From Alphaproteobacteria bacterium (lineage in GTDB: Bacteria > Pseudomonadota > Alphaproteobacteria > ATCC43930 > CGMCC-115725): DNA of 51,575 bases. This document shows positions 1 to 51,575 of the stretch, in pieces (position 1 is the stretch's first letter; the number at the start of each line of letters is the position of its first letter). The translations under genes were made by a program, and so were the position numbers. The stretch is from contig JASHNY010000107.1 of the NCBI GenBank assembly GCA_030041385.1, positions 1 to 51,575 on the forward strand. The letters run 5' to 3'. The notes beneath the pieces were generated by a model, which saw only the letters and a list, made by a program, of their open reading frames with translations, did not search any database and had not been told where the DNA came from.

Positions 1-399
1 GCCGCGCCCCACGGAGGCGATTTGATGCCGATCCGCAGCGCCGGCCGCGGCGGCGGCGATCAGCAGATGTTTCTCGAAGACGGGCCGATCGGCTACACCG
101 CCCGCCCGGGCAATCTCGGCGGCGTGCGCGACGCCTACGCGATCTACATGGTGGGCGACAGCATGGAGCCGCGCTACGAGCAGGGCTGGCTGTTGCACGT
201 CAACCCGTTCAAGCCGCCGACCCGCGGCCGCGACGTCGTCGTCTACAAGCGCGGCCACGCGGTATTGATCAAGCAATTCGTGCGCTGGGACGGCGACACG
301 CTGGTCCTGCGCCAGCTCAACCCCGAGGAGACGCTGCGCGTTCCGCGCGCCGACGTGATCGAATGCCACCTGATCGTCGGCGTCGATCAGGAGGGGTGA
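1..399 (+). CDS. S24 family peptidase / LexA-CI-type repressor, 5'-truncated by window edge
   Basis: This is the C-terminal peptidase domain of an S24 (LexA/CI/UmuD-like) protein. Family members are self-cleaving repressors or phage-type regulators with an N-terminal helix-turn-helix DNA-binding domain. The reading frame is open to base 1 with no stop, so the N-terminal part, presumably including the HTH, lies outside the window; TTG (22) and ATG (25) are internal candidates only. Counting from base 22, the nucleophile is the Ser of GDSMEP (about residue 47) and the general-base Lys is in VLIKQF (about residue 84), so the Ser-Lys dyad is complete. Stop TGA is at 397-399, a few bases before the remnant MFS gene on the other strand. 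Whether it is an SOS-type or a phage-derived regulator cannot be told without the missing half. Confidence 0.85.
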   Translation, partial: AAPHGGDLMPIRSAGRGGGDQQMFLEDGPIGYTARPGNLGGVRDAYAIYMVGDSMEPRYEQGWLLHVNPFKPPTRGRDVVVYKRGHAVLIKQFVRWDGDTLVLRQLNPEETLRVPRADVIECHLIVGVDQEG

Positions 400-402
400 G
401 AC

Positions 403-690
403 TTATTCCGCCGGCGCGGCTGCGGGTGCCGAAGCCTGGCGCTGGACCGGCAGCCACAGCGAGGCCAGCGCGGTCATCACGGCAAGCCCGGCGAGCACCC
501 TGAACACGGCCGTAAAATCGCCGCTCTGTCCGTAGACCGGGCGACCAGCGGCACCGCGAGCGTGCTCGCCCCGAACGAGGCGACATAGCGCAACGCATAG
601 ACCCGCCCGCGCCAACGCTCGTCGGTGTAACGGGCGACGATCGCGTCGTTGATCGGGATTTGTCCGAAGACGACGAACATCATCCCCACC
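403..690 (-). pseudogene. MFS transporter remnant (C-terminal part, frameshifted)
   Basis: The minus strand encodes a recognisable C-terminal stretch of a major facilitator superfamily permease split over two frames. About 690-545 reads MMFVVFGQIPINDAIVARY and onward to LAVPLVAR. After a one-base shift near 540-548 it continues as VYGQSGDFTAVFRVLAGLAV to a stop at 403. The first ten or so transmembrane helices are missing. The fragment stops abruptly near 690, where an AraC remnant on the opposite strand begins. It has no usable start or ribosome-binding site. I regard it as a dead gene; a sequencing error could explain the frameshift but not the missing N-terminal two thirds. Confidence 0.75.
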
Positions 691-691
691 G

Positions 692-844
692 CGGCCGCTG
701 CTCGCGGCCTTGTCGCGGCTGGCCGGCGGCGAGCCGGTGACGACGGTGGCGCTCGATCTCGGCTGCGACAGCCCCAGCGCCTTCACCGCCATGTTCCGCC
801 GCCAGCTCGGCGTCACCCCCAGCCGGTATTTTGCGGTGCCCTGA
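692..844 (+). pseudogene. AraC-family regulator remnant (C-terminal HTH only)
   Basis: Frame 692-844 encodes about 50 residues matching the end of an AraC/XylS DNA-binding domain: LAGGEPVTTVALDLGCDSPS, then AFTAMFRRQLGVTPSRYFAV, then TGA at 842-844. This is the second HTH and the conserved GVTPSRYF tail of cupin-AraC regulators. The ligand-binding domain and first HTH are absent. Its left end abuts the MFS remnant near 690. Both fragments keep their C-termini facing outward, as expected if one deletion removed the shared promoter region and both N-termini of a divergent regulator/transporter pair. Confidence 0.75.
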
Positions 845-924
845 CCGGCGGCGGCGTTTGTCATCGCCCGGGCCGCGGGCTAGGATCGCCCCCAGCGCGA
901 TGCCTCAACGGAAAGGACACGGCG

Positions 925-1800
925 ATGCCCACCAGCTTCACCGTCAACGACATGACCATCCACCGGATCGTCGAGCAGGAGCACGGGTTCACCCCGATGC
1001 TCGAATTCCTGCCGACGCTGTCGAAACAGGCGCTCGACGAGAATTTGTCGTGGCTGGCCCCCGGCGGCTACGACCAGGCCACCGGCAATGTCGTGCTGTG
1101 CTTCCAGTCCTATGTGGTCAAGACCCCGCACCACAATATCCTGGTCGATGCCTGCATCGGCAACGACAAGAATTTCCCGCTGCGGCCGGCCTGGAACAAA
1201 AAGAAGGACGACAACTGGATGCGGGCGCTGAAGGCCGCCGGACTGGGTGTCGAGGACATCGACTTCGTGATGTGCACCCACTTGCACGGCGACCATGTCG
1301 GCTGGAACACGCGGCTCGAAAACGGGCGCTGGGTTCCGACCTTCCCCAAGGCGCGCTACCTGTTCTCGAAAAAGGAATACACCTATTGGAGCGAGGTTCA
1401 CCAGAAGACCCCGCTCGACCAGATCACCGACAGCGTATTGCCGATCATCGAGGCCAACCGGGCCGAGCTCGTCACCAGCGACCATGCGCTCAACGACCAT
1501 ATCCGGCTGACCCCGACCCCCGGCCACACGCCGGACCATTTCGCGGTGTGCGCCGGCAAGGGCGGCGACAAGGCGGTGTTCACCGGCGACCTGATCCACT
1601 CGCCGATCCAGGCGCGCTATCCCGAGCTGGTCATGCGCGTCGACACCGACCGCGACCAGGCGGTGCGCACCCGCCGCAACTTCTTCGAGCGCTACTGCGA
1701 CACCGACACGCTGTGCTGCACGATGCACTTCCCGTCGCCGTCGGTCGGCCACATCAAGCGCTGGGGCGACGGGTTCCGGCTGGAATACGTCAACCACTAG
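925..1800 (+). CDS. MBL-fold metallo-hydrolase
   Basis: A 291-residue metallo-beta-lactamase-fold hydrolase, probably cytosolic since no signal peptide is seen. The metal-binding signature THLHGDHVGW lies at about residues 118-127 (His119, His121, Asp123, His124). Further ligands are His201 in TPGHTPDH and Asp222 in FTGDLIHSP, so the binuclear zinc site looks intact. The length and the N-terminal pattern resemble the lactonase/N-acyl-homoserine-lactonase-like branch used on many small esters; the substrate is unknown. ATG 925 is chosen because GAAAGGAC sits just upstream and homology begins there, although the frame is open back to 649 through the AraC remnant. It is convergent with hldD, and a perfect 8-bp hairpin separates them. 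Confidence 0.88.
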   Translation: MPTSFTVNDMTIHRIVEQEHGFTPMLEFLPTLSKQALDENLSWLAPGGYDQATGNVVLCFQSYVVKTPHHNILVDACIGNDKNFPLRPAWNKKKDDNWMRALKAAGLGVEDIDFVMCTHLHGDHVGWNTRLENGRWVPTFPKARYLFSKKEYTYWSEVHQKTPLDQITDSVLPIIEANRAELVTSDHALNDHIRLTPTPGHTPDHFAVCAGKGGDKAVFTGDLIHSPIQARYPELVMRVDTDRDQAVRTRRNFFERYCDTDTLCCTMHFPSPSVGHIKRWGDGFRLEYVNH

Positions 1801-1814
1801 CCCGCCTGGTCGCA

Positions 1815-1839
1815 CGAGCGGCTCGGCGCGGGCCGCTCG
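1815..1839. terminator. Convergent hairpin between MBL hydrolase and hldD
   Basis: CGAGCGGC (1815-1822) and GCCGCTCG (1832-1839) form a perfect 8-bp stem with a 9-nt loop in the 45-bp gap between two converging genes. There is no strong U-tract on either strand, so it is at best a weak bidirectional terminator or a 3'-end stabilising structure. Confidence 0.45.
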
Positions 1840-1845
1840 CGCCTT

Positions 1846-2829
1846 CTACAGATACCGGTCCGGCTGCGACAGGTAATTGCTGACAAAATCGTTCACCGCG
1901 GCTTCGAGCCCCGTGAACGGCGCGACATAGCCCCCCAGCCGCAGCCGCTCGATCGGCGCCTCGGTGAAATACTGGTAGCTCGCGCGCAATTCGGGCGGCA
2001 TATCGACATATTCGACGACCGGCTCGCGGTCGCAGGCGGCGCCGAGCGCGGCGATCAGGTCGCGAAAGCTGCGCGCCTGTCCGGTGCCGATATTGTAGAG
2101 GCCGCTGTCGCGCCCGTGCTGCCACAGCCACAGCACCGCCGCGGCGCAATCCTTGACGTAGACGAAATCGCGAAGCTGCCCGCCATCGGCGAAATCCGGC
2201 CGATACGATTTGAACAGGCGGATCGGCGCACCGTCGGCGACACGGCGGTAATTCTTGGCGACGAGGCTTTGCATCTCGCCCTTGTGGTACTCGTTCGGCC
2301 CGAACACGTTGAAGAACTTGAGCCCGGCCCAGAACGGCGGCGCGTGCCCGCGCGCCGCCTCACGCACCGCCCAGCAGTCGAAGGCGTGTTTCGACCAGCC
2401 GTACAGGTTGAGCGGGCGCAGCCGTGCGAGCGATTGCCGGTCGCTGCGGTCGTCGAACCCGGCCGACCCGTCGCCATAGGTCGCCGCCGAAGAGGCGTAG
2501 ATCAGCCGCTTTCCGGCCTCGGCGCACCAGCGCCACAAGGCTACCGAGCAATTGAGATTGGTGGCGATGATTTCGTCGGCGTCGGTGACGAAGGTCGATG
2601 AATTGGCGCCGAGGTGAAAGATCGTATCGACCAGGCCGCCATGCCGGCCAAGCCAGTCGAACAGCTGGTCGATCGGCACGATCTCGAAGAATTCGCGCTT
2701 GGCGATGTTGCGCCACTTTTCGGAGGTGCCGAAGCGGTCGACGATGACCAGATCGTCGTGCCCGCAATCGTTGAGCGCCGCCGCGACGACCGAGCCGATA
2801 AAGCCGCCGCCGCCGGTTATGACCAGCAT
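1846..2829 (-). CDS. hldD: ADP-L-glycero-D-manno-heptose 6-epimerase
   Basis: HldD (RfaD) epimerises ADP-D-glycero-D-manno-heptose at C6 to give ADP-L,D-heptose, the donor for the LPS inner core. The 327-residue length is normal for this extended SDR family. The NAD(P)-binding motif TGGGGFIGS is at residues 5-13, the catalytic YxxxK is Y143-GWS-K147, and the active-site Ser is in YASSAATYG (about 113-114). It follows hldE by 9 bp on the same strand, so the last two steps of nucleotide-heptose synthesis are co-transcribed. ATG 2829 has an AGGCGG-type ribosome-binding site. Nothing is unusual about the protein. Confidence 0.95.
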   Translation of the reverse strand: MLVITGGGGFIGSVVAAALNDCGHDDLVIVDRFGTSEKWRNIAKREFFEIVPIDQLFDWLGRHGGLVDTIFHLGANSSTFVTDADEIIATNLNCSVALWRWCAEAGKRLIYASSAATYGDGSAGFDDRSDRQSLARLRPLNLYGWSKHAFDCWAVREAARGHAPPFWAGLKFFNVFGPNEYHKGEMQSLVAKNYRRVADGAPIRLFKSYRPDFADGGQLRDFVYVKDCAAAVLWLWQHGRDSGLYNIGTGQARSFRDLIAALGAACDREPVVEYVDMPPELRASYQYFTEAPIERLRLGGYVAPFTGLEAAVNDFVSNYLSQPDRYL

Positions 2830-2838
2830 CGGCGCCGC

Positions 2839-4320
2839 CTATTGCGCGGCGCGGCGGCCGCCGGCAACGGGCGTCCGCGCGGCCGGCGTCTGCAGCCGGG
2901 TGATTGTTGCAGTGGTCGAGCGGCCCTCGACCAGGCCCGCGAGGACGACGCGCCCGCCGGCCGCCTGCACGACATCGGCGCCGACCACGCGGTCGATCGT
3001 GTAATCGGCACCCTTGACCAACACGTCGGGAACCAGCCGCTCGATCACCGCGAGCGGCGTGTCGTCGTCGAAGCTGATCACGCCGTCGACCGCCTCGACC
3101 GCGGCGATGACCGCGGCGCGGTCGTGCAGCGGATTGACCGGCCGGCCCGGGCCCTTGAGCCGGCGCACACTGTCGTCGCTGTTGAGCGCGACGATCAGCC
3201 GGTCGCATTCGGCGCGCGCGGCGGCGAGCAGCGCAACGTGCCCGGCATGCATGATGTCGAATACCCCATTGGTAAAGCCGACGACCAGACCGCGGCTCTT
3301 CCAGCGCCGCACCAGCGTCTCCGCCTGTGCGAGCGTATATTGCTTGGCCTCGTGCCACGCCGTGTCGCGAACGTCGCGCGACAATTCGAGCATCAACTCG
3401 TCGAGCTCGACCGCAGCGGTGCCGAGCTTGCTGACGACGATGCCGGCCGCCGCGTTGGCGAGGTGCATCGCTTGCGGCGGGGCAAAGCCGGACGCGCACG
3501 CCAGCGCCAATACCGCGATCACCGTGTCGCCGGCGCCGGATACGTCATAGACCTCCTGCGCGCGGGCCGGCTCGACATGCGCCGCACCCGAGGCTTCGAC
3601 CAATATCATGCCCTTGTCCGAGCGGGTGACGAGGATCGATTCCGCTTCCGCGTCGCGCATCACCTTGCTCGCCGCGGCGGCGATCTCGCTTTCCCCGCTC
3701 ACCGGCAATCGCGAGGCCGCGGCCAATTCCTTCAGGTTGGGGGTGATGCAGGTGGCACCGCGATAGCGGCTGAAATCGTCGCTTTTGGGGTCGACATAAA
3801 CCGGCAGCCGCGCCGCCCGGGCGCGCGCGATGGCAGCGGCGACGACCGCGGGGCTGAGGACACCCTTGCCGTAATCCGACAGGATCACCGCGTCCGCCTC
3901 TCCGAGCGCGCGATCGAAGGCGGCGAGGAGCTGCGCCTCCTCCTCGGCATCGGGGGCGGCGGTGTTCTCCTCGTCGACGCGCACGATCTGCTGGTGCGAG
4001 GCCAAATAGCGCGTCTTGCAGGTGGTCCGCCGCCGCGCGCTGGCGATGTGCGCGTCGATCAGCCCGGGCGTCGCCCGAATCCGCTCGGCCAGCTGGTCGC
4101 CGGCCCGGTCGCGGCCGCTGAGCCCGACCAGGATGGCCTTGCCGCCGAGCGTCGCGATATTGCGCGCGACATTCCCGGTGCCGCCGAGCATCCTGCGTGT
4201 TTCCTTCAGCAGAAGCACCGGCACCGGCGCTTCCGGCGACACCCGCTCGATATCGCAATAGGCGAACTCGTCGAGCATGATGTCGCCGAGACACAAGATC
4301 GTGCTGCTGGAAAAGTCCAT
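2839..4320 (-). CDS. hldE: Bifunctional heptose-7-phosphate kinase / heptose-1-phosphate adenylyltransferase
   Basis: HldE (RfaE) carries two activities of LPS heptose synthesis: kinase at O1 of D-glycero-D-manno-heptose 7-phosphate, then ADP transfer after dephosphorylation. The N-terminal part (about 1-320) is a PfkB/ribokinase domain with the GGTGNVARN substrate loop and the catalytic SGAGDT motif. The C-terminal part (about 340-493) is a nucleotidyltransferase with FTNGVFDIMHAGH (HxGH near residue 358). I start at ATG 4320, giving 493 residues. The frame is open another 83 codons upstream, but that extension is Arg/Pro-rich and overlaps the fkbM-like gene, so it is not coding. It lies between a FkbM methyltransferase and hldD in an envelope operon. 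Confidence 0.95.
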   Translation of the reverse strand: MDFSSSTILCLGDIMLDEFAYCDIERVSPEAPVPVLLLKETRRMLGGTGNVARNIATLGGKAILVGLSGRDRAGDQLAERIRATPGLIDAHIASARRRTTCKTRYLASHQQIVRVDEENTAAPDAEEEAQLLAAFDRALGEADAVILSDYGKGVLSPAVVAAAIARARAARLPVYVDPKSDDFSRYRGATCITPNLKELAAASRLPVSGESEIAAAASKVMRDAEAESILVTRSDKGMILVEASGAAHVEPARAQEVYDVSGAGDTVIAVLALACASGFAPPQAMHLANAAAGIVVSKLGTAAVELDELMLELSRDVRDTAWHEAKQYTLAQAETLVRRWKSRGLVVGFTNGVFDIMHAGHVALLAAARAECDRLIVALNSDDSVRRLKGPGRPVNPLHDRAAVIAAVEAVDGVISFDDDTPLAVIERLVPDVLVKGADYTIDRVVGADVVQAAGGRVVLAGLVEGRSTTATITRLQTPAARTPVAGGRRAAQ

Positions 4321-4384
4321 CGGCGGCGCGAACCCCCAAGCTGCAATTGCGGCGATCCTACCACGCTGCGGCGGCGGCGGCCCG

Positions 4385-5131
4385 TCATTCGATCGAGGGC
4401 ACGCTCGCGCCGGGCGGCAGGAACCAGATGTCGCCGTCGCCGGGCGCAACCGGGGCAAGCGCGCCGGCTTGGCGCTGGGCAAAGGCGCGGTAGCCGCGCG
4501 CCTGCAGAAAGGCGAAGGCGTCGGCAACCCGGTCGCCGACGCGGGCCAGGCGCGTGCTGTCCAGTTCAAGGAGCAGGCACGGGCGAAACCGCTCGATCGT
4601 CCGCTGCGCCCCGGTCAGCAGCCGCATTTCGCTGCCCTCGATATCGGCCTTGATGAAATCGAGGCGGTCGAGCGCCAGCTCGGCGGTCAATTCGTCGATC
4701 GTGGTCTGCACCACAACCTCCTCCGCGACGGGCCGGTCCGGCGCCTCCGACGCGCCGAGATGCGCAAGGCCGAAGCCGATCGCCCCGCTCGCCTTGATCG
4801 GCGAGAACAGCCGTTCCAGCCGCGTTTCGGCGCCGAGCGCGACCGGCACCACGGCGACGTTGCCGAGGCGGTGCCACCACACGACCGTGCGCAGGATCGC
4901 ACGCGCATAGCTCGCCGGCTCGATCGCATAGACCCGCCCGTCGGCGGCAAGCCGGGACAGCAGCTTGGTGATTTGGCCGGCATGCGCCCCGACATCGAGC
5001 ACCACCGCGTCCCGCGGCACATACCGGGCGAGCAGCGGCATCAGCGCGCGGTGATGCTGCTGCGTCAGCGCCTTCCATAAATGCGCGGCGAAGCTGGGCG
5101 TCAGGCGCCATCGGTACGGGTGGATCGGCAT
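4385..5131 (-). CDS. FkbM family SAM-dependent methyltransferase
   Basis: A 248-residue FkbM-type methyltransferase. Members O-methylate sugars or polyketides; beside heptose genes a role on LPS core or another surface glycan is likely, but that is inferred from position. SAM motif I is VLDVGAHAGQ at about residues 44-53, followed by YAIEPA (acidic loop), VPVALGA, and the diagnostic FIKADIEGSE in the middle of the protein. There is no signal peptide or membrane helix. It is 64 bp upstream of hldE on the same strand and is probably the first gene of that operon. ATG 5131 gives the start MPIHPYRW. Confidence 0.88.
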   Translation of the reverse strand: MPIHPYRWRLTPSFAAHLWKALTQQHHRALMPLLARYVPRDAVVLDVGAHAGQITKLLSRLAADGRVYAIEPASYARAILRTVVWWHRLGNVAVVPVALGAETRLERLFSPIKASGAIGFGLAHLGASEAPDRPVAEEVVVQTTIDELTAELALDRLDFIKADIEGSEMRLLTGAQRTIERFRPCLLLELDSTRLARVGDRVADAFAFLQARGYRAFAQRQAGALAPVAPGDGDIWFLPPGASVPSIE

Positions 5132-5301
5132 TCTCCATCATCATAGCAGGCGGCCGAGAAAGTGGCTCGCGGCGCGCGGCAGGCGCCAGCCCATCGCGTG
5201 CAACGCATGCTGCACGACCACCGGGCTACTCGCCCGCGCTTGCCAGAAAGGCGGTGGGAGTTATAGTCCGCGCCGACCTGCCGCCGGTTTCGGGGACGTA
5301 G

Positions 5302-6501
5302 ATGCCGTTTCGATCGCATGCGGCGCCGCTAGCCGCGCTCCTGTTGACCGCGTTGATCGCGGCCCCCGGGCTTGCCGCCACCTTTACCGATTCGGCCGGA
5401 CGGCGCGTCGAGCTGCCCGATCACGTGACGCGCGTGCTGACCGCGGGACCAACCGCCGACGCGCTGGTGTTTTCGCTGGCGCCGAACGACCTGCTGGGCT
5501 GGAGCCGGGCGCCGCAAGCGCCTTATGTGCCGCGACGGTTTGCCGGGTTGCCGGTGACCGGCCTCGTGCTCGGCCCGGACCCGCGCAGCGGCGCGGAGAT
5601 CGTCCGCCGCCTGCACCCGGACCTTGTCATCGATGCCGGGCCGGTAACGCCGCTGCAGGCGGCCTTCGCCGACCGCCTGCAGCAGAGCACCGGGGTGCCC
5701 TGCATCCTGGTCGACGACACCTTCGTGCGGATGCCGACCGTGCTGCGTGCGCTGGGCCAGGTGCTGGGTGTGCCGGACCGCGCCGAAAACCTCGCCACCT
5801 ACGCCGAGCATGCGATTGACGCCCTGCGCGGGCGGTTGCTGATCCAGCCCTCCAGCGGGCGGCCGCGGGTCTATTACGCGCGCGGCCCCGACGGGCTCGA
5901 AACCGCTTTGCCCGGTTCGCCGGCCGCGGCGACGCTCGAGGAAGCCGGTGCCATCAACGTCGCCGGCGCCCTCGGCAGCGGGCGCCGGGCCATGGTGACG
6001 CGGCAGCAGGTGCTGAATTGGCACCCCGACATCATTATTGCCGAGCAGCGCTCGTTCTATGATGCGGTGTTGCGCGACCCGGCCTGGAGCGGGGTCCCGG
6101 CGGTGCGCAACCGCCAGGTCTTTCTGGCGCCGTCGAGTCCGTTCGGCTGGATCGACGAGCCGCCCGGGGTGAACCGGCTGATCGGTTTGTACTGGCTGTC
6201 GGGACTCTTTTACCCGGACGCAACCCAGGAGAATATCCGCTACACGGCCGATGACTTCTACAATACCTTCTATCAGGAGAAATTGACCGACGCGCAGCTC
6301 CACGCGCTGACCCGCGCGGCGCGCGCACCGCGCCAGCCGGGCCAGAAGGCGCCGAGCGAGGTGCTGCTCGGCGTCGGGCCGGAGCCGACAAACATCCCGC
6401 TGCCGGGGCTGCAAGGAACCCCGCATATCCCCGGCCGCACGCCGGCGATGCCGACAATGCCGGCGACACCGGGGATACCGGGCGGCAACCTGAAATATTA
6501 G
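5302..6501 (+). CDS. ABC-type iron-complex/cobalamin-like substrate-binding protein with Pro-rich tail
   Basis: A 399-residue exported binding protein of the BtuF/FhuD/TroA-like helical-backbone class. An N-terminal signal peptide (about 1-25, ending GLAA) is followed by TFTDSAGRRVELPD, the typical start of class III binding proteins, and by the repeated pattern PDLVID...PDIIIAEQRSF (HPDIII near the second lobe). Such proteins deliver siderophores, haem or cobalamin to a BtuCD-like transporter. No permease, ATPase or TonB receptor is nearby. The last ~45 residues are low-complexity with Pro-Gly-Thr-Met runs (PGLQGTPHIPG, PAMPTMPATPGIPGG), unlike ordinary members. GGGGA five bases before ATG 5302 supports the start. 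Ligand unknown. Confidence 0.82.
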   Translation: MPFRSHAAPLAALLLTALIAAPGLAATFTDSAGRRVELPDHVTRVLTAGPTADALVFSLAPNDLLGWSRAPQAPYVPRRFAGLPVTGLVLGPDPRSGAEIVRRLHPDLVIDAGPVTPLQAAFADRLQQSTGVPCILVDDTFVRMPTVLRALGQVLGVPDRAENLATYAEHAIDALRGRLLIQPSSGRPRVYYARGPDGLETALPGSPAAATLEEAGAINVAGALGSGRRAMVTRQQVLNWHPDIIIAEQRSFYDAVLRDPAWSGVPAVRNRQVFLAPSSPFGWIDEPPGVNRLIGLYWLSGLFYPDATQENIRYTADDFYNTFYQEKLTDAQLHALTRAARAPRQPGQKAPSEVLLGVGPEPTNIPLPGLQGTPHIPGRTPAMPTMPATPGIPGGNLKY

Positions 6502-6610
6502 AAGCCGCCCCGCTCGCCGTTGCGGGCAGGACGGCGGAAACACGGCTTGCGCGGGACCGCGCCGGCGTCGCAGACTTCGCCTCGGTCTTCTCCTCCGGGA
6601 GCGATTTGCG

Positions 6611-7654
6611 ATGAACAGCACCAACGCGGCCCCGTCCGCCCGCCATTTGCCGGTCCGCAAGGACTGGCTCGCCGCGACCCAGGAACCGGCGCTCGAACCC
6701 GATCGCCCGATCATCGATCCGCACCATCATTTGTGGGACCGACCGGGCAGCCGTTATCTGTTTCACGACCTGCTCGAAGACATTTCGAGCGGCCACAACA
6801 TCCGCGCCACCGTGTTCCTCGAATGCCGCGAGATGTACCGCGCCGATGGGCCGCCGGAACTGCGCTCGCTCGGCGAGACGACCTTTGTTGCCGGGGTCGC
6901 GGCGATGAGCGAAAGCGGCAAATACGGCCCCGCGCGCGCCTGCCAGGGGATCATCGGCAATGTCGATTTCCGCGTCGGCAGCCGGGCCAAGGGCATTCTC
7001 GAACAGCACATCGTCGCCGCGGGCGGGCGATTTCGCGGCATCCGCAACGGCGCGACCTGGCATGCCGACCCGCGCCTCAGGGTGTTCACCTCGGGCTCGG
7101 GCGAAGGGCTCTACGTCAATCGCCAGTGGCGCGAGGGTTTCGCCGCGCTGGCGCCCCTCAATCTGAGCTTCGAGGCGTGGATGTTTCACACCCAGCTCGG
7201 CGACCTCGTCGATCTCGCCCGCGCCTTTCCCGAAACCAGGATCTGCCTCAACCATATCGGCGGCGCGCTCGGGGTCGGACCTTACGCCGACAAGCGCGAC
7301 GAGGTGTGGGCCGAGTGGCGCACCCAGATCCAGAAGCTCGGCCAGTTCCCCAATGTCTATATCAAGCTCGGCGGGCTTGGCATGCCGTCGCTCTCGGGCT
7401 TTGAGATGGGACAGCAGGAACGGGCGCCCTCGTCCGAGCAACTGGCGGCGGCCTGGCGGCCGACGCTCGACGCCTGCATCGACGCGTTCGGCCCCGACCG
7501 CAGCATGTTTGAAAGCAATTTTCCGGTCGATAAGGGCATGTGCAGCTACGCCAATCTGTGGAACGCGTTCAAGCGCGTCGCCGAGCCCTATTCGCAGGAC
7601 GAAAAGGCGGCGATGTTCCACAACACCGCGCTCAAATTCTATCGGCTATATTAA
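6611..7654 (+). CDS. Amidohydrolase family protein (PF04909 type)
   Basis: A 347-residue TIM-barrel metal-dependent hydrolase/decarboxylase of the amidohydrolase-2 family, which includes lactonases, hydrolases and decarboxylases of aromatic and aliphatic catabolism. The metal motif HxH lies in IIDPHHHLWDRPG (about residues 35-47). Later conserved elements are CLNHIGGALG (His ligand) and FESNFPVDKG near the C-terminus, where the position usually held by a catalytic Asp reads SNFPVD. It is soluble with no signal peptide. ATG 6611 has a GGGAG ribosome-binding site. The thiolase-like/DUF35 pair lies downstream on the same strand beyond a 170-bp palindromic spacer, suggesting a loose catabolic cluster. 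Substrate unknown. Confidence 0.88.
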   Translation: MNSTNAAPSARHLPVRKDWLAATQEPALEPDRPIIDPHHHLWDRPGSRYLFHDLLEDISSGHNIRATVFLECREMYRADGPPELRSLGETTFVAGVAAMSESGKYGPARACQGIIGNVDFRVGSRAKGILEQHIVAAGGRFRGIRNGATWHADPRLRVFTSGSGEGLYVNRQWREGFAALAPLNLSFEAWMFHTQLGDLVDLARAFPETRICLNHIGGALGVGPYADKRDEVWAEWRTQIQKLGQFPNVYIKLGGLGMPSLSGFEMGQQERAPSSEQLAAAWRPTLDACIDAFGPDRSMFESNFPVDKGMCSYANLWNAFKRVAEPYSQDEKAAMFHNTALKFYRLY

Positions 7655-7661
7655 TTCTCAT

Positions 7662-7804
7662 CGTCATTCCGGGGCGTGACGCAGTCGCGAACCCGGAACC
7701 CATGAACACCGACCATTAGGAGGACGCAACGCCGCTGGCTTAACCTGCCTGGCCCGTGTTCATAGATTCCGGGTCCAGTCCTGGCGGACCGTCCCGGAAT
7801 GACA
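7662..7804. repeat. Extragenic palindromic element (copy 1, long)
   Basis: This spacer is a large imperfect palindrome. GTCATTCCGGGG at 7663-7674 mirrors CCCGGAATGAC ending at 7803. An inner arm at 7689-7709 (ending CCATGAACAC) pairs with 7756-7776 (starting GTGTTCATAG) at most positions. Elements beginning GTCATTCCGGG and ending CCCGGAATGAC are common extragenic repeats in alphaproteobacterial genomes. It sits directly upstream of the thiolase-like gene and contains no ORF. Confidence 0.8.
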
Positions 7805-7824
7805 AAGGAAAGGGGAGCATTCAC

Positions 7825-9084
7825 ATGCCGTTGCCACGCCAAGAGGTCGATGCGACGACGCCCAAATACCTGCGCGACAAATACGCGATCGCCGGGGTCG
7901 GCGAGACCACCTATACCCGCGGCTCGGGCCGCACCACGCGCGCCCTCGGCACCTGGGCGGTCAGGAACGCGATCCTCGACGCCGGGCTCAAACCCTCCGA
8001 CATCGACGGCATGCTCGATTATTCCGGCGGCGATTCGACCTCGGCGACGTTCATCGCCGGCGATCTCGGCATCCGCCTCAATTTCTACATGGACGTGGTC
8101 GGCGGCGGCTCCTCGACCGAGGCATTGATCGGCATCGCCATCGGCCTCATAGAGGCGGGGTGCTGCAAGACCGTCGCGATCTTCCGGTCGATGAACGGGT
8201 TCAGCCAAGTGCGCATTGGCGGCACGGGGGCTCGATCCGCGGCACCCGTGTCAGGAGATATGCTGCACAACCGCGCCTATGGCTGGCAGAGCGCGGGGCA
8301 GAGCTTTGCCCCGACCTTCATGCGCCACATGTACGATTACGGCACCACGCCCGAGCAGGTGGCGCATGTGAAGATGTTTCACAGCCGCCACGCCTCGAAC
8401 AACCCCAAGGCCTATTACAAGAAGCGCTTCACGGTCGAGGACGTGGTCAACAGCCGCTTCATCTGCAAGCCGCTGCATCTCCTCGATTGCTGCGTCGAAA
8501 CCGACAACGCCACCTGCGTCATCGTCACCAGCGCCGAGCGCGCGAAGGACATGAAGCAGCCCCTGGTATTGATCCGCGGCGTCGTCGGCCGCTGCAACAA
8601 GCCGCGCCTCGACATGCATTACCAGCACGGCCCGATCTCGACCGTCGCCGGCCATTATGCCAAGAACATCCTGTGGCCCAATTCCGGCGTCGGGCCCGAA
8701 GATGTGGATATCACCGGCTCCTATGATGCCTTCACCTTCACGACGATGCTGCAGCTTGAGGATTACGGGTTCTGCAAGAAGGGCGAAGGCGGCCGCTACG
8801 TCAGCGACGGCACGATCGGCCTTGGCGGCCGCCGGCCCAACAACACCTCGGGCGGGCATCTGTGCGAAGGCTATACGCACGGCATGAACATGGTGATCGA
8901 AAACACCCGGCAGCTTCGCCACGACGCCGACGATTCCTGCCCCGTCGGGCCGGATGGCAAGCGGCAGCACACCTACGACTACCGCGAAGGCGGCTGCCGC
9001 CAGGTCAGAAATGTCGAGGTCAGCGCCAATCTCGGCTGGGCCAACCCGGCCACGGCCTCGGCAATGGTGATGCGGCGCGGCTGA
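7825..9084 (+). CDS. Thiolase-like lipid-transfer protein (Ltp2/SCPx-type), possibly an aldolase subunit
   Basis: A 419-residue thiolase-fold protein of the SCP-x/acetyl-CoA acetyltransferase-like branch. Two features separate it from true thiolases: the nucleophile loop near residues 90-100 reads DVVGGGSSTEAL, with no Cys where thiolases carry it, and the C-terminal region has NTSGGHLCEGYTHGMN followed by a QLR motif rather than the GHPxGxxG loop. Both fit Ltp2-like proteins, which pair with a DUF35 partner to catalyse retro-aldol cleavage of acyl-CoA side chains; the partner gene follows. The frame opens at 7756, but ATG 7825 has AGGGGAG seven bases upstream and begins the conserved sequence. 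Substrate unknown; steroid chemistry is not implied by anything else here. Confidence 0.82.
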   Translation: MPLPRQEVDATTPKYLRDKYAIAGVGETTYTRGSGRTTRALGTWAVRNAILDAGLKPSDIDGMLDYSGGDSTSATFIAGDLGIRLNFYMDVVGGGSSTEALIGIAIGLIEAGCCKTVAIFRSMNGFSQVRIGGTGARSAAPVSGDMLHNRAYGWQSAGQSFAPTFMRHMYDYGTTPEQVAHVKMFHSRHASNNPKAYYKKRFTVEDVVNSRFICKPLHLLDCCVETDNATCVIVTSAERAKDMKQPLVLIRGVVGRCNKPRLDMHYQHGPISTVAGHYAKNILWPNSGVGPEDVDITGSYDAFTFTTMLQLEDYGFCKKGEGGRYVSDGTIGLGGRRPNNTSGGHLCEGYTHGMNMVIENTRQLRHDADDSCPVGPDGKRQHTYDYREGGCRQVRNVEVSANLGWANPATASAMVMRRG

Positions 9085-9112
9085 CGCTTGATGCTGTCTT
9101 ATCCCTCACAGT

Positions 9113-9193
9113 CGTCATGGCCGGACTTGATCCGGCCATCTACGCGGAACCGCATTGTCGCCGTGGGTGCCCGGGTCAGGCCCGGGCATGACG
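9113..9193. repeat. Extragenic palindromic element (copy 2)
   Basis: CGTCATG (9113-9119) mirrors CATGACG (9187-9193). Inside are two tight hairpins: ATGGCCGG-7nt-CCGGCCAT at 9117-9139 and TGCCCGGG-5nt-CCCGGGCA at about 9168-9188. It belongs to the same general class as the element at 7662 and ends 24 bp before the DUF35 gene. Confidence 0.8.
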
Positions 9194-9217
9194 AATCCTC
9201 ATTCGCGGGAGACTGAA

Positions 9218-9742
9218 ATGCCCGGAATCCAGGCCCAATATCTCGGCATGCCGTTGCAACTCGCCGAGCTAGACGGCGAGAACCTCGACTATTTCAAGCA
9301 TTGCGCCGCGCATGATTTCCACCTGCAGGCCTGCGCCCAGTGCGGCCGGCTGCGCTACCCGCCGACGACGGCGTGCCCGTGGTGCATGAGCCTCGAATCG
9401 ACGTGGAAGAAGGTGGAAGGCAAGGGCGCGGTGCACTCCTATACCGAGGTGCATCACGCGATCCAGCCGGCGTTTCGCGACCATACGCCCTACATGGTTC
9501 TGCTGGTCGATCTCGACACGCAGAAGGGCGAACCGACCGCAGACGAGGCATTGCGCGTGATCGGCAATCTGTGCACCCCCGATGGAAAATTGGCGCCGCC
9601 CGACATGGTCAAACGGGTCGGCATCGGCACCCGGGTGCGCATGGTCTTCACCGACGTCGCCGACGGAATGTCGCTGCCGCAATGGACCATCGATGAAACC
9701 GCCACGCAGCCGGCAACGCCGTGGCGCTATCCACAGGAGTGA
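9218..9742 (+). CDS. DUF35/OB-fold acyl-CoA-associated protein with zinc ribbon
   Basis: A 174-residue protein of the DUF35 class: an N-terminal rubredoxin-like zinc ribbon with CAQC and CPWC pairs (about residues 38-56), then an OB-fold with the typical KGAVHSYTEVHH strand and the PYMVLLVDLD...GEP core. These proteins bind CoA esters and form complexes with thiolase-like or Ltp2 partners; the upstream gene is exactly such a partner. The fold assignment is strong, the shared reaction is inferred. ATG 9218 preceded by CGGGAGA is taken as the start; the frame extends to 9155 but that part lies in the palindromic repeat. Confidence 0.85.
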   Translation: MPGIQAQYLGMPLQLAELDGENLDYFKHCAAHDFHLQACAQCGRLRYPPTTACPWCMSLESTWKKVEGKGAVHSYTEVHHAIQPAFRDHTPYMVLLVDLDTQKGEPTADEALRVIGNLCTPDGKLAPPDMVKRVGIGTRVRMVFTDVADGMSLPQWTIDETATQPATPWRYPQE

Positions 9743-9752
9743 CCAGGCCCGC

Positions 9753-9819
9753 CGTTCATTGCGGCCCCCGGACGGCCGCCCTGCGGGCGCTCCATCCCCG
9801 CGGGTTCCCGCAATGACGG
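9753..9819. repeat. Extragenic palindromic element (copy 3)
   Basis: TCATTGCGG (9756-9764) and CCGCAATGA (9808-9816) are perfect 9-bp arms enclosing GC-rich sequence with a secondary hairpin. It lies between the converging DUF35 and Tat-binding-protein genes, where it may also act in 3'-end formation; there is no T-tract. Confidence 0.7.
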
Positions 9820-9841
9820 CTGACCGCTCGCCGCGCGCGGC

Positions 9842-11218
9842 TCAGGCCGCGATCTGGTATTTCCCGAAAATCTCCTCGACCCGCTTCAGCGCCTTTGCCG
9901 CCGCCTCCTTCACCGGCCGGCCTTCGGCGACGATTTCGTGGAAGGCCACATTGAACGGATGCTCTGAGCGGACCTGCGCCCAGGCCGGGTTATAGGCGAA
10001 ATAATCCGGCTTGGTGGGGCTGTACACTCCCTGCTCGATATAGGGCGGCACGTGCGGGTCGCGTTTGGGGTCGGTCCACCACGGATCGTCCTTGATCAGG
10101 TCGGCGGAGATCGGCACGAAACGGCCGAGCGCCCCTTTCAGAAACTGGCGGTTCACGTCCGGCGTGATCAGGTAGGTCTGAAACTCCTTCGCCACTTTCA
10201 CATTGTTTGCACCCTTCGGAATCATCGTGGCAGCGATATTGTATTCGGTCATCATCTTGTGACCGTTATTGTCGAGCGGCGGCGGCAGGGTCAAGACATC
10301 GTTGTATTCATCCTTCTGGTGGTCGAGCATCGCCAGTTCGGTCGACAAGGTGCCGTCGAAATCCATCACGCACAGCTTCGAGTGAAACGCGTTATTATCG
10401 TCGGCATCGTTCCAGTTTACCGAGCCCGGCGGTATATGGCCGTTTTTGTAAAGGGTAGACAGCTTGTCGAGCGCCCTGATCATCGCCTCCTGTACTTGCG
10501 GCTCATTTGCGTGCAGCTTGCCGTCGGGAGTGACGATATTGACGCCGCCATAAGCGATCAGGAATTGCGTCATCGTCGTGTTGGGGTCGTTGCCGACCGT
10601 GCTGACGACAAAACCGGTGGCATAGGTGTGGCGCATGCCTTGCTCAAGCAGCTTCGCTTGCACCGGAATGAAAAAATCGATGAAAGCATCCCAGGTTTTC
10701 GGGATGTCGCTGCGCTTGTATCCGGCCTTCTCCACCAGCGTGCCCCAGACATGGAACGGGGTCACGGCGCCGGCATGCGGCACACAGAAATAGCTGCGCC
10801 GCTTTTCCACGCCGTCGTAGCAATGGGCGTTGGCCAGGGCAGAGGGCAGCATCTTGGCCTTCTGGGTCTCGATCACATCGCTGACATCGACAAGCTTGCC
10901 GGCCCAGGCCTGCAACGATGCAGCCTCGGTCGGGGTTACGCTCATCAGGTCGGGCACGACGCCGCTGGTGATCGCCGAGATGATCTTTTGCCGCAGCGGA
11001 GCGAACGGCACGATGGAAAGCTCGATCGTGTTGCCGCTGGTCTTTTCATAGTCGGCGACGAGCTTTTTGATGGTGGTGTCCTCTTCGGGCACGAAGCCCT
11101 GGGTCCACCACACGCTCGCGGTGGTGGCCGCCGCATTGGCGATAAAGGGCCGTGCCAGGCCCGCCGCCGCCAGGCCCAACGAGCCGCGCAGCACCGCGCG
11201 CCGCGTGAGATGCCTCAT
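9842..11218 (-). CDS. Tat-exported extracellular solute-binding protein (sugar ABC type)
   Basis: A 458-residue family-1-type extracellular solute-binding protein (MalE/UgpB-like). The N-terminus MRHLTRRAVLRGSLGLAAAG carries a twin-arginine motif (RRAVLRG) and a hydrophobic stretch ending ANA, so export through Tat in a folded state is likely. The mature part has the expected TIELSIVPFAPLRQKIISAI motif and a second-lobe pattern ending in a YSPTKPDYFAYNPAW segment, common in sugar and polyol binders. ATG 11218 is chosen over 11305 because AGGAAGGA precedes it and the Tat motif starts there. No permease or ATPase gene is in the window, so it is an orphan; ligand unknown. Confidence 0.88.
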   Translation of the reverse strand: MRHLTRRAVLRGSLGLAAAGLARPFIANAAATTASVWWTQGFVPEEDTTIKKLVADYEKTSGNTIELSIVPFAPLRQKIISAITSGVVPDLMSVTPTEAASLQAWAGKLVDVSDVIETQKAKMLPSALANAHCYDGVEKRRSYFCVPHAGAVTPFHVWGTLVEKAGYKRSDIPKTWDAFIDFFIPVQAKLLEQGMRHTYATGFVVSTVGNDPNTTMTQFLIAYGGVNIVTPDGKLHANEPQVQEAMIRALDKLSTLYKNGHIPPGSVNWNDADDNNAFHSKLCVMDFDGTLSTELAMLDHQKDEYNDVLTLPPPLDNNGHKMMTEYNIAATMIPKGANNVKVAKEFQTYLITPDVNRQFLKGALGRFVPISADLIKDDPWWTDPKRDPHVPPYIEQGVYSPTKPDYFAYNPAWAQVRSEHPFNVAFHEIVAEGRPVKEAAAKALKRVEEIFGKYQIAA

Positions 11219-11248
11219 CTGCGTTTCCTTCCTGCTCAAAGGGTCTTT

Positions 11249-11277
11249 GGCCTGCGCTTTGGCAGGCCGGTTTTTTT
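11249..11277 (+). terminator. Rho-independent terminator, plus strand, orphan
   Basis: GGCCTGC (11249-11255) and GCAGGCC (11262-11268) form a perfect 7-bp stem with a 6-nt loop, followed by GG and seven T residues (11271-11277). It terminates plus-strand transcription, yet no plus-strand gene lies immediately to its left: the neighbour at 9842-11218 is on the minus strand. On the minus strand it lies in the leader of the binding-protein mRNA. Confidence 0.75.
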
Positions 11278-11351
11278 GCTGCGCACCCACTATAGTGCCG
11301 CACAAACCTATGCGCTAATTTGTCGCGTACTGCCCGGAAAGAACGAGAGAA

Positions 11352-12128
11352 ATGCCGAGAGACGCTGCCGTCGCTGCGCTTTCCTGGCGGGTCGAGGAAA
11401 CCTGCCTCAACGCCTGGCCCGGGCTGCGCGAGATCATTCTCGACGGCTGGTTGTTGCGGTTCAGCGAGGGGCTGAGCCGCCGCGCCAACTCGGCCAACCC
11501 GCTGTCGCACCGGGCGGCGGCAAGCACGATCGTCATTGCCGGCGGCGCAATGCTGTACCGGCGCCACCATCTGCCGCCGATCTTTCGCGTGCCGACGATC
11601 CTGCCCGATGCGGTCGATGCACGGCTGGCTGAGGCGGGTTTCGCCGCTGAGGGGGAAACCTGCGTTCTGTATCGCCCGTTGGCCCGGCTCGATGCGACGG
11701 CGGATGCCCGGGTCAGATTGCGGGCGCGCCCGGATATTTCATGGTTTGCGGCAATGCACGCCCTGCAAGGGCACGCAGAGACCCAGGCGCAGACCTATCG
11801 CCGTATCGTCCGCCGGATCGCGATCCCGGCGGCCTTCGCTTTGCTGGAGGATGAGGGCCGGCCAGCCGCGCTGGCCTACGGCGTCATCCACAACGGCCTT
11901 CTATGCTACGAGTCGGTGATCACCGATCAGGCAAAGCGCCGGCGCGGCCATGGTCGGCGCGTCGTCGCGGCGCTGGCTGGATGGGGCAAGGCGCACGGGG
12001 CCGCCGGCGCCTGCCTGCAGGTGGCGGCGGACAACGCGCCGGCGCTGGCGCTTTACGACCGCGTCGGCCTCAGCCGCGAGTTGTACCGCTATCACTACCG
12101 CCGCACGCCGCCCGGTGGGCGGCTGTAG
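11352..12128 (+). CDS. GNAT family N-acetyltransferase
   Basis: A 258-residue acetyltransferase with the GNAT fold at its C-terminal half: the acetyl-CoA loop appears as KRRRGHGRRVVAALAGWGKA (Q/RxxGxG/A variant) at about residues 196-215, followed by LQVAADNAPALALYDRVGLS, the classic beta5-alpha4 signature. The N-terminal half (about 1-120) is a less conserved extension with EILDGWLLRFSEGLSRRANS, seen in one subgroup of alphaproteobacterial GNAT proteins. Substrate unknown. ATG 11352 follows a purine-rich AAAGAACGAGAGA. It ends 8 bp from the clpA stop on the opposite strand. Confidence 0.85.
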   Translation: MPRDAAVAALSWRVEETCLNAWPGLREIILDGWLLRFSEGLSRRANSANPLSHRAAASTIVIAGGAMLYRRHHLPPIFRVPTILPDAVDARLAEAGFAAEGETCVLYRPLARLDATADARVRLRARPDISWFAAMHALQGHAETQAQTYRRIVRRIAIPAAFALLEDEGRPAALAYGVIHNGLLCYESVITDQAKRRRGHGRRVVAALAGWGKAHGAAGACLQVAADNAPALALYDRVGLSRELYRYHYRRTPPGGRL

Positions 12129-12139
12129 CGGCGCCGCTA
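12126..12139. terminator. Palindrome spanning both stop codons of convergent genes
   Basis: TAGCGGCGCCGCTA is a perfect 14-bp palindrome. Its first three bases are the TAG stop of the GNAT gene and its last three, read on the minus strand, are the TAG stop of clpA. No T-tract follows on either side, so I do not claim efficient intrinsic termination. Confidence 0.5.
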
Positions 12140-14455
12140 TTCGACCAGTTCGGGTTCGGGCTCCTGCGGCTCGGGTGTCGGCTCCGGCGCCGTCGGACGC
12201 GACTCGAAGGTGAACGACAATTTGTCTTCGTCCTTGCTGTGCGACACGCGGACGATCCCGCCTTTGGCCAGCCGGCCGAACAGCAATTCCTCGGCGAGCG
12301 GCTTCTTGATGTGCTCCTGGATGATGCGGGCCAGGGGCCGCGCGCCGAACAGCGGGTCGTAGCCCTTTTCGCCGAGCCAGGCGCGCGCGCTCGCCTGCAA
12401 TTCGATCGTGACGTTGCGGTCGGCGAGCTGCTCTTCGAGCTGAAGGACGAACTTGTCGACGACCCGGCCGATCGTCTCGGGCGACAGCGCCGAAAACGAG
12501 ATGATCGCATCGAGCCGGTTGCGGAACTCGGGCGTGAACATGCGGTTGATCGCCTCGTGATCGTCGCCCTCGCGAATGCCGCTGCCGAACCCGATCGCCG
12601 GCTTGGCCAGGTCCGACGCGCCGGCATTGGTCGTCATGATCAGGATCACGTTGCGGAAATCGACGGTCTTGCCGTTGTGGTCGGTCAGTTTCCCGTAATC
12701 CATGACCTGCAGCAGGATGTTGAACAGGTCGGGGTGGGCCTTTTCGATCTCGTCGAGCAGCAATACCGAATGCGGGTGCTGGTCGATCGCGTCGGTCAGC
12801 AGCCCACCCTGGTCGAACCCGACATAGCCAGGCGGTGCGCCGATCAACCGCGAGACCGTGTGCCGCTCCATGTATTCCGACATGTCGAAGCGGGTGATCT
12901 CGATGCCCATCGTGCGTGCGAGCTGGCGCGCCACCTCGGTCTTGCCGACCCCGGTCGGGCCCGAGAACAGGTACGAGCCGATCGGCTTTTCCGGGTCGCG
13001 CAACCCGGCGCGGGCCAGTTTGATCGCCGAGACCAGCGCCTCGATCGCCGGATCCTGGCCGAACACCATCGTCTGCAGGTCGCGCTGCAAATTCAGCAAG
13101 ACCTCGCGGTCGTCGCGCGACACGCTCTTGGGCGGAATGCGCGCCATCGTCGCGATGCAGGCTTCGACCTCCTTGGCGGTGATCGTCTTGCGCCGCCGGC
13201 TTTCGGGCACCAGCATCTGCGCCGCGCCGGTCTCGTCGATCACGTCGATCGCCTTGTCGGGCAGTTTGCGGTCGCCGATGTAGCGGTGCGACAGCTCCAC
13301 CGCCGCCTTGATCGCATCGGCGGTGTAGCGAACCTTGTGGTGGCGCTCGTAATAAGGCTTGAGGCCGCGCAATATCTTGATCGAATCCTCGATCGTCGGC
13401 TCGTTGACGTCGATCTTCTGGAACCGCCGCACCAGCGCGCGGTCCTTCTCGAAATAGTTGCGGTATTCCTTGTAGGTGGTTGATCCGATGCAGCGGATCA
13501 CGCCGCTCGCCAGCGCCGGCTTCAGCAGGTTCGAGGCGTCCATCGCGCCGCCGCTCGTCGCTCCGGCGCCGATCACGGTGTGGATCTCGTCGATGAACAG
13601 AATCGTGCCCGGCTGCGCTTCGAGCTCGGACAGGACCGCCTTCAGCCGCTCCTCGAAATCGCCGCGATAGCGCGTGCCGGCCAGCAACGCGCCCATGTCG
13701 AGCGCATAGATCGTCGCGTTGAGCAATACCTCGGGCACTTCGCGGCCGACGATGCGGCGAGCCAGGCCCTCGGCGATCGCGGTCTTGCCGACGCCGGGGT
13801 CGCCGACGTAGAGCGGGTTGTTTTTCGAGCGCCGGCACAGGATCTGGATGGTCCGCTCGACCTCGGCCTCGCGCCCGATCAACGGATCGATCTTCCCGCC
13901 CTTCGCCTTCTTGTTCAGGTTGACGCAATAGGCGTCGAGGGCATCGTGCCCGCGCTTCTGGCCCTTTTCGCCGCGCTCGTCCTCGTCGGCGCCTTGCACC
14001 CGCCGGGTTTCCGAGCGGCCCGGCGCCTTGGCGATGCCGTGCGAGATGTAATTGACCGCGTCGAACCGGGTCATGTCCTGCTCTTGCAGGAAATAGACGG
14101 CGTGGCTTTCGCGCTCGGCAAACATCGCGACGAGCACGTTGGCGCCCGTCACCTCTTCGCGGCCGGAGGACTGCACATGGATCGCGGCGCGCTGCAAGAC
14201 GCGCTGAAAGCTCGCGGTCGGCTTCGCATCCTCGCTGTGGCTGGCGACCAGATTGTTCAATTCGTTGTCGACATAGGTCAAGACGTCGCGGCGCAGCCGA
14301 TCGACATCGACGCTGCAGGCGCGCAATACGGCTATCGCGTCCTGATCCTCGGTCAGCGCCAGCAACAGGTGCTCCAGCGTAGCGTATTCGTGGCGGCGCT
14401 CATTGGCATAGGCCAGCGCCCGATGCAGCGATTTTTCGAGGTTGCGCGATAGCAC
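12137..14455 (-). CDS. clpA: ATP-dependent Clp protease ATP-binding subunit ClpA
   Basis: ClpA is the hexameric AAA+ unfoldase that feeds substrates, including N-degron proteins handed over by ClpS, into ClpP. Order of domains: Clp N-terminal repeat domain (about 1-140, [20 protein letters not shown]), AAA1 with Walker [14 protein letters not shown], and AAA2 with Walker [14 protein letters not shown] and [20 protein letters not shown]. The IGF tripeptide in KPAIGFGSG is the ClpP-docking loop. I start at GTG 14455, giving 772 residues, because the family begins at this LSRNLE and GGAAGGGAAG lies just upstream; the longer ATG frame (14491) would overlap clpS. The acidic C-terminal tail (EPEPELVE) is not unusual. 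clpS is 14 bp upstream, in one operon. Confidence 0.95.
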
Positions 14456-14469
14456 GCCGACTTCCCTTC

Positions 14470-14793
14470 CTAGTCCTTCTCCAGCGTACACTGCAGCGGA
14501 TGCTGGTGCTGCCGGGCGAAATCCATGACCTGGGTCACCTTGGTTTCAGCCACCTCGTATGTATAGACGCCGCAAATGCCGACTCCGCGCCGATGAACGT
14601 GCAACATAATCCGGGTTGCCTCCTGCCGGCTCTTGGCAAAGAACCGTTCGAGGATATGAACGACGAACTCCATCGGCGTATAATCGTCATTCAACATTAA
14701 CACTTTGTACATCGACGGCTTTTTCGTCTTCGGCTTAGCTTTGACGATAACGCCGGTTCCCGGCCCACCCTCGCGTTGTCCGTTGTCGCTCAT
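14470..14793 (-). CDS. clpS: ATP-dependent Clp protease adaptor protein ClpS
   Basis: ClpS is the N-recognin adaptor that binds destabilising N-terminal residues and delivers proteins to ClpA. The 107-residue sequence has the core [18 protein letters not shown] (Asn/Asp residues that grip the N-terminal amine, and the gatekeeper Met) and [20 protein letters not shown], which forms the binding pocket. The N-terminal ~25 residues (rich in Gly, Lys, Pro) are the flexible extension needed to activate ClpA transfer. Start ATG 14793. The clpA ribosome-binding site lies directly after the clpS stop, so the two are coexpressed. Confidence 0.95.
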
Positions 14794-14887
14794 CTTGCTC
14801 CGAGCCGACGGCGCTGCCCCTCGGGGCTATGATATGGGCATTGGGCGCGTCCGGGAAATGCTTTTCCCGCATCGGCAGCGCCCGTGA

Positions 14888-15874
14888 TCACTCGCTGCGG
14901 TAAGCCCGTGCCAGCAAACGCTCGATCATCGCATCGATCGCCATGCCCCGGTGCAAGACGGCGTCGATCGCCTCGGTGATCGGCATCTCGATTCTGAGCC
15001 GGGCCGCCAGCGCCGCGATGGCGGCAGCGGTCGCCACCCCTTCGACGACCGACCGGCCTGACAACGCCTCGGCGAGCGGGCGGCCGTGGCCAAGCGCCAC
15101 ACCCAGCGCGTGGTTTCGCGACTGCGCAGCAGCGCAGGTCAGCACCAGATCGCCCAGCCCCGACAGGCCGCGAAACGTGTCGGCCCGGCCGCCCTTGGCA
15201 AGGCCGAGGCGGACGATCTCGGCGAGGCCGCGCGTGATCAGCGCGGCGCGGGCATTGTCGCCGAGGCCGCGCCCGTCGGTGATGCCGCAGGCGATCGCCA
15301 GCACGTTCTTGGCCGCGCCGCCGATCTCGGCGCCGATCGGGTCCGTCGAGGAATACGGCCGGAACCGCGGCGTGCCGAGCGCGGCCACGAAGGCGCCGGC
15401 AAGGTCGGGATCGCGGCTCGCAATCGTCACCGCGGTGGGCTGATCGCGCGCGACCTCGGCGGCCAAGCTCGGCCCCGACAACACCGCGACCGGCGCCGCG
15501 GGCGCGACCTCGGCCGCCACCTCCGACATCGTCTTCAACGACCCGACCTCGATCCCCTTGGCGCACAACAGCAGCGGCAATCCGGGCGCCAGGTGCACCG
15601 CCAGCCCGGCCAGCACCCCGCGCAGAAATTGCGCCGGCACCACCAGCAACGCCGCCTCGGCACGGTCGAGCGCGGCCGCGAGGTCGCCGGTCGCGGCAAT
15701 CGCGGGGTCGAGCGCGACGCCGGGCAGAAAGGCCGGGTTTTCGTGCCGGGCGTTGATGGCGGCGACGATCGCTGGGTCGCGCGCCCACAACACCGGCTTG
15801 GCTCCGGCCCGGGCGGCGACCATCGTCAACGCCGTGCCCCAGGCGCCGCCGCCGAACACCGCCAGCCGCTTCAC
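14888..15874 (-). CDS. gpsA: Glycerol-3-phosphate dehydrogenase [NAD(P)+]
   Basis: GpsA reduces dihydroxyacetone phosphate to sn-glycerol 3-phosphate for phospholipid synthesis. The 328-residue sequence starts with the dinucleotide loop VFGGGAWGTAL, has LLCAKGIE at about 100-107, the substrate-binding AAKNVLAIACGITDG with the catalytic Lys, and the C-terminal RGLSGLGDLVLTC motif. The start is a GTG at 15872-15874 that overlaps the tsaD stop (GTGA), so translation is coupled to tsaD. Sequence and length are typical. This tsaD-gpsA order recurs widely in alphaproteobacteria. Confidence 0.95.
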   Translation of the reverse strand: MKRLAVFGGGAWGTALTMVAARAGAKPVLWARDPAIVAAINARHENPAFLPGVALDPAIAATGDLAAALDRAEAALLVVPAQFLRGVLAGLAVHLAPGLPLLLCAKGIEVGSLKTMSEVAAEVAPAAPVAVLSGPSLAAEVARDQPTAVTIASRDPDLAGAFVAALGTPRFRPYSSTDPIGAEIGGAAKNVLAIACGITDGRGLGDNARAALITRGLAEIVRLGLAKGGRADTFRGLSGLGDLVLTCAAAQSRNHALGVALGHGRPLAEALSGRSVVEGVATAAAIAALAARLRIEMPITEAIDAVLHRGMAIDAMIERLLARAYRSE

Positions 15875-16944
15875 AATCCCCGTCCTTTTTCGGCACGCGC
15901 GGTTGCAGCCGGATCGAGCGGCCAGCGCGGCCGCACCGGCGCATCAAGCCCATCGACGAGGCCGAGGCGCAGGCGTTCGAGCCCGGTCCAGGCGATCATC
16001 GCACCGTTATCGGTGCACAAGGCCGGCGGCGGCGCGACAAAGGCGAGCTTGGCATCGGCGGCCAGCGCGGCAAGACGGCGGCGCAGCCGCACGTTGGCGG
16101 CGACCCCGCCGGCGGCAACAAGGCCCTTGCCCTCCGGATAATGCCGCACGAACCATGCGACGGCGTTGCCGGTGCGGTCGATCAGCGTGTCGCAGATCGC
16201 CCGCTCGATCGCGGCGGCCAGATCGGCGATTTCGCCGGGACCCGACGGCGGCGACCGCTCGACCCGCTCGCGCACGGCGGTCTTCAGCCCGGAAAACGAG
16301 AAATCGCAGCCGCTGCGTCCTTTGAGCGGCCGCGGCAGCGGAATGCGCCGCGGGTCGCCGCCCTCCGCCGCCGCCGCGATCGCCGGCCCGCCGGGATAGC
16401 CGAGGCCCAACAGTTTTGCGGTCTTGTCGAAAGCCTCGCCGGCGGCGTCGTCGCGGGTCGTGCCGAGCTGCACGAAGCGCCCGACCCCGATCGCGACCAG
16501 CAATTGCGAATGGCCGCCCGACACCAGCAACAGCAGGTAGGGGAATGCCACCTGGTCGGTCAGCCTTGCCGTCAGCGCATGGGCTTCCAGATGATTGACC
16601 GCGACATATGGTTTGCCGGCGGCCCAGGCGATGCCCTTCGCCGCCATCGTGCCGACCAGCAACCCACCGATCAGCCCCGGTCCGGCCGAGGCGGCGACCG
16701 CGTCGATCCTGTCGAAATCCGTCCCGCACTCGTCGAGCGCACGGCGAATGAGGTCGTCGATATGGTCGAGATGGGCGCGTGCTGCGATCTCCGGCACGAT
16801 TCCGCCATAGGGGGCATGCTCGGCAAGCTGGGACTGCACCAGGTTGGCCCGGATTTGCGGCCCTGCCACACCGTCGCCGACAACGGCGACTGCGGTCTCG
16901 TCGCAGCTCGTCTCGATACCGAGAACGGTCAGTTCATCGCGCAT
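15871..16944 (-). CDS. tsaD: tRNA N6-adenosine threonylcarbamoyltransferase TsaD
   Basis: TsaD transfers the threonylcarbamoyl group to A37 of ANN-decoding tRNAs (t6A) together with TsaB and TsaE. The protein begins with the ASKHA nucleotide-binding strand LGIETSCDETAVAV. It carries the metal-binding stretch ARAHLDHID (about residues 57-65 of the PEIAARAHLDH block), the loop SGGHSQLL, GLGYPGGPAI and the late GGVAANVRLR motif. ATG 16944 gives 357 residues; the frame is open to 17121 but that stretch overlaps the neighbouring methyltransferase and is not conserved. It is the promoter-proximal partner of gpsA. Confidence 0.95.
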   Translation of the reverse strand: MRDELTVLGIETSCDETAVAVVGDGVAGPQIRANLVQSQLAEHAPYGGIVPEIAARAHLDHIDDLIRRALDECGTDFDRIDAVAASAGPGLIGGLLVGTMAAKGIAWAAGKPYVAVNHLEAHALTARLTDQVAFPYLLLLVSGGHSQLLVAIGVGRFVQLGTTRDDAAGEAFDKTAKLLGLGYPGGPAIAAAAEGGDPRRIPLPRPLKGRSGCDFSFSGLKTAVRERVERSPPSGPGEIADLAAAIERAICDTLIDRTGNAVAWFVRHYPEGKGLVAAGGVAANVRLRRRLAALAADAKLAFVAPPPALCTDNGAMIAWTGLERLRLGLVDGLDAPVRPRWPLDPAATARAEKGRGL

Positions 16945-16999
16945 CGACCGGAGATGGCATGATTGCCGCCACCCCGCAAGACGCGCGGGCGCGCATGCC

Positions 17000-17764
17000 T
17001 CAAGCCGGACGCACGACGAAGGTTGCGGCTTCGAGGTCCCAGCTGCCGTCCTCGGCGATCGCGAAATGCTCGCGCACAATGGCCGGCGCGGCATCCTGCA
17101 ACGAGCGGATCGCCGCGGCATGCGCGGCGGGAGCGCGGGTGCGGGCGATCCACACCGGGAATTCCATCAGCAGTTTGCGGATCGTCACGCCGGTCACGGC
17201 AAAACCGGCGCGCGCCAGGGCAGCGACCCACTCGGCGGTGGTGAAATCGCGCACATGCGAGATGTCGCGCAGCAATTCGATGGCCTGCAGATGGGTATCG
17301 AGCACCGGGTCGGCCGGGGCAATCGCATCGATGAACACGGCGCGGCCGCCTGGCTTCAGCACGCGCCGCGCCTCGCGCAACCCGGCCTCCAGGTTCTGCC
17401 AGTGATGCGCCGAAAACCGGCACAGCACGACATCGAAAAAGGCGTCGGCGAAAGGCAGGCTCTCGGCCGCGGCCTGGCGCACGGTGATGTTCGCGAGGCC
17501 GCGCTCGGCCGCCGTCGCGGCGACGGCGTCGAGCATCGCCGCGGTCACATCGCAGGCGATGATCTCGCCGACATGCGGCGCCGCGCGATAGCTGACATGG
17601 CCGCCGCCGCAGCCGAGGTCGAGCGCACGCGCCGCACCGAGGCCGCGCAATTCGGCCTCGATCTGGTCGAGATCGGCGCCGGCGCTGTGCACGGCGCTGG
17701 TGACGTAATCGCGGGCGCGCACTCCGTATTGCTCGGCGGCGAATTCATGCTGTGCGGTGCGCAT
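17000..17764 (-). CDS. Class I SAM-dependent methyltransferase (UbiE/Methyltransf_11 type)
   Basis: A 254-residue methyltransferase. SAM motif I is ALDLGCGGGHVSYRAAP (about residues 48-64), followed by the acidic loop IIACDVT, the QAAAESLPFADAFFDVVLCR stretch typical of the Methyltransf_11 domain, and REARRVLKPGGRAVFIDA. The substrate is unknown. ATG 17764 is chosen because GGGAG precedes it; the frame extends 12 codons further up. It is divergent from an MmyB-like regulator with only 77 bp between the starts, so the regulator is the obvious candidate for its control. Confidence 0.88.
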   Translation of the reverse strand: MRTAQHEFAAEQYGVRARDYVTSAVHSAGADLDQIEAELRGLGAARALDLGCGGGHVSYRAAPHVGEIIACDVTAAMLDAVAATAAERGLANITVRQAAAESLPFADAFFDVVLCRFSAHHWQNLEAGLREARRVLKPGGRAVFIDAIAPADPVLDTHLQAIELLRDISHVRDFTTAEWVAALARAGFAVTGVTIRKLLMEFPVWIARTRAPAAHAAAIRSLQDAAPAIVREHFAIAEDGSWDLEAATFVVRPA

Positions 17765-17808
17765 GCGTGGGATCTCCCGGTGGACGCGCCATTGTTCCAC
17801 GATTTTGG

Positions 17809-17842
17809 TACCGGTATAAGTTCAGTGTTTATCCTGGTATAA
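17809..17842. promoter_or_regulatory. Candidate operator: repeated GGTATAA boxes in divergent promoter
   Basis: The heptamer GGTATAA occurs at 17813-17819 and again at 17836-17842, 23 bp apart (about two helical turns) and on the same face. The first overlaps the 8-bp palindrome TACCGGTA (17809-17816); the second ends in the A of the regulator's ATG. The position and spacing fit binding by the divergently encoded HTH regulator; the assignment is inference. Confidence 0.4.
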
Positions 17843-18654
17843 TGGCTTCCATTATGCTGCTCCCGCCGGACCAGCGGCGATTGTTGGGCGGGTTTCTGCG
17901 CGCGCATCGCGAAGCCTTGCCGGCCGCCGATGCGCACCTGCGGCGGCGCACGCCGGGGTTGCGCCGCGAGGAAGTGGCCCGGCTCTGCGGGATCAGCACG
18001 ACCTGGTACACCTGGGTCGAGCAGGGCCGCGACATCTCGCTGTCCGCCGCGTCGCTGGCGCGGCTCGCCGATGCATTGCGGCTGACCGCGGCGGAGCGTG
18101 CCTACTTGTTTGAACTCGCGCGGCAGCGCGACCCGGCGCCGCCCCGGCCGGAGCCGGGGTCGTCATCTGCTGCCGCTCCGGCCGAGCTGCTGCGAGTCTT
18201 GCAGGCGACGGCGGCGCCGGCCTACCTGCTCGACCGCCTGTGGCACGTGCGCGGGCGGAACAAGGCGGCCGCGCGCCTGTTCGCGCCATGGTTCGACAGC
18301 GGCGAGCCGTGCCTGTTGCGCTATGTCTTTCTCGATCCCGGCGCTCGCGGCTTCATCTGCGACTGGGAGGACCGGGCACGGCGGGTGCTGGCCGAATTCC
18401 GCGCCGACACCGCGCGCACCCCGGACGACGCCGCGATGCAGCACCTGGTGCACGAGTTGCTGCGCGACAGCGCCGACTTCGCGCGGTTCTGGAACGGCCA
18501 CGCGGTGTTGGCGCGCGAAGGCGGGACGCGGAGCTTCAACCACCCGCAGGATGGGCTGGTGCGCTACGAGCAGGTCACCCTGGTTCCTGCATCCCACCCC
18601 GAATGCAAGCTGGTGGTGTTATTGCCGCGGCAGCCCTACTCGGAGATTTCGTAG
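17842..18654 (+). CDS. XRE-family regulator with MmyB-like ligand-binding domain
   Basis: A 270-residue transcription factor. The N-terminal HTH of the XRE family is at about residues 30-85 (RREEVARLCGISTTWYTWVE, then LARLADALRLTAAERAYLFE), with the LLGGFLRAHREAL lead-in typical of MmyB-like regulators. The C-terminal half (about 110-265) is the MmyB-like PAS-type ligand-binding domain, with LDRLWHVRGRNKAAARLF and the closing LVVLLPRQ. Such proteins usually regulate an adjacent oxidoreductase or modifying enzyme; here the divergent neighbour is a methyltransferase. ATG 17842 is preferred; ATG 17854 is also possible. Its last 19 bases overlap the end of spoVR on the other strand. Confidence 0.88.
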   Translation: MASIMLLPPDQRRLLGGFLRAHREALPAADAHLRRRTPGLRREEVARLCGISTTWYTWVEQGRDISLSAASLARLADALRLTAAERAYLFELARQRDPAPPRPEPGSSSAAAPAELLRVLQATAAPAYLLDRLWHVRGRNKAAARLFAPWFDSGEPCLLRYVFLDPGARGFICDWEDRARRVLAEFRADTARTPDDAAMQHLVHELLRDSADFARFWNGHAVLAREGGTRSFNHPQDGLVRYEQVTLVPASHPECKLVVLLPRQPYSEIS

Positions 18655-20204
18655 GTCTTCAGCACCTTGTCGGTGGGCGCCTCGATCTCGAGCAATTTGA
18701 CCGCGTATCCCCACAGCGCCGCGGTATAGCGCAGCACCGCCCGGCAGGTCTTGTCTTCGAGCAGGACGCCGTCATGCACGAAATGGGCGAGGACCAGGCA
18801 GCGGTCGCCGGTCAGATCGACATCGACGACCTGGATGTCGGGTTCGCGCCGCGACAAATCGTACTGCCGCGACAGGGCGCTGCGGATGCGGCGATAGCCC
18901 CAATCGTCGTGGATCGCCTCGACCCGCAACGCCGGCTTGCTGGCGTCGTCGGCGACATGAAACAGCCGGAACCGGCGGATCATGGCCGGGCTGAGATATT
19001 GCAGGATGAAGCTTTCGTCGCGGTAGTTGGCCCAGGCATGGCGCAGCACGCCGAACGGGTCGCCGCACCCGGCGATATCGGCGAACCACTCGCGGTCCTC
19101 CTCGTTCGGCTCTTCGCAGATGCGCTTGATATCGCTCATCATCTCGAAGCCGAGCGCATAGGGGTTGAGCCCGCTGAAACGGGGATCGTCGAACCCCGGC
19201 TGAAACACCACGCTCGAATGCGAGTGCAGGAATTCGAGCATCGAGCCTTCGGTGATCTGCCCGCCGCGGTACAGCCGGTTCATGATCTCGTAATGGACGA
19301 AGGTGGCGCAGCCTTCGTTCATCAGTTGAAGCTGCTTTTGCGGGTAGAAATACTGCGACACGAGGCGGACGATGCGGACCAGCTCGCGCTGCCAGTCTTC
19401 CAGGCGCGGGGCGCGCTTTTCGATGAAATACAGCAGGTTTTCCTCGGGCAGGCCGAGCTGCCGCTTGAGGTCCTGGCGCTGCTTTTCGGCAAGGCCGGGG
19501 TCCTGCTTGTCCTTGTCGGTGGTCGGCACGGTGCGCCACAAATCGTTGTACGTCGCCTCGTCATAGGCGCGCCGCTCGTCGTTGCGGCGCCGTTCCTCGG
19601 CGAGGTTGGGGCGCGAGCGATGGGCGTAGCGGTTGACCCCCTGGTCCTTCAGCGCGTGCGCCGCGTCAAGCACGCGTTCGACCGCCTCTACCCCGTATTT
19701 TTCCTCGCACTGCGCAACATAGTCGCGGGCAAAGCTCAGGTAATCGAGAATTCCCTCTGCATCGGTCCACTGCCGGAACAGGTAGTTGTTCTTGAAGAAG
19801 TGATTGTGCCCGATCGCGGCATGCGCCATGACCAGGGTCTGCATGGTCATGGAATTTTCTTCCATGATATAGCAGATCACCGGGTTCGAGTTGATGACGA
19901 TTTCGTAGGCGAGGCCCTGCAATCCCTTGCGGTACAGCGTCTCGTGATAGGCGAAGCGCTTGCCGAAGCTCCAATGCCGGTACATCAGCGGCAGGCCGAC
20001 CGACGCATAGGCGTCGAGCATCTGCTCCGACGTGATGACCTCGATCTGGACTGGGTAGAAATCGAGCCCCAATTCGTCGACGGCGATGCGTTCGATCGCG
20101 TCGTAGACCCGCCGCAAGCCGCCGAAATCCCAATTCGGTCCGGTGAACAGCGGGGTTTCCGCCGCTTCCAGCCGCGCGGCGCCGAGCATGCGCGTGTCAG
20201 GCAC
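18636..20204 (-). CDS. SpoVR family protein
   Basis: A 522-residue SpoVR-like protein. In Bacillus the homologue affects cortex formation; in Gram-negatives it is found with PrkA and YeaH and its biochemical role is unknown. Diagnostic stretches are GLDFYPVQIEVITSEQMLDA, the highly conserved YEIVINSNPVICYIMEENSM, AHAAIGHNHFFKNNYLFRQW, and MNEGCATFVHYEIMNRLY. The upstream frame is open but not conserved. GTG 20204, preceded by AAGGGGGG and overlapping the YeaH stop (20197-20199), is the best start. It is the third gene of the prkA-yeaH-spoVR operon. Confidence 0.93.
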   Translation of the reverse strand: MPDTRMLGAARLEAAETPLFTGPNWDFGGLRRVYDAIERIAVDELGLDFYPVQIEVITSEQMLDAYASVGLPLMYRHWSFGKRFAYHETLYRKGLQGLAYEIVINSNPVICYIMEENSMTMQTLVMAHAAIGHNHFFKNNYLFRQWTDAEGILDYLSFARDYVAQCEEKYGVEAVERVLDAAHALKDQGVNRYAHRSRPNLAEERRRNDERRAYDEATYNDLWRTVPTTDKDKQDPGLAEKQRQDLKRQLGLPEENLLYFIEKRAPRLEDWQRELVRIVRLVSQYFYPQKQLQLMNEGCATFVHYEIMNRLYRGGQITEGSMLEFLHSHSSVVFQPGFDDPRFSGLNPYALGFEMMSDIKRICEEPNEEDREWFADIAGCGDPFGVLRHAWANYRDESFILQYLSPAMIRRFRLFHVADDASKPALRVEAIHDDWGYRRIRSALSRQYDLSRREPDIQVVDVDLTGDRCLVLAHFVHDGVLLEDKTCRAVLRYTAALWGYAVKLLEIEAPTDKVLKTYEISE

Positions 20205-21489
20205 GGACGCCCCCCTTGGCAAACAATTCGTGGAATACCGAAAAGATCTGGGCCGGATCGCCGACCCGCCGCATCGCGAAATGCGGATGCGCCGGCGCCA
20301 CCTCGCTGTAGGCGCGCCACAGATCGCTGTCGCGCGACAAGCCGGAGAGCCCGCCGCCCATGCCGTCGCCGACCTCGACATAGGCGAAATACTGGCACAA
20401 CGGCAGCACCTCGCCCCCTAGCAGCGAGACGCAGCGGCTGCTGTCGGCACCGTAATTGTCGCCGTCCGACGCCTGCGCGCCATAGATGTTCCAGCGGTCG
20501 GTCGAGTAGCGGGCGCGGGCGATTTCGAGCATCTTGTCGAGCGCGGTCGACACCACGGTGCCGCCGGTCTCGCGGCTGTAAAAAAACGTCTCTTCGTCGA
20601 CCTCTTCGGCCGTCGAGGTGTGGCGGATGAACACGACATCGACGTGGCGGTACCGTCGCGCCAGGAACACGTGCAACAGCATGAAGAACCGCTTGGCCAG
20701 GTCCTTCATCGCCTCGGTCATCGAGCCCGACACGTCCATCAGGCAGAACATCACCGCCTCGGTGTTGGGCCTCGGCACGCGGTCGAAGCGGCGATAGCGC
20801 ACATCGATCGGGTCGATATAGGGGATGATCTTGCTGCGCCGCTCGCTGCGTTCGAGCGCGCGGGCCAGCTGCTCGACCTCTTCCTCGCCGGCGTCGCGGG
20901 CGCGGGCCTCGTCGAGGCTGGCGCGCAGCGCCTCCAGTTCCGGCAATTTCGGCCGGCGCAGCGCGATGCGCCGCGCCATGCTGTTGCGCATCGTGCGCGG
21001 CACGCTGAGATTGGCCGGCGTGCCGGTGACCGTATAGCCGGCGCGCTGCAGATCGACCGCGGTCGTGTCCTTGAGGCTCTTCTTGACCAGGTCGGGCAGC
21101 TCCAGGTCCTCGAAAAACAGGTCGAGAAACTCCTCCTTCGACAGCGTGAACTCGAACGCGTCCTCGCCGCTGCCGTCGGGGCTGCCTTCCGAGCCGCGAC
21201 CGCCCTCGCCGCCGTTCGGGCGCGGGATCTCGTCGCCGCGCACGAATTCCTTGTTGCCGGGCACCACCAGGTCGGTGCGCCCGGTGCGGCGGCTGTGGTG
21301 AAACACCGGCTCGGTGATGCCGCGGGTCGGGATCGCGACCTTTTCGCCGTGCCCGACATCGGCGACCTTGCGCTTGCGCAACGCCTCCTGCACCGCCGAT
21401 TTGACCTCGACGCGGGCCCGCGCCAGAAACCGCTGCCGGTTGCTGAGGCTCTTGCCCTTCGGATTGGGGCGGCGATCGACAATGTTCAT
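20197..21489 (-). CDS. yeaH: YeaH/YhbH family protein (DUF444, VWA-like)
   Basis: A 430-residue DUF444 protein. The family is stress-induced and always associated with PrkA kinases; its function is not known. A VWA-type metal-ion-dependent adhesion site is clear: LMDVSGSMTEAM, with DVSGS at about residues 252-256, and later SRETGGTVVSTAL. The N-terminal region has NPKGKSLSNRQRFLARAR, and a Gly-rich linker around 90-110 carries GGEGGRGSEGSPDGSGED. ATG 21489 (MNIVDRR) is chosen over 21498 because GGAG lies nine bases upstream of it. The gene follows prkA by 30 bp. Confidence 0.93.
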   Translation of the reverse strand: MNIVDRRPNPKGKSLSNRQRFLARARVEVKSAVQEALRKRKVADVGHGEKVAIPTRGITEPVFHHSRRTGRTDLVVPGNKEFVRGDEIPRPNGGEGGRGSEGSPDGSGEDAFEFTLSKEEFLDLFFEDLELPDLVKKSLKDTTAVDLQRAGYTVTGTPANLSVPRTMRNSMARRIALRRPKLPELEALRASLDEARARDAGEEEVEQLARALERSERRSKIIPYIDPIDVRYRRFDRVPRPNTEAVMFCLMDVSGSMTEAMKDLAKRFFMLLHVFLARRYRHVDVVFIRHTSTAEEVDEETFFYSRETGGTVVSTALDKMLEIARARYSTDRWNIYGAQASDGDNYGADSSRCVSLLGGEVLPLCQYFAYVEVGDGMGGGLSGLSRDSDLWRAYSEVAPAHPHFAMRRVGDPAQIFSVFHELFAKGGVRA

Positions 21490-21519
21490 CGACATCACTC
21501 CAGACCGGGAGACCCCGCC

Positions 21520-23466
21520 CTACCCGGCCTTGTTCACCCGCATGTACCACTCGACCAAGCGGCGCACCTGCCGCTCAGTGTAGCCGCGCGCTACCATCCG
21601 CTCCAGAAAGTCGGCGTGCTTCTTTTCGGTCTCCGAATCCTTCTTGGTGCCAAAGCTGATCACCGGCAGCAGGTCCTCCACCTGGCTGAACATGCGGCGC
21701 TCGATAACCTCCCGCAGCTTTTCATAAGACTGCCACGAGGGGTTGCGGCCGCCATGCGCCGCCCGCGCCCGCAACGCAAACTTGACCACCTCGTTGCGGA
21801 AATCCTTGGGGTTGGCGATGCCCGCCGGCTTTTCGATCTTGGACAGCTCCTGGTTCAGCAATTCGCGGTTCATCAGCTGGCCGGTATCGGGATCCTTGTA
21901 GTCGGAATCCTCGATCCACGCGTCGGCATAGGCAACGTACCGGTCGAACAGGTTCTGCCCGTAATCCGAATAGGATTCGAGGTAAGCCTTCTGGATCTCA
22001 TGGCCGATGAACTCGGCATAGCGGGGCGCCAGCTCGGCCTTGATGAAGTTCAGGTATTTCTTTTCCGCATCGTCGAGAAACTGCTCGCGCCAGATCGCCT
22101 GCTCGAGCACGTACATCAGGTGGACCGGGTCGGCCGCAACCTCCTGCGTATCGAAGTTGAACGTGCCCGAGAGCACCTTGAACGCGAACCGGGTCGAGAT
22201 GCCGTCCATCCCTTCGTCAACGCCCGCGGCGTCGCGATATTCCTGCGTGGATTTCGCGCGCGGGTCGGTGTCCTTCAGGCTTTCGCCGTCATACACCCGC
22301 ATCTTCGAATAGACATTCGAGTTCTCGTGCGGCTTCATCCGCGACAGGACGCAAAACCGCGACAAGATGTCCAGCGTCGATGGCGCGCACGGCGAGTTTG
22401 ACAGCTCGCTGTTCTGCAACAATTTTTCGTAAATCTTGCGCTCTTCGGTGGCGCGCAGGCAATAAGGCACCTTGATGACCGAGATGCGGTCGATGAACGC
22501 CTCGTTGTTCTTGTTGGTCTTGAAGCTCTGCCACTCGGCCTCGTTAGAGTGCGCCAGGATGATCCCCTGATAGGGAATCCCGCCGATGTTTTCGGTGCCG
22601 GCGTAATTGCCCTCCTGCGTCGCGGTCAAGAGCGGGTGCAGCATCTTGATCGGCGCCTTGAACATCTCGACGAATTCCATCAGCCCCTGGGTCGTGCGGT
22701 TGAGCCCGCCCGAGAAGGAATAGGCGTCAGGGTCGTTCTGGCTGTACATCTCCAGCTTGCGGATATCGACCTTGCCGACGAGGCTCGCCACGTCCTGGTT
22801 GTTCTCGTCGCCCGGCTCGGTCTTGGCGACGCAAATCTGCTTGAGCCGCGACGGCTGCAGCCGCATCACCGTGAACCGGGTGATGTCGCCGCCGAACTCT
22901 TCGAGGCGCTTGACCGCCCATGGCGAGATCGTGCCGGTGAGGCGCCGGCGCGGGATGCCGTAACGCCGTTCCAACTCCTCGCCCATTGTCGCCGGGTCGA
23001 ACAGGCCGAGCGGGCTTTCGAAGACCGGGCTGATTTCCTTGCCGGCCTTCAGCACGTAGATCGGTTCCTTTTCCATCAGCTGTTTGAGCCGCTCGGCCAG
23101 CGACGATTTGCCGCCGCCCACCGGTCCCAGCAGATAGAGCACCTGCTTGCGTTCCTCGAGGCCCTGCGCAGCGTGGCGGAAGAAGCCGACGATCCGCTCG
23201 ATCGTCTCTTCCATGCCGTAGAAATCCTCGAACGCCGGATAGATCTTGATCGTCCGGTTCATGAAGATCCGGCCCAGCCGCGGATCCTGGCTGGTATCGA
23301 CCATCTCCGGGTCGCCGATCGCCTTCAACAGCCGCTCGGCCGCGCCGGCGTAATAAGACGGGTCGTCAGAGCAGGCCCGCAGATAGTCCTCAAGCGACAA
23401 CTCCACTTCGCGGCGGTTCTCGTAAAGGCGCGAGTAGAGTCCGAAGATTCCGTCGTCCAACCGCAT
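21520..23466 (-). CDS. yeaG: PrkA family AAA+ serine protein kinase (YeaG-like)
   Basis: A 648-residue PrkA/YeaG protein, an AAA+-type ATPase with reported Ser/Thr kinase activity linked to starvation responses in other bacteria. Walker A is LLGPVGGGKSSLAE (about residues 112-125); KAGKEISPVFESPLGLFDP and GIILAHSNEAEWQSFKTNKN are family signatures; the C-terminal PrkA kinase domain spans roughly 400-648. ATG 23466 is preceded by GAGGTGAGAG. It heads the prkA-yeaH-spoVR operon. A near-perfect sigma-54 promoter about 190 bp upstream (23658-23672) fits nitrogen or stress control of this operon in enterobacteria. Confidence 0.95.
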   Translation of the reverse strand: MRLDDGIFGLYSRLYENRREVELSLEDYLRACSDDPSYYAGAAERLLKAIGDPEMVDTSQDPRLGRIFMNRTIKIYPAFEDFYGMEETIERIVGFFRHAAQGLEERKQVLYLLGPVGGGKSSLAERLKQLMEKEPIYVLKAGKEISPVFESPLGLFDPATMGEELERRYGIPRRRLTGTISPWAVKRLEEFGGDITRFTVMRLQPSRLKQICVAKTEPGDENNQDVASLVGKVDIRKLEMYSQNDPDAYSFSGGLNRTTQGLMEFVEMFKAPIKMLHPLLTATQEGNYAGTENIGGIPYQGIILAHSNEAEWQSFKTNKNNEAFIDRISVIKVPYCLRATEERKIYEKLLQNSELSNSPCAPSTLDILSRFCVLSRMKPHENSNVYSKMRVYDGESLKDTDPRAKSTQEYRDAAGVDEGMDGISTRFAFKVLSGTFNFDTQEVAADPVHLMYVLEQAIWREQFLDDAEKKYLNFIKAELAPRYAEFIGHEIQKAYLESYSDYGQNLFDRYVAYADAWIEDSDYKDPDTGQLMNRELLNQELSKIEKPAGIANPKDFRNEVVKFALRARAAHGGRNPSWQSYEKLREVIERRMFSQVEDLLPVISFGTKKDSETEKKHADFLERMVARGYTERQVRRLVEWYMRVNKAG

Positions 23467-23657
23467 CTCTCACCTCAATTGACGACCCTACCGACCGAAA
23501 TCGGCCTGTGCCATTCGCTAGGCAAACGTCGAACCGCGAGGAATGTCCTCGGCACCGGTTGCCGGTCTGCCTTTCCTGCGCGCACCCCCACTTTGTCCGG
23601 GCCTCGTCGCCAACGGCACGATCGCCCGGTCTGCGAAACGCTGGTCACGTCATATAC

Positions 23658-23672
23658 GCAATGGGTGTGCCA
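23658..23672 (-). promoter_or_regulatory. Sigma-54 (RpoN) promoter for prkA-yeaH-spoVR
   Basis: On the minus strand the 15-mer TGGCACACCCATTGC matches the RpoN consensus TGGCACR-N4-TTGC at every defined position, with the invariant GG and GC exactly 10 nt apart. Transcription would start near 23646, leaving a leader of about 180 nt before the prkA ATG at 23466. The match is seen; its use is inferred, supported by the known NtrC/RpoN dependence of E. coli yeaGH. Confidence 0.8.
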
Positions 23673-23883
23673 AACCTTTATGGCAACCCTACGGCAAGGC
23701 GGCAGCGCTGCCCCGGCCCGGCCGCCCTGTCGAGCGGCGACAAAAGGCCTCTTATCGCTTGCCGCGGCGGCCTCGACAGCTAACCAGATTTTGTGGTTCC
23801 CGGTCATGCGCACTCAGCATATATGACGCCTGTGTGGGAATCCAAAATTCCTTTTACGCCGTTTCCGCGTACCTGCGCACTGC

Positions 23884-23900
23884 TGCAACACAACGATGCA
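23884..23900. promoter_or_regulatory. NtrC-like enhancer site upstream of the prkA promoter
   Basis: TGCAACACAACGATGCA is a 17-bp dyad matching the NtrC consensus TGCACC-N5-GGTGCA at 10 of 12 defined positions. It lies about 210 bp upstream of the sigma-54 promoter, a workable distance for an enhancer that acts by DNA looping. A single site is weaker evidence than the usual pair. Confidence 0.45.
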
Positions 23901-24026
23901 AAAATATCGCGTCTTATCGCCACAGTCAGCGGGGCTTAGCCAGGTTTTTTGTGGCCCCGGCAGTAACGAACCAAGCGTGTCCGGCAGGACACAGCCCGCC
24001 GAAATCGACGCCGGAACGGATCGCGC

Positions 24027-24872
24027 TCAGCGGGCCCGGTCGCCGGCGCGGGCCCGGTCGCCGGCAGCCGCCCTGATCTTCGGCGCGAGTCCGGCCACGG
24101 TCGCAGGCGCGGCCGGCGCGCGGCGGCTGAGCTTGTCGTAGGCTTCCCAGTTGCCGATCAGCGCTTCCGCCACCGCGGAGGCAAGACAGCCGTAGCTCGC
24201 ATCGGTCATGTGCAATCCGTCGGCGCCAATCAGCGGCGGTCCGAATCGGCCGCCGTCCTGCCAATAGCGCATCAGCGCAAAGCGGTGGAACAGGCCGACC
24301 TTGCCCTCCGCCGCGGTCTCGGCAATCAGCCGCTCCATCACCGGATAGCTGCGGCGGGCGAGCACCCGCGGCGCATATTGCAAATCCATCAGCACGACGT
24401 CGACGCCGTCGCCGCGCAACAAATCGACGCCTTGCCGCAGCATCCCGGCATCGGCACTCAGATCGTCGCGACGCAGCACGGCGTTGGTGCCGACCTGCCA
24501 GATCACCAGATCGGGATGCGCGGCGACCACGTCGCGGCCGAGCCGCGCCAGTTCCTCGCCGGCATCCTCGCCGCCCCTGCCGCGATTGATCACGCGGATG
24601 CCAGGGTCCGGCAGCCGCCGCCTAAGTTCGGCCTGAAGCCGGCTCGGATAGGTCGCCTGCGGTCCGCTCGCGCCGACCCCCGAGGTCGACGACGAGCCGA
24701 CCGCGACGATCAACAGCGGCTTTTCCGCCGCAATCAGTTCCGCCGAGTGGCCGAGCGCAGGCGAGATCGCGGTCAGCTGCGGCGGCGCCGAACAGTCGGC
24801 GGGCTCCGCAGCCGCCAGCAGCGGCATCAGCATCGCCGCGACGGCCGCCGCCACGGCGGCGCAACGCTTCAC
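24027..24872 (-). CDS. SGNH/GDSL hydrolase family protein, exported, catalytic residues present
   Basis: A 281-residue secreted SGNH-fold esterase-like protein. A signal peptide (about 1-22, ending AAA) is followed by the block I serine motif AVGSSSTSG (about 56-64), block II Gly in INRGRGGED, block III VGTNAV (Asn), and block V DGLHMTD with the catalytic Asp and His (about 228-234), so the tetrad is complete. Family members remove or transfer acyl groups on polysaccharides. The C-terminus ends in a duplicated AGDRAR unit from an 18-bp tandem repeat. Start is GTG 24870-24872, overlapping the stop of the upstream paralogue (GTGA), so it is translation-coupled in an opgC operon. Confidence 0.8.
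   Translation of the reverse strand: MKRCAAVAAAVAAMLMPLLAAAEPADCSAPPQLTAISPALGHSAELIAAEKPLLIVAVGSSSTSGVGASGPQATYPSRLQAELRRRLPDPGIRVINRGRGGEDAGEELARLGRDVVAAHPDLVIWQVGTNAVLRRDDLSADAGMLRQGVDLLRGDGVDVVLMDLQYAPRVLARRSYPVMERLIAETAAEGKVGLFHRFALMRYWQDGGRFGPPLIGADGLHMTDASYGCLASAVAEALIGNWEAYDKLSRRAPAAPATVAGLAPKIRAAAGDRARAGDRAR
24031..24066. repeat. 18-bp tandem repeat at the end of the SGNH gene
   Basis: CGGGCCCGGTCGCCGGCG (24031-24048) is followed at once by a copy differing only in its last base (24049-24066). On the coding (minus) strand it adds one extra GDRARA unit to the C-terminus. It is in frame and could vary in copy number among strains. Confidence 0.85.
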
Positions 24873-25609
24873 TGAACGGCGAGCCGGATCGCGCTGGCGA
24901 GGCGGCGGCCGATGCAGTCGTAGACCCGCGCGGCCAGCCTCGTCCGCTCGCTGGCGGCGACCTCGTCAAAATTGAACATGTTCTGCTCGCTCCAGTAGCG
25001 CATCATCTCGAAACGCGGAAAAACGTACACCCCGTCGAGCTCGCCGACCTGGTGCAAGGTGCTGAGATACAGGTCGAAATCGATCATCGCCGTGGTCGTG
25101 CGCGAGAATTGCATATCGACGAGGATGGTGTCGATACCACGTTCGTTGAGGGCGCCGAGGCCGCGCTGCACCGCGTCGGCGAATTCGTCGATCGGGGTGC
25201 TGCGCACGGCGTCGACGATGCCGGTCTCCCAGATGACCAGAACCGGATGCTCGGCGAACACATCGCGCGGAAAGCGTTCGCGCATCTGCTCGGCCGACTG
25301 GCGCGGCACACCTTTGTTGACGACGACGATGGCGCTCTCGGGGTAGCGTCGGGCAAGCGCCTCGCGCAGCCGGCTGGGATAGGCCAGATCGGGCGAACCC
25401 GCCGCCGCGCCGGCGGTCGAACCGCCGCCGATGGCGACGACCGTCACCGGCTTGTGCGCGCGCAGCCGCGCCGCCAGATGCGGCAATCGCATATCGATGC
25501 GCTGCAACTCCGCAGGAACCTGGCAGGGGGGCGACTCCGCCCGCACCGCCGCGAGCGGCGCGGCGAGCATCGCGACAAGGCAGCACGCGGCCAGAAGCGG
25601 CGGTGTCAT
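24869..25609 (-). CDS. SGNH-hydrolase-like protein lacking catalytic Asn and Asp/His
   Basis: A 246-residue exported protein with the same architecture as the downstream SGNH hydrolase: signal peptide (about 1-24, ending VRA), then VVAIGGGSTAG where the block I Ser is kept, VNKGVPRQSAEQM for block II, and DMQFSR and PRFEMMRYW shared with the paralogue. Block III reads ETGIVDAV with no Asn, and the expected DGLH of block V reads around FDEVAASERTRLAARVYDCIG with no His. It is therefore probably a catalytically inactive paralogue, perhaps a binding or scaffolding partner. ATG 25609 overlaps the opgC stop (ATGA). Function unknown. Confidence 0.7.
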   Translation of the reverse strand: MTPPLLAACCLVAMLAAPLAAVRAESPPCQVPAELQRIDMRLPHLAARLRAHKPVTVVAIGGGSTAGAAAGSPDLAYPSRLREALARRYPESAIVVVNKGVPRQSAEQMRERFPRDVFAEHPVLVIWETGIVDAVRSTPIDEFADAVQRGLGALNERGIDTILVDMQFSRTTTAMIDFDLYLSTLHQVGELDGVYVFPRFEMMRYWSEQNMFNFDEVAASERTRLAARVYDCIGRRLASAIRLAVQ

Positions 25610-26811
25610 TCGGCCGCCTCGTCACGCCGGATCACCCCCTCGCTGCGCTGCGTGCGCGGTGTGGCCGCCGCCGCCATCACCGGTTCCCGGTCCATCCGCT
25701 TGTACCAATCGATCATCTTGGCGGTTAGCAGCATCGCGCCGATCCCGATTGCGTTGACCGCCACCTGCATCAGCAGCTCGTTGTCGTACTCGGCAAGGAT
25801 GAAATGGCCGAGCGCCGACAGCACTACGCCGAGGCAGAACACTTCGAGCGACTGGCGGCCGCACAGCACGAAGGGCCGGGCCGCCCGCGAGGCCAGAAAC
25901 TTCGCATCGCGGCGGACCCAGGCGGCCGCGAGGACGACGGTGGCGAGAAACGGGACCAGGCGGATCGGCGACAGGTCGCTTTTGTCGACCGGCCACAGCT
26001 GCTTGAAGAACAGCCGCGGCACCTCGCTCCATACCCCGCCGATGGTCCAGGTCAGCCGCACCACGACGGCGGCGCAGACCACCATCAGCGCCCACGGCAG
26101 CAGCGCGCGCGTCAGCCGCGGCAGGTCTCGCGTCAGCCGCGGCAGGTCCTGTCCTCGTGCGGCAATCTGGCCGAGAACAGCGCCGGAGACGAACACGAAC
26201 TGCCACGCCAGCGGGTTGAAATACCAGGTGCGCCCTTCGGGGTAGGCGGGCACGGAGAGACCGAACACCTGCACCGCGAGATACAGTAGCAAGGACGGCA
26301 CCAGCACCAGCATCGGCCGCCGGCTGATCATCAGCAGTATCGCGGGGAATATCAGCATCATCAGAATGTACAGCGGCAGGATGTCGAGGAAGGTCGGTTG
26401 AAACTCCAGCAGCAGCGCCTTGACCACCGCGACATGCGGCTGCACCAGAAAATCCGCAACCCGCGTCTCTTCATTATACATCGGATTGTGAAATGCCTTT
26501 ACGGTATACGACACTTCGCCAATAAAAATCACGAACAGGAACACGTGGGCGACGTAGAGTTGCCAGGCGCGCCGCCAGATCTGCGCCGTCGCGTAGAGAG
26601 CGCCCTTGGCGATCAGGCGCTGGCCGTAAACCAGTGCCGCGGTGAACCCGGAGATGAAAATGAACACCTCGGCAGCATCGTAAAACGCGACGGCCTGCAA
26701 GGTGAAATAGCTTAAAACGTTGCCGGGAATATGATCCGCGAAAATAAAGATCAGAGCCACGCCGCGAAAGAAGTCGAGCCGCAGATCGCGCGATTTCGTC
26801 GGTGCTGCCAC
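25606..26811 (-). CDS. OpgC-type membrane acyltransferase
   Basis: A 401-residue polytopic membrane protein of the OpgC family. E. coli OpgC succinylates osmoregulated periplasmic glucans using cytosolic acyl donors. The N-terminus has the signature RDLRLDFFRGVALIFIFADH (about residues 8-27), the conserved Arg-Asp-Arg-Gly of these transferases, and PEGRTWYFNPLAWQFVFVSG mid-protein; about ten hydrophobic helices are visible. It leads an operon with two SGNH proteins by ATGA overlaps. The acceptor polysaccharide and acyl group cannot be told; opgG/opgH are not in the window. A 21-bp tandem duplication gives DLPRLTRDLPRLTR. Start GTG 26811 is the most likely but its ribosome-binding site is weak. 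Confidence 0.85.
   Translation of the reverse strand: MAAPTKSRDLRLDFFRGVALIFIFADHIPGNVLSYFTLQAVAFYDAAEVFIFISGFTAALVYGQRLIAKGALYATAQIWRRAWQLYVAHVFLFVIFIGEVSYTVKAFHNPMYNEETRVADFLVQPHVAVVKALLLEFQPTFLDILPLYILMMLIFPAILLMISRRPMLVLVPSLLLYLAVQVFGLSVPAYPEGRTWYFNPLAWQFVFVSGAVLGQIAARGQDLPRLTRDLPRLTRALLPWALMVVCAAVVVRLTWTIGGVWSEVPRLFFKQLWPVDKSDLSPIRLVPFLATVVLAAAWVRRDAKFLASRAARPFVLCGRQSLEVFCLGVVLSALGHFILAEYDNELLMQVAVNAIGIGAMLLTAKMIDWYKRMDREPVMAAAATPRTQRSEGVIRRDEAAE
26108..26149. repeat. 21-bp tandem repeat within opgC-like gene
   Basis: CGCGTCAGCCGCGGCAGGTC plus one base (T, then C) occurs at 26108-26128 and 26129-26149. On the coding strand it duplicates a 7-residue unit (DLPRLTR) in a positively charged cytoplasmic loop of the acyltransferase. 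The copies differ only at the last base, so the duplication is recent. Confidence 0.85.
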
Positions 26812-27092
26812 GCCGGGCTATCCCCGGGCCGCTGTCGGGCCCGCAACGGCGCCGATGATGGCGCCGCCGCGCGTTCGGATGGCCCCGGTGCGGGTGGCCA
26901 GGAGGCGAAAAATTTCATCGCTGATCGGTTGCATTGGCAGTTGCATGGCCCCGACCTTTGTGACAGACTGTAAACCAATGTAACAATTTATGGCAGGCAA
27001 GAACTTTTGCCTCAGCCGAGCCGGATCGGGCGCCGTGCCGCGGTTGCGCGTGCGCCAGTCCTGGCTCGGATTTATTTTATGCAGGTGGCCGG
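26812..27092. other. 281-bp gap between opgC-like gene and CoA-transferase
   Basis: No gene is supported. It must hold the opgC-operon promoter and the 3' end of the CoA-transferase operon, both on the minus strand. I see GGCGCC repeated at 26853 and 26870 around GATGAT, but no intrinsic terminator with a T-tract and no convincing promoter boxes. Confidence 0.4.
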
Positions 27093-27740
27093 CTAGGCAA
27101 TCCCCTGGCGCACCGAGAACGCCGCCTCCGTCTTGCCGCGGATTTCATCGAGCGACACCCCAGGCGCGGTTTCGATCAATTCCATGCCGCCGCCTTTCTT
27201 GTCGATGGCGAAGACGCCGAGATCGGTGATCACCAGGTCGACGACGCCGGCGCCGGTCAGCGGCAGGGTGCAGCGGCGCAGCAATTTCGGCTCGTTCTTG
27301 GCCGTGTGCTCCATCAACACCACGACGCGCTTGACCCCGGCCACCAAATCCATCGCCCCGCCCATGCCCTTGACCACGCGGCCGGGGATCATCCAGTTGG
27401 CGAGGTCGCCGTTTTCGGCAACCTGCATCGCGCCGAGGATCGACAGGTCGATATGGCCGCCGCGGATCATCGCAAAGGATTGCGCGCTGTCGAAATAGCT
27501 CGTCGTCGGCAATTCGGTGATCGTCTGCTTGCCGGCGTTGATCAAATCGGGGTCTTCCTCGCCCTCGAACGGAAACGGCCCCATGCCCAGCATGCCGTTC
27601 TCGCTCTGGAGCTGCACGGTGATGCCGGGCGGGATGAAGTTGGACACCAGCGTCGGGATGCCGATGCCGAGATTGACGTAGAACCCGTCCTTCAGCTCGG
27701 CGGCGGCGCGGCGCGCCATGTCATCGCGTGACCAGGCCAT
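27093..27740 (-). CDS. 3-oxoacid CoA-transferase subunit B
   Basis: A 215-residue beta subunit of a family I CoA-transferase (SCOT/AtoA/ScoB type) that moves CoA between succinyl-CoA and a 3-oxoacid such as acetoacetate. The catalytic Glu is in [13 protein letters not shown] (about residues 44-56), and [28 protein letters not shown] and [11 protein letters not shown] are family signatures. ATG 27740 follows the alpha subunit by 15 bp on the same strand. The acid substrate is not fixed by sequence; 3-oxoadipate is an alternative. Confidence 0.92.
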
Positions 27741-27755
27741 CGATGGCTCCTCTGC

Positions 27756-28460
27756 TCAGGCGGCGCGCGGCCGCACGGTGCGCTGCTCGATGCGCTTTTC
27801 ATACGGTCCGGCGGCGACGATGCGATGGACGAAAACGCCGGAGGTGTGAATCTGGTCCGGGTCGATTTCGCCCGGCTCGACCAGATGCTCGACCTCGGCC
27901 ACGGTGACCTTGCCCGCCGTCGCCATGATCGGGTTGAAGTTGCGCGCGGTTTTGCGAAACACCAGGTTGCCCTCGCGATCGGCCTTCCAGGCGTGGACGA
28001 TCGCCAGGTCGGCCACCAGCCCGCGCTCCATCACGTAAGTCGCGCCGTCGAACTCGCGCGTCTCCTTGCCCTCGGCAACCAGCGTGCCGACGCCGGTCTT
28101 GGTAAAAAACGCCGGGATGCCGGCGCCGCCGGCGCGGATGCGCTCGGCCAACGTGCCCTGGGGGGTGAATTCGAGCTCGAGCGCGCCCTTCAGATAGAGT
28201 TCGGCGAACAGCCGGTTCTCGCCGACATAGGACGAGATCATGCGCTTGACCTGCCCGCCCTGGAGCAGGAGCCCAAGCCCGGCGCCGTCGATCCCGGCAT
28301 TGTTGGACACGATGGTCAGGTCCTTCACCCCGGCGGCACGGATAGCGGCGATCAGCTTCTCCGGGATGCCGCACAGCCCGAACCCGCCCGACATCACCAT
28401 CATGCCGTCGCGCAGCAGCCCGGCCAGCGCCGCCTCCGCATCCGGGTAGACCTTGTTCAT
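27756..28460 (-). CDS. 3-oxoacid CoA-transferase subunit A
   Basis: The 234-residue alpha subunit that pairs with the gene downstream. The CoA-binding stretch MVMSGGFGLCGIPEKLI (about residues 20-36) and KDLTIVSNNAGIDGAGLGLL are typical, as is GGAGIPAFFTKTGVGTLVAEGK. The frame is open upstream to 28676, but ATG 28460 with GGGAGGG seven bases before it is the clear start. The two subunits form an operon for short-chain 3-oxoacid activation; the downstream thiolase needed for acetoacetate use is not in the window. An intrinsic terminator of a candidate small RNA lies 160 bp upstream. Confidence 0.92.
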   Translation of the reverse strand: MNKVYPDAEAALAGLLRDGMMVMSGGFGLCGIPEKLIAAIRAAGVKDLTIVSNNAGIDGAGLGLLLQGGQVKRMISSYVGENRLFAELYLKGALELEFTPQGTLAERIRAGGAGIPAFFTKTGVGTLVAEGKETREFDGATYVMERGLVADLAIVHAWKADREGNLVFRKTARNFNPIMATAGKVTVAEVEHLVEPGEIDPDQIHTSGVFVHRIVAAGPYEKRIEQRTVRPRAA

Positions 28461-28616
28461 CGCACCCTCCCGAGGACCGGAGGGGTGATAGTTCCCGCAC
28501 CGCCCGCTGTCAATTTCGGCCGCTTGGCCGCGGCTCCGTGTGCCACCGCCTGCTCGCGAGAAGCGACGGCTGCGCCGGCGCATCTCCCTCGGGTGGACGA
28601 GGCGCGCCCGGCATGG

Positions 28617-28710
28617 CCAAAAAAAGGGCCGCCCGAAGACGGCCCAAGGCTGAGGGGAGGATGCCCACAAGGGCAAACGCGCACCGGCAGGGGCGCGTGA
28701 GCCTCAGCCT
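28617..28710 (-). ncRNA. Candidate structured small RNA with intrinsic terminator
   Basis: Read on the minus strand, GGCTGAGG (28709-28702) pairs with CCTCAGCC (28655-28648) to close an outer 8-bp stem. Inside are two hairpins: ACGCGC/GCGCGT (arms at 28693-28698 and 28677-28682) and GCCC/GGGC (28671-28674 and 28663-28666). Directly after the outer stem comes a strong intrinsic terminator (28619-28645). The fold of closed multi-hairpin domain plus terminator is what trans-acting RNAs look like. I cannot match it to a known family from memory, and promoter boxes upstream are not clear. No ORF covers it. Confidence 0.5.
28619..28645 (-). terminator. Rho-independent terminator, minus strand
   Basis: On the minus strand GGGCCG (28645-28640), an 8-nt loop TCTTCGGG, and CGGCCC (28631-28626) are followed by seven T residues (28625-28619). 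It is oriented to stop minus-strand transcripts before they reach the CoA-transferase genes. Confidence 0.85.
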
Positions 28711-28783
28711 ATGCACAAAAACTGAGCAATCCGTTAACGGTGCTGCCGCCTGCCGCGGCAAGGGGCGTGGCGAAAGAAACTTC

Positions 28784-28812
28784 TTGCATCCCTGCGGCCT
28801 GCGCCCGACATT
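28784..28812 (+). promoter_or_regulatory. Candidate sigma-70 promoter of the thi operon
   Basis: TTGCAT (28784-28789) and GACATT (28807-28812) are 17 bp apart, and transcription would begin near 28819, immediately before the 5' strand of riboswitch stem P1. The -10 match is modest (3 of 6); the placement is what makes it credible. Confidence 0.4.
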
Positions 28813-28820
28813 TGTTGGCA

Positions 28821-28917
28821 GGCTGGGGTGCTGCCCGGCAGCGCGGGAAACTGCGCGGTCGTGGCGGCTGAGATCAGACCCACTGAACCTGGCCGGGCAT
28901 GCCCGGCGAAGGGAGTC
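28821..28917 (+). promoter_or_regulatory. TPP (thiamine pyrophosphate) riboswitch
   Basis: The THI-element core is plain: GGGGTGC at 28825-28831, GGCTGAGA at 28866-28873, ACTGAACCTG at 28882-28891 and GCGAAGGGAG ending at 28915. Stem P1 can form between GGCT (28821-28824) and AGTC (28914-28917). The GGGAG (28911-28915) that serves as the ribosome-binding site of thiO is partly in P1, so ligand binding would hide it and repress translation. It controls thiO-thiS-thiG just downstream. Confidence 0.95.
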
Positions 28918-28921
28918 CGTC

Positions 28922-30096
28922 ATTACCACCCCAAACGACGCTTCGCAGCACCTCCCGAGCACGATCGTCATCGGTGCCGGGGTCATCGGCCTTGCCCTCG
29001 CCTGGCGGCTGGCCCAGGCCGGCTGCCGGGTCAGCGTCTACGACCGCGGCGAGGCCGGGCACGGGGCAAGCTGGGCCGCGGCCGGGATGCTAGCGGCCGC
29101 CGCCGAGACCGAGCCCGGCGAGGAGGCGTTGCTGTCGCTGACCCGCGAGAGCCAGCGCCTGTGGCCCGAATTCGCGCGCGAACTCGAAGCCGCCACCGGC
29201 CTGCCGGTCGGCTATCGCGACGAAGGCACGCTGGTCGTCGCGCTGAACCGCGACGATGCCGAAACCCTGCGCCATTCCTACGAGTTCCAGCGACGCCTTG
29301 GCCTCGACCTGCAATGGCTGTCGGCGTTCGAGGCGCGTCGCCGCGAGCCGCACCTGAAGCCGGGGGTCGCCGCCGCGGTGTTCAGCCCCGCCGACCACCA
29401 GGTCGACAATCGCTGCCTCGCCCATGCCCTGGTTGCCGCCTGCCGCGGTGCCGGCGTCGCCCTCTACGAGCATTGCGCGGTGCGCGAGGTGCTGTTTGCC
29501 GGCGGCCGCGCCGCGGGAGTCGCCACCGAGCGCGGCGACGCCCGCGCCGACATCGTCGTGTTGGCGGCCGGCGCCTGGTCGCGCGAGATCGCCGGCATCC
29601 CGCCGGCGCATCTGCCGCCGGTCCGCCCGATCAAGGGGCAGATGCTGGCATTGCAGATGGACCCGCGCGCGCCGCTGCTGCGGCATGTCGTGTGGGCCCC
29701 GCGCAGCTACATGGTGCCGCGCAGCGACGGAAGGCTGATCGTCGGCGGCACGGTCGAGGAGCGCGGCTTCGACACTGCCTTGACCGCGGGCGGCATGTTG
29801 GCGCTGCTCGAAGGCGCCTGGCGGGCCGTGCCGGCAATCGAGGAGTTGCCAATCGCCGAGACCTGGGTCGGATTCCGCCCCGGCTCGCGCGACGATGCGC
29901 CGATGCTGGGGCCGAGCGGGATCGACGGGCTCGCCGTCGCCACCGGGCATCACCGCAACGGCATCCTGCTGACTCCGGTCACCGCGGCGCTGATGAGCGC
30001 CTATGTATTAAGCGATCGCCTTTCCCAGCTGGCACGCCCGTTCGATCCTCGGCGTTTCGCGGCGCCCGGCGTTTCCGGGCAGGCGGAGGCGGCGCA

Positions 30097-30100
<4 letters not shown>
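28922..30100 (+). CDS. thiO: Glycine oxidase ThiO (apparent ATT start)
   Basis: ThiO oxidises glycine to the imine used in thiazole synthesis with ThiG and ThiS. The 392-residue FAD protein begins with the dinucleotide motif IVIGAGVIGLALAWRL, has the ASWAAAGMLAAAAETEP active-site region, GQMLALQ, and the C-terminal ATGHHRNGILLTPVTA. No ATG, GTG or TTG exists in frame between the riboswitch and the FAD motif. The only initiator that fits the GGGAG at 28911-28915 (spacing 6) is ATT at 28922-28924; the out-of-frame ATG at 28899 cannot serve. A single-base sequencing error (GTC to GTG just before) is the alternative. thiS overlaps its stop. Confidence 0.88.
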
Positions 30101-31096
<996 letters not shown>

Positions 31097-31294
31097 CGCG
31101 CCGCCCTGCGCCCGACACAATTCCGGCGCAAGTCGGATGGATCGCGGCGCGGTCGTGCAATGTCAGCGCCCTGTCACCGCCACGCGATCGGCGTCGGCAA
31201 GCTTGGGACCGATTGGGCTTGATCACACGATGCGCTGAAGACGCCGGGGCTGCCGGCGCGGGCGGACGGCGATGATCGGCTTGCGGCGGCGGCG

Positions 31295-33880
31295 ATGACC
31301 CGGCTGGCCCAAATCCTCGCGCGTATCGTGTTCGTGGCGATGATCGTCGCCGCGGTCGGCGTCGGCGGCGCGGCCGGGTGGCTGGTGGTGCGCTATGGGC
31401 GCAACCTGCCCAACCATGAGGAATTGCTGAGCTACGTTCCGCCGACCGGCACAAAGGTCTACGCCGCGGACGGCAGCTTCATGGCCGAATTCGCCAGCGA
31501 ACACCGGATCGTCACGCCGATCGCCCAGATCCCGCCGCTGGTGATTCATGCCTTTCTCGCCGCCGAAGATCGCGGGTTCTTCAGCCACGGCGGGGTCAAC
31601 CCGTTCTCGATCATGCGGGCGGCGATCGCCGACATCGTGCGCTTTCGCCGCGGCGAGCGCCCGCTCGGCGCCTCGACGATCACCCAGCAGCTCGTCCGCC
31701 ATTTCATGCTGACCAACGCGGTCTCGGTATCGCGCAAGATCAAGGAGGCACTGCTCTCCTACCGGATCGAGCATTATTTGAGCAAGGACCGCATCCTCGA
31801 AATCTATCTCAACGAGATCTACCTCGGAGACGGCGCCTATGGCGTCGCCGCCGCGGCCGACGCCTATTTTCACAAGCCGCTCGACCAGCTCACTCCGGCC
31901 GAGGCGGCGCTGCTGGCGGCGTTGCCCAAGGCGCCGCACAGCTACAACCCGCTGCGCGATCCCGCCGCCGCCAAGGTGCGGCGCGACTGGGTGTTGACCG
32001 GCATGGCGGAAATGGGCTGGCTGTCCGCCGCCGAGGCCAAGGCCGCGATCGCCGAGCCGATCCGGCTGGCGCCGCCGCCCGGCGCGGCCGGGACCGACGC
32101 GGACGCGTATTTCGTCGAGGCGGTGCGCCGCGAACTGATCGCCCGCTTCGGTCAAAAGCGGGTCTACCAGGGCGGGCTGGTCGTGCATACGAGCTACAAC
32201 CCGGCCGACCAGGCGATGGCCGAGCGGGCATTCCGCGGCGGTCTTGCCGCCTATGACCGGCGCCATGGCTGGCGCGGCCCGGTGGCCCATTATCCCACCG
32301 CGGGTGCCGCCGCGGCCGCGCTTTCCGGCACCGCCGACCCGCCCGGGATCGGCGACTGGCAATTGGCGGCGGTGGTCGCGATCGATCGCGGCGGGGCGGA
32401 AATCCTGACCAAATACGGCGATCGCGGCCGCATCCCGTTCAACCAGTTGCTATGGGCCCGCCATACCGCCGCAGATCAGCGCCTCGGGCCGCCGGTACGC
32501 CGGGTCGCCGACGTGGTGAGGCCGGGCGATATCGTGCTGGTCGAGCGGCTTCCCGCCGCCGTCGGCAGCCGCTCTTTGCACCGAATGGCCGCCGTGCCGG
32601 TCTATGGCCTCAGGCAAATCCCCAATGTCGGCGGCGGCATGGTGGTGATGGACCCGAACAGCGGCCACGTGCTGGCGCTGGTCGGCGGCTGGGACTTCCG
32701 GCAAAGCCAGTTCGACCGGGGGACCCAGGCGATGCGCCAGCCCGGCTCGGCGATCAAGCCGTTCGTCTACCTGACCGCGATGGAAGACAACTTCACCCCG
32801 TCGAGCATCGTCGAGGACACCCCGATCGAGATCGACCAGGGGCCCGGCCTGCCGAAATGGCGGCCGGTCAATTATGAAGACACGTTCGTCGGGCCCACCA
32901 CGTTGCGCCAGGCGCTCGTGCATTCGCGCAATCTGGCGACGGCGCGCCTCGCAACGATGATCGGATTGCCGGCAATCGCCCGCACCGTCGAGCAGTTCGG
33001 CATCATGGACAAGATGCCGCTCTACTACTCGATGGCGCTCGGCGCCGGCGACACCACGGTGCTGCGCCTGACCACCGCTTACGCGATGCTCGACAATGGC
33101 GGCCACTGGCTGCGTTCGTCGCTGATCGACCTGGTGCAGGACCGGAACGGGCGCATCCTCTACCAGTCCGGCGCCAATTACTGCGTTACCTGCTACATCG
33201 CCGCCGGGCCGCGCAGCGCCGCCGATGCCGGCTCGTCCTATCAGGCGAGCCCTCTGCCGCCCGGCACCGTCAGCTACCTGCCGGGCGCGAGCTACGCCCC
33301 GGACGCGATGCTGTACCGGCCGAACAAGGCAGACCCGCTCGCCGACCCCATCGCCGACTACCAGATCATCTCGATGATGGAGGGCGTCGTCCAGCACGGC
33401 ACCGGCACCGCGGTCGCCGCGGTCGGCAAGCCGCTCGCCGGCAAGACCGGCACGTCGAGCAACTGGAACGACGCCTGGTTCGTCGGCTTCTCGCCCAACC
33501 TCGCCGCCGGCGTCTTCGTCGGCTTCGACGAGCCGCGCACGCTCGGCAACGGCGAGGCCGGCGGACAGGTCGCCGCGCCGATCTTCCGCGATTTCATGCA
33601 ACAGGCTTTGAGCAATGTTCCGGCGACCCCGTTCCCGGTGCCGCCCGACGCCGTTATCGTGCGCGTCGACCGGATTTCCGGCCAGCCCGCCACGGCCGAC
33701 GATCCGAACACCGTGCTCGAAGCCTTCCGCCCCGGTACCGAGCCGGGCAGCGACACCGATGCCGCCGCACCGCCCTCCGACGATGAGATGGCGACGACCA
33801 CGGACGCGACGTCAGGGGACGACGCGGTGCCCATACCGGTCCAGGCCGAGCCGGCCGCCGGCACCGGCGGGCTGTACTGA
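31295..33880 (+). CDS. mrcA: Class A penicillin-binding protein (bifunctional transglycosylase/transpeptidase, PBP1A-like)
   Basis: An 861-residue bifunctional murein synthase. An N-terminal signal-anchor helix (about 8-33) is followed by the glycosyltransferase domain with EDRGFFSHGG (catalytic Glu91), GASTITQQL and RKIKEALLSYRIEHYLSK. The transpeptidase has SAIK (Ser485, Lys488), SRN and KTGTS (Lys717), all intact. An OB/linker region lies between. The C-terminal ~80 residues are acidic, Thr/Ala/Pro-rich and likely disordered. ATG 31295 is the only good start, since ATG 31272 runs into a stop. It forms part of no evident operon. Confidence 0.95.
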   Translation: MTRLAQILARIVFVAMIVAAVGVGGAAGWLVVRYGRNLPNHEELLSYVPPTGTKVYAADGSFMAEFASEHRIVTPIAQIPPLVIHAFLAAEDRGFFSHGGVNPFSIMRAAIADIVRFRRGERPLGASTITQQLVRHFMLTNAVSVSRKIKEALLSYRIEHYLSKDRILEIYLNEIYLGDGAYGVAAAADAYFHKPLDQLTPAEAALLAALPKAPHSYNPLRDPAAAKVRRDWVLTGMAEMGWLSAAEAKAAIAEPIRLAPPPGAAGTDADAYFVEAVRRELIARFGQKRVYQGGLVVHTSYNPADQAMAERAFRGGLAAYDRRHGWRGPVAHYPTAGAAAAALSGTADPPGIGDWQLAAVVAIDRGGAEILTKYGDRGRIPFNQLLWARHTAADQRLGPPVRRVADVVRPGDIVLVERLPAAVGSRSLHRMAAVPVYGLRQIPNVGGGMVVMDPNSGHVLALVGGWDFRQSQFDRGTQAMRQPGSAIKPFVYLTAMEDNFTPSSIVEDTPIEIDQGPGLPKWRPVNYEDTFVGPTTLRQALVHSRNLATARLATMIGLPAIARTVEQFGIMDKMPLYYSMALGAGDTTVLRLTTAYAMLDNGGHWLRSSLIDLVQDRNGRILYQSGANYCVTCYIAAGPRSAADAGSSYQASPLPPGTVSYLPGASYAPDAMLYRPNKADPLADPIADYQIISMMEGVVQHGTGTAVAAVGKPLAGKTGTSSNWNDAWFVGFSPNLAAGVFVGFDEPRTLGNGEAGGQVAAPIFRDFMQQALSNVPATPFPVPPDAVIVRVDRISGQPATADDPNTVLEAFRPGTEPGSDTDAAAPPSDDEMATTTDATSGDDAVPIPVQAEPAAGTGGLY

Positions 33881-33886
33881 GGCAGC

Positions 33887-33921
33887 GACCCTCACCCTTC
33901 CCATCCCTGACGGTGAGGGTC
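33887..33921. terminator. Convergent hairpin between PBP and LLM oxidoreductase genes
   Basis: GACCCTCACC (33887-33896) pairs perfectly with GGTGAGGGTC (33912-33921), with a 15-nt loop. It spans almost the whole 39-bp gap and overlaps the stop of the minus-strand gene. There is no T-tract, so it is a hairpin with terminator-like position rather than a canonical terminator. Confidence 0.55.
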
Positions 33922-34948
33922 AGGCGGGCGCGCCCGTTGCGGGGCCGGTCAGTCCGAACGCCTCGGCCAACAGCGTATAGGAGCGTTTGCGCGCGGCGAA
34001 ATCGTGCGTGATCGTCAACACCACGACCTCGTCGACGCGGTAGGCCTCCGCCAGGACCGTCAGCTGGGCCTTGACCTGGTCCGGGTCGCCGACCACCTGG
34101 CGGCGGCGGTGATATTCGACAAGGCGCCGCTCGGCCTCGTTATACGGATAGGCGAGCGCTTCCTCGGGCGGCGGAAACGGCGCGAGGATGCCCTGGCGCT
34201 GGCGCAGCCGCCACAAGTCGCGGCTGGCGGCAAGGCGCTGCGCCTCCGCCTCGGTGTCGGCGCAGACGACGAAGACGCCGATGCTGGCGAGCGGCGCGGC
34301 GAGCACCGGCGACGGGCGGAACTGGCGGCGATAGGATTCCATGATCGCCGGGCCGCCCTCATCGGTGATGAACTGGGCAAACGAGAAAGCGCGGCCGAAA
34401 TAGGCGGCGAACATCGCGCTCTGGTCGCTCGACCCGAGGATCCAGATTTCCGGCCGCGTATCGCCCTCGGGCGTCACCTTGATCCGCGAGAACGGGTGAT
34501 CGGCCGGGATCGTGCCTTCGAGATAGCCGATCAAATCGGCGATCTGGCTGGGGAAATGCTCGATGCCGAGCGCTCCCGGCCCGTGCTGCAGGGCAATCGC
34601 GGTCAATTGGTCGCTGCCCGGGGCGCGGCCGATGCCGAGGTCGATACGGCCGGGATAGAGCGTCTCCAGCAGGCGGAACTGCTCGGCCACCTTTAAGGAA
34701 CTGTAGTGCGACAGCATGACTCCGCCTGAGCCGACCCGGATATGGCTCGTCTCGGCGGCGACGCGGGCGACCATGATCTCCGGCGCGCTGCCGGCAAGCC
34801 CCGCTGAGCCGTGATGCTCGGCCAGCCAGTAGCGGCGGTAGCCGAGCGCCTCGGCATGCCGGGCCAGCTCGATGGTTTCGAGCAGGGCGCCGCGCGGCGT
34901 CACCCCCTGGCGCACCGGCGACTGGTCGAGAACGCTGAAGGTCAGCAT
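33920..34948 (-). CDS. LLM class flavin-dependent oxidoreductase (MsnO8-like)
   Basis: A 342-residue luciferase-like monooxygenase family protein (FMN/F420 TIM barrel). Hallmarks are the N-terminal FSVLDQSPVRQG, the YRRYWLAEHHG block (about residues 38-48), GSGGVMLSHYSSLKVAEQFR and DLGIGRAPGSD, common to the MsnO8-like subgroup. These enzymes use reduced flavin; natural substrates are usually unknown. ATG 34948. It is 15 bp from the CaiB-type CoA-transferase on the same strand and could be in the same operon. Confidence 0.9.
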   Translation of the reverse strand: MLTFSVLDQSPVRQGVTPRGALLETIELARHAEALGYRRYWLAEHHGSAGLAGSAPEIMVARVAAETSHIRVGSGGVMLSHYSSLKVAEQFRLLETLYPGRIDLGIGRAPGSDQLTAIALQHGPGALGIEHFPSQIADLIGYLEGTIPADHPFSRIKVTPEGDTRPEIWILGSSDQSAMFAAYFGRAFSFAQFITDEGGPAIMESYRRQFRPSPVLAAPLASIGVFVVCADTEAEAQRLAASRDLWRLRQRQGILAPFPPPEEALAYPYNEAERRLVEYHRRRQVVGDPDQVKAQLTVLAEAYRVDEVVVLTITHDFAARKRSYTLLAEAFGLTGPATGAPA

Positions 34949-34963
34949 GAGCGCCGGGCCCCG

Positions 34964-36154
34964 TCAGCGCACTGCGCCGGCCTCGCGCAATGCCGCGATT
35001 TCCGCCGCGCTGTAACCGGCGCGAGCGAGAATTTCGCCGGAATGCTGGCCGGGCAGCGGGGCGGCGGTCGGCGCAGGACCGGGCGTATCGGCAAACGCGA
35101 TCGGCTTGGTCATCGCACGGTACGGGCCGACGACCGGGTGATCGATGCGCGCGACCAGGTCTTGCGACAACACCTGCGGGTGATCGAACATGTCTTCGAT
35201 CGGGCGCACCGCCGCACACGGCACCCGCTCGCCGAAAATCTCCTCCCACTCGCGCGCGCTGCGGGCGGCGAGCGCGGCGCGCACCTGCGGCACCAGCACA
35301 GGGGTCTCGGCGGCGCGCTTGCGCATCGAATCGTAGCGCGGATCGCGGGCCAGCTCAGACCGGCCGACAAGCTCGCACATCGCTTCAAAGAAATGGTTGG
35401 AATGCACTGATATATAGAGCATCCCTTCCTTGGTCGGGTGGATGCCGGTAAGGCCGCCGGTGCCCGAATCGCGAACCGCGTCCCGGCCTTCGCTGTCCGC
35501 CCACACGAAGCGCCCGGCCTGGATCGTCAGGGCGCTGCGCAACAGCGACAATGCCAGGTATTGCCCGGCGCCGGTTCGCTCGCGGTGAAACAGCGCCGCG
35601 GCCACGCCATAGGCGAGCAGGGCCGAGGTGAAATAATCGACGACGGAGCCGAGCACGAGCTGCGGCTTGTCAATCCCGCCGCCCTGAAACACGGTCATGC
35701 CGGTCAGGCATTGCAATACCTGGTCGAACCCGCCCTTGTCGCTGAGCGGCCCGGTATCGCCATAACCGGTCACCCCGGCATAGACAAGGCGCGGGTTGAT
35801 CTTCTTAAGGCGCGGATAGTCGATGCCGAGCCGCGCCGGCACCGACGGGCGGAAATTCTCGACCAGCACATCCGCGCTCTCGACCAGCCGGTGCAGAACC
35901 GCGAGCCCTTGCTTCTTTTTCAAATCCAGCCCGAGTCCGAGCTTGCCGCGATTGGTGCCGATAAAGAACCGGCTGTCGCCGCCCGGCAGGCTCGACGGGA
36001 ATTGCCGCAACTGGTCGCCCTGCGGCGATTCGACCTTGATCACGGTGGCGCCGAGATCGGCCAGCAGCGTGCAGCCGTAAGGCCCGGCGAGATAGCTGCA
36101 CAGGTCGAGGACGGTGATGCCGCTGAGCGGGCCGACGGGCGGAGTTTCGCTCAT
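34964..36154 (-). CDS. CaiB/BaiF-type (family III) CoA-transferase
   Basis: A 396-residue family III CoA-transferase that moves CoA between carboxylic acids. The N-terminal GITVLDLCSYLAGPYGCTLL and LGATVIKVESPQGD, then NRGKLGLGLDLKKKQGL and LVENFRPSVPARLGIDYP, are family signatures; the catalytic Asp is expected in the GGFDQVLQCLTG region. Start ATG 36154 overlaps the stop of the CitE-like gene upstream (ATGA), so the two proteins are made together, which suggests a coupled CoA-activation and lyase reaction. Substrate unknown. Confidence 0.9.
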   Translation of the reverse strand: MSETPPVGPLSGITVLDLCSYLAGPYGCTLLADLGATVIKVESPQGDQLRQFPSSLPGGDSRFFIGTNRGKLGLGLDLKKKQGLAVLHRLVESADVLVENFRPSVPARLGIDYPRLKKINPRLVYAGVTGYGDTGPLSDKGGFDQVLQCLTGMTVFQGGGIDKPQLVLGSVVDYFTSALLAYGVAAALFHRERTGAGQYLALSLLRSALTIQAGRFVWADSEGRDAVRDSGTGGLTGIHPTKEGMLYISVHSNHFFEAMCELVGRSELARDPRYDSMRKRAAETPVLVPQVRAALAARSAREWEEIFGERVPCAAVRPIEDMFDHPQVLSQDLVARIDHPVVGPYRAMTKPIAFADTPGPAPTAAPLPGQHSGEILARAGYSAAEIAALREAGAVR

Positions 36155-37029
36155 TTTTGTCCCCGGGCGCGGATCGCTGCGATCGCATCGAGCGTGCGCT
36201 GCGCCCGGTAGACGATCGGGTAGTCGATGAATTTGCCGTCGAGCTGGATCGCGGCGCTGCCTTCTTTTTCGGCCTGGGCGAAGGCAGCGACGACGCGCGC
36301 GGCGAAATCGATCTCGGCATTGGTCGGAGTGAACACGCGATTGACCACCGGCACCTGGTTCGGATGGATGCACATCTTGCCCTGGAAGCCGAGGCCCAGC
36401 GCCAGCCGGGTCGAGGCTTCGAGCCCCGCTTCGTCCTGCAGATCGACCCACACCGTGTCGAGCGGCGCCTCGATCCCGGCGGCGCGGCTGGCGGTCACAA
36501 CCCGGGCGCGGGCATAGGCCAGTTCGCCCTCATCGCGGCTCCAGCGCATGTTGACGTCGAGCGTGAAGTCGCCGGCGCCGAAGGCGCAGTGCCTGACGCG
36601 GGTGCCGGCGCCGAGAATGGCTTCGAGCGCGCCGAGGCCGCGGGCGGTCTCGATGATCGGGATCAGGTCGATGCCGCCCGCCGCCAGGTCGCGCTCGCGT
36701 TCGAGCTGCGAGAGAAGCCAGTCGATCGTCTGCAGGCTCGCCGCGCTTTCGACCTTGGGCAGGATGATGCCGTCGAGCCCGGCGCGCACGATCGCAGTGA
36801 GGTCGCCATAGCAGAACTCGGTATCGGCGGCGTTGACGCGGACATAGAGCAGCCCGGTCCGCTGCTGTGCAAAGGCGGCGACCACCGCGCCGCGCGTTGC
36901 CGGCTTTTCGGCAATCGCGACGGCGTCTTCGAGGTCGAGGATCACCGCATCGGCATCGAGGGTCAGCGCCTTCTCGACCCGACGCGGATGATTGCCCGGC
37001 GCGAACAGGAAACTGCGGAGCGGCGGCAT
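36151..37029 (-). CDS. HpcH/HpaI aldolase / CitE-like CoA lyase
   Basis: A 292-residue CitE-like TIM-barrel lyase. Such enzymes cleave malyl-, citramalyl- or related beta-hydroxyacyl-CoA esters. The sequence starts with the typical RSFLFAPGNHPRRVEKAL, then VILDLEDAV with the acidic metal ligands, and LPKVESAASLQTIDWL, IPIIETARGLGAL, FGAGDFTLDVNM and GKMCIHPNQV. ATG 37029 has a perfect AAGGAGG upstream. It is coupled to the CaiB-type CoA-transferase by ATGA. This pair is consistent with the citramalate/itaconate-type degradation logic (CoA-transferase then lyase), but that is inference. Confidence 0.92.
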   Translation of the reverse strand: MPPLRSFLFAPGNHPRRVEKALTLDADAVILDLEDAVAIAEKPATRGAVVAAFAQQRTGLLYVRVNAADTEFCYGDLTAIVRAGLDGIILPKVESAASLQTIDWLLSQLERERDLAAGGIDLIPIIETARGLGALEAILGAGTRVRHCAFGAGDFTLDVNMRWSRDEGELAYARARVVTASRAAGIEAPLDTVWVDLQDEAGLEASTRLALGLGFQGKMCIHPNQVPVVNRVFTPTNAEIDFAARVVAAFAQAEKEGSAAIQLDGKFIDYPIVYRAQRTLDAIAAIRARGQK

Positions 37030-37076
37030 CAAGGCCTCCTTGCCTCCCCTCGCCCGCAATGCGGGAGCGGGGTTGG

Positions 37077-37709
37077 TTACGACAGCGGGACCTCGAACCC
37101 CTTTTTCGTGCCGGGCCGCGCCATCATCGCCTCGTACCAGCGCTTGACGTTGGGGTATTGCGCCAGATCGACCTGGTGCCGCTCGTGCCGCCAGGCCCAG
37201 CCGAGGATCGCGAAATCGGCGATCGATACGTCGGCGCCCGCGGCATAGGCGACATCGCCGAGCCGCTTGTTGAACACGCCGTAAAGCCGGTGCGTCTCCT
37301 TCATGTAGCGTTCGAGCCCGTAGCGGCGATCGTTCTCGTCCTTCACCTGCAGGAAGTGATGGACCTGGCCGGGCATCGGGCCGAACCCGCCCATCTGCCA
37401 CATCAGCCATTCGAGCACCGGCACCTGCGCCCTCAGATCGCCCTTGGGCCAGAATTTCCCTGTCTTCTCGCCGAGATAGATCAGGATCGCGCCGGATTCG
37501 AAGACGCTGATCGGCCGCCCGCCCGGCCCGTCGGGATCGACGATCGCCGGGATGCGGTTGTTGGGGCTGATCTTGAGGAATTCCGGCTTGAACTGTTCGC
37601 CCTTAGAGATATTGACCGGGTGGACCGTGTAGGGCAGGCCCATTTCTTCGAGCGCTACGCTGATCTTGCGCCCGTTGGGGGTGTTCCAGGTGTGGAGTTC
37701 GATCGGCAT
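37077..37709 (-). CDS. Glutathione S-transferase family protein (YfcG/GstB-like)
   Basis: A 210-residue GST with an N-terminal thioredoxin-fold domain starting IELHTWNTPNGRKISVALEE, the cis-Pro loop NRIPAIVDPDGP and the GSH site ISVFESGAILIYLGEKTG (about 65-84), then an all-helical C-terminal domain containing SIADFAILGW. The Thr-Pro-Asn-Gly motif fits the Nu-class YfcG-like disulfide reductases. ATG 37709. It is 47 bp upstream of the CitE-like lyase, same strand. Function in this cluster is unclear. Confidence 0.92.
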   Translation of the reverse strand: MPIELHTWNTPNGRKISVALEEMGLPYTVHPVNISKGEQFKPEFLKISPNNRIPAIVDPDGPGGRPISVFESGAILIYLGEKTGKFWPKGDLRAQVPVLEWLMWQMGGFGPMPGQVHHFLQVKDENDRRYGLERYMKETHRLYGVFNKRLGDVAYAAGADVSIADFAILGWAWRHERHQVDLAQYPNVKRWYEAMMARPGTKKGFEVPLS

Positions 37710-37808
37710 CTGCCTGCCTCGTTGACATGCAAGGTGCCATCCTTACCGCGACGCGCCAAGGCCGCAAGCCCGCTCGCGCCGCACCTCCCGCGAGGCGACG
37801 TGCACGGC

Positions 37809-38240
37809 TCAGACGAGCGGGTTCGCGACGTTGATCCCAGCAAAGCGACCGAAGTCCCGGTCCACAGTCCACAACTCTCGCACGCCGTGCTGGCAGCACA
37901 AGGCGGCCACGCGAGCGTCATGGACTTGCGGCCCGGAAATCCGGCCGCCGACGAGCAGCTCGCGCAGCACCGGCCAGTGCGCCGCCGTCTCGCCGAGAAC
38001 CGCCAGCGATGGCGACTCGAGCCATGCCTCCACCTGGTCGAGGGCACGGGCCAGCGGCGTCGGCGGCGCGTAGATGCGCGGATGGGTCACGATGGCGAGA
38101 AATTCATGCAGGCACGGCCAGGGAATGGCCCAGCTTGCAACGCCCTCCGCAAGTTCAGCGACACGCCGGAAGGCGGCTTGGTGAAATGGCGAATCCTCTC
38201 GATGCGCATAGACGAGGATGTTGGTGTCGATCGCGATCAC
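37809..38240 (-). CDS. vapC: Type II toxin VapC (PIN-domain ribonuclease)
   Basis: A 143-residue PIN-domain toxin. The acidic metal-binding residues are visible: Asp5 in MIAIDTNILVYA, the Glu in CLHEFLAIV, Asp in QVHDARVAAL and Asp in WTVDRDFGRF. VapC toxins cut tRNA or rRNA and are blocked by VapB. GTG 38240 is the start; it overlaps the antitoxin stop as GTGA, the usual antitoxin-first coupling. The upstream frame to 38282 lies inside vapB and is not coding. Confidence 0.9.
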   Translation of the reverse strand: MIAIDTNILVYAHREDSPFHQAAFRRVAELAEGVASWAIPWPCLHEFLAIVTHPRIYAPPTPLARALDQVEAWLESPSLAVLGETAAHWPVLRELLVGGRISGPQVHDARVAALCCQHGVRELWTVDRDFGRFAGINVANPLV

Positions 38241-38482
38241 GCGCCGCGGCCCCGATAGGCGGCGTCGCGCACTTGCTCCCAACTCGCGTCCGCGAAACCC
38301 GGTTGCCGTCCTTTACCCTTGAAGCTTGCGCGGCGCAGCTTGAACGCCGGGCCCGCCGCAGCCTCCTGGATCACACGATGCAAGCCGCGCTCGATCAGCC
38401 CACGTAGTGTCACGCCTTCACGAGCGGCCAAGGCGCGCGCCTCCTCCAGCAAGCCGGCCGAGATTTCCACCGTGGTTTTCAT
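38237..38482 (-). CDS. vapB: VapB-type antitoxin
   Basis: An 81-residue antitoxin. MKTTVEISAGLLEEARALAA followed by GVTLRGLIERGLHRVI is a ribbon-helix-helix DNA-binding domain (about 1-42). The Lys/Arg/Gly-rich C-terminal half (about 45-81) is the toxin-wrapping tail. It represses its own promoter in other systems; a perfect inverted repeat (38495-38524) lies directly upstream of ATG 38482. The pair is complete and looks active. Confidence 0.88.
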   Translation of the reverse strand: MKTTVEISAGLLEEARALAAREGVTLRGLIERGLHRVIQEAAAGPAFKLRRASFKGKGRQPGFADASWEQVRDAAYRGRGA

Positions 38483-38494
38483 AATTGCCCATCT

Positions 38495-38524
38495 ATATGG
38501 GTCTCTATGTATGGTGACCCATAT
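38495..38524. promoter_or_regulatory. VapB operator: perfect inverted repeat
   Basis: ATATGGGTC (38495-38503) and GACCCATAT (38516-38524) are perfect 9-bp arms with a 12-bp spacer, starting 13 bp upstream of the vapB ATG. This is the expected layout for autorepression by VapB/VapBC. The spacer and flanks are AT-rich, consistent with a promoter embedded here. Confidence 0.8.
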
Positions 38525-38588
38525 CTACGCTCATAGCCAAAGAGCCGCAACCCATCCTACAATAGGCGCAAACATGGGTCGGGGCGCG

Positions 38589-40148
38589 ATGAACTGGCAG
38601 CCGGAACTCGACGAACTGCGCGAGCGCGAGCGGCGAGCGCGGGCATTGGGGGGCGCCGACAAGGTGGCGCGCCAGCACGCCGGCGGCCGCCTCACCGTGC
38701 GCGAGCGCATCGACGGGCTCGTCGATGCCGGCAGCTTTCACGAGGTCGGCGCCATTGCAGGCCGCGCCGAATATGACGAGCACGGCGAGCTGAAAGAGCT
38801 GGTGCCGTCGAATTGCGTGATGGGCCGCGCCATGATCGACGGGCGGCCGGTGATCGTGGTCGGCGACGACTTTACCGTGCGCGGCGGGTCGGCCGATGCG
38901 ACGATCCGCGAAAAGCCGGTCTTGGCCGAAGAGATGGCGCACGATCTGCGGCTGCCGATCATCCGCATCATCGAAGGCTCGGGCGGCGGCGGCTCGGTCA
39001 AGACGATCGAGACCACCGGCCGCGCCAACCTGCCCCACCGGGTCGGCTCGGGCGCGACCTATTACTACACGACCGCCAATCTCGGGGTTGTGCCGGTGGT
39101 GGCGCTCGGGCTGGGCTCGGTCGCCGGGCTCGGCGCGGCGCGTCTGGCGTCGAGCCACTACTCGGTGATGACCAAGGACACTTCGGCCGTGTTCGTGGCC
39201 GGCCCGCCGGTGGTCAACGCGCTCGGCAAGGAAGTGTCAAAAACCGAGCTCGGCGGCTGGGAAATCCAGCTGCGTTGCGGCGCTGTCGACGAGGCGGTCG
39301 CCGACGAAACCCAGGCCTTCGCGGCGGCGCGGCGGTTCCTGTCGTACCTGCCGCAATCGGTCGACGAGGTGGCGCCGCGCCTGCCCTCCGACGACGATCC
39401 GGCGCGGCGCGACGAGTTCCTGTTCGAAGCCATCCCGCGCAACCCGCGGCAGGTCTACAAGATGCGCCCGATCGTCGAGGCGGTCGTGGACAAGGGCTCG
39501 TTTTTCGAAATCGGCCGCCTGTTCGGGCGGCCGATCATCACCGGCCTCGCCCGGCTCGCCGGATTGCCGGTCGCGGTAATGGCGAGCGACCCGTTCTTCT
39601 ATGGCGGCTGCTGGACCGCCGACGCCTGCGACAAGATCATCCGCTTTGTCGATCTCGCCGAGACCTTTCATCTGCCGGTCCTCTATTTGTGCGATTGCCC
39701 CGGCTTTCACATCGGCGTCGAGGCCGAAAAGGCGGCGACCATCAGGAAGGGCGTGCGCGCGATGGCCGCGGTCAACCAGACCACGGTGCCGTGGTGCACG
39801 TTTCTGGTTCGCAACGTGTTCGGCGTCGCCGGCGCCGTCAACATGCCGGCAAGGCGGTTCGCCGTGCGCTATGCCTGGCTGTCGGCGCGCTGGGGCTCGT
39901 TGCCGCTCGAAGGCGGGATCGAGGCGGCCTATCGCGCCGAAATCGAGGCCGCCCCCGACCCGGCCGCCAAGCGCGCCGAGATCGAAGCCCGGCTCAACCG
40001 CCTGCGCTCGCCGTTTCGCACCGCCGAAGCTTTCTGGGTCGAGGAGATCATCGACCCCCGCGACACCCGCCGTCTCGCCTGCGATTTCGCCCGCCTCGCC
40101 GAGAAATTACGCAAGCCCGGCGCCGCAAGTTTCCAGATGCGGCCTTAG
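38589..40148 (+). CDS. Acyl-CoA carboxylase carboxyltransferase (beta) subunit
   Basis: A 519-residue carboxyltransferase subunit of a biotin-dependent acyl-CoA carboxylase (PccB/MccB/GccB-like). The two crotonase-like halves are clear: AGGRLTVRERIDGLVDAGSF, IIRIIEGSGGGGSVKTIE, TKDTSAVFVAGPPVV in the first, and RPIITGLARLAGLPVAVMAS, FHLPVLYLCDCPGFHIGVEA in the second. The biotin carboxylase/carrier subunit is not next to it, so the acyl-CoA cannot be assigned. ATG 38589 is chosen; ATG 38574 in frame is possible and overlaps an ATGGGTC half-site shared with the vapBC operator. The stretch 38319-38573 lies over vapB and is not coding. Confidence 0.9.
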   Translation: MNWQPELDELRERERRARALGGADKVARQHAGGRLTVRERIDGLVDAGSFHEVGAIAGRAEYDEHGELKELVPSNCVMGRAMIDGRPVIVVGDDFTVRGGSADATIREKPVLAEEMAHDLRLPIIRIIEGSGGGGSVKTIETTGRANLPHRVGSGATYYYTTANLGVVPVVALGLGSVAGLGAARLASSHYSVMTKDTSAVFVAGPPVVNALGKEVSKTELGGWEIQLRCGAVDEAVADETQAFAAARRFLSYLPQSVDEVAPRLPSDDDPARRDEFLFEAIPRNPRQVYKMRPIVEAVVDKGSFFEIGRLFGRPIITGLARLAGLPVAVMASDPFFYGGCWTADACDKIIRFVDLAETFHLPVLYLCDCPGFHIGVEAEKAATIRKGVRAMAAVNQTTVPWCTFLVRNVFGVAGAVNMPARRFAVRYAWLSARWGSLPLEGGIEAAYRAEIEAAPDPAAKRAEIEARLNRLRSPFRTAEAFWVEEIIDPRDTRRLACDFARLAEKLRKPGAASFQMRP

Positions 40149-40160
40149 GATAATTGGAGC

Positions 40161-40196
40161 GCGGGCGTGCCGCCCGCATGCGGCCGAGACGGCCGC
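40161..40196. repeat. Double hairpin extragenic element
   Basis: Two hairpins follow each other: GCGGGC-gtgcc-GCCCGC (40161-40177) and GCGGCC-gagac-GGCCGC (40180-40196). Both have 6-bp perfect stems and 5-nt loops. Sequences of the GCGGGCGTGCCGCCCGC kind recur between genes in high-GC alphaproteobacteria. The element lies between the carboxylase and the MaoC gene and could damp read-through or stabilise the 3' end. Confidence 0.7.
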
Positions 40197-40221
40197 GATC
40201 CGCATTGGGAGGGAGAGAATC

Positions 40222-40677
40222 ATGCTCGAAATTGAACGCCCGGCCGACCTTCTTGCCCTCGCCGGCAAGGAGATCGGCACCAGCGACTGGTACACGGTGA
40301 CGCAGGAGCAGATCGACAAATTCGCCGACGCCACCGGCGACCACCAATGGATCCATGTCGATGTCGAGCGTGCCAAGCGCGAGATGCCGGGCGGCAAGAC
40401 GATCGCGCATGGCTGGCTGACCTTGTCGCTGGTGCCGCGGCTGGCGGCGACGATCTACCGGGTCAAGCACCGCTCGCGCGGGATCAATTACGGCGCCAAC
40501 CGGGTGCGCTTCACCGGGCCGGTGCCGGCAGGCGCGCGTGTCCGCCTCAAGCTCAAGATCAAGAATGTCGAAAAAGTCGAGGGCGGCGTGCGCGTGACCA
40601 ACGAGAGCACGATGGAGATCGAGGGCGGCAGCCGCCCGGTATTGGTCGCCGAGACGATCGGCATGGTTTACGATTGA
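40222..40677 (+). CDS. MaoC-family hydratase (hot-dog fold)
   Basis: A 151-residue MaoC-like (R)-specific enoyl-CoA hydratase. The hydratase-2 motif is in ADATGDHQWIHVDVERA (Asp and His, about residues 36-47); GKTIAHGWLTLSLVPR and INYGANRVRFTGPVPAG are also typical of the family. ATG 40222 has GGGAGGGAGAG upstream. It follows the acyl-CoA carboxylase subunit after a repeat element, same strand. With the CaiB and CitE genes 4-6 kb away it could complete an itaconyl-CoA-like hydration step, but that is not shown by the sequence. Confidence 0.9.
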   Translation: MLEIERPADLLALAGKEIGTSDWYTVTQEQIDKFADATGDHQWIHVDVERAKREMPGGKTIAHGWLTLSLVPRLAATIYRVKHRSRGINYGANRVRFTGPVPAGARVRLKLKIKNVEKVEGGVRVTNESTMEIEGGSRPVLVAETIGMVYD

Positions 40678-40702
40678 TGACCGGGCGGCCCGGTCGGGCG
40701 GC

Positions 40703-41131
40703 CTATTTCGTGTCTTTCGTGCCGCGGCCGGTCAGGATGCTGCGCAATTCGGGAAAGACTCCGAGCGCGAGCCCGGCCGCCAGCGCGGCGGCCATCGTGG
40801 TGTAAGGGCGGGCACGCGCCGTCGAAACCAGCTGTTGGGCGACGAGGCCGCCGAGTTGCGCCGCGGCCTCGTTGAGGTCCCCGCCCGGAGGCGCGGGCAC
40901 CGCTGCGGCGCGCGGCGCGCGCACCAGCAGGCGGACGATCAGGGCGATCACCGCCGCCAGCACCAGCCCGACCACCCCAACGAGCAGCGCGGCGACCGCG
41001 GGGCTCAGCGGCACCGCTTCAAACGCCGCCAGCAGCGCATCGGCGAGATAGCAGATGGCGATCGTTACGACGATCAGGGCGATGATGCCCGCCGCCGCGG
41101 CCGCTCCCAGCCGCGCCAGCCGGCGGCTCAC
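40703..41131 (-). CDS. YqjE/holin-like small membrane protein (DUF1469-like)
   Basis: A 142-residue membrane protein with two strongly hydrophobic segments (AAAAGIIALIVVTIAICYLA and AVAALLVGVVGLVLAAVIAL, about residues 12-70), a Pro/Ala linker and a third short hydrophobic stretch near the C-terminus (MAAALAAGLALGVF). This pattern and its position after a YqjD-like gene match YqjE-type holin-superfamily proteins of unknown function. ATG 41131. The two genes, 33 bp apart, look like an envelope-stress pair. Confidence 0.7.
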   Translation of the reverse strand: MSRRLARLGAAAAAGIIALIVVTIAICYLADALLAAFEAVPLSPAVAALLVGVVGLVLAAVIALIVRLLVRAPRAAAVPAPPGGDLNEAAAQLGGLVAQQLVSTARARPYTTMAAALAAGLALGVFPELRSILTGRGTKDTK

Positions 41132-41164
41132 GGCGCAGGTCTCAAGCGCAGTGTCATCACCGTT

Positions 41165-41449
41165 CTAGCCGCGGCGCGCGTTGAGCAGCATGCCGAGAAT
41201 GAGCCCGGTGGAAAACGCGGCGAGCGCCGAGGTGAACGGCCGCTCCTCGATCTCGTGGCCGACCTGCTCGGCCTGCCGCTTGACCTCGCCCCACATCTTT
41301 TCGGCCGAGAGCTGAGCCCTTTCGCCTGCCTTGCTGATGCCGCCGACCGACATGTCGCGCATCGTCGCGGTCATCTTCGCAAAGTCGGCACGAAGCTGCT
41401 GGATGTCGCCTTGCAAGGTGGCCAGATCCGGTTCGGTTGCTGCCGCCAT
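41165..41449 (-). CDS. YqjD/ElaB-like (DUF883) tail-anchored protein
   Basis: A 94-residue protein: an N-terminal helical, coiled-coil-like domain with LQGDIQQLRADFAKMTATMR and KMWGEVKRQAEQVGHEIEERP, then a single C-terminal membrane anchor (FTSALAAFSTGLILGMLLNA). E. coli YqjD of the same design binds ribosomes at the membrane in stationary phase; the same role here is inference. The frame opens at 41509, but ATG 41449 has GAGGAGAG upstream and begins the conserved region. Confidence 0.75.
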   Translation of the reverse strand: MAAATEPDLATLQGDIQQLRADFAKMTATMRDMSVGGISKAGERAQLSAEKMWGEVKRQAEQVGHEIEERPFTSALAAFSTGLILGMLLNARRG

Positions 41450-41514
41450 CGCGCTCTCCTCAATTGCGGTGTTGTTGAAAACGCCCGACACCTTCAAAGG
41501 TTTCAGCATCGGCC

Positions 41515-42492
41515 CTATCCGATCAGCACGGCCTTGCCGATCACCTTGCGGTCGATCACCGCCTGCAGCGCGTCGGCGGCGCGGTCGAGCGGCAGGCGGT
41601 GCGAGATGCGCGGTCGCAGCTTGCCCTCTCCGGCCAGGCCGACCAGGAGCTTCGTGTTGGCACGCCCGATTTCCGGGCGATGCTCGGTGACCCCGCCGAG
41701 CCGCACCCCGATTGCCTCCAGCCCCTTGATCAACAGATAGTTGGTGCGTGCCAGCGCGGGCTGGCCGCCGAGAAACCCGAGGATCAGGATGCGGCCGCCC
41801 CAGGCCATGCAGCGCAGCGATTCCTCGAACACCTGGGCGCCGATCGGGTCATAGACGATATCGACACCGTCGCGCTTGCCGGTCAGTTCCTTGACCTGGT
41901 CGCGGAACCCGTCGCGGTAGTCGATCGCGTAGTCGGCGCCCTCCTCGCGGCAGGCGGCGCGCTTTTCCTCGGTGCTGGCGGTCGCGATCACGGTGGCGCC
42001 GAACAGCTTGGCCACCTGGATCGCGGCGATGCCGATGCCGCCGGCGGCGCCGTGGATCAGCGCCCACTCGCCTTCGGCCAGGCGGCCGCGCTGGACCAGC
42101 GCGTGATAGGCGGTGTGGTAGGCGCCGCGGAACACGGAGGCGGCCTCCAGGCTCATGCCGGCGGGGACCGCGTCGCAATCCGCGGCCTTGGCGTTGCCGA
42201 GCCCGGCGAAGGCGCCGAGGCGATGGCGGCTCATCACCCGGTCGCCGGGCTTGAAGGCGCCTGCCCCCTCGCCGACCGCAACCACCTCGCCCGCCGCTTC
42301 GCTGCCCGGCACGAAAGGCGGCTCGGGACGGAACTGGTATTTGCCGGCGAGCATCAACACATCGACGTATTGCACGCCGCGCGCGCCGATCCGCACCTGG
42401 ACCTCGCCGGGTCCGGGCGGCGGCGGGTCGGGTACGTCGCGCCACGCCAGCACCTCCGGCCCGCCAAAGGCCTCGCACACCATCGCTTTCAT
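41515..42492 (-). CDS. NADPH:quinone oxidoreductase / zinc-type alcohol dehydrogenase superfamily (MDR)
   Basis: A 325-residue medium-chain dehydrogenase/reductase of the quinone oxidoreductase branch. It has the N-terminal GroES-like domain (PGPGEVQVRIGARGVQYVDV, about 32-51), lacks the structural zinc Cys cluster, and binds NADP(H) through VHGAAGGIGIAAIQVAKLFG-type sequence (HGAAGGIG, residues about 147-154). ATG 42492 (MKAMVCEAF) has AGGTGACAG upstream; the ORF reaches 42510. Substrate unknown; typical targets are quinones or enoyl ketones. Confidence 0.9.
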   Translation of the reverse strand: MKAMVCEAFGGPEVLAWRDVPDPPPPGPGEVQVRIGARGVQYVDVLMLAGKYQFRPEPPFVPGSEAAGEVVAVGEGAGAFKPGDRVMSRHRLGAFAGLGNAKAADCDAVPAGMSLEAASVFRGAYHTAYHALVQRGRLAEGEWALIHGAAGGIGIAAIQVAKLFGATVIATASTEEKRAACREEGADYAIDYRDGFRDQVKELTGKRDGVDIVYDPIGAQVFEESLRCMAWGGRILILGFLGGQPALARTNYLLIKGLEAIGVRLGGVTEHRPEIGRANTKLLVGLAGEGKLRPRISHRLPLDRAADALQAVIDRKVIGKAVLIG

Positions 42493-42500
42493 GCTGTCAC

Positions 42501-43439
42501 CTATCGCCAATCGTCGAGGGCGTAGACGCCGGGCCGGCTGTACCCGGGCTCATTCGGGCGGTGCATGGTCACGACGTTGACCACGGCGCGAAACCCCCGT
42601 GCGGCCATCTGCGCATAGGCTTCCTCGCGCGCCGTATTGACGCCGGCGAGCACTTTTCCCATCCCCACCGACGCCGCCAAAGCGCCCGCCGCATCGAGCA
42701 GCCGGGCAAAGCGCAGATCGGCACCGGCGCCCGACCGCACCGCGCCGAACTTGATGAACAGGCAATCCGCCCCGGCCTCGCTCGCCGGTCCCCAATGACA
42801 GACGGCAAACCCGGCGAGCCGGCTCGCGCCGTCCCACAACAGCAGCGTGTCGCCGAGGTTGCGCGCGGCGACCGTGCGGATTTCGCCGCGCAGATCGAGC
42901 CCGTCATAGATCGCGTCGGTCAGGGCATAGGTGGCGTCTTCGGCGGCGCGGCGCTCGTCCGGCGCAAGGGCCGAGTAGCGCGACCGCTCGGGCAGCGAGC
43001 CGGGCCGTGCCGGCACCGCCATGATCGGGGTCAAAAAGCGCGGACGGAACCCGAATTTCTGGTAGAGCCAGATGTGCTTGGTGCTGTGCGGAAAGGTGCA
43101 CAGGCCCGCATGGCTGACGCCCCAGCGGGTGAACGCCTCGGACGCGGCGGCAACGAGCGGCTGCGCGAGGCCGCGGTTCCACAGATCGGCGCGGATCGAC
43201 AGCGGGCCGAAAAATCCGACGCTGCCCCACCGCGTCGCGAAATTCGATCCGGCGAGCCGCCCGTCGTCGTCGATCGCGAACGAGACGGTGTGCTCGGCAC
43301 CGTGACGACCGTAGACGTAGTCGAAATCGGTCCAGAAATTCTCAAGGTCCTGGACGCCGAGAAAGGTGCCGAACGCGGTGCGCACAATGCGCTGCGCCTC
43401 GGCCAGATCGCCCTCGACGAGCGGTCGCACATCAGCCAC
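42501..43439 (-). CDS. GNAT family N-acetyltransferase (probable)
   Basis: A 312-residue protein with a GNAT domain in the N-terminal half: RPLVEGDLAEAQRIVRTAFG, AIDDDGRLAGSNFATRWGSV, and then a long linker; the acetyl-CoA motif is poor (GLAQPLVAAASEAFTRWGVSH around 90-110). The C-terminal 120 residues contain a second, more divergent GNAT-like module ending in ARGFRAVVNVVTMHRP. So it may be a tandem-GNAT protein. GTG 43439 with GGGGAGGT upstream is the start; the longer ATG frame (43670) overlaps the upstream gene's leader. Substrate unknown. Confidence 0.72.
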   Translation of the reverse strand: MADVRPLVEGDLAEAQRIVRTAFGTFLGVQDLENFWTDFDYVYGRHGAEHTVSFAIDDDGRLAGSNFATRWGSVGFFGPLSIRADLWNRGLAQPLVAAASEAFTRWGVSHAGLCTFPHSTKHIWLYQKFGFRPRFLTPIMAVPARPGSLPERSRYSALAPDERRAAEDATYALTDAIYDGLDLRGEIRTVAARNLGDTLLLWDGASRLAGFAVCHWGPASEAGADCLFIKFGAVRSGAGADLRFARLLDAAGALAASVGMGKVLAGVNTAREEAYAQMAARGFRAVVNVVTMHRPNEPGYSRPGVYALDDWR

Positions 43440-43668
43440 GCAGCTACCTCCCCGGCTTCTTGCGTTGCGTGGCGCGATGTTATCGCCGCGATCCCGTTGC
43501 GCGCAATCGACGCGCCCGCGACGGCCGGCGCCCCTGCGCCAAATGCGCGCAGTTCGGGCAGTTAATAGACAGGACCTCGGCGCCGCGCAGAATCCGCGCC
43601 ACCCAACGATAAATGGGCCTTCGCCCTGCTTTTCGCTGGATGCGAGGGCCGTCGAACAGGAGGCCCTC

Positions 43669-44880
43669 ATGCGCTTGCGTCATAATTTGCGATTCAGTCT
43701 TAGTTTTATTGTTGCCGCGGCGAGCCTGCCGCTGGCCGCGTATGCAGCGTCGCCGATCGAGATCGGCTTTCCGATCCCCTTATCCGGGGCGACCGCCGTC
43801 TATGGCCGGCCGGTGCTCACCGGCGCCCAACTGGCCGTCGCGCAAATCAATGCTCATGGCGGGGTGCTCGGCCGCAAGCTCGAGCTGCTGCCGCGGGACA
43901 GCAAAGCCAACGCCGACGAGGCGGTGCGCCTCGCGCGCGAACTGATCATCAAGGACGGCGTCAACTTCCTGGTCGGTACCCTGACCTCGGCCGAGGCGCC
44001 CGCGGTATCGACGGTCGCCAAGGAAAACCGGATCGTCTTTATCGCGCCGACTTCTGAGACCGTGCGGCTCACCGATCCGCAAAACATTCACCCCTACATC
44101 TTCCGCGCGACGTCGAACACCGATGTCGAGGGCTTCGCCTCGGCGCAGCTGATGGCGAATTGGAAAAGCGTCAAAACCGTCGCCACGATCGGCCCTGATT
44201 ACGCATATGGCCGCGACGTGGTCGGCGCGTTTGTCAGGGAGCTGGCAAAGTTGCGTCCCGACATCAAGATCGTCGACCAGGAATGGCCAAAGCTGGGCGA
44301 GCCCGATTTCACCCCGTTTATCACGGCGCAGATGAGCAGGCACCCCGATGCGATTTACTCTGCGTTGTTTGCCGGCGACTTTATCACCTTTACCAAAGAG
44401 GCGACGCCGCTCAATTATTACAAGGCGATCGATAACCGCCTCATCGACAGCGGGGCCGTGGGCGCCACCGACGAGGCGCAAGCGCTGGGCAGTGCCTATC
44501 CTTACGGGGTACTCGTCAATACCTTCGATCCGGTGATCTGGGCTGGCGCCAGCGAGCCGCCGGCGCATAAGAAATATATCGCCGCGCTGCGTGCGTTCAC
44601 CCACGAACGCTATCCGTCATCGCTGTCGATTCAAGGCTACCTCGCGATAGAAGCGCTGGCGGACGGCATCAGGAAGGCCGGCAGCATCAACTCGGACAAG
44701 GTGTCCAAGGCGTTGATCGGAATGACTTTCGACACGCCGGTCGGCAAGCGGACCTTCAGCGTCAAATCGCACGAGACCTTCTCGCCCGAATTTTGGGGCG
44801 TGATGGTCAAGGAGGCCGCATACCCGTTTGCGGTGATGAAGGATCCGGTGCTGCTGCCGGCATCGTACCCAATCAATTGA
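43669..44880 (+). CDS. Branched-chain amino acid-type ABC transporter substrate-binding protein (copy 1)
   Basis: A 403-residue periplasmic binding protein of the Leu/Ile/Val (LivK, peripla_BP_6) class. A signal peptide (about 1-26, ending AYAA) precedes SPIEIGFPIPLSGATAVYGR. The whole sequence matches the next gene at about 70% identity by eye, including GTLTSAEAPAVSTVAKEN and DYAYGRD. Actual ligands of this subclass range from amino acids to amides and aromatic acids. ATG 43669 has AGGAGG upstream; the ORF extends to 43366 through the GNAT leader. It lacks its own transporter genes and probably shares those downstream. Confidence 0.9.
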   Translation: MRLRHNLRFSLSFIVAAASLPLAAYAASPIEIGFPIPLSGATAVYGRPVLTGAQLAVAQINAHGGVLGRKLELLPRDSKANADEAVRLARELIIKDGVNFLVGTLTSAEAPAVSTVAKENRIVFIAPTSETVRLTDPQNIHPYIFRATSNTDVEGFASAQLMANWKSVKTVATIGPDYAYGRDVVGAFVRELAKLRPDIKIVDQEWPKLGEPDFTPFITAQMSRHPDAIYSALFAGDFITFTKEATPLNYYKAIDNRLIDSGAVGATDEAQALGSAYPYGVLVNTFDPVIWAGASEPPAHKKYIAALRAFTHERYPSSLSIQGYLAIEALADGIRKAGSINSDKVSKALIGMTFDTPVGKRTFSVKSHETFSPEFWGVMVKEAAYPFAVMKDPVLLPASYPIN

Positions 44881-44915
44881 GCCGGAGGCCGGCACGCGGC
44901 AACACGGCAGCGCGC

Positions 44916-44944
44916 TTGACAGGTTTCGCCGTGCCGACCATTTT
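44916..44944 (+). promoter_or_regulatory. Sigma-70 promoter for binding-protein copy 2
   Basis: A perfect TTGACA (44916-44921) lies 17 bp from CATTTT (44939-44944). Transcription would start near 44951, about 73 bp ahead of the ATG at 45024. This gives the second binding protein and the transporter genes a promoter of their own, apart from read-through from copy 1. Confidence 0.6.
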
Positions 44945-45023
44945 CTCGCCGCGCCGGCACAGAAGCGAGCTCTCCAGGGGCCGGGGTGGCGAACAATGAG
45001 AGCCGGATTGAGGGAGGTTGGTT

Positions 45024-46223
45024 ATGCGTCTGGGACTCGGCGTGGCTGCGGCCTGCGCGGTGGTGGCGTGCGCGCCGCTATGCGCGCACGCGGCGGGGAC
45101 GATCAAGATCGGGTTTCCGATCCCCTTGTCGGGGCCGACCGCGGTTTACGGGCAGCCGGTGCTGCAGGGCGCGCAGATGGCTGTCGCCGAGATCAACGCC
45201 AAGGGCGGCGTGCTGGGCAAAAAGCTCGTTCTGTTGCCGCGCGACAGCAAGGCCAATGCCGATGAGGCGGTGCGCCTGTCACGCGAACTGATCATCAAGG
45301 ACAACGTCGATTTCCTCGTCGGCACGCTGACCTCGGCCGAGGCGCCGGCGGTCTCGACGGTGGCCAAGGAGAACAAGATCGTCTTTATCGCGCCGACGTC
45401 GAAAAGCACGATCCTGACCGACGCCCAGCATATCCACCCCTACATCTTCCGCATCTCCTCGAACACCGATGTCGAGGGCTTGGCCGGCGCGACCGAGATG
45501 GCGCGGTTCAAGAGCGTCAAGACTGTGGCCACGATCGCGCCCGACTACGCCTATGGACGGGATTCGATCAACGCCTTCATCAAGGCGCTGGCCAAATTGC
45601 GCCCCGACATCAAGATCGTCGACGAGGAGTGGCCGAAACTCGGCGAGGCCGATTTCACCTCGTTCATCACGGCGCAGATGAGCAAGAAGCCTGACGCGGT
45701 TTATTGCTCGCTGTTCGCCGGCGATTTCGTGACCTTTACCAAGGAGGCGAAGCCGCGCGGCTACTTCACGGCGATCAAGAACCGCATGGTCGACGGCGCC
45801 GAGGTCGGCACGACCGACGAGGCGAAGGCGCTCGGCAACGACTATCCCTATGGGATCATCGGCGACGCCTACGACCCGGTTGTATGGGTCGGGAACGAGC
45901 CGGCGGCGCACAAGAAGTTCATCACCGATCTGAAGGCGTTCACTCACGCGAAGTACGCGTCGGGCTGGTCGATCGTCGGCTATCAGTCGATCTACGCGTT
46001 GGCCGACGGCATCAAGAAGGCCGGCAACACCAATTCCGACAAGGTGTCGAAGGCGCTCGAAGGCCTTACCTTCGACACGCCGGTCGGCAAGCGCACATTC
46101 AGCGTCAAGTCGCACGAGACGTTTGCGCCGGAATACTGGGGCGTGATGGCCAAGGAAGCGGCCTATCCCTTCGCGATCATCCAGAACCCGGAATTGCTGC
46201 CGACCTCGTTCCCGACGAATTGA
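45024..46223 (+). CDS. Branched-chain amino acid-type ABC transporter substrate-binding protein (copy 2)
   Basis: A 399-residue LivK-class binding protein, paralogue of the preceding gene. A signal peptide (about 1-23, ending AHA) is followed by AGTIKIGFPIPLSGPTAVYG. Shared blocks include RDSKANADEAVRLSRELIIK and YWGVMAKEAAYPFAII. AGGGAGG six bases upstream supports ATG 45024. A strong terminator follows its stop and precedes the permease gene, the classical way to make more binding protein than transporter. Differences from copy 1 are concentrated in the middle third, so they may have different ligand ranges. Confidence 0.92.
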   Translation: MRLGLGVAAACAVVACAPLCAHAAGTIKIGFPIPLSGPTAVYGQPVLQGAQMAVAEINAKGGVLGKKLVLLPRDSKANADEAVRLSRELIIKDNVDFLVGTLTSAEAPAVSTVAKENKIVFIAPTSKSTILTDAQHIHPYIFRISSNTDVEGLAGATEMARFKSVKTVATIAPDYAYGRDSINAFIKALAKLRPDIKIVDEEWPKLGEADFTSFITAQMSKKPDAVYCSLFAGDFVTFTKEAKPRGYFTAIKNRMVDGAEVGTTDEAKALGNDYPYGIIGDAYDPVVWVGNEPAAHKKFITDLKAFTHAKYASGWSIVGYQSIYALADGIKKAGNTNSDKVSKALEGLTFDTPVGKRTFSVKSHETFAPEYWGVMAKEAAYPFAIIQNPELLPTSFPTN

Positions 46224-46247
46224 CGAGGGCATAACCGAGGAACGGAG

Positions 46248-46294
46248 CGCGTCGCCCGCGATCTCAATGCAAAAGCGGGCGACGCGGTTTTTTT
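46248..46294 (+). terminator. Intergenic intrinsic terminator/attenuator between binding protein and permease
   Basis: CGCGTCGCCCGC (46248-46259) pairs perfectly with GCGGGCGACGCG (46275-46286), a 12-bp stem with a 15-nt loop, followed by G and seven T (46288-46294). The ribosome-binding site of the permease gene begins right after. It should end most transcripts after the binding-protein gene and let a fraction run into the transporter genes. Confidence 0.9.
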
Positions 46295-46303
46295 AAGGAG
46301 GAT

Positions 46304-47191
46304 GTGACGGCGGTGTCGGGCTCACTTGTGTTCAGTCAATTCATGGGCGGCCTGACTACCGCGATGTTCTTGTTCCTGATCGCGTCGGGATTGTCGCTGG
46401 TGTTCGGGGTCATGCGCGTGATCAATTTCGCGCATGGGTCGTTTTACATGCTTGGGGCCTATCTTGCCTGGCAGGCGGTGCAATGGGTGCAGCCTTCCGG
46501 CGGCGGCTTCTGGCTGGCGGCAATCTTTGCCGCGGTCGCTGTCGGCCTCCTCGGCGCGGTCGTGGAGCGCTTTCTCTTCCGCTATCTTTATGGCCGCGAT
46601 GAGCTTTATCAGCTCCTGTTCACCTATGCCTTGGTGCTGATCCTCGGCGATGCGGCAAAATTCCTCTGGGGGGTCGGGCAGCTTTCGGTGTCGGCCCCGC
46701 CGCTACTGAGCGGCAGCGTCCAGATCCTGGGCACGACCCAGCCGCTCTACAGCCTGTTCATCGTCGTGATCGGGCCGGCCATCGCGTTTTTCGGCTGGTA
46801 CGCGCTCAATCACACCGGCGTCGGGCGGATGGTGCGGGCGGCCCAGATGGACCGCGAGATGCTCGACGCGCTCGGCGCCAATGTCGGCACGATCTATACC
46901 GGCATGTTCGTGTTCAGCGCGTTTCTCGCCGGGCTTAGCGGCGCGCTGGTGACGCCGATCGAGAGCATCGTGCCGGGAATGGACGTGTTGATCATCGTCC
47001 AGGCCTTCATCGTCGTCGTGATCGGCGGCATGGGTTCCTTCTGGGGCACGTTCTGGGGATCGGTCATCTATGGCGAAGTCCTGTCGTTCGGCATCCTGAT
47101 CTTTCCCGGCTTCTCGCTGTTTTCGGTCTTTGTGCTGATGGCGGTCATCTTGATCGTCCGCCCCTGGGGCCTTTTCGGGAAGCCGCTATGA
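46304..47191 (+). CDS. livH: Branched-chain amino acid-type ABC permease, LivH family
   Basis: A 295-residue inner-membrane permease with about eight hydrophobic helices. Family signatures: LIASGLSLVFGVMRVINFAHGSFYMLGA-type sequence near the N-terminus (VMRVINFAHGS) and VVVIGGMGSFWGTFWGSVIYGE near the C-terminus (the EAA-like loop). The start is not certain: GTG 46304 is only 2 bases from AAGGAGG (46295-46301), while GTG 46313 in the same frame is 11 bases away, and ATG 46302 is followed by a stop. I list 46304. It overlaps the LivM gene by ATGA. Confidence 0.9.
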   Translation: MTAVSGSLVFSQFMGGLTTAMFLFLIASGLSLVFGVMRVINFAHGSFYMLGAYLAWQAVQWVQPSGGGFWLAAIFAAVAVGLLGAVVERFLFRYLYGRDELYQLLFTYALVLILGDAAKFLWGVGQLSVSAPPLLSGSVQILGTTQPLYSLFIVVIGPAIAFFGWYALNHTGVGRMVRAAQMDREMLDALGANVGTIYTGMFVFSAFLAGLSGALVTPIESIVPGMDVLIIVQAFIVVVIGGMGSFWGTFWGSVIYGEVLSFGILIFPGFSLFSVFVLMAVILIVRPWGLFGKPL

Positions 47192-48264
47192 CGACCGAAT
47201 TGCGCACCGGAGAGGCCGTCGCCCCGGCTGGCGGCATTGTTCGGAGCCCGGCCGCGGCGGTGCCGCTGCGCACGCCGCTCGTCCGCCGCATTCCGTGGAC
47301 GCTGCTCGTCTTCATCGTCATGGCCACCGTGCCCTGGCTCGGCTCGCGCTATGACACGTTCCTTGCGGCACAGATCGTTATCGACGCACTGTTCGCGGTG
47401 AGCCTCAACCTCTTGCTCGGCACCACCGGCCTCGTCTCGTTCGGCCATGTCGCCTATTTCGGCGTCGGCGCCTATGTCTGCGGCATCTTGATGAAGACCT
47501 ACGGGGTGCCGTTCGTCATCGCATTTCCGGCGGCGGGGCTTGGCGCGGCGCTGTTCGCGCTGGTATCGGGCTATTTCTGCGTGCGCCTGATCAAGCTCTA
47601 TTTTGCGATGCTGACGCTGGCGTTTTCGCAGATCGTCTGGGCCATCTGCTACAAGTGGAATTCGGTGACCGGCGGCGACCAGGGGGTGCCGGAAATCCCC
47701 TATCCCCACCTCCATTGGATGCTGTCGCTGCCGGGGTGCGGCGATTTGAGCATCGGCGACCGCTTCTACCTCTTGGCCCTGGTGCTGGTTGCCGTGTCGC
47801 TGGCGGTCGTGCACCGGATCGTGCGCTCGCCGTTCGGGCGGGTATTGACGACGGTCCGCGACAATCCCGAGCGCGCCGCCTTTCTCGGCATCAACGTGCG
47901 CGCCTATCAGCTCGCATCGTTTGTCGTTGCCGGCGGCTTTGCCGGCCTGGCCGGGGCGCTTTACGGCATCTTCAGCCGCGGCGTCTTTGCCGATTACGTG
48001 TTCTGGTCGAAATCGGCCGAGGTCATCATCATGGCGATCCTCGGCGGCATGGAGTTCTTCTGGGGACCGCCGGTGGGCGCGGCGGCGCTGGTCTGGCTCA
48101 ACCAGGCGATCACCGACTACACCCAGTACTGGCCGTTTGTGCTCGGTACGATCCTGCTGATCCTGCTGTTCGTTTTCCCGGGCGGTATCGTCGGCGGGCT
48201 GGTCGCCGGCTTTCGCCTGATCCAGCGCGTCGGTCGGCGCCGGCTGTCGCCTCGCCATGCTTGA
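47188..48264 (+). CDS. livM: Branched-chain amino acid-type ABC permease, LivM family
   Basis: A 358-residue inner-membrane permease, partner of LivH. It has an N-terminal cytosolic segment of ~35 residues, then about ten helices; SLNLLLGTTGLVSFGHVAYF and RDNPERAAFLGINVRAYQL are diagnostic, with GGMEFFWGPPVGAAALVWLN near the C-terminal coupling loop. ATG 47188 overlaps the LivH stop. The last 8 bp overlap the LivG gene, so the five-gene set is tightly packed. Confidence 0.93.
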   Translation: MTTELRTGEAVAPAGGIVRSPAAAVPLRTPLVRRIPWTLLVFIVMATVPWLGSRYDTFLAAQIVIDALFAVSLNLLLGTTGLVSFGHVAYFGVGAYVCGILMKTYGVPFVIAFPAAGLGAALFALVSGYFCVRLIKLYFAMLTLAFSQIVWAICYKWNSVTGGDQGVPEIPYPHLHWMLSLPGCGDLSIGDRFYLLALVLVAVSLAVVHRIVRSPFGRVLTTVRDNPERAAFLGINVRAYQLASFVVAGGFAGLAGALYGIFSRGVFADYVFWSKSAEVIIMAILGGMEFFWGPPVGAAALVWLNQAITDYTQYWPFVLGTILLILLFVFPGGIVGGLVAGFRLIQRVGRRRLSPRHA

Positions 48265-49006
48265 GGTCCAGGAACTGCGCAAGTCGTTCGCCGGCTTCGT
48301 CGCCGTCGGCGGCGTCAGCCTGACCGTCGAAACCGGCCAGATTGCCGCGGTGATCGGGCCGAACGGTGCCGGCAAATCGACCTTGTTCAACCTGATTACC
48401 GGGCATCTGCAGCCGGACAGCGGCGCGGTGCGCCTCGACGGGCGCGACATCACCGGCGCGGCGCCGCACCGTATCGTGCGCATGGGGGTCGGCCGGTCGT
48501 TTCAGCGCACCAACATCTTCCCCAAACTGACCGTGTTCGAGAACATCCAGGCCGCATTTCTGGTTCATCACGGCCGCGGCCTCAATTTCTGGGCCCGGTC
48601 CGAGGCGCTCTATCGCACCGAGACTGCGGCGCTGCTCTATTCGATCGGGCTCGACGGCCAGGAAAACACGATCGCCGGCACGCTCAGCTACGGCAACCAG
48701 AAGCAGCTCGAACTGGGCTTGGCGCTGGCGAGCGACCCCCGGGTTTTGCTGCTCGACGAGCCGACCGCCGGCATGTCGGCGACGGAGACGCACGAGACCA
48801 TCCGCCTGCTCGAACGCATCGCCGGCGAGCGGTCGCTGACCCTGCTGTTTACCGAGCACGATATGGAAGTGGTGTTTTCGATCGCGCAGAAGATCGCGGT
48901 GCTGCACCAGGGTCGGATCATCGCCGACGGCACGCCCGAAGCGGTGCGCAACGATGCCGAGGTGCGCCGGGTCTATCTCGGCCATCGCGAGGAACAGCGC
49001 GCATGA
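48257..49006 (+). CDS. livG: Branched-chain amino acid-type ABC transporter ATP-binding protein LivG
   Basis: A 249-residue cytosolic ATPase. Walker A GPNGAGKST (about residues 35-43), signature LSYGNQKQLELGLAL, Walker B VLLLDEPTAGMS and the H-loop TEHDME are intact. The signature is the LivG-type variant (no LSGG). It forms a heterodimer with LivF on LivH/LivM. ATG 48257 overlaps livM and ATGA at 49003 joins it to livF. Confidence 0.94.
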   Translation: MLEVQELRKSFAGFVAVGGVSLTVETGQIAAVIGPNGAGKSTLFNLITGHLQPDSGAVRLDGRDITGAAPHRIVRMGVGRSFQRTNIFPKLTVFENIQAAFLVHHGRGLNFWARSEALYRTETAALLYSIGLDGQENTIAGTLSYGNQKQLELGLALASDPRVLLLDEPTAGMSATETHETIRLLERIAGERSLTLLFTEHDMEVVFSIAQKIAVLHQGRIIADGTPEAVRNDAEVRRVYLGHREEQRA

Positions 49007-49710
49007 CGCCGCTGCTCGGGGTAGAGGAGATTTACAGCGCTTACGGTTTGTCGCGGGTGCTGTTCGGCATCTCGCTCGAAGTGTTCGCCGGCGAATGCGT
49101 GTGCCTCTTGGGCCGCAACGGCGTCGGCAAGACGACGACGATCCGCTCGGTCATGGGGCTGCTGCGGCCGTCGAGCGGCCGGGTTGTGTGGAAAGGCACC
49201 AACATCACCGGCTGGGCGCCACACCGGGTGGCGCGCGCCGGGATCGGCTTCGTGCCGGAAGACCGCCGTGTCTTTGCCGAATTGAGCGTGCTGGAAAATC
49301 TGACCGTCGCCGCCCACGCCGCGCGCCGTTCCGGCCGCTGGACGACCGACGCCGTTTTCGAGCTGTTTCCAAAGCTGCACGAGTTGCGCAACCGGCAGAG
49401 CGGCTTCCTGTCCGGCGGCGAGCAGCAGATGCTGACGATCGCGCGCACCTTGATGGGCAACCCCGAACTGTTGCTGCTCGACGAACCGTCTGAGGGGTTG
49501 GCGCCGCTCGTCGTCGATTCCCTGCTGGAGCAGGTCGGCGAATTGAAACGGCAGGGGCTGACGATCCTGCTCGCCGAGCAGGGCGTCGAGTTCTCGCTCG
49601 CCCTGGCCGACCGCGTTTATGTGCTGGAGCGCGGCGCCATACGCCACACCGGACCGTCTGCCGAACTGCGCGATGACCCCGCGCTGAGAGACCGCCTCTT
49701 GGCGTTGTGA
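49003..49710 (+). CDS. livF: Branched-chain amino acid-type ABC transporter ATP-binding protein LivF
   Basis: A 235-residue cytosolic ATPase. Walker A GRNGVGKTT (about 37-45), signature LSGGEQQM, Walker B LLLLDEPSEGL and the C-terminal LAEQGVEFSL with H-loop Gln are present. GFVPEDRRVF is the usual LivF strand. The ATG at 49003 overlaps the LivG stop. It closes the transporter operon; after it comes 169 bp of AT-richer spacer with no clear intrinsic terminator. Confidence 0.94.
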   Translation: MTPLLGVEEIYSAYGLSRVLFGISLEVFAGECVCLLGRNGVGKTTTIRSVMGLLRPSSGRVVWKGTNITGWAPHRVARAGIGFVPEDRRVFAELSVLENLTVAAHAARRSGRWTTDAVFELFPKLHELRNRQSGFLSGGEQQMLTIARTLMGNPELLLLDEPSEGLAPLVVDSLLEQVGELKRQGLTILLAEQGVEFSLALADRVYVLERGAIRHTGPSAELRDDPALRDRLLAL

Positions 49711-49879
49711 CGATTGCCGGCCGGTTCTAGCGTCGCTGCGCCGGAACCCTTATCCTGCTGAGGTGATCTTTTTACGGGTCAAGCCCGCGAAGTCGCAATG
49801 ACCCGAAAAAAGCGGTCATTGAGAGAGAGCAGATAACGAAGAAAATCTCGGCCTAATCTCCAAAAGCAGGGAGGAAATC

Positions 49880-50191
49880 ATGCGCGTGATGATCAGAGTC
49901 CGAGTCCCGGTCGATCCCGGTAACGACGCGATCCGCAGCGGCAAGATGGGCAAGGTCGTGCAGAGATTCATGGAAGAATGTAAGCCGGAAGCGGCCTACT
50001 TCTTTCCCGATGGCGGCGAGCGGGCATCGCTGTTCATTTTGGATTTGCGCGATGCATCGCAGATCCCCGAGATTGCCGAGCGCCTTTTCCTTGGCATCAA
50101 CGCGCGGATCGACATGATCCCGGTGATGACAATCGAGGATTTGCAGAAGGGCCTATCCGGCATCGCCGGCATCGTCGAACGCTACGGCTGA
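49880..50191 (+). CDS. Conserved small protein (DUF3303-like), function unknown
   Basis: A 103-residue soluble protein. It contains VPVDPGNDAIRSGKMGKVVQ, the MEECKPEAAYFFPDGGERA segment and DLRDASQIPEIAERLFLGIN, resembling small alphaproteobacterial proteins of about 90-105 residues annotated as DUF3303 or left as hypothetical. The fold is probably a dimeric alpha/beta barrel, but no function is known. GGGAGGA nine bases upstream supports ATG 49880. It stands alone between the Liv operon and a convergent CapA-like gene. Confidence 0.75.
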   Translation: MRVMIRVRVPVDPGNDAIRSGKMGKVVQRFMEECKPEAAYFFPDGGERASLFILDLRDASQIPEIAERLFLGINARIDMIPVMTIEDLQKGLSGIAGIVERYG

Positions 50192-50200
50192 GCCGGCCCG

Positions 50201-51229
50201 TCACGTAATCCGCATCCAGTCGCCGTCGGCGGCAAGGCTGGCGGCGCTCGCGGCAGCAATGCGCTCAAAGGTCGCCCCTTCGGCCGCCAGGGCGCACAGC
50301 ACGGTTTCGTTCGCTTCGTTGTGCCGTACGAAACGGAAGCGCGGTGCGGCAATCCCGGCCCGCCCGACCTTGACTTCGGCCATCATGCCGATCCAGTCGC
50401 CGTGGCGGCGCCCGCCATGGCCGGTGTGGAACGAGAAGCTGCCGAGGCCATAGAAGATCGGCCTGCCTTTGTAGGTTTCGACCGGCAATGAATAATGCGG
50501 GCCATGCCCGATCACGATGTCGGCGCCGGCATCGATTGCGGCATGGGCGATGTCTCGCATGTAATCCAGCACCTCCTCGCCGAGCCCCCAATGGCACGAT
50601 GCCACGACGATGTCGACGGCGCGGCGCAGTGCCGCGATGTCGTCGGTAAAGGCGTCGAGATAGGCGCGGTCCGGCCAGGTCAGGATGATCGGCGGGACGC
50701 CCGGCCGGTTCATCGGCGGAATCTCCGGCCGGGTCTTGTGCGCCGGCACCTGGTAGGCGGTATGGGCGCGCAACGCCGCGATGCCGGGGCCGCTTGCGCT
50801 CGCTTCGTGGTTGGTCGGCCAATACACCGAGCTGCGCTGCAGAAACCCGATCCTAACCCCGTCGCGCGCGACCATGGCCGGCGCCCGCGCCGCCGCCAGA
50901 TTCGCGCCGGCGCCGGTATGGGCGATGCCAAGCCGGTCGAGTTGCGCAATCGATCCGAGGATCGCCGCCGCCCCGTAATTGACGTTGTTGGCAAGCCCCA
51001 CCGCAGCGATCCCCACCTCGCGCAACGCGGCGCCGGCGATTTCGGGATCGGCGAAGAACCCCTCCTGCTCGACCGTGTGGTCGGGAGGCGGATTGTAGAG
51101 ACAGCATTCGAGGTTGGCGAAAACAATGTCGGCCGCGCATAGCGCCGCTCCGACCTCCCGGAACGGCACGTGCGGATCATCCGCATTCATCAGGTTGACG
51201 TCGCCGACCAGGATCATCGTCGCAGACAT
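50201..51229 (-). CDS. CapA family protein (poly-gamma-glutamate/metallophosphatase-like)
   Basis: A 342-residue CapA-type protein, a calcineurin-fold relative found in capsule and cell-surface functions. Visible motifs are ILVGDVNLM (Asp), VFANLECCLY (Asn), VASCHWGLGEE (His) and IVIGHGPHYSLPVE (His-x-x-His) with IFYGLGSFSFH. The family's LANNH motif reads LANNVNYG, so one metal-binding His is missing and activity may differ. No signal peptide or lipobox is seen, so a cytosolic form is likely. ATG 51229 is taken; ATG 51217 (MILVGDV) is a good alternative. Confidence 0.82.
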   Translation of the reverse strand: MSATMILVGDVNLMNADDPHVPFREVGAALCAADIVFANLECCLYNPPPDHTVEQEGFFADPEIAGAALREVGIAAVGLANNVNYGAAAILGSIAQLDRLGIAHTGAGANLAAARAPAMVARDGVRIGFLQRSSVYWPTNHEASASGPGIAALRAHTAYQVPAHKTRPEIPPMNRPGVPPIILTWPDRAYLDAFTDDIAALRRAVDIVVASCHWGLGEEVLDYMRDIAHAAIDAGADIVIGHGPHYSLPVETYKGRPIFYGLGSFSFHTGHGGRRHGDWIGMMAEVKVGRAGIAAPRFRFVRHNEANETVLCALAAEGATFERIAAASAASLAADGDWMRIT

Positions 51230-51298
51230 GTGAAGCGCCCCCGCTTGTGCCGGATGCCTGTTAGATTGTAGCCGCCCGCCACGACCGCTCCTCGCGTT

Positions 51299-51347
51299 GT
51301 CATCCCGGCGAAGGCCCGGCATGGGTCCCGGCTTTCGCCGGGATGAC
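51299..51347. repeat. Extragenic palindromic element (copy 4)
   Basis: GTCATCCCGGCGAA (51299-51312) and TTCGCCGGGATGAC (51334-51347) are perfect 14-bp arms around 21 bp. It belongs to the GTCATyCCGG...CCGGrATGAC repeat class seen at 7662 and sits between the divergent CapA-like and GMC genes. Confidence 0.85.
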
Positions 51348-51421
51348 GGCTATTGGAAATGCTATCGTAAGAGGAGACTACCTCTTCTTGATCTTCCCGC
51401 CGCAATGAGGTCCGAAATACC

Positions 51422-51575
51422 ATGCAGTTCGATACAGAGGCCGATTTCGTCATCGTCGGTGCCGGCTCAGCCGGGTGTGTGCTCGCCAATCGGTTGAGCG
51501 CCGACCCGGCGACGCAGGTCGCGCTGATCGAGGCCGGCGGCAAGGACCGCGATTTCTGGATCCATATTCCGGCCG
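51422..51575 (+). CDS. GMC family oxidoreductase (choline-dehydrogenase-like), 3'-truncated by window edge
   Basis: Only 51 codons are in the window. They give [20 protein letters not shown] and [20 protein letters not shown], the FAD dinucleotide-binding motif of glucose-methanol-choline oxidoreductases (GxGxxG, then the Glu of EAGG that binds ribose), and RDFWIHIPA. Members oxidise alcohols such as choline or aromatic and polyethylene glycol alcohols. GAGG lies about a dozen bases before ATG 51422. The rest lies beyond base 51575. Confidence 0.9.

Follow-up and report, generated by a model that had tools for sequence, protein, structure and literature searches.

The window analysed here, a 51,575-nucleotide stretch of an alphaproteobacterial contig (JASHNY010000107.1), carries on its forward strand a thiamin operon made up of thiO (28922..30100), thiS (30097..30303; Pfam ThiS, 7e-14) and thiG for thiazole synthase (30326..31096; Pfam ThiG, 4.6e-101), with the GTG start of thiS overlapping the stop codon of thiO in a GTGA. 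The product of the first gene is a glycine oxidase-type FAD oxidoreductase (Pfam DAO, 5e-77), assigned to ThiO by its DAO fold, by the FAD-binding GxGxxG motif encoded at 28973 and by its operon with thiS and thiG. We found homologues of it in 54 of the 61 relatives searched, the best of them 71-79% identical, and, as the window's genome has no ThiH above the cut-off, ThiO is probably needed there. A TPP-type (THI-element) aptamer (28814..28931, forward strand) stands in front of the operon, and directly 5' of it we read by eye a putative promoter on the same strand (28784..28812) of the form TTGCAT-N17-GACATT, in which the putative -35 hexamer TTGCAT (28784-28789) is followed, beyond a spacer of 17 bases, by GACATT (28807-28812). 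A sigma-70 consensus scan left this putative promoter unscored and found none; a CTTGCA...(A)ATT arrangement occupies the same place, just before P1, in relatives from the family. Farther upstream, between CoA-transferase genes and thiO, the reverse strand holds a match to the suhB/mmgR sRNA (RF00519, 44.6 bits; 28611-28681).

The aptamer matches the Rfam profile RF00059 with 42.8 bits (E 3.1e-7), which is below the gathering score of 54.3 bits and leaves it absent from a gathering-threshold Rfam scan, whereas many canonical aptamers in the window's GTDB family, before thiO as well as before thiC, pass that score. It is also not visible in the minimum free energy fold of the leader (z -0.84). 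The P2/CUGAGA/ACC...GAACCUG core of the TPP riboswitch is nevertheless present, with the CUGAGA of the pyrimidine-side pocket (28868..28873) intact in the profile match and conserved in the leaders of relatives, and the operon directly 3' of it, thiO-thiS-thiG, is one in which such a riboswitch is expected. P1 consists of four pairs (U28824-A28914, C28823-G28915, G28822-U28916 and G28821-C28917). The Shine-Dalgarno sequence GGGAG (28911..28915) lies within the aptamer, and the original prediction, which placed all of it in P1, holds for A28914 and G28915 only: G28911 and G28912 belong to P4, so that the motif is divided between the 3' strands of the two stems.

The pyrophosphate arm departs from the canonical form, as J4/5 is altered and P5/L5 (28893..28906) forms the derived loop CCGGG-CAUG-CCCGG where L5 is usually U-N-A-U. 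The window's genus and its sister genus together have 14 thiO aptamers, and the derived arm is found in every one of them: one J4/5 base has become G, and an L5 of G-C-N-N-G-C or a similar type replaces U-N-A-U; in seven of the 14, the position that we take to be C77 in crystal numbering has changed to U. The CUGAGA side is unaltered in all of them, and the aptamers that these genomes have before thiC are canonical. P3 is enlarged in these derived aptamers (window 28887-28915, L002-L013 and L031), which reach 31-43 bits where scored. Judged by sequence, the rebuilt arm may reflect a change of ligand or the loss of a tertiary contact.

The thiO frame of the window contains no ATG, GTG or TTG from the predicted start of the mRNA up to the FAD motif at 28973, and reading the frame from the riboswitch to the motif bore out the claim that had drawn attention to the locus. 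An ATT (28922..28924) stands six bases past GGGAG, as also claimed, which is a fitting distance for a near-cognate start. The frame stays open upstream, through the riboswitch, and its nearest canonical codon in that direction is TTG 28784, which, lying inside the putative -35 hexamer, is probably outside the mRNA. This open frame could accommodate a start elsewhere, be it TTG 28784 with translation through the riboswitch, a CTG inside the aptamer or GTC 28919, and the sigR gene of Streptomyces provides an example of a GTC start. We nonetheless consider such a start very improbable, not only because of the position of TTG 28784 but also because seven relatives (L002, L006, L007, L014-L016 and L023) carry, a few codons upstream, an in-frame TGA or TAA within the aptamer that rules out an upstream start in them, and because the codon before ATT or ATC is of seven kinds (GTC, GCC, GAT, GAG, AAG, CCG or GCG).

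A thiO of this kind occurs in 30 of the 39 genomes of the GTDB family, and its start position is occupied by AUU or AUC (hereafter AUY) in 20 of these 30 genes and in 7 of 7 from the window's genus; the remaining ten have ATG (seven), GTG (two) or CTG (one). Relatives with ATG at the same spot include L012, L017 and L018. AUY starts recur in five further lineages outside the family: we found them in three genomes of the window's order (G038-G040), two of which consist of a single contig, in five members of another family (L039, L040 and L189-L191), and in L036, L065 and L081. Across 101 distinct leaders, each with an aptamer directly before thiO, the starts are ATG (44), ATT (20), GTG (13), ATC (11), TTG (9) and CTG (4), so that 31 are AUY and the other 70, nearly all at the identical spot, are canonical or CTG; ATA is not seen among the 101. 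In three Xanthobacteraceae metagenome-assembled genomes (MAGs; L092, L110 and L114), CTG is the likely thiO start, again at this spot.

The comparison of thiO 5' ends in close relatives, which had been proposed as the deciding check, thus finds ATT or ATC conserved in the genus, in the family and in other alphaproteobacterial lineages. It also bears on the suggestion that a single-base error has turned ATG into ATT, or GTG into GTC. Correcting such an error would restore a canonical start, and the window does come from a 264-contig assembly, but ATT or ATC stands at the same position in 31 separate genomes or MAGs and the codon preceding it is not conserved, which leaves a sequencing error with a negligible likelihood.

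Several features indicate that AUY is here a start rather than a chance codon. In each of the 35 leaders with no canonical start close to the Shine-Dalgarno sequence, ATT, ATC or CTG stands 5-9 bases past GGGA, against a background in which ATT and ATC account for 1.5% of the remaining leader codons, and the spacing, most often 7, is the same for AUY as for the ATG, GTG and TTG of relatives. Flanking codons vary while AUY itself is kept. Moreover, ATT outnumbers ATC by 20 to 11 at the start, compared to 73 to 377 within the same genes (Fisher p 1e-8, uncorrected for kinship), a reversal that argues against an ordinary isoleucine codon. Seventeen leaders (15 AUY and 2 CTG; the window and 16 others), several of them with an in-frame stop within the aptamer, offer no canonical start at all in the predicted mRNA; the other 18 of the 35 hold an in-frame canonical codon inside the aptamer or farther downstream, but its place is not conserved and no suitable Shine-Dalgarno sequence accompanies it. 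An out-of-frame start followed by a frameshift was considered and rejected, as in AUY leaders the 16 bases past GGGA are free of canonical codons in every frame, the nearest being scattered at +18 and beyond. We are thus highly confident, from sequence comparison, that thiO is translated from AUU 28922, and we take this start to be real, evolutionarily kept and weak, and not a sequencing error.

To place this in context, we inspected other genes. In the same genomes, thiC has a second TPP aptamer, a separate Shine-Dalgarno sequence and, by inspection, ATG in 24 of 25 cases, the lone exception being TTG (L172); none starts with AUY. Some 40 further alphaproteobacterial genes under TPP control, in which the first codon follows closely behind the aptamer, have canonical starts, again by inspection, with at most one AUY. 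This one case (L285, in G131), an ABC transporter ATPase, has a possible ATT start 8 bases past the GGGA of its aptamer, and the first canonical codon to follow in its frame, a GTG, comes about 15 codons later. Non-canonical starts are detectable by this method, as the infC gene of the window's genome was found to have no ATG, GTG or TTG start and to begin instead with an ATA behind GAGGAG (L188:1465-1467, in G000:C43; preceded by GAGAGGAGAGCTTAC). Such a start is expected for the autoregulation of IF3.

The AUY start could be real yet serve no regulation, if a good Shine-Dalgarno sequence within the aptamer makes near-cognate starts tolerable and lets the codon drift among ATG, GTG, TTG, CTG, ATT and ATC. 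On a quick ThiO tree built from partial family and class samples in which many genomes are MAGs, the AUY label changes 10 times (shuffled mean 26.6), with at least 8 changes forced by well-supported branches, and the full set of start codons changes 29 times; AUY was thus gained or lost several times, as drift would have it, and the ATG relatives fit as well, showing that a weak start is not required. On the other hand, AUY is kept in 20 of the 30 family members even though a single mutation would yield ATG, ATA never appears, and AUY is found at most once among the roughly 40 other TPP genes with an embedded Shine-Dalgarno sequence and not at all in thiC, so that we regard drift without a role as a serious but doubtful explanation.

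Alternatively, as the aptamer locks the Shine-Dalgarno sequence, the start codon may be the only element left with which basal translation can be tuned, and selection for low thiO output may have weakened it repeatedly. The almost invariant GGGA(G) of the thiO leaders and the non-ATG start of 57 of the 101 embedded leaders agree with this. A general rule that an embedded Shine-Dalgarno sequence always brings a weak start was rejected, since TPP-controlled transporter genes and others mostly use ATG, and a need for low output specific to thiO must accordingly be added; we hold this explanation to be somewhat less likely than not. A reason for keeping ThiO low could lie in the products of glycine oxidase, hydrogen peroxide and a reactive imine.

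Under our reading of AUU 28922 as a real and weak start, control of the operon may be pictured as follows. With ligand bound, P4 and P1 would hide GGGAG, itself part of the aptamer; with ligand absent, the four-pair P1 would open and a 30S subunit could bind. The initiator tRNA would then read the near-cognate AUU with a third-base mismatch, which IF3 is expected to limit, and AUU would cap ThiO at a low level, as it probably would ThiS through the GTGA or ATGA overlap of thiO and thiS that most AUY relatives have. By analogy with known cases, we give these functional steps (a low initiation rate, IF3 sensitivity and ligand gating) about even chances of being correct; low, tightly gated ThiO with discrimination by IF3 would fit the precedents of cvfC1, ccpN and sigR. 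A bolder and rather unlikely extension is that AUU and AUC are a selected second gate of the riboswitch, in which slow, IF3-discriminated commitment lets the aptamer close again ahead of initiation and so cuts leakage, acting in the window's lineage jointly with the rebuilt aptamer, its changed pyrophosphate arm and perhaps its ligand preference. AUY starts are also found behind canonical aptamers, and start and derived arm are thus separable traits.

Few genes outside infC are known to have conserved AUU or AUC starts, and in the open-access papers searched we found none that describes them for thiO, where they occur in most of one family and in other lineages, always behind a Shine-Dalgarno sequence embedded in a riboswitch. 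Gene finders limited to ATG, GTG and TTG cannot place this start. The natural series of ATG, GTG, TTG, CTG, ATT and ATC at one position also constitutes a ready experiment on start-codon strength and ligand gating.

TPP riboswitches commonly sequester the ribosome-binding site in their aptamer core (Barrick and Breaker 2007, PMC2258182), and by sequence and context the window aptamer belongs to this class (RF00059), from which it differs in AUU/AUC initiation, in its score below the gathering threshold and in its derived J4/5 and L5. Near-cognate starts are likewise conserved in infC (AUU/AUA), Escherichia coli pcnB (AUU) and Staphylococcus aureus cvfC1 (AUU) and ccpN (AUA), and in S. aureus AUU and AUA starts with a good Shine-Dalgarno sequence give about 10% of the output of AUG (PMC13009471). 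The thiO start shares with these a weak AUN codon, a good Shine-Dalgarno sequence and conservation across species; however, they belong to regulators, processing enzymes or IF3, whereas thiO encodes a biosynthetic enzyme and has its Shine-Dalgarno sequence in a riboswitch. The Streptomyces sigR gene, whose GTC start IF3 represses (PMC5472188), is also the first gene of its operon, with a conserved non-canonical start, an overlap with the following gene in an ATGA and an expectation of mis-annotation (PMC5472188). It differs in its codon and in having no riboswitch, and dependence on IF3 has been demonstrated experimentally for sigR, whereas for thiO it is proposed by analogy.
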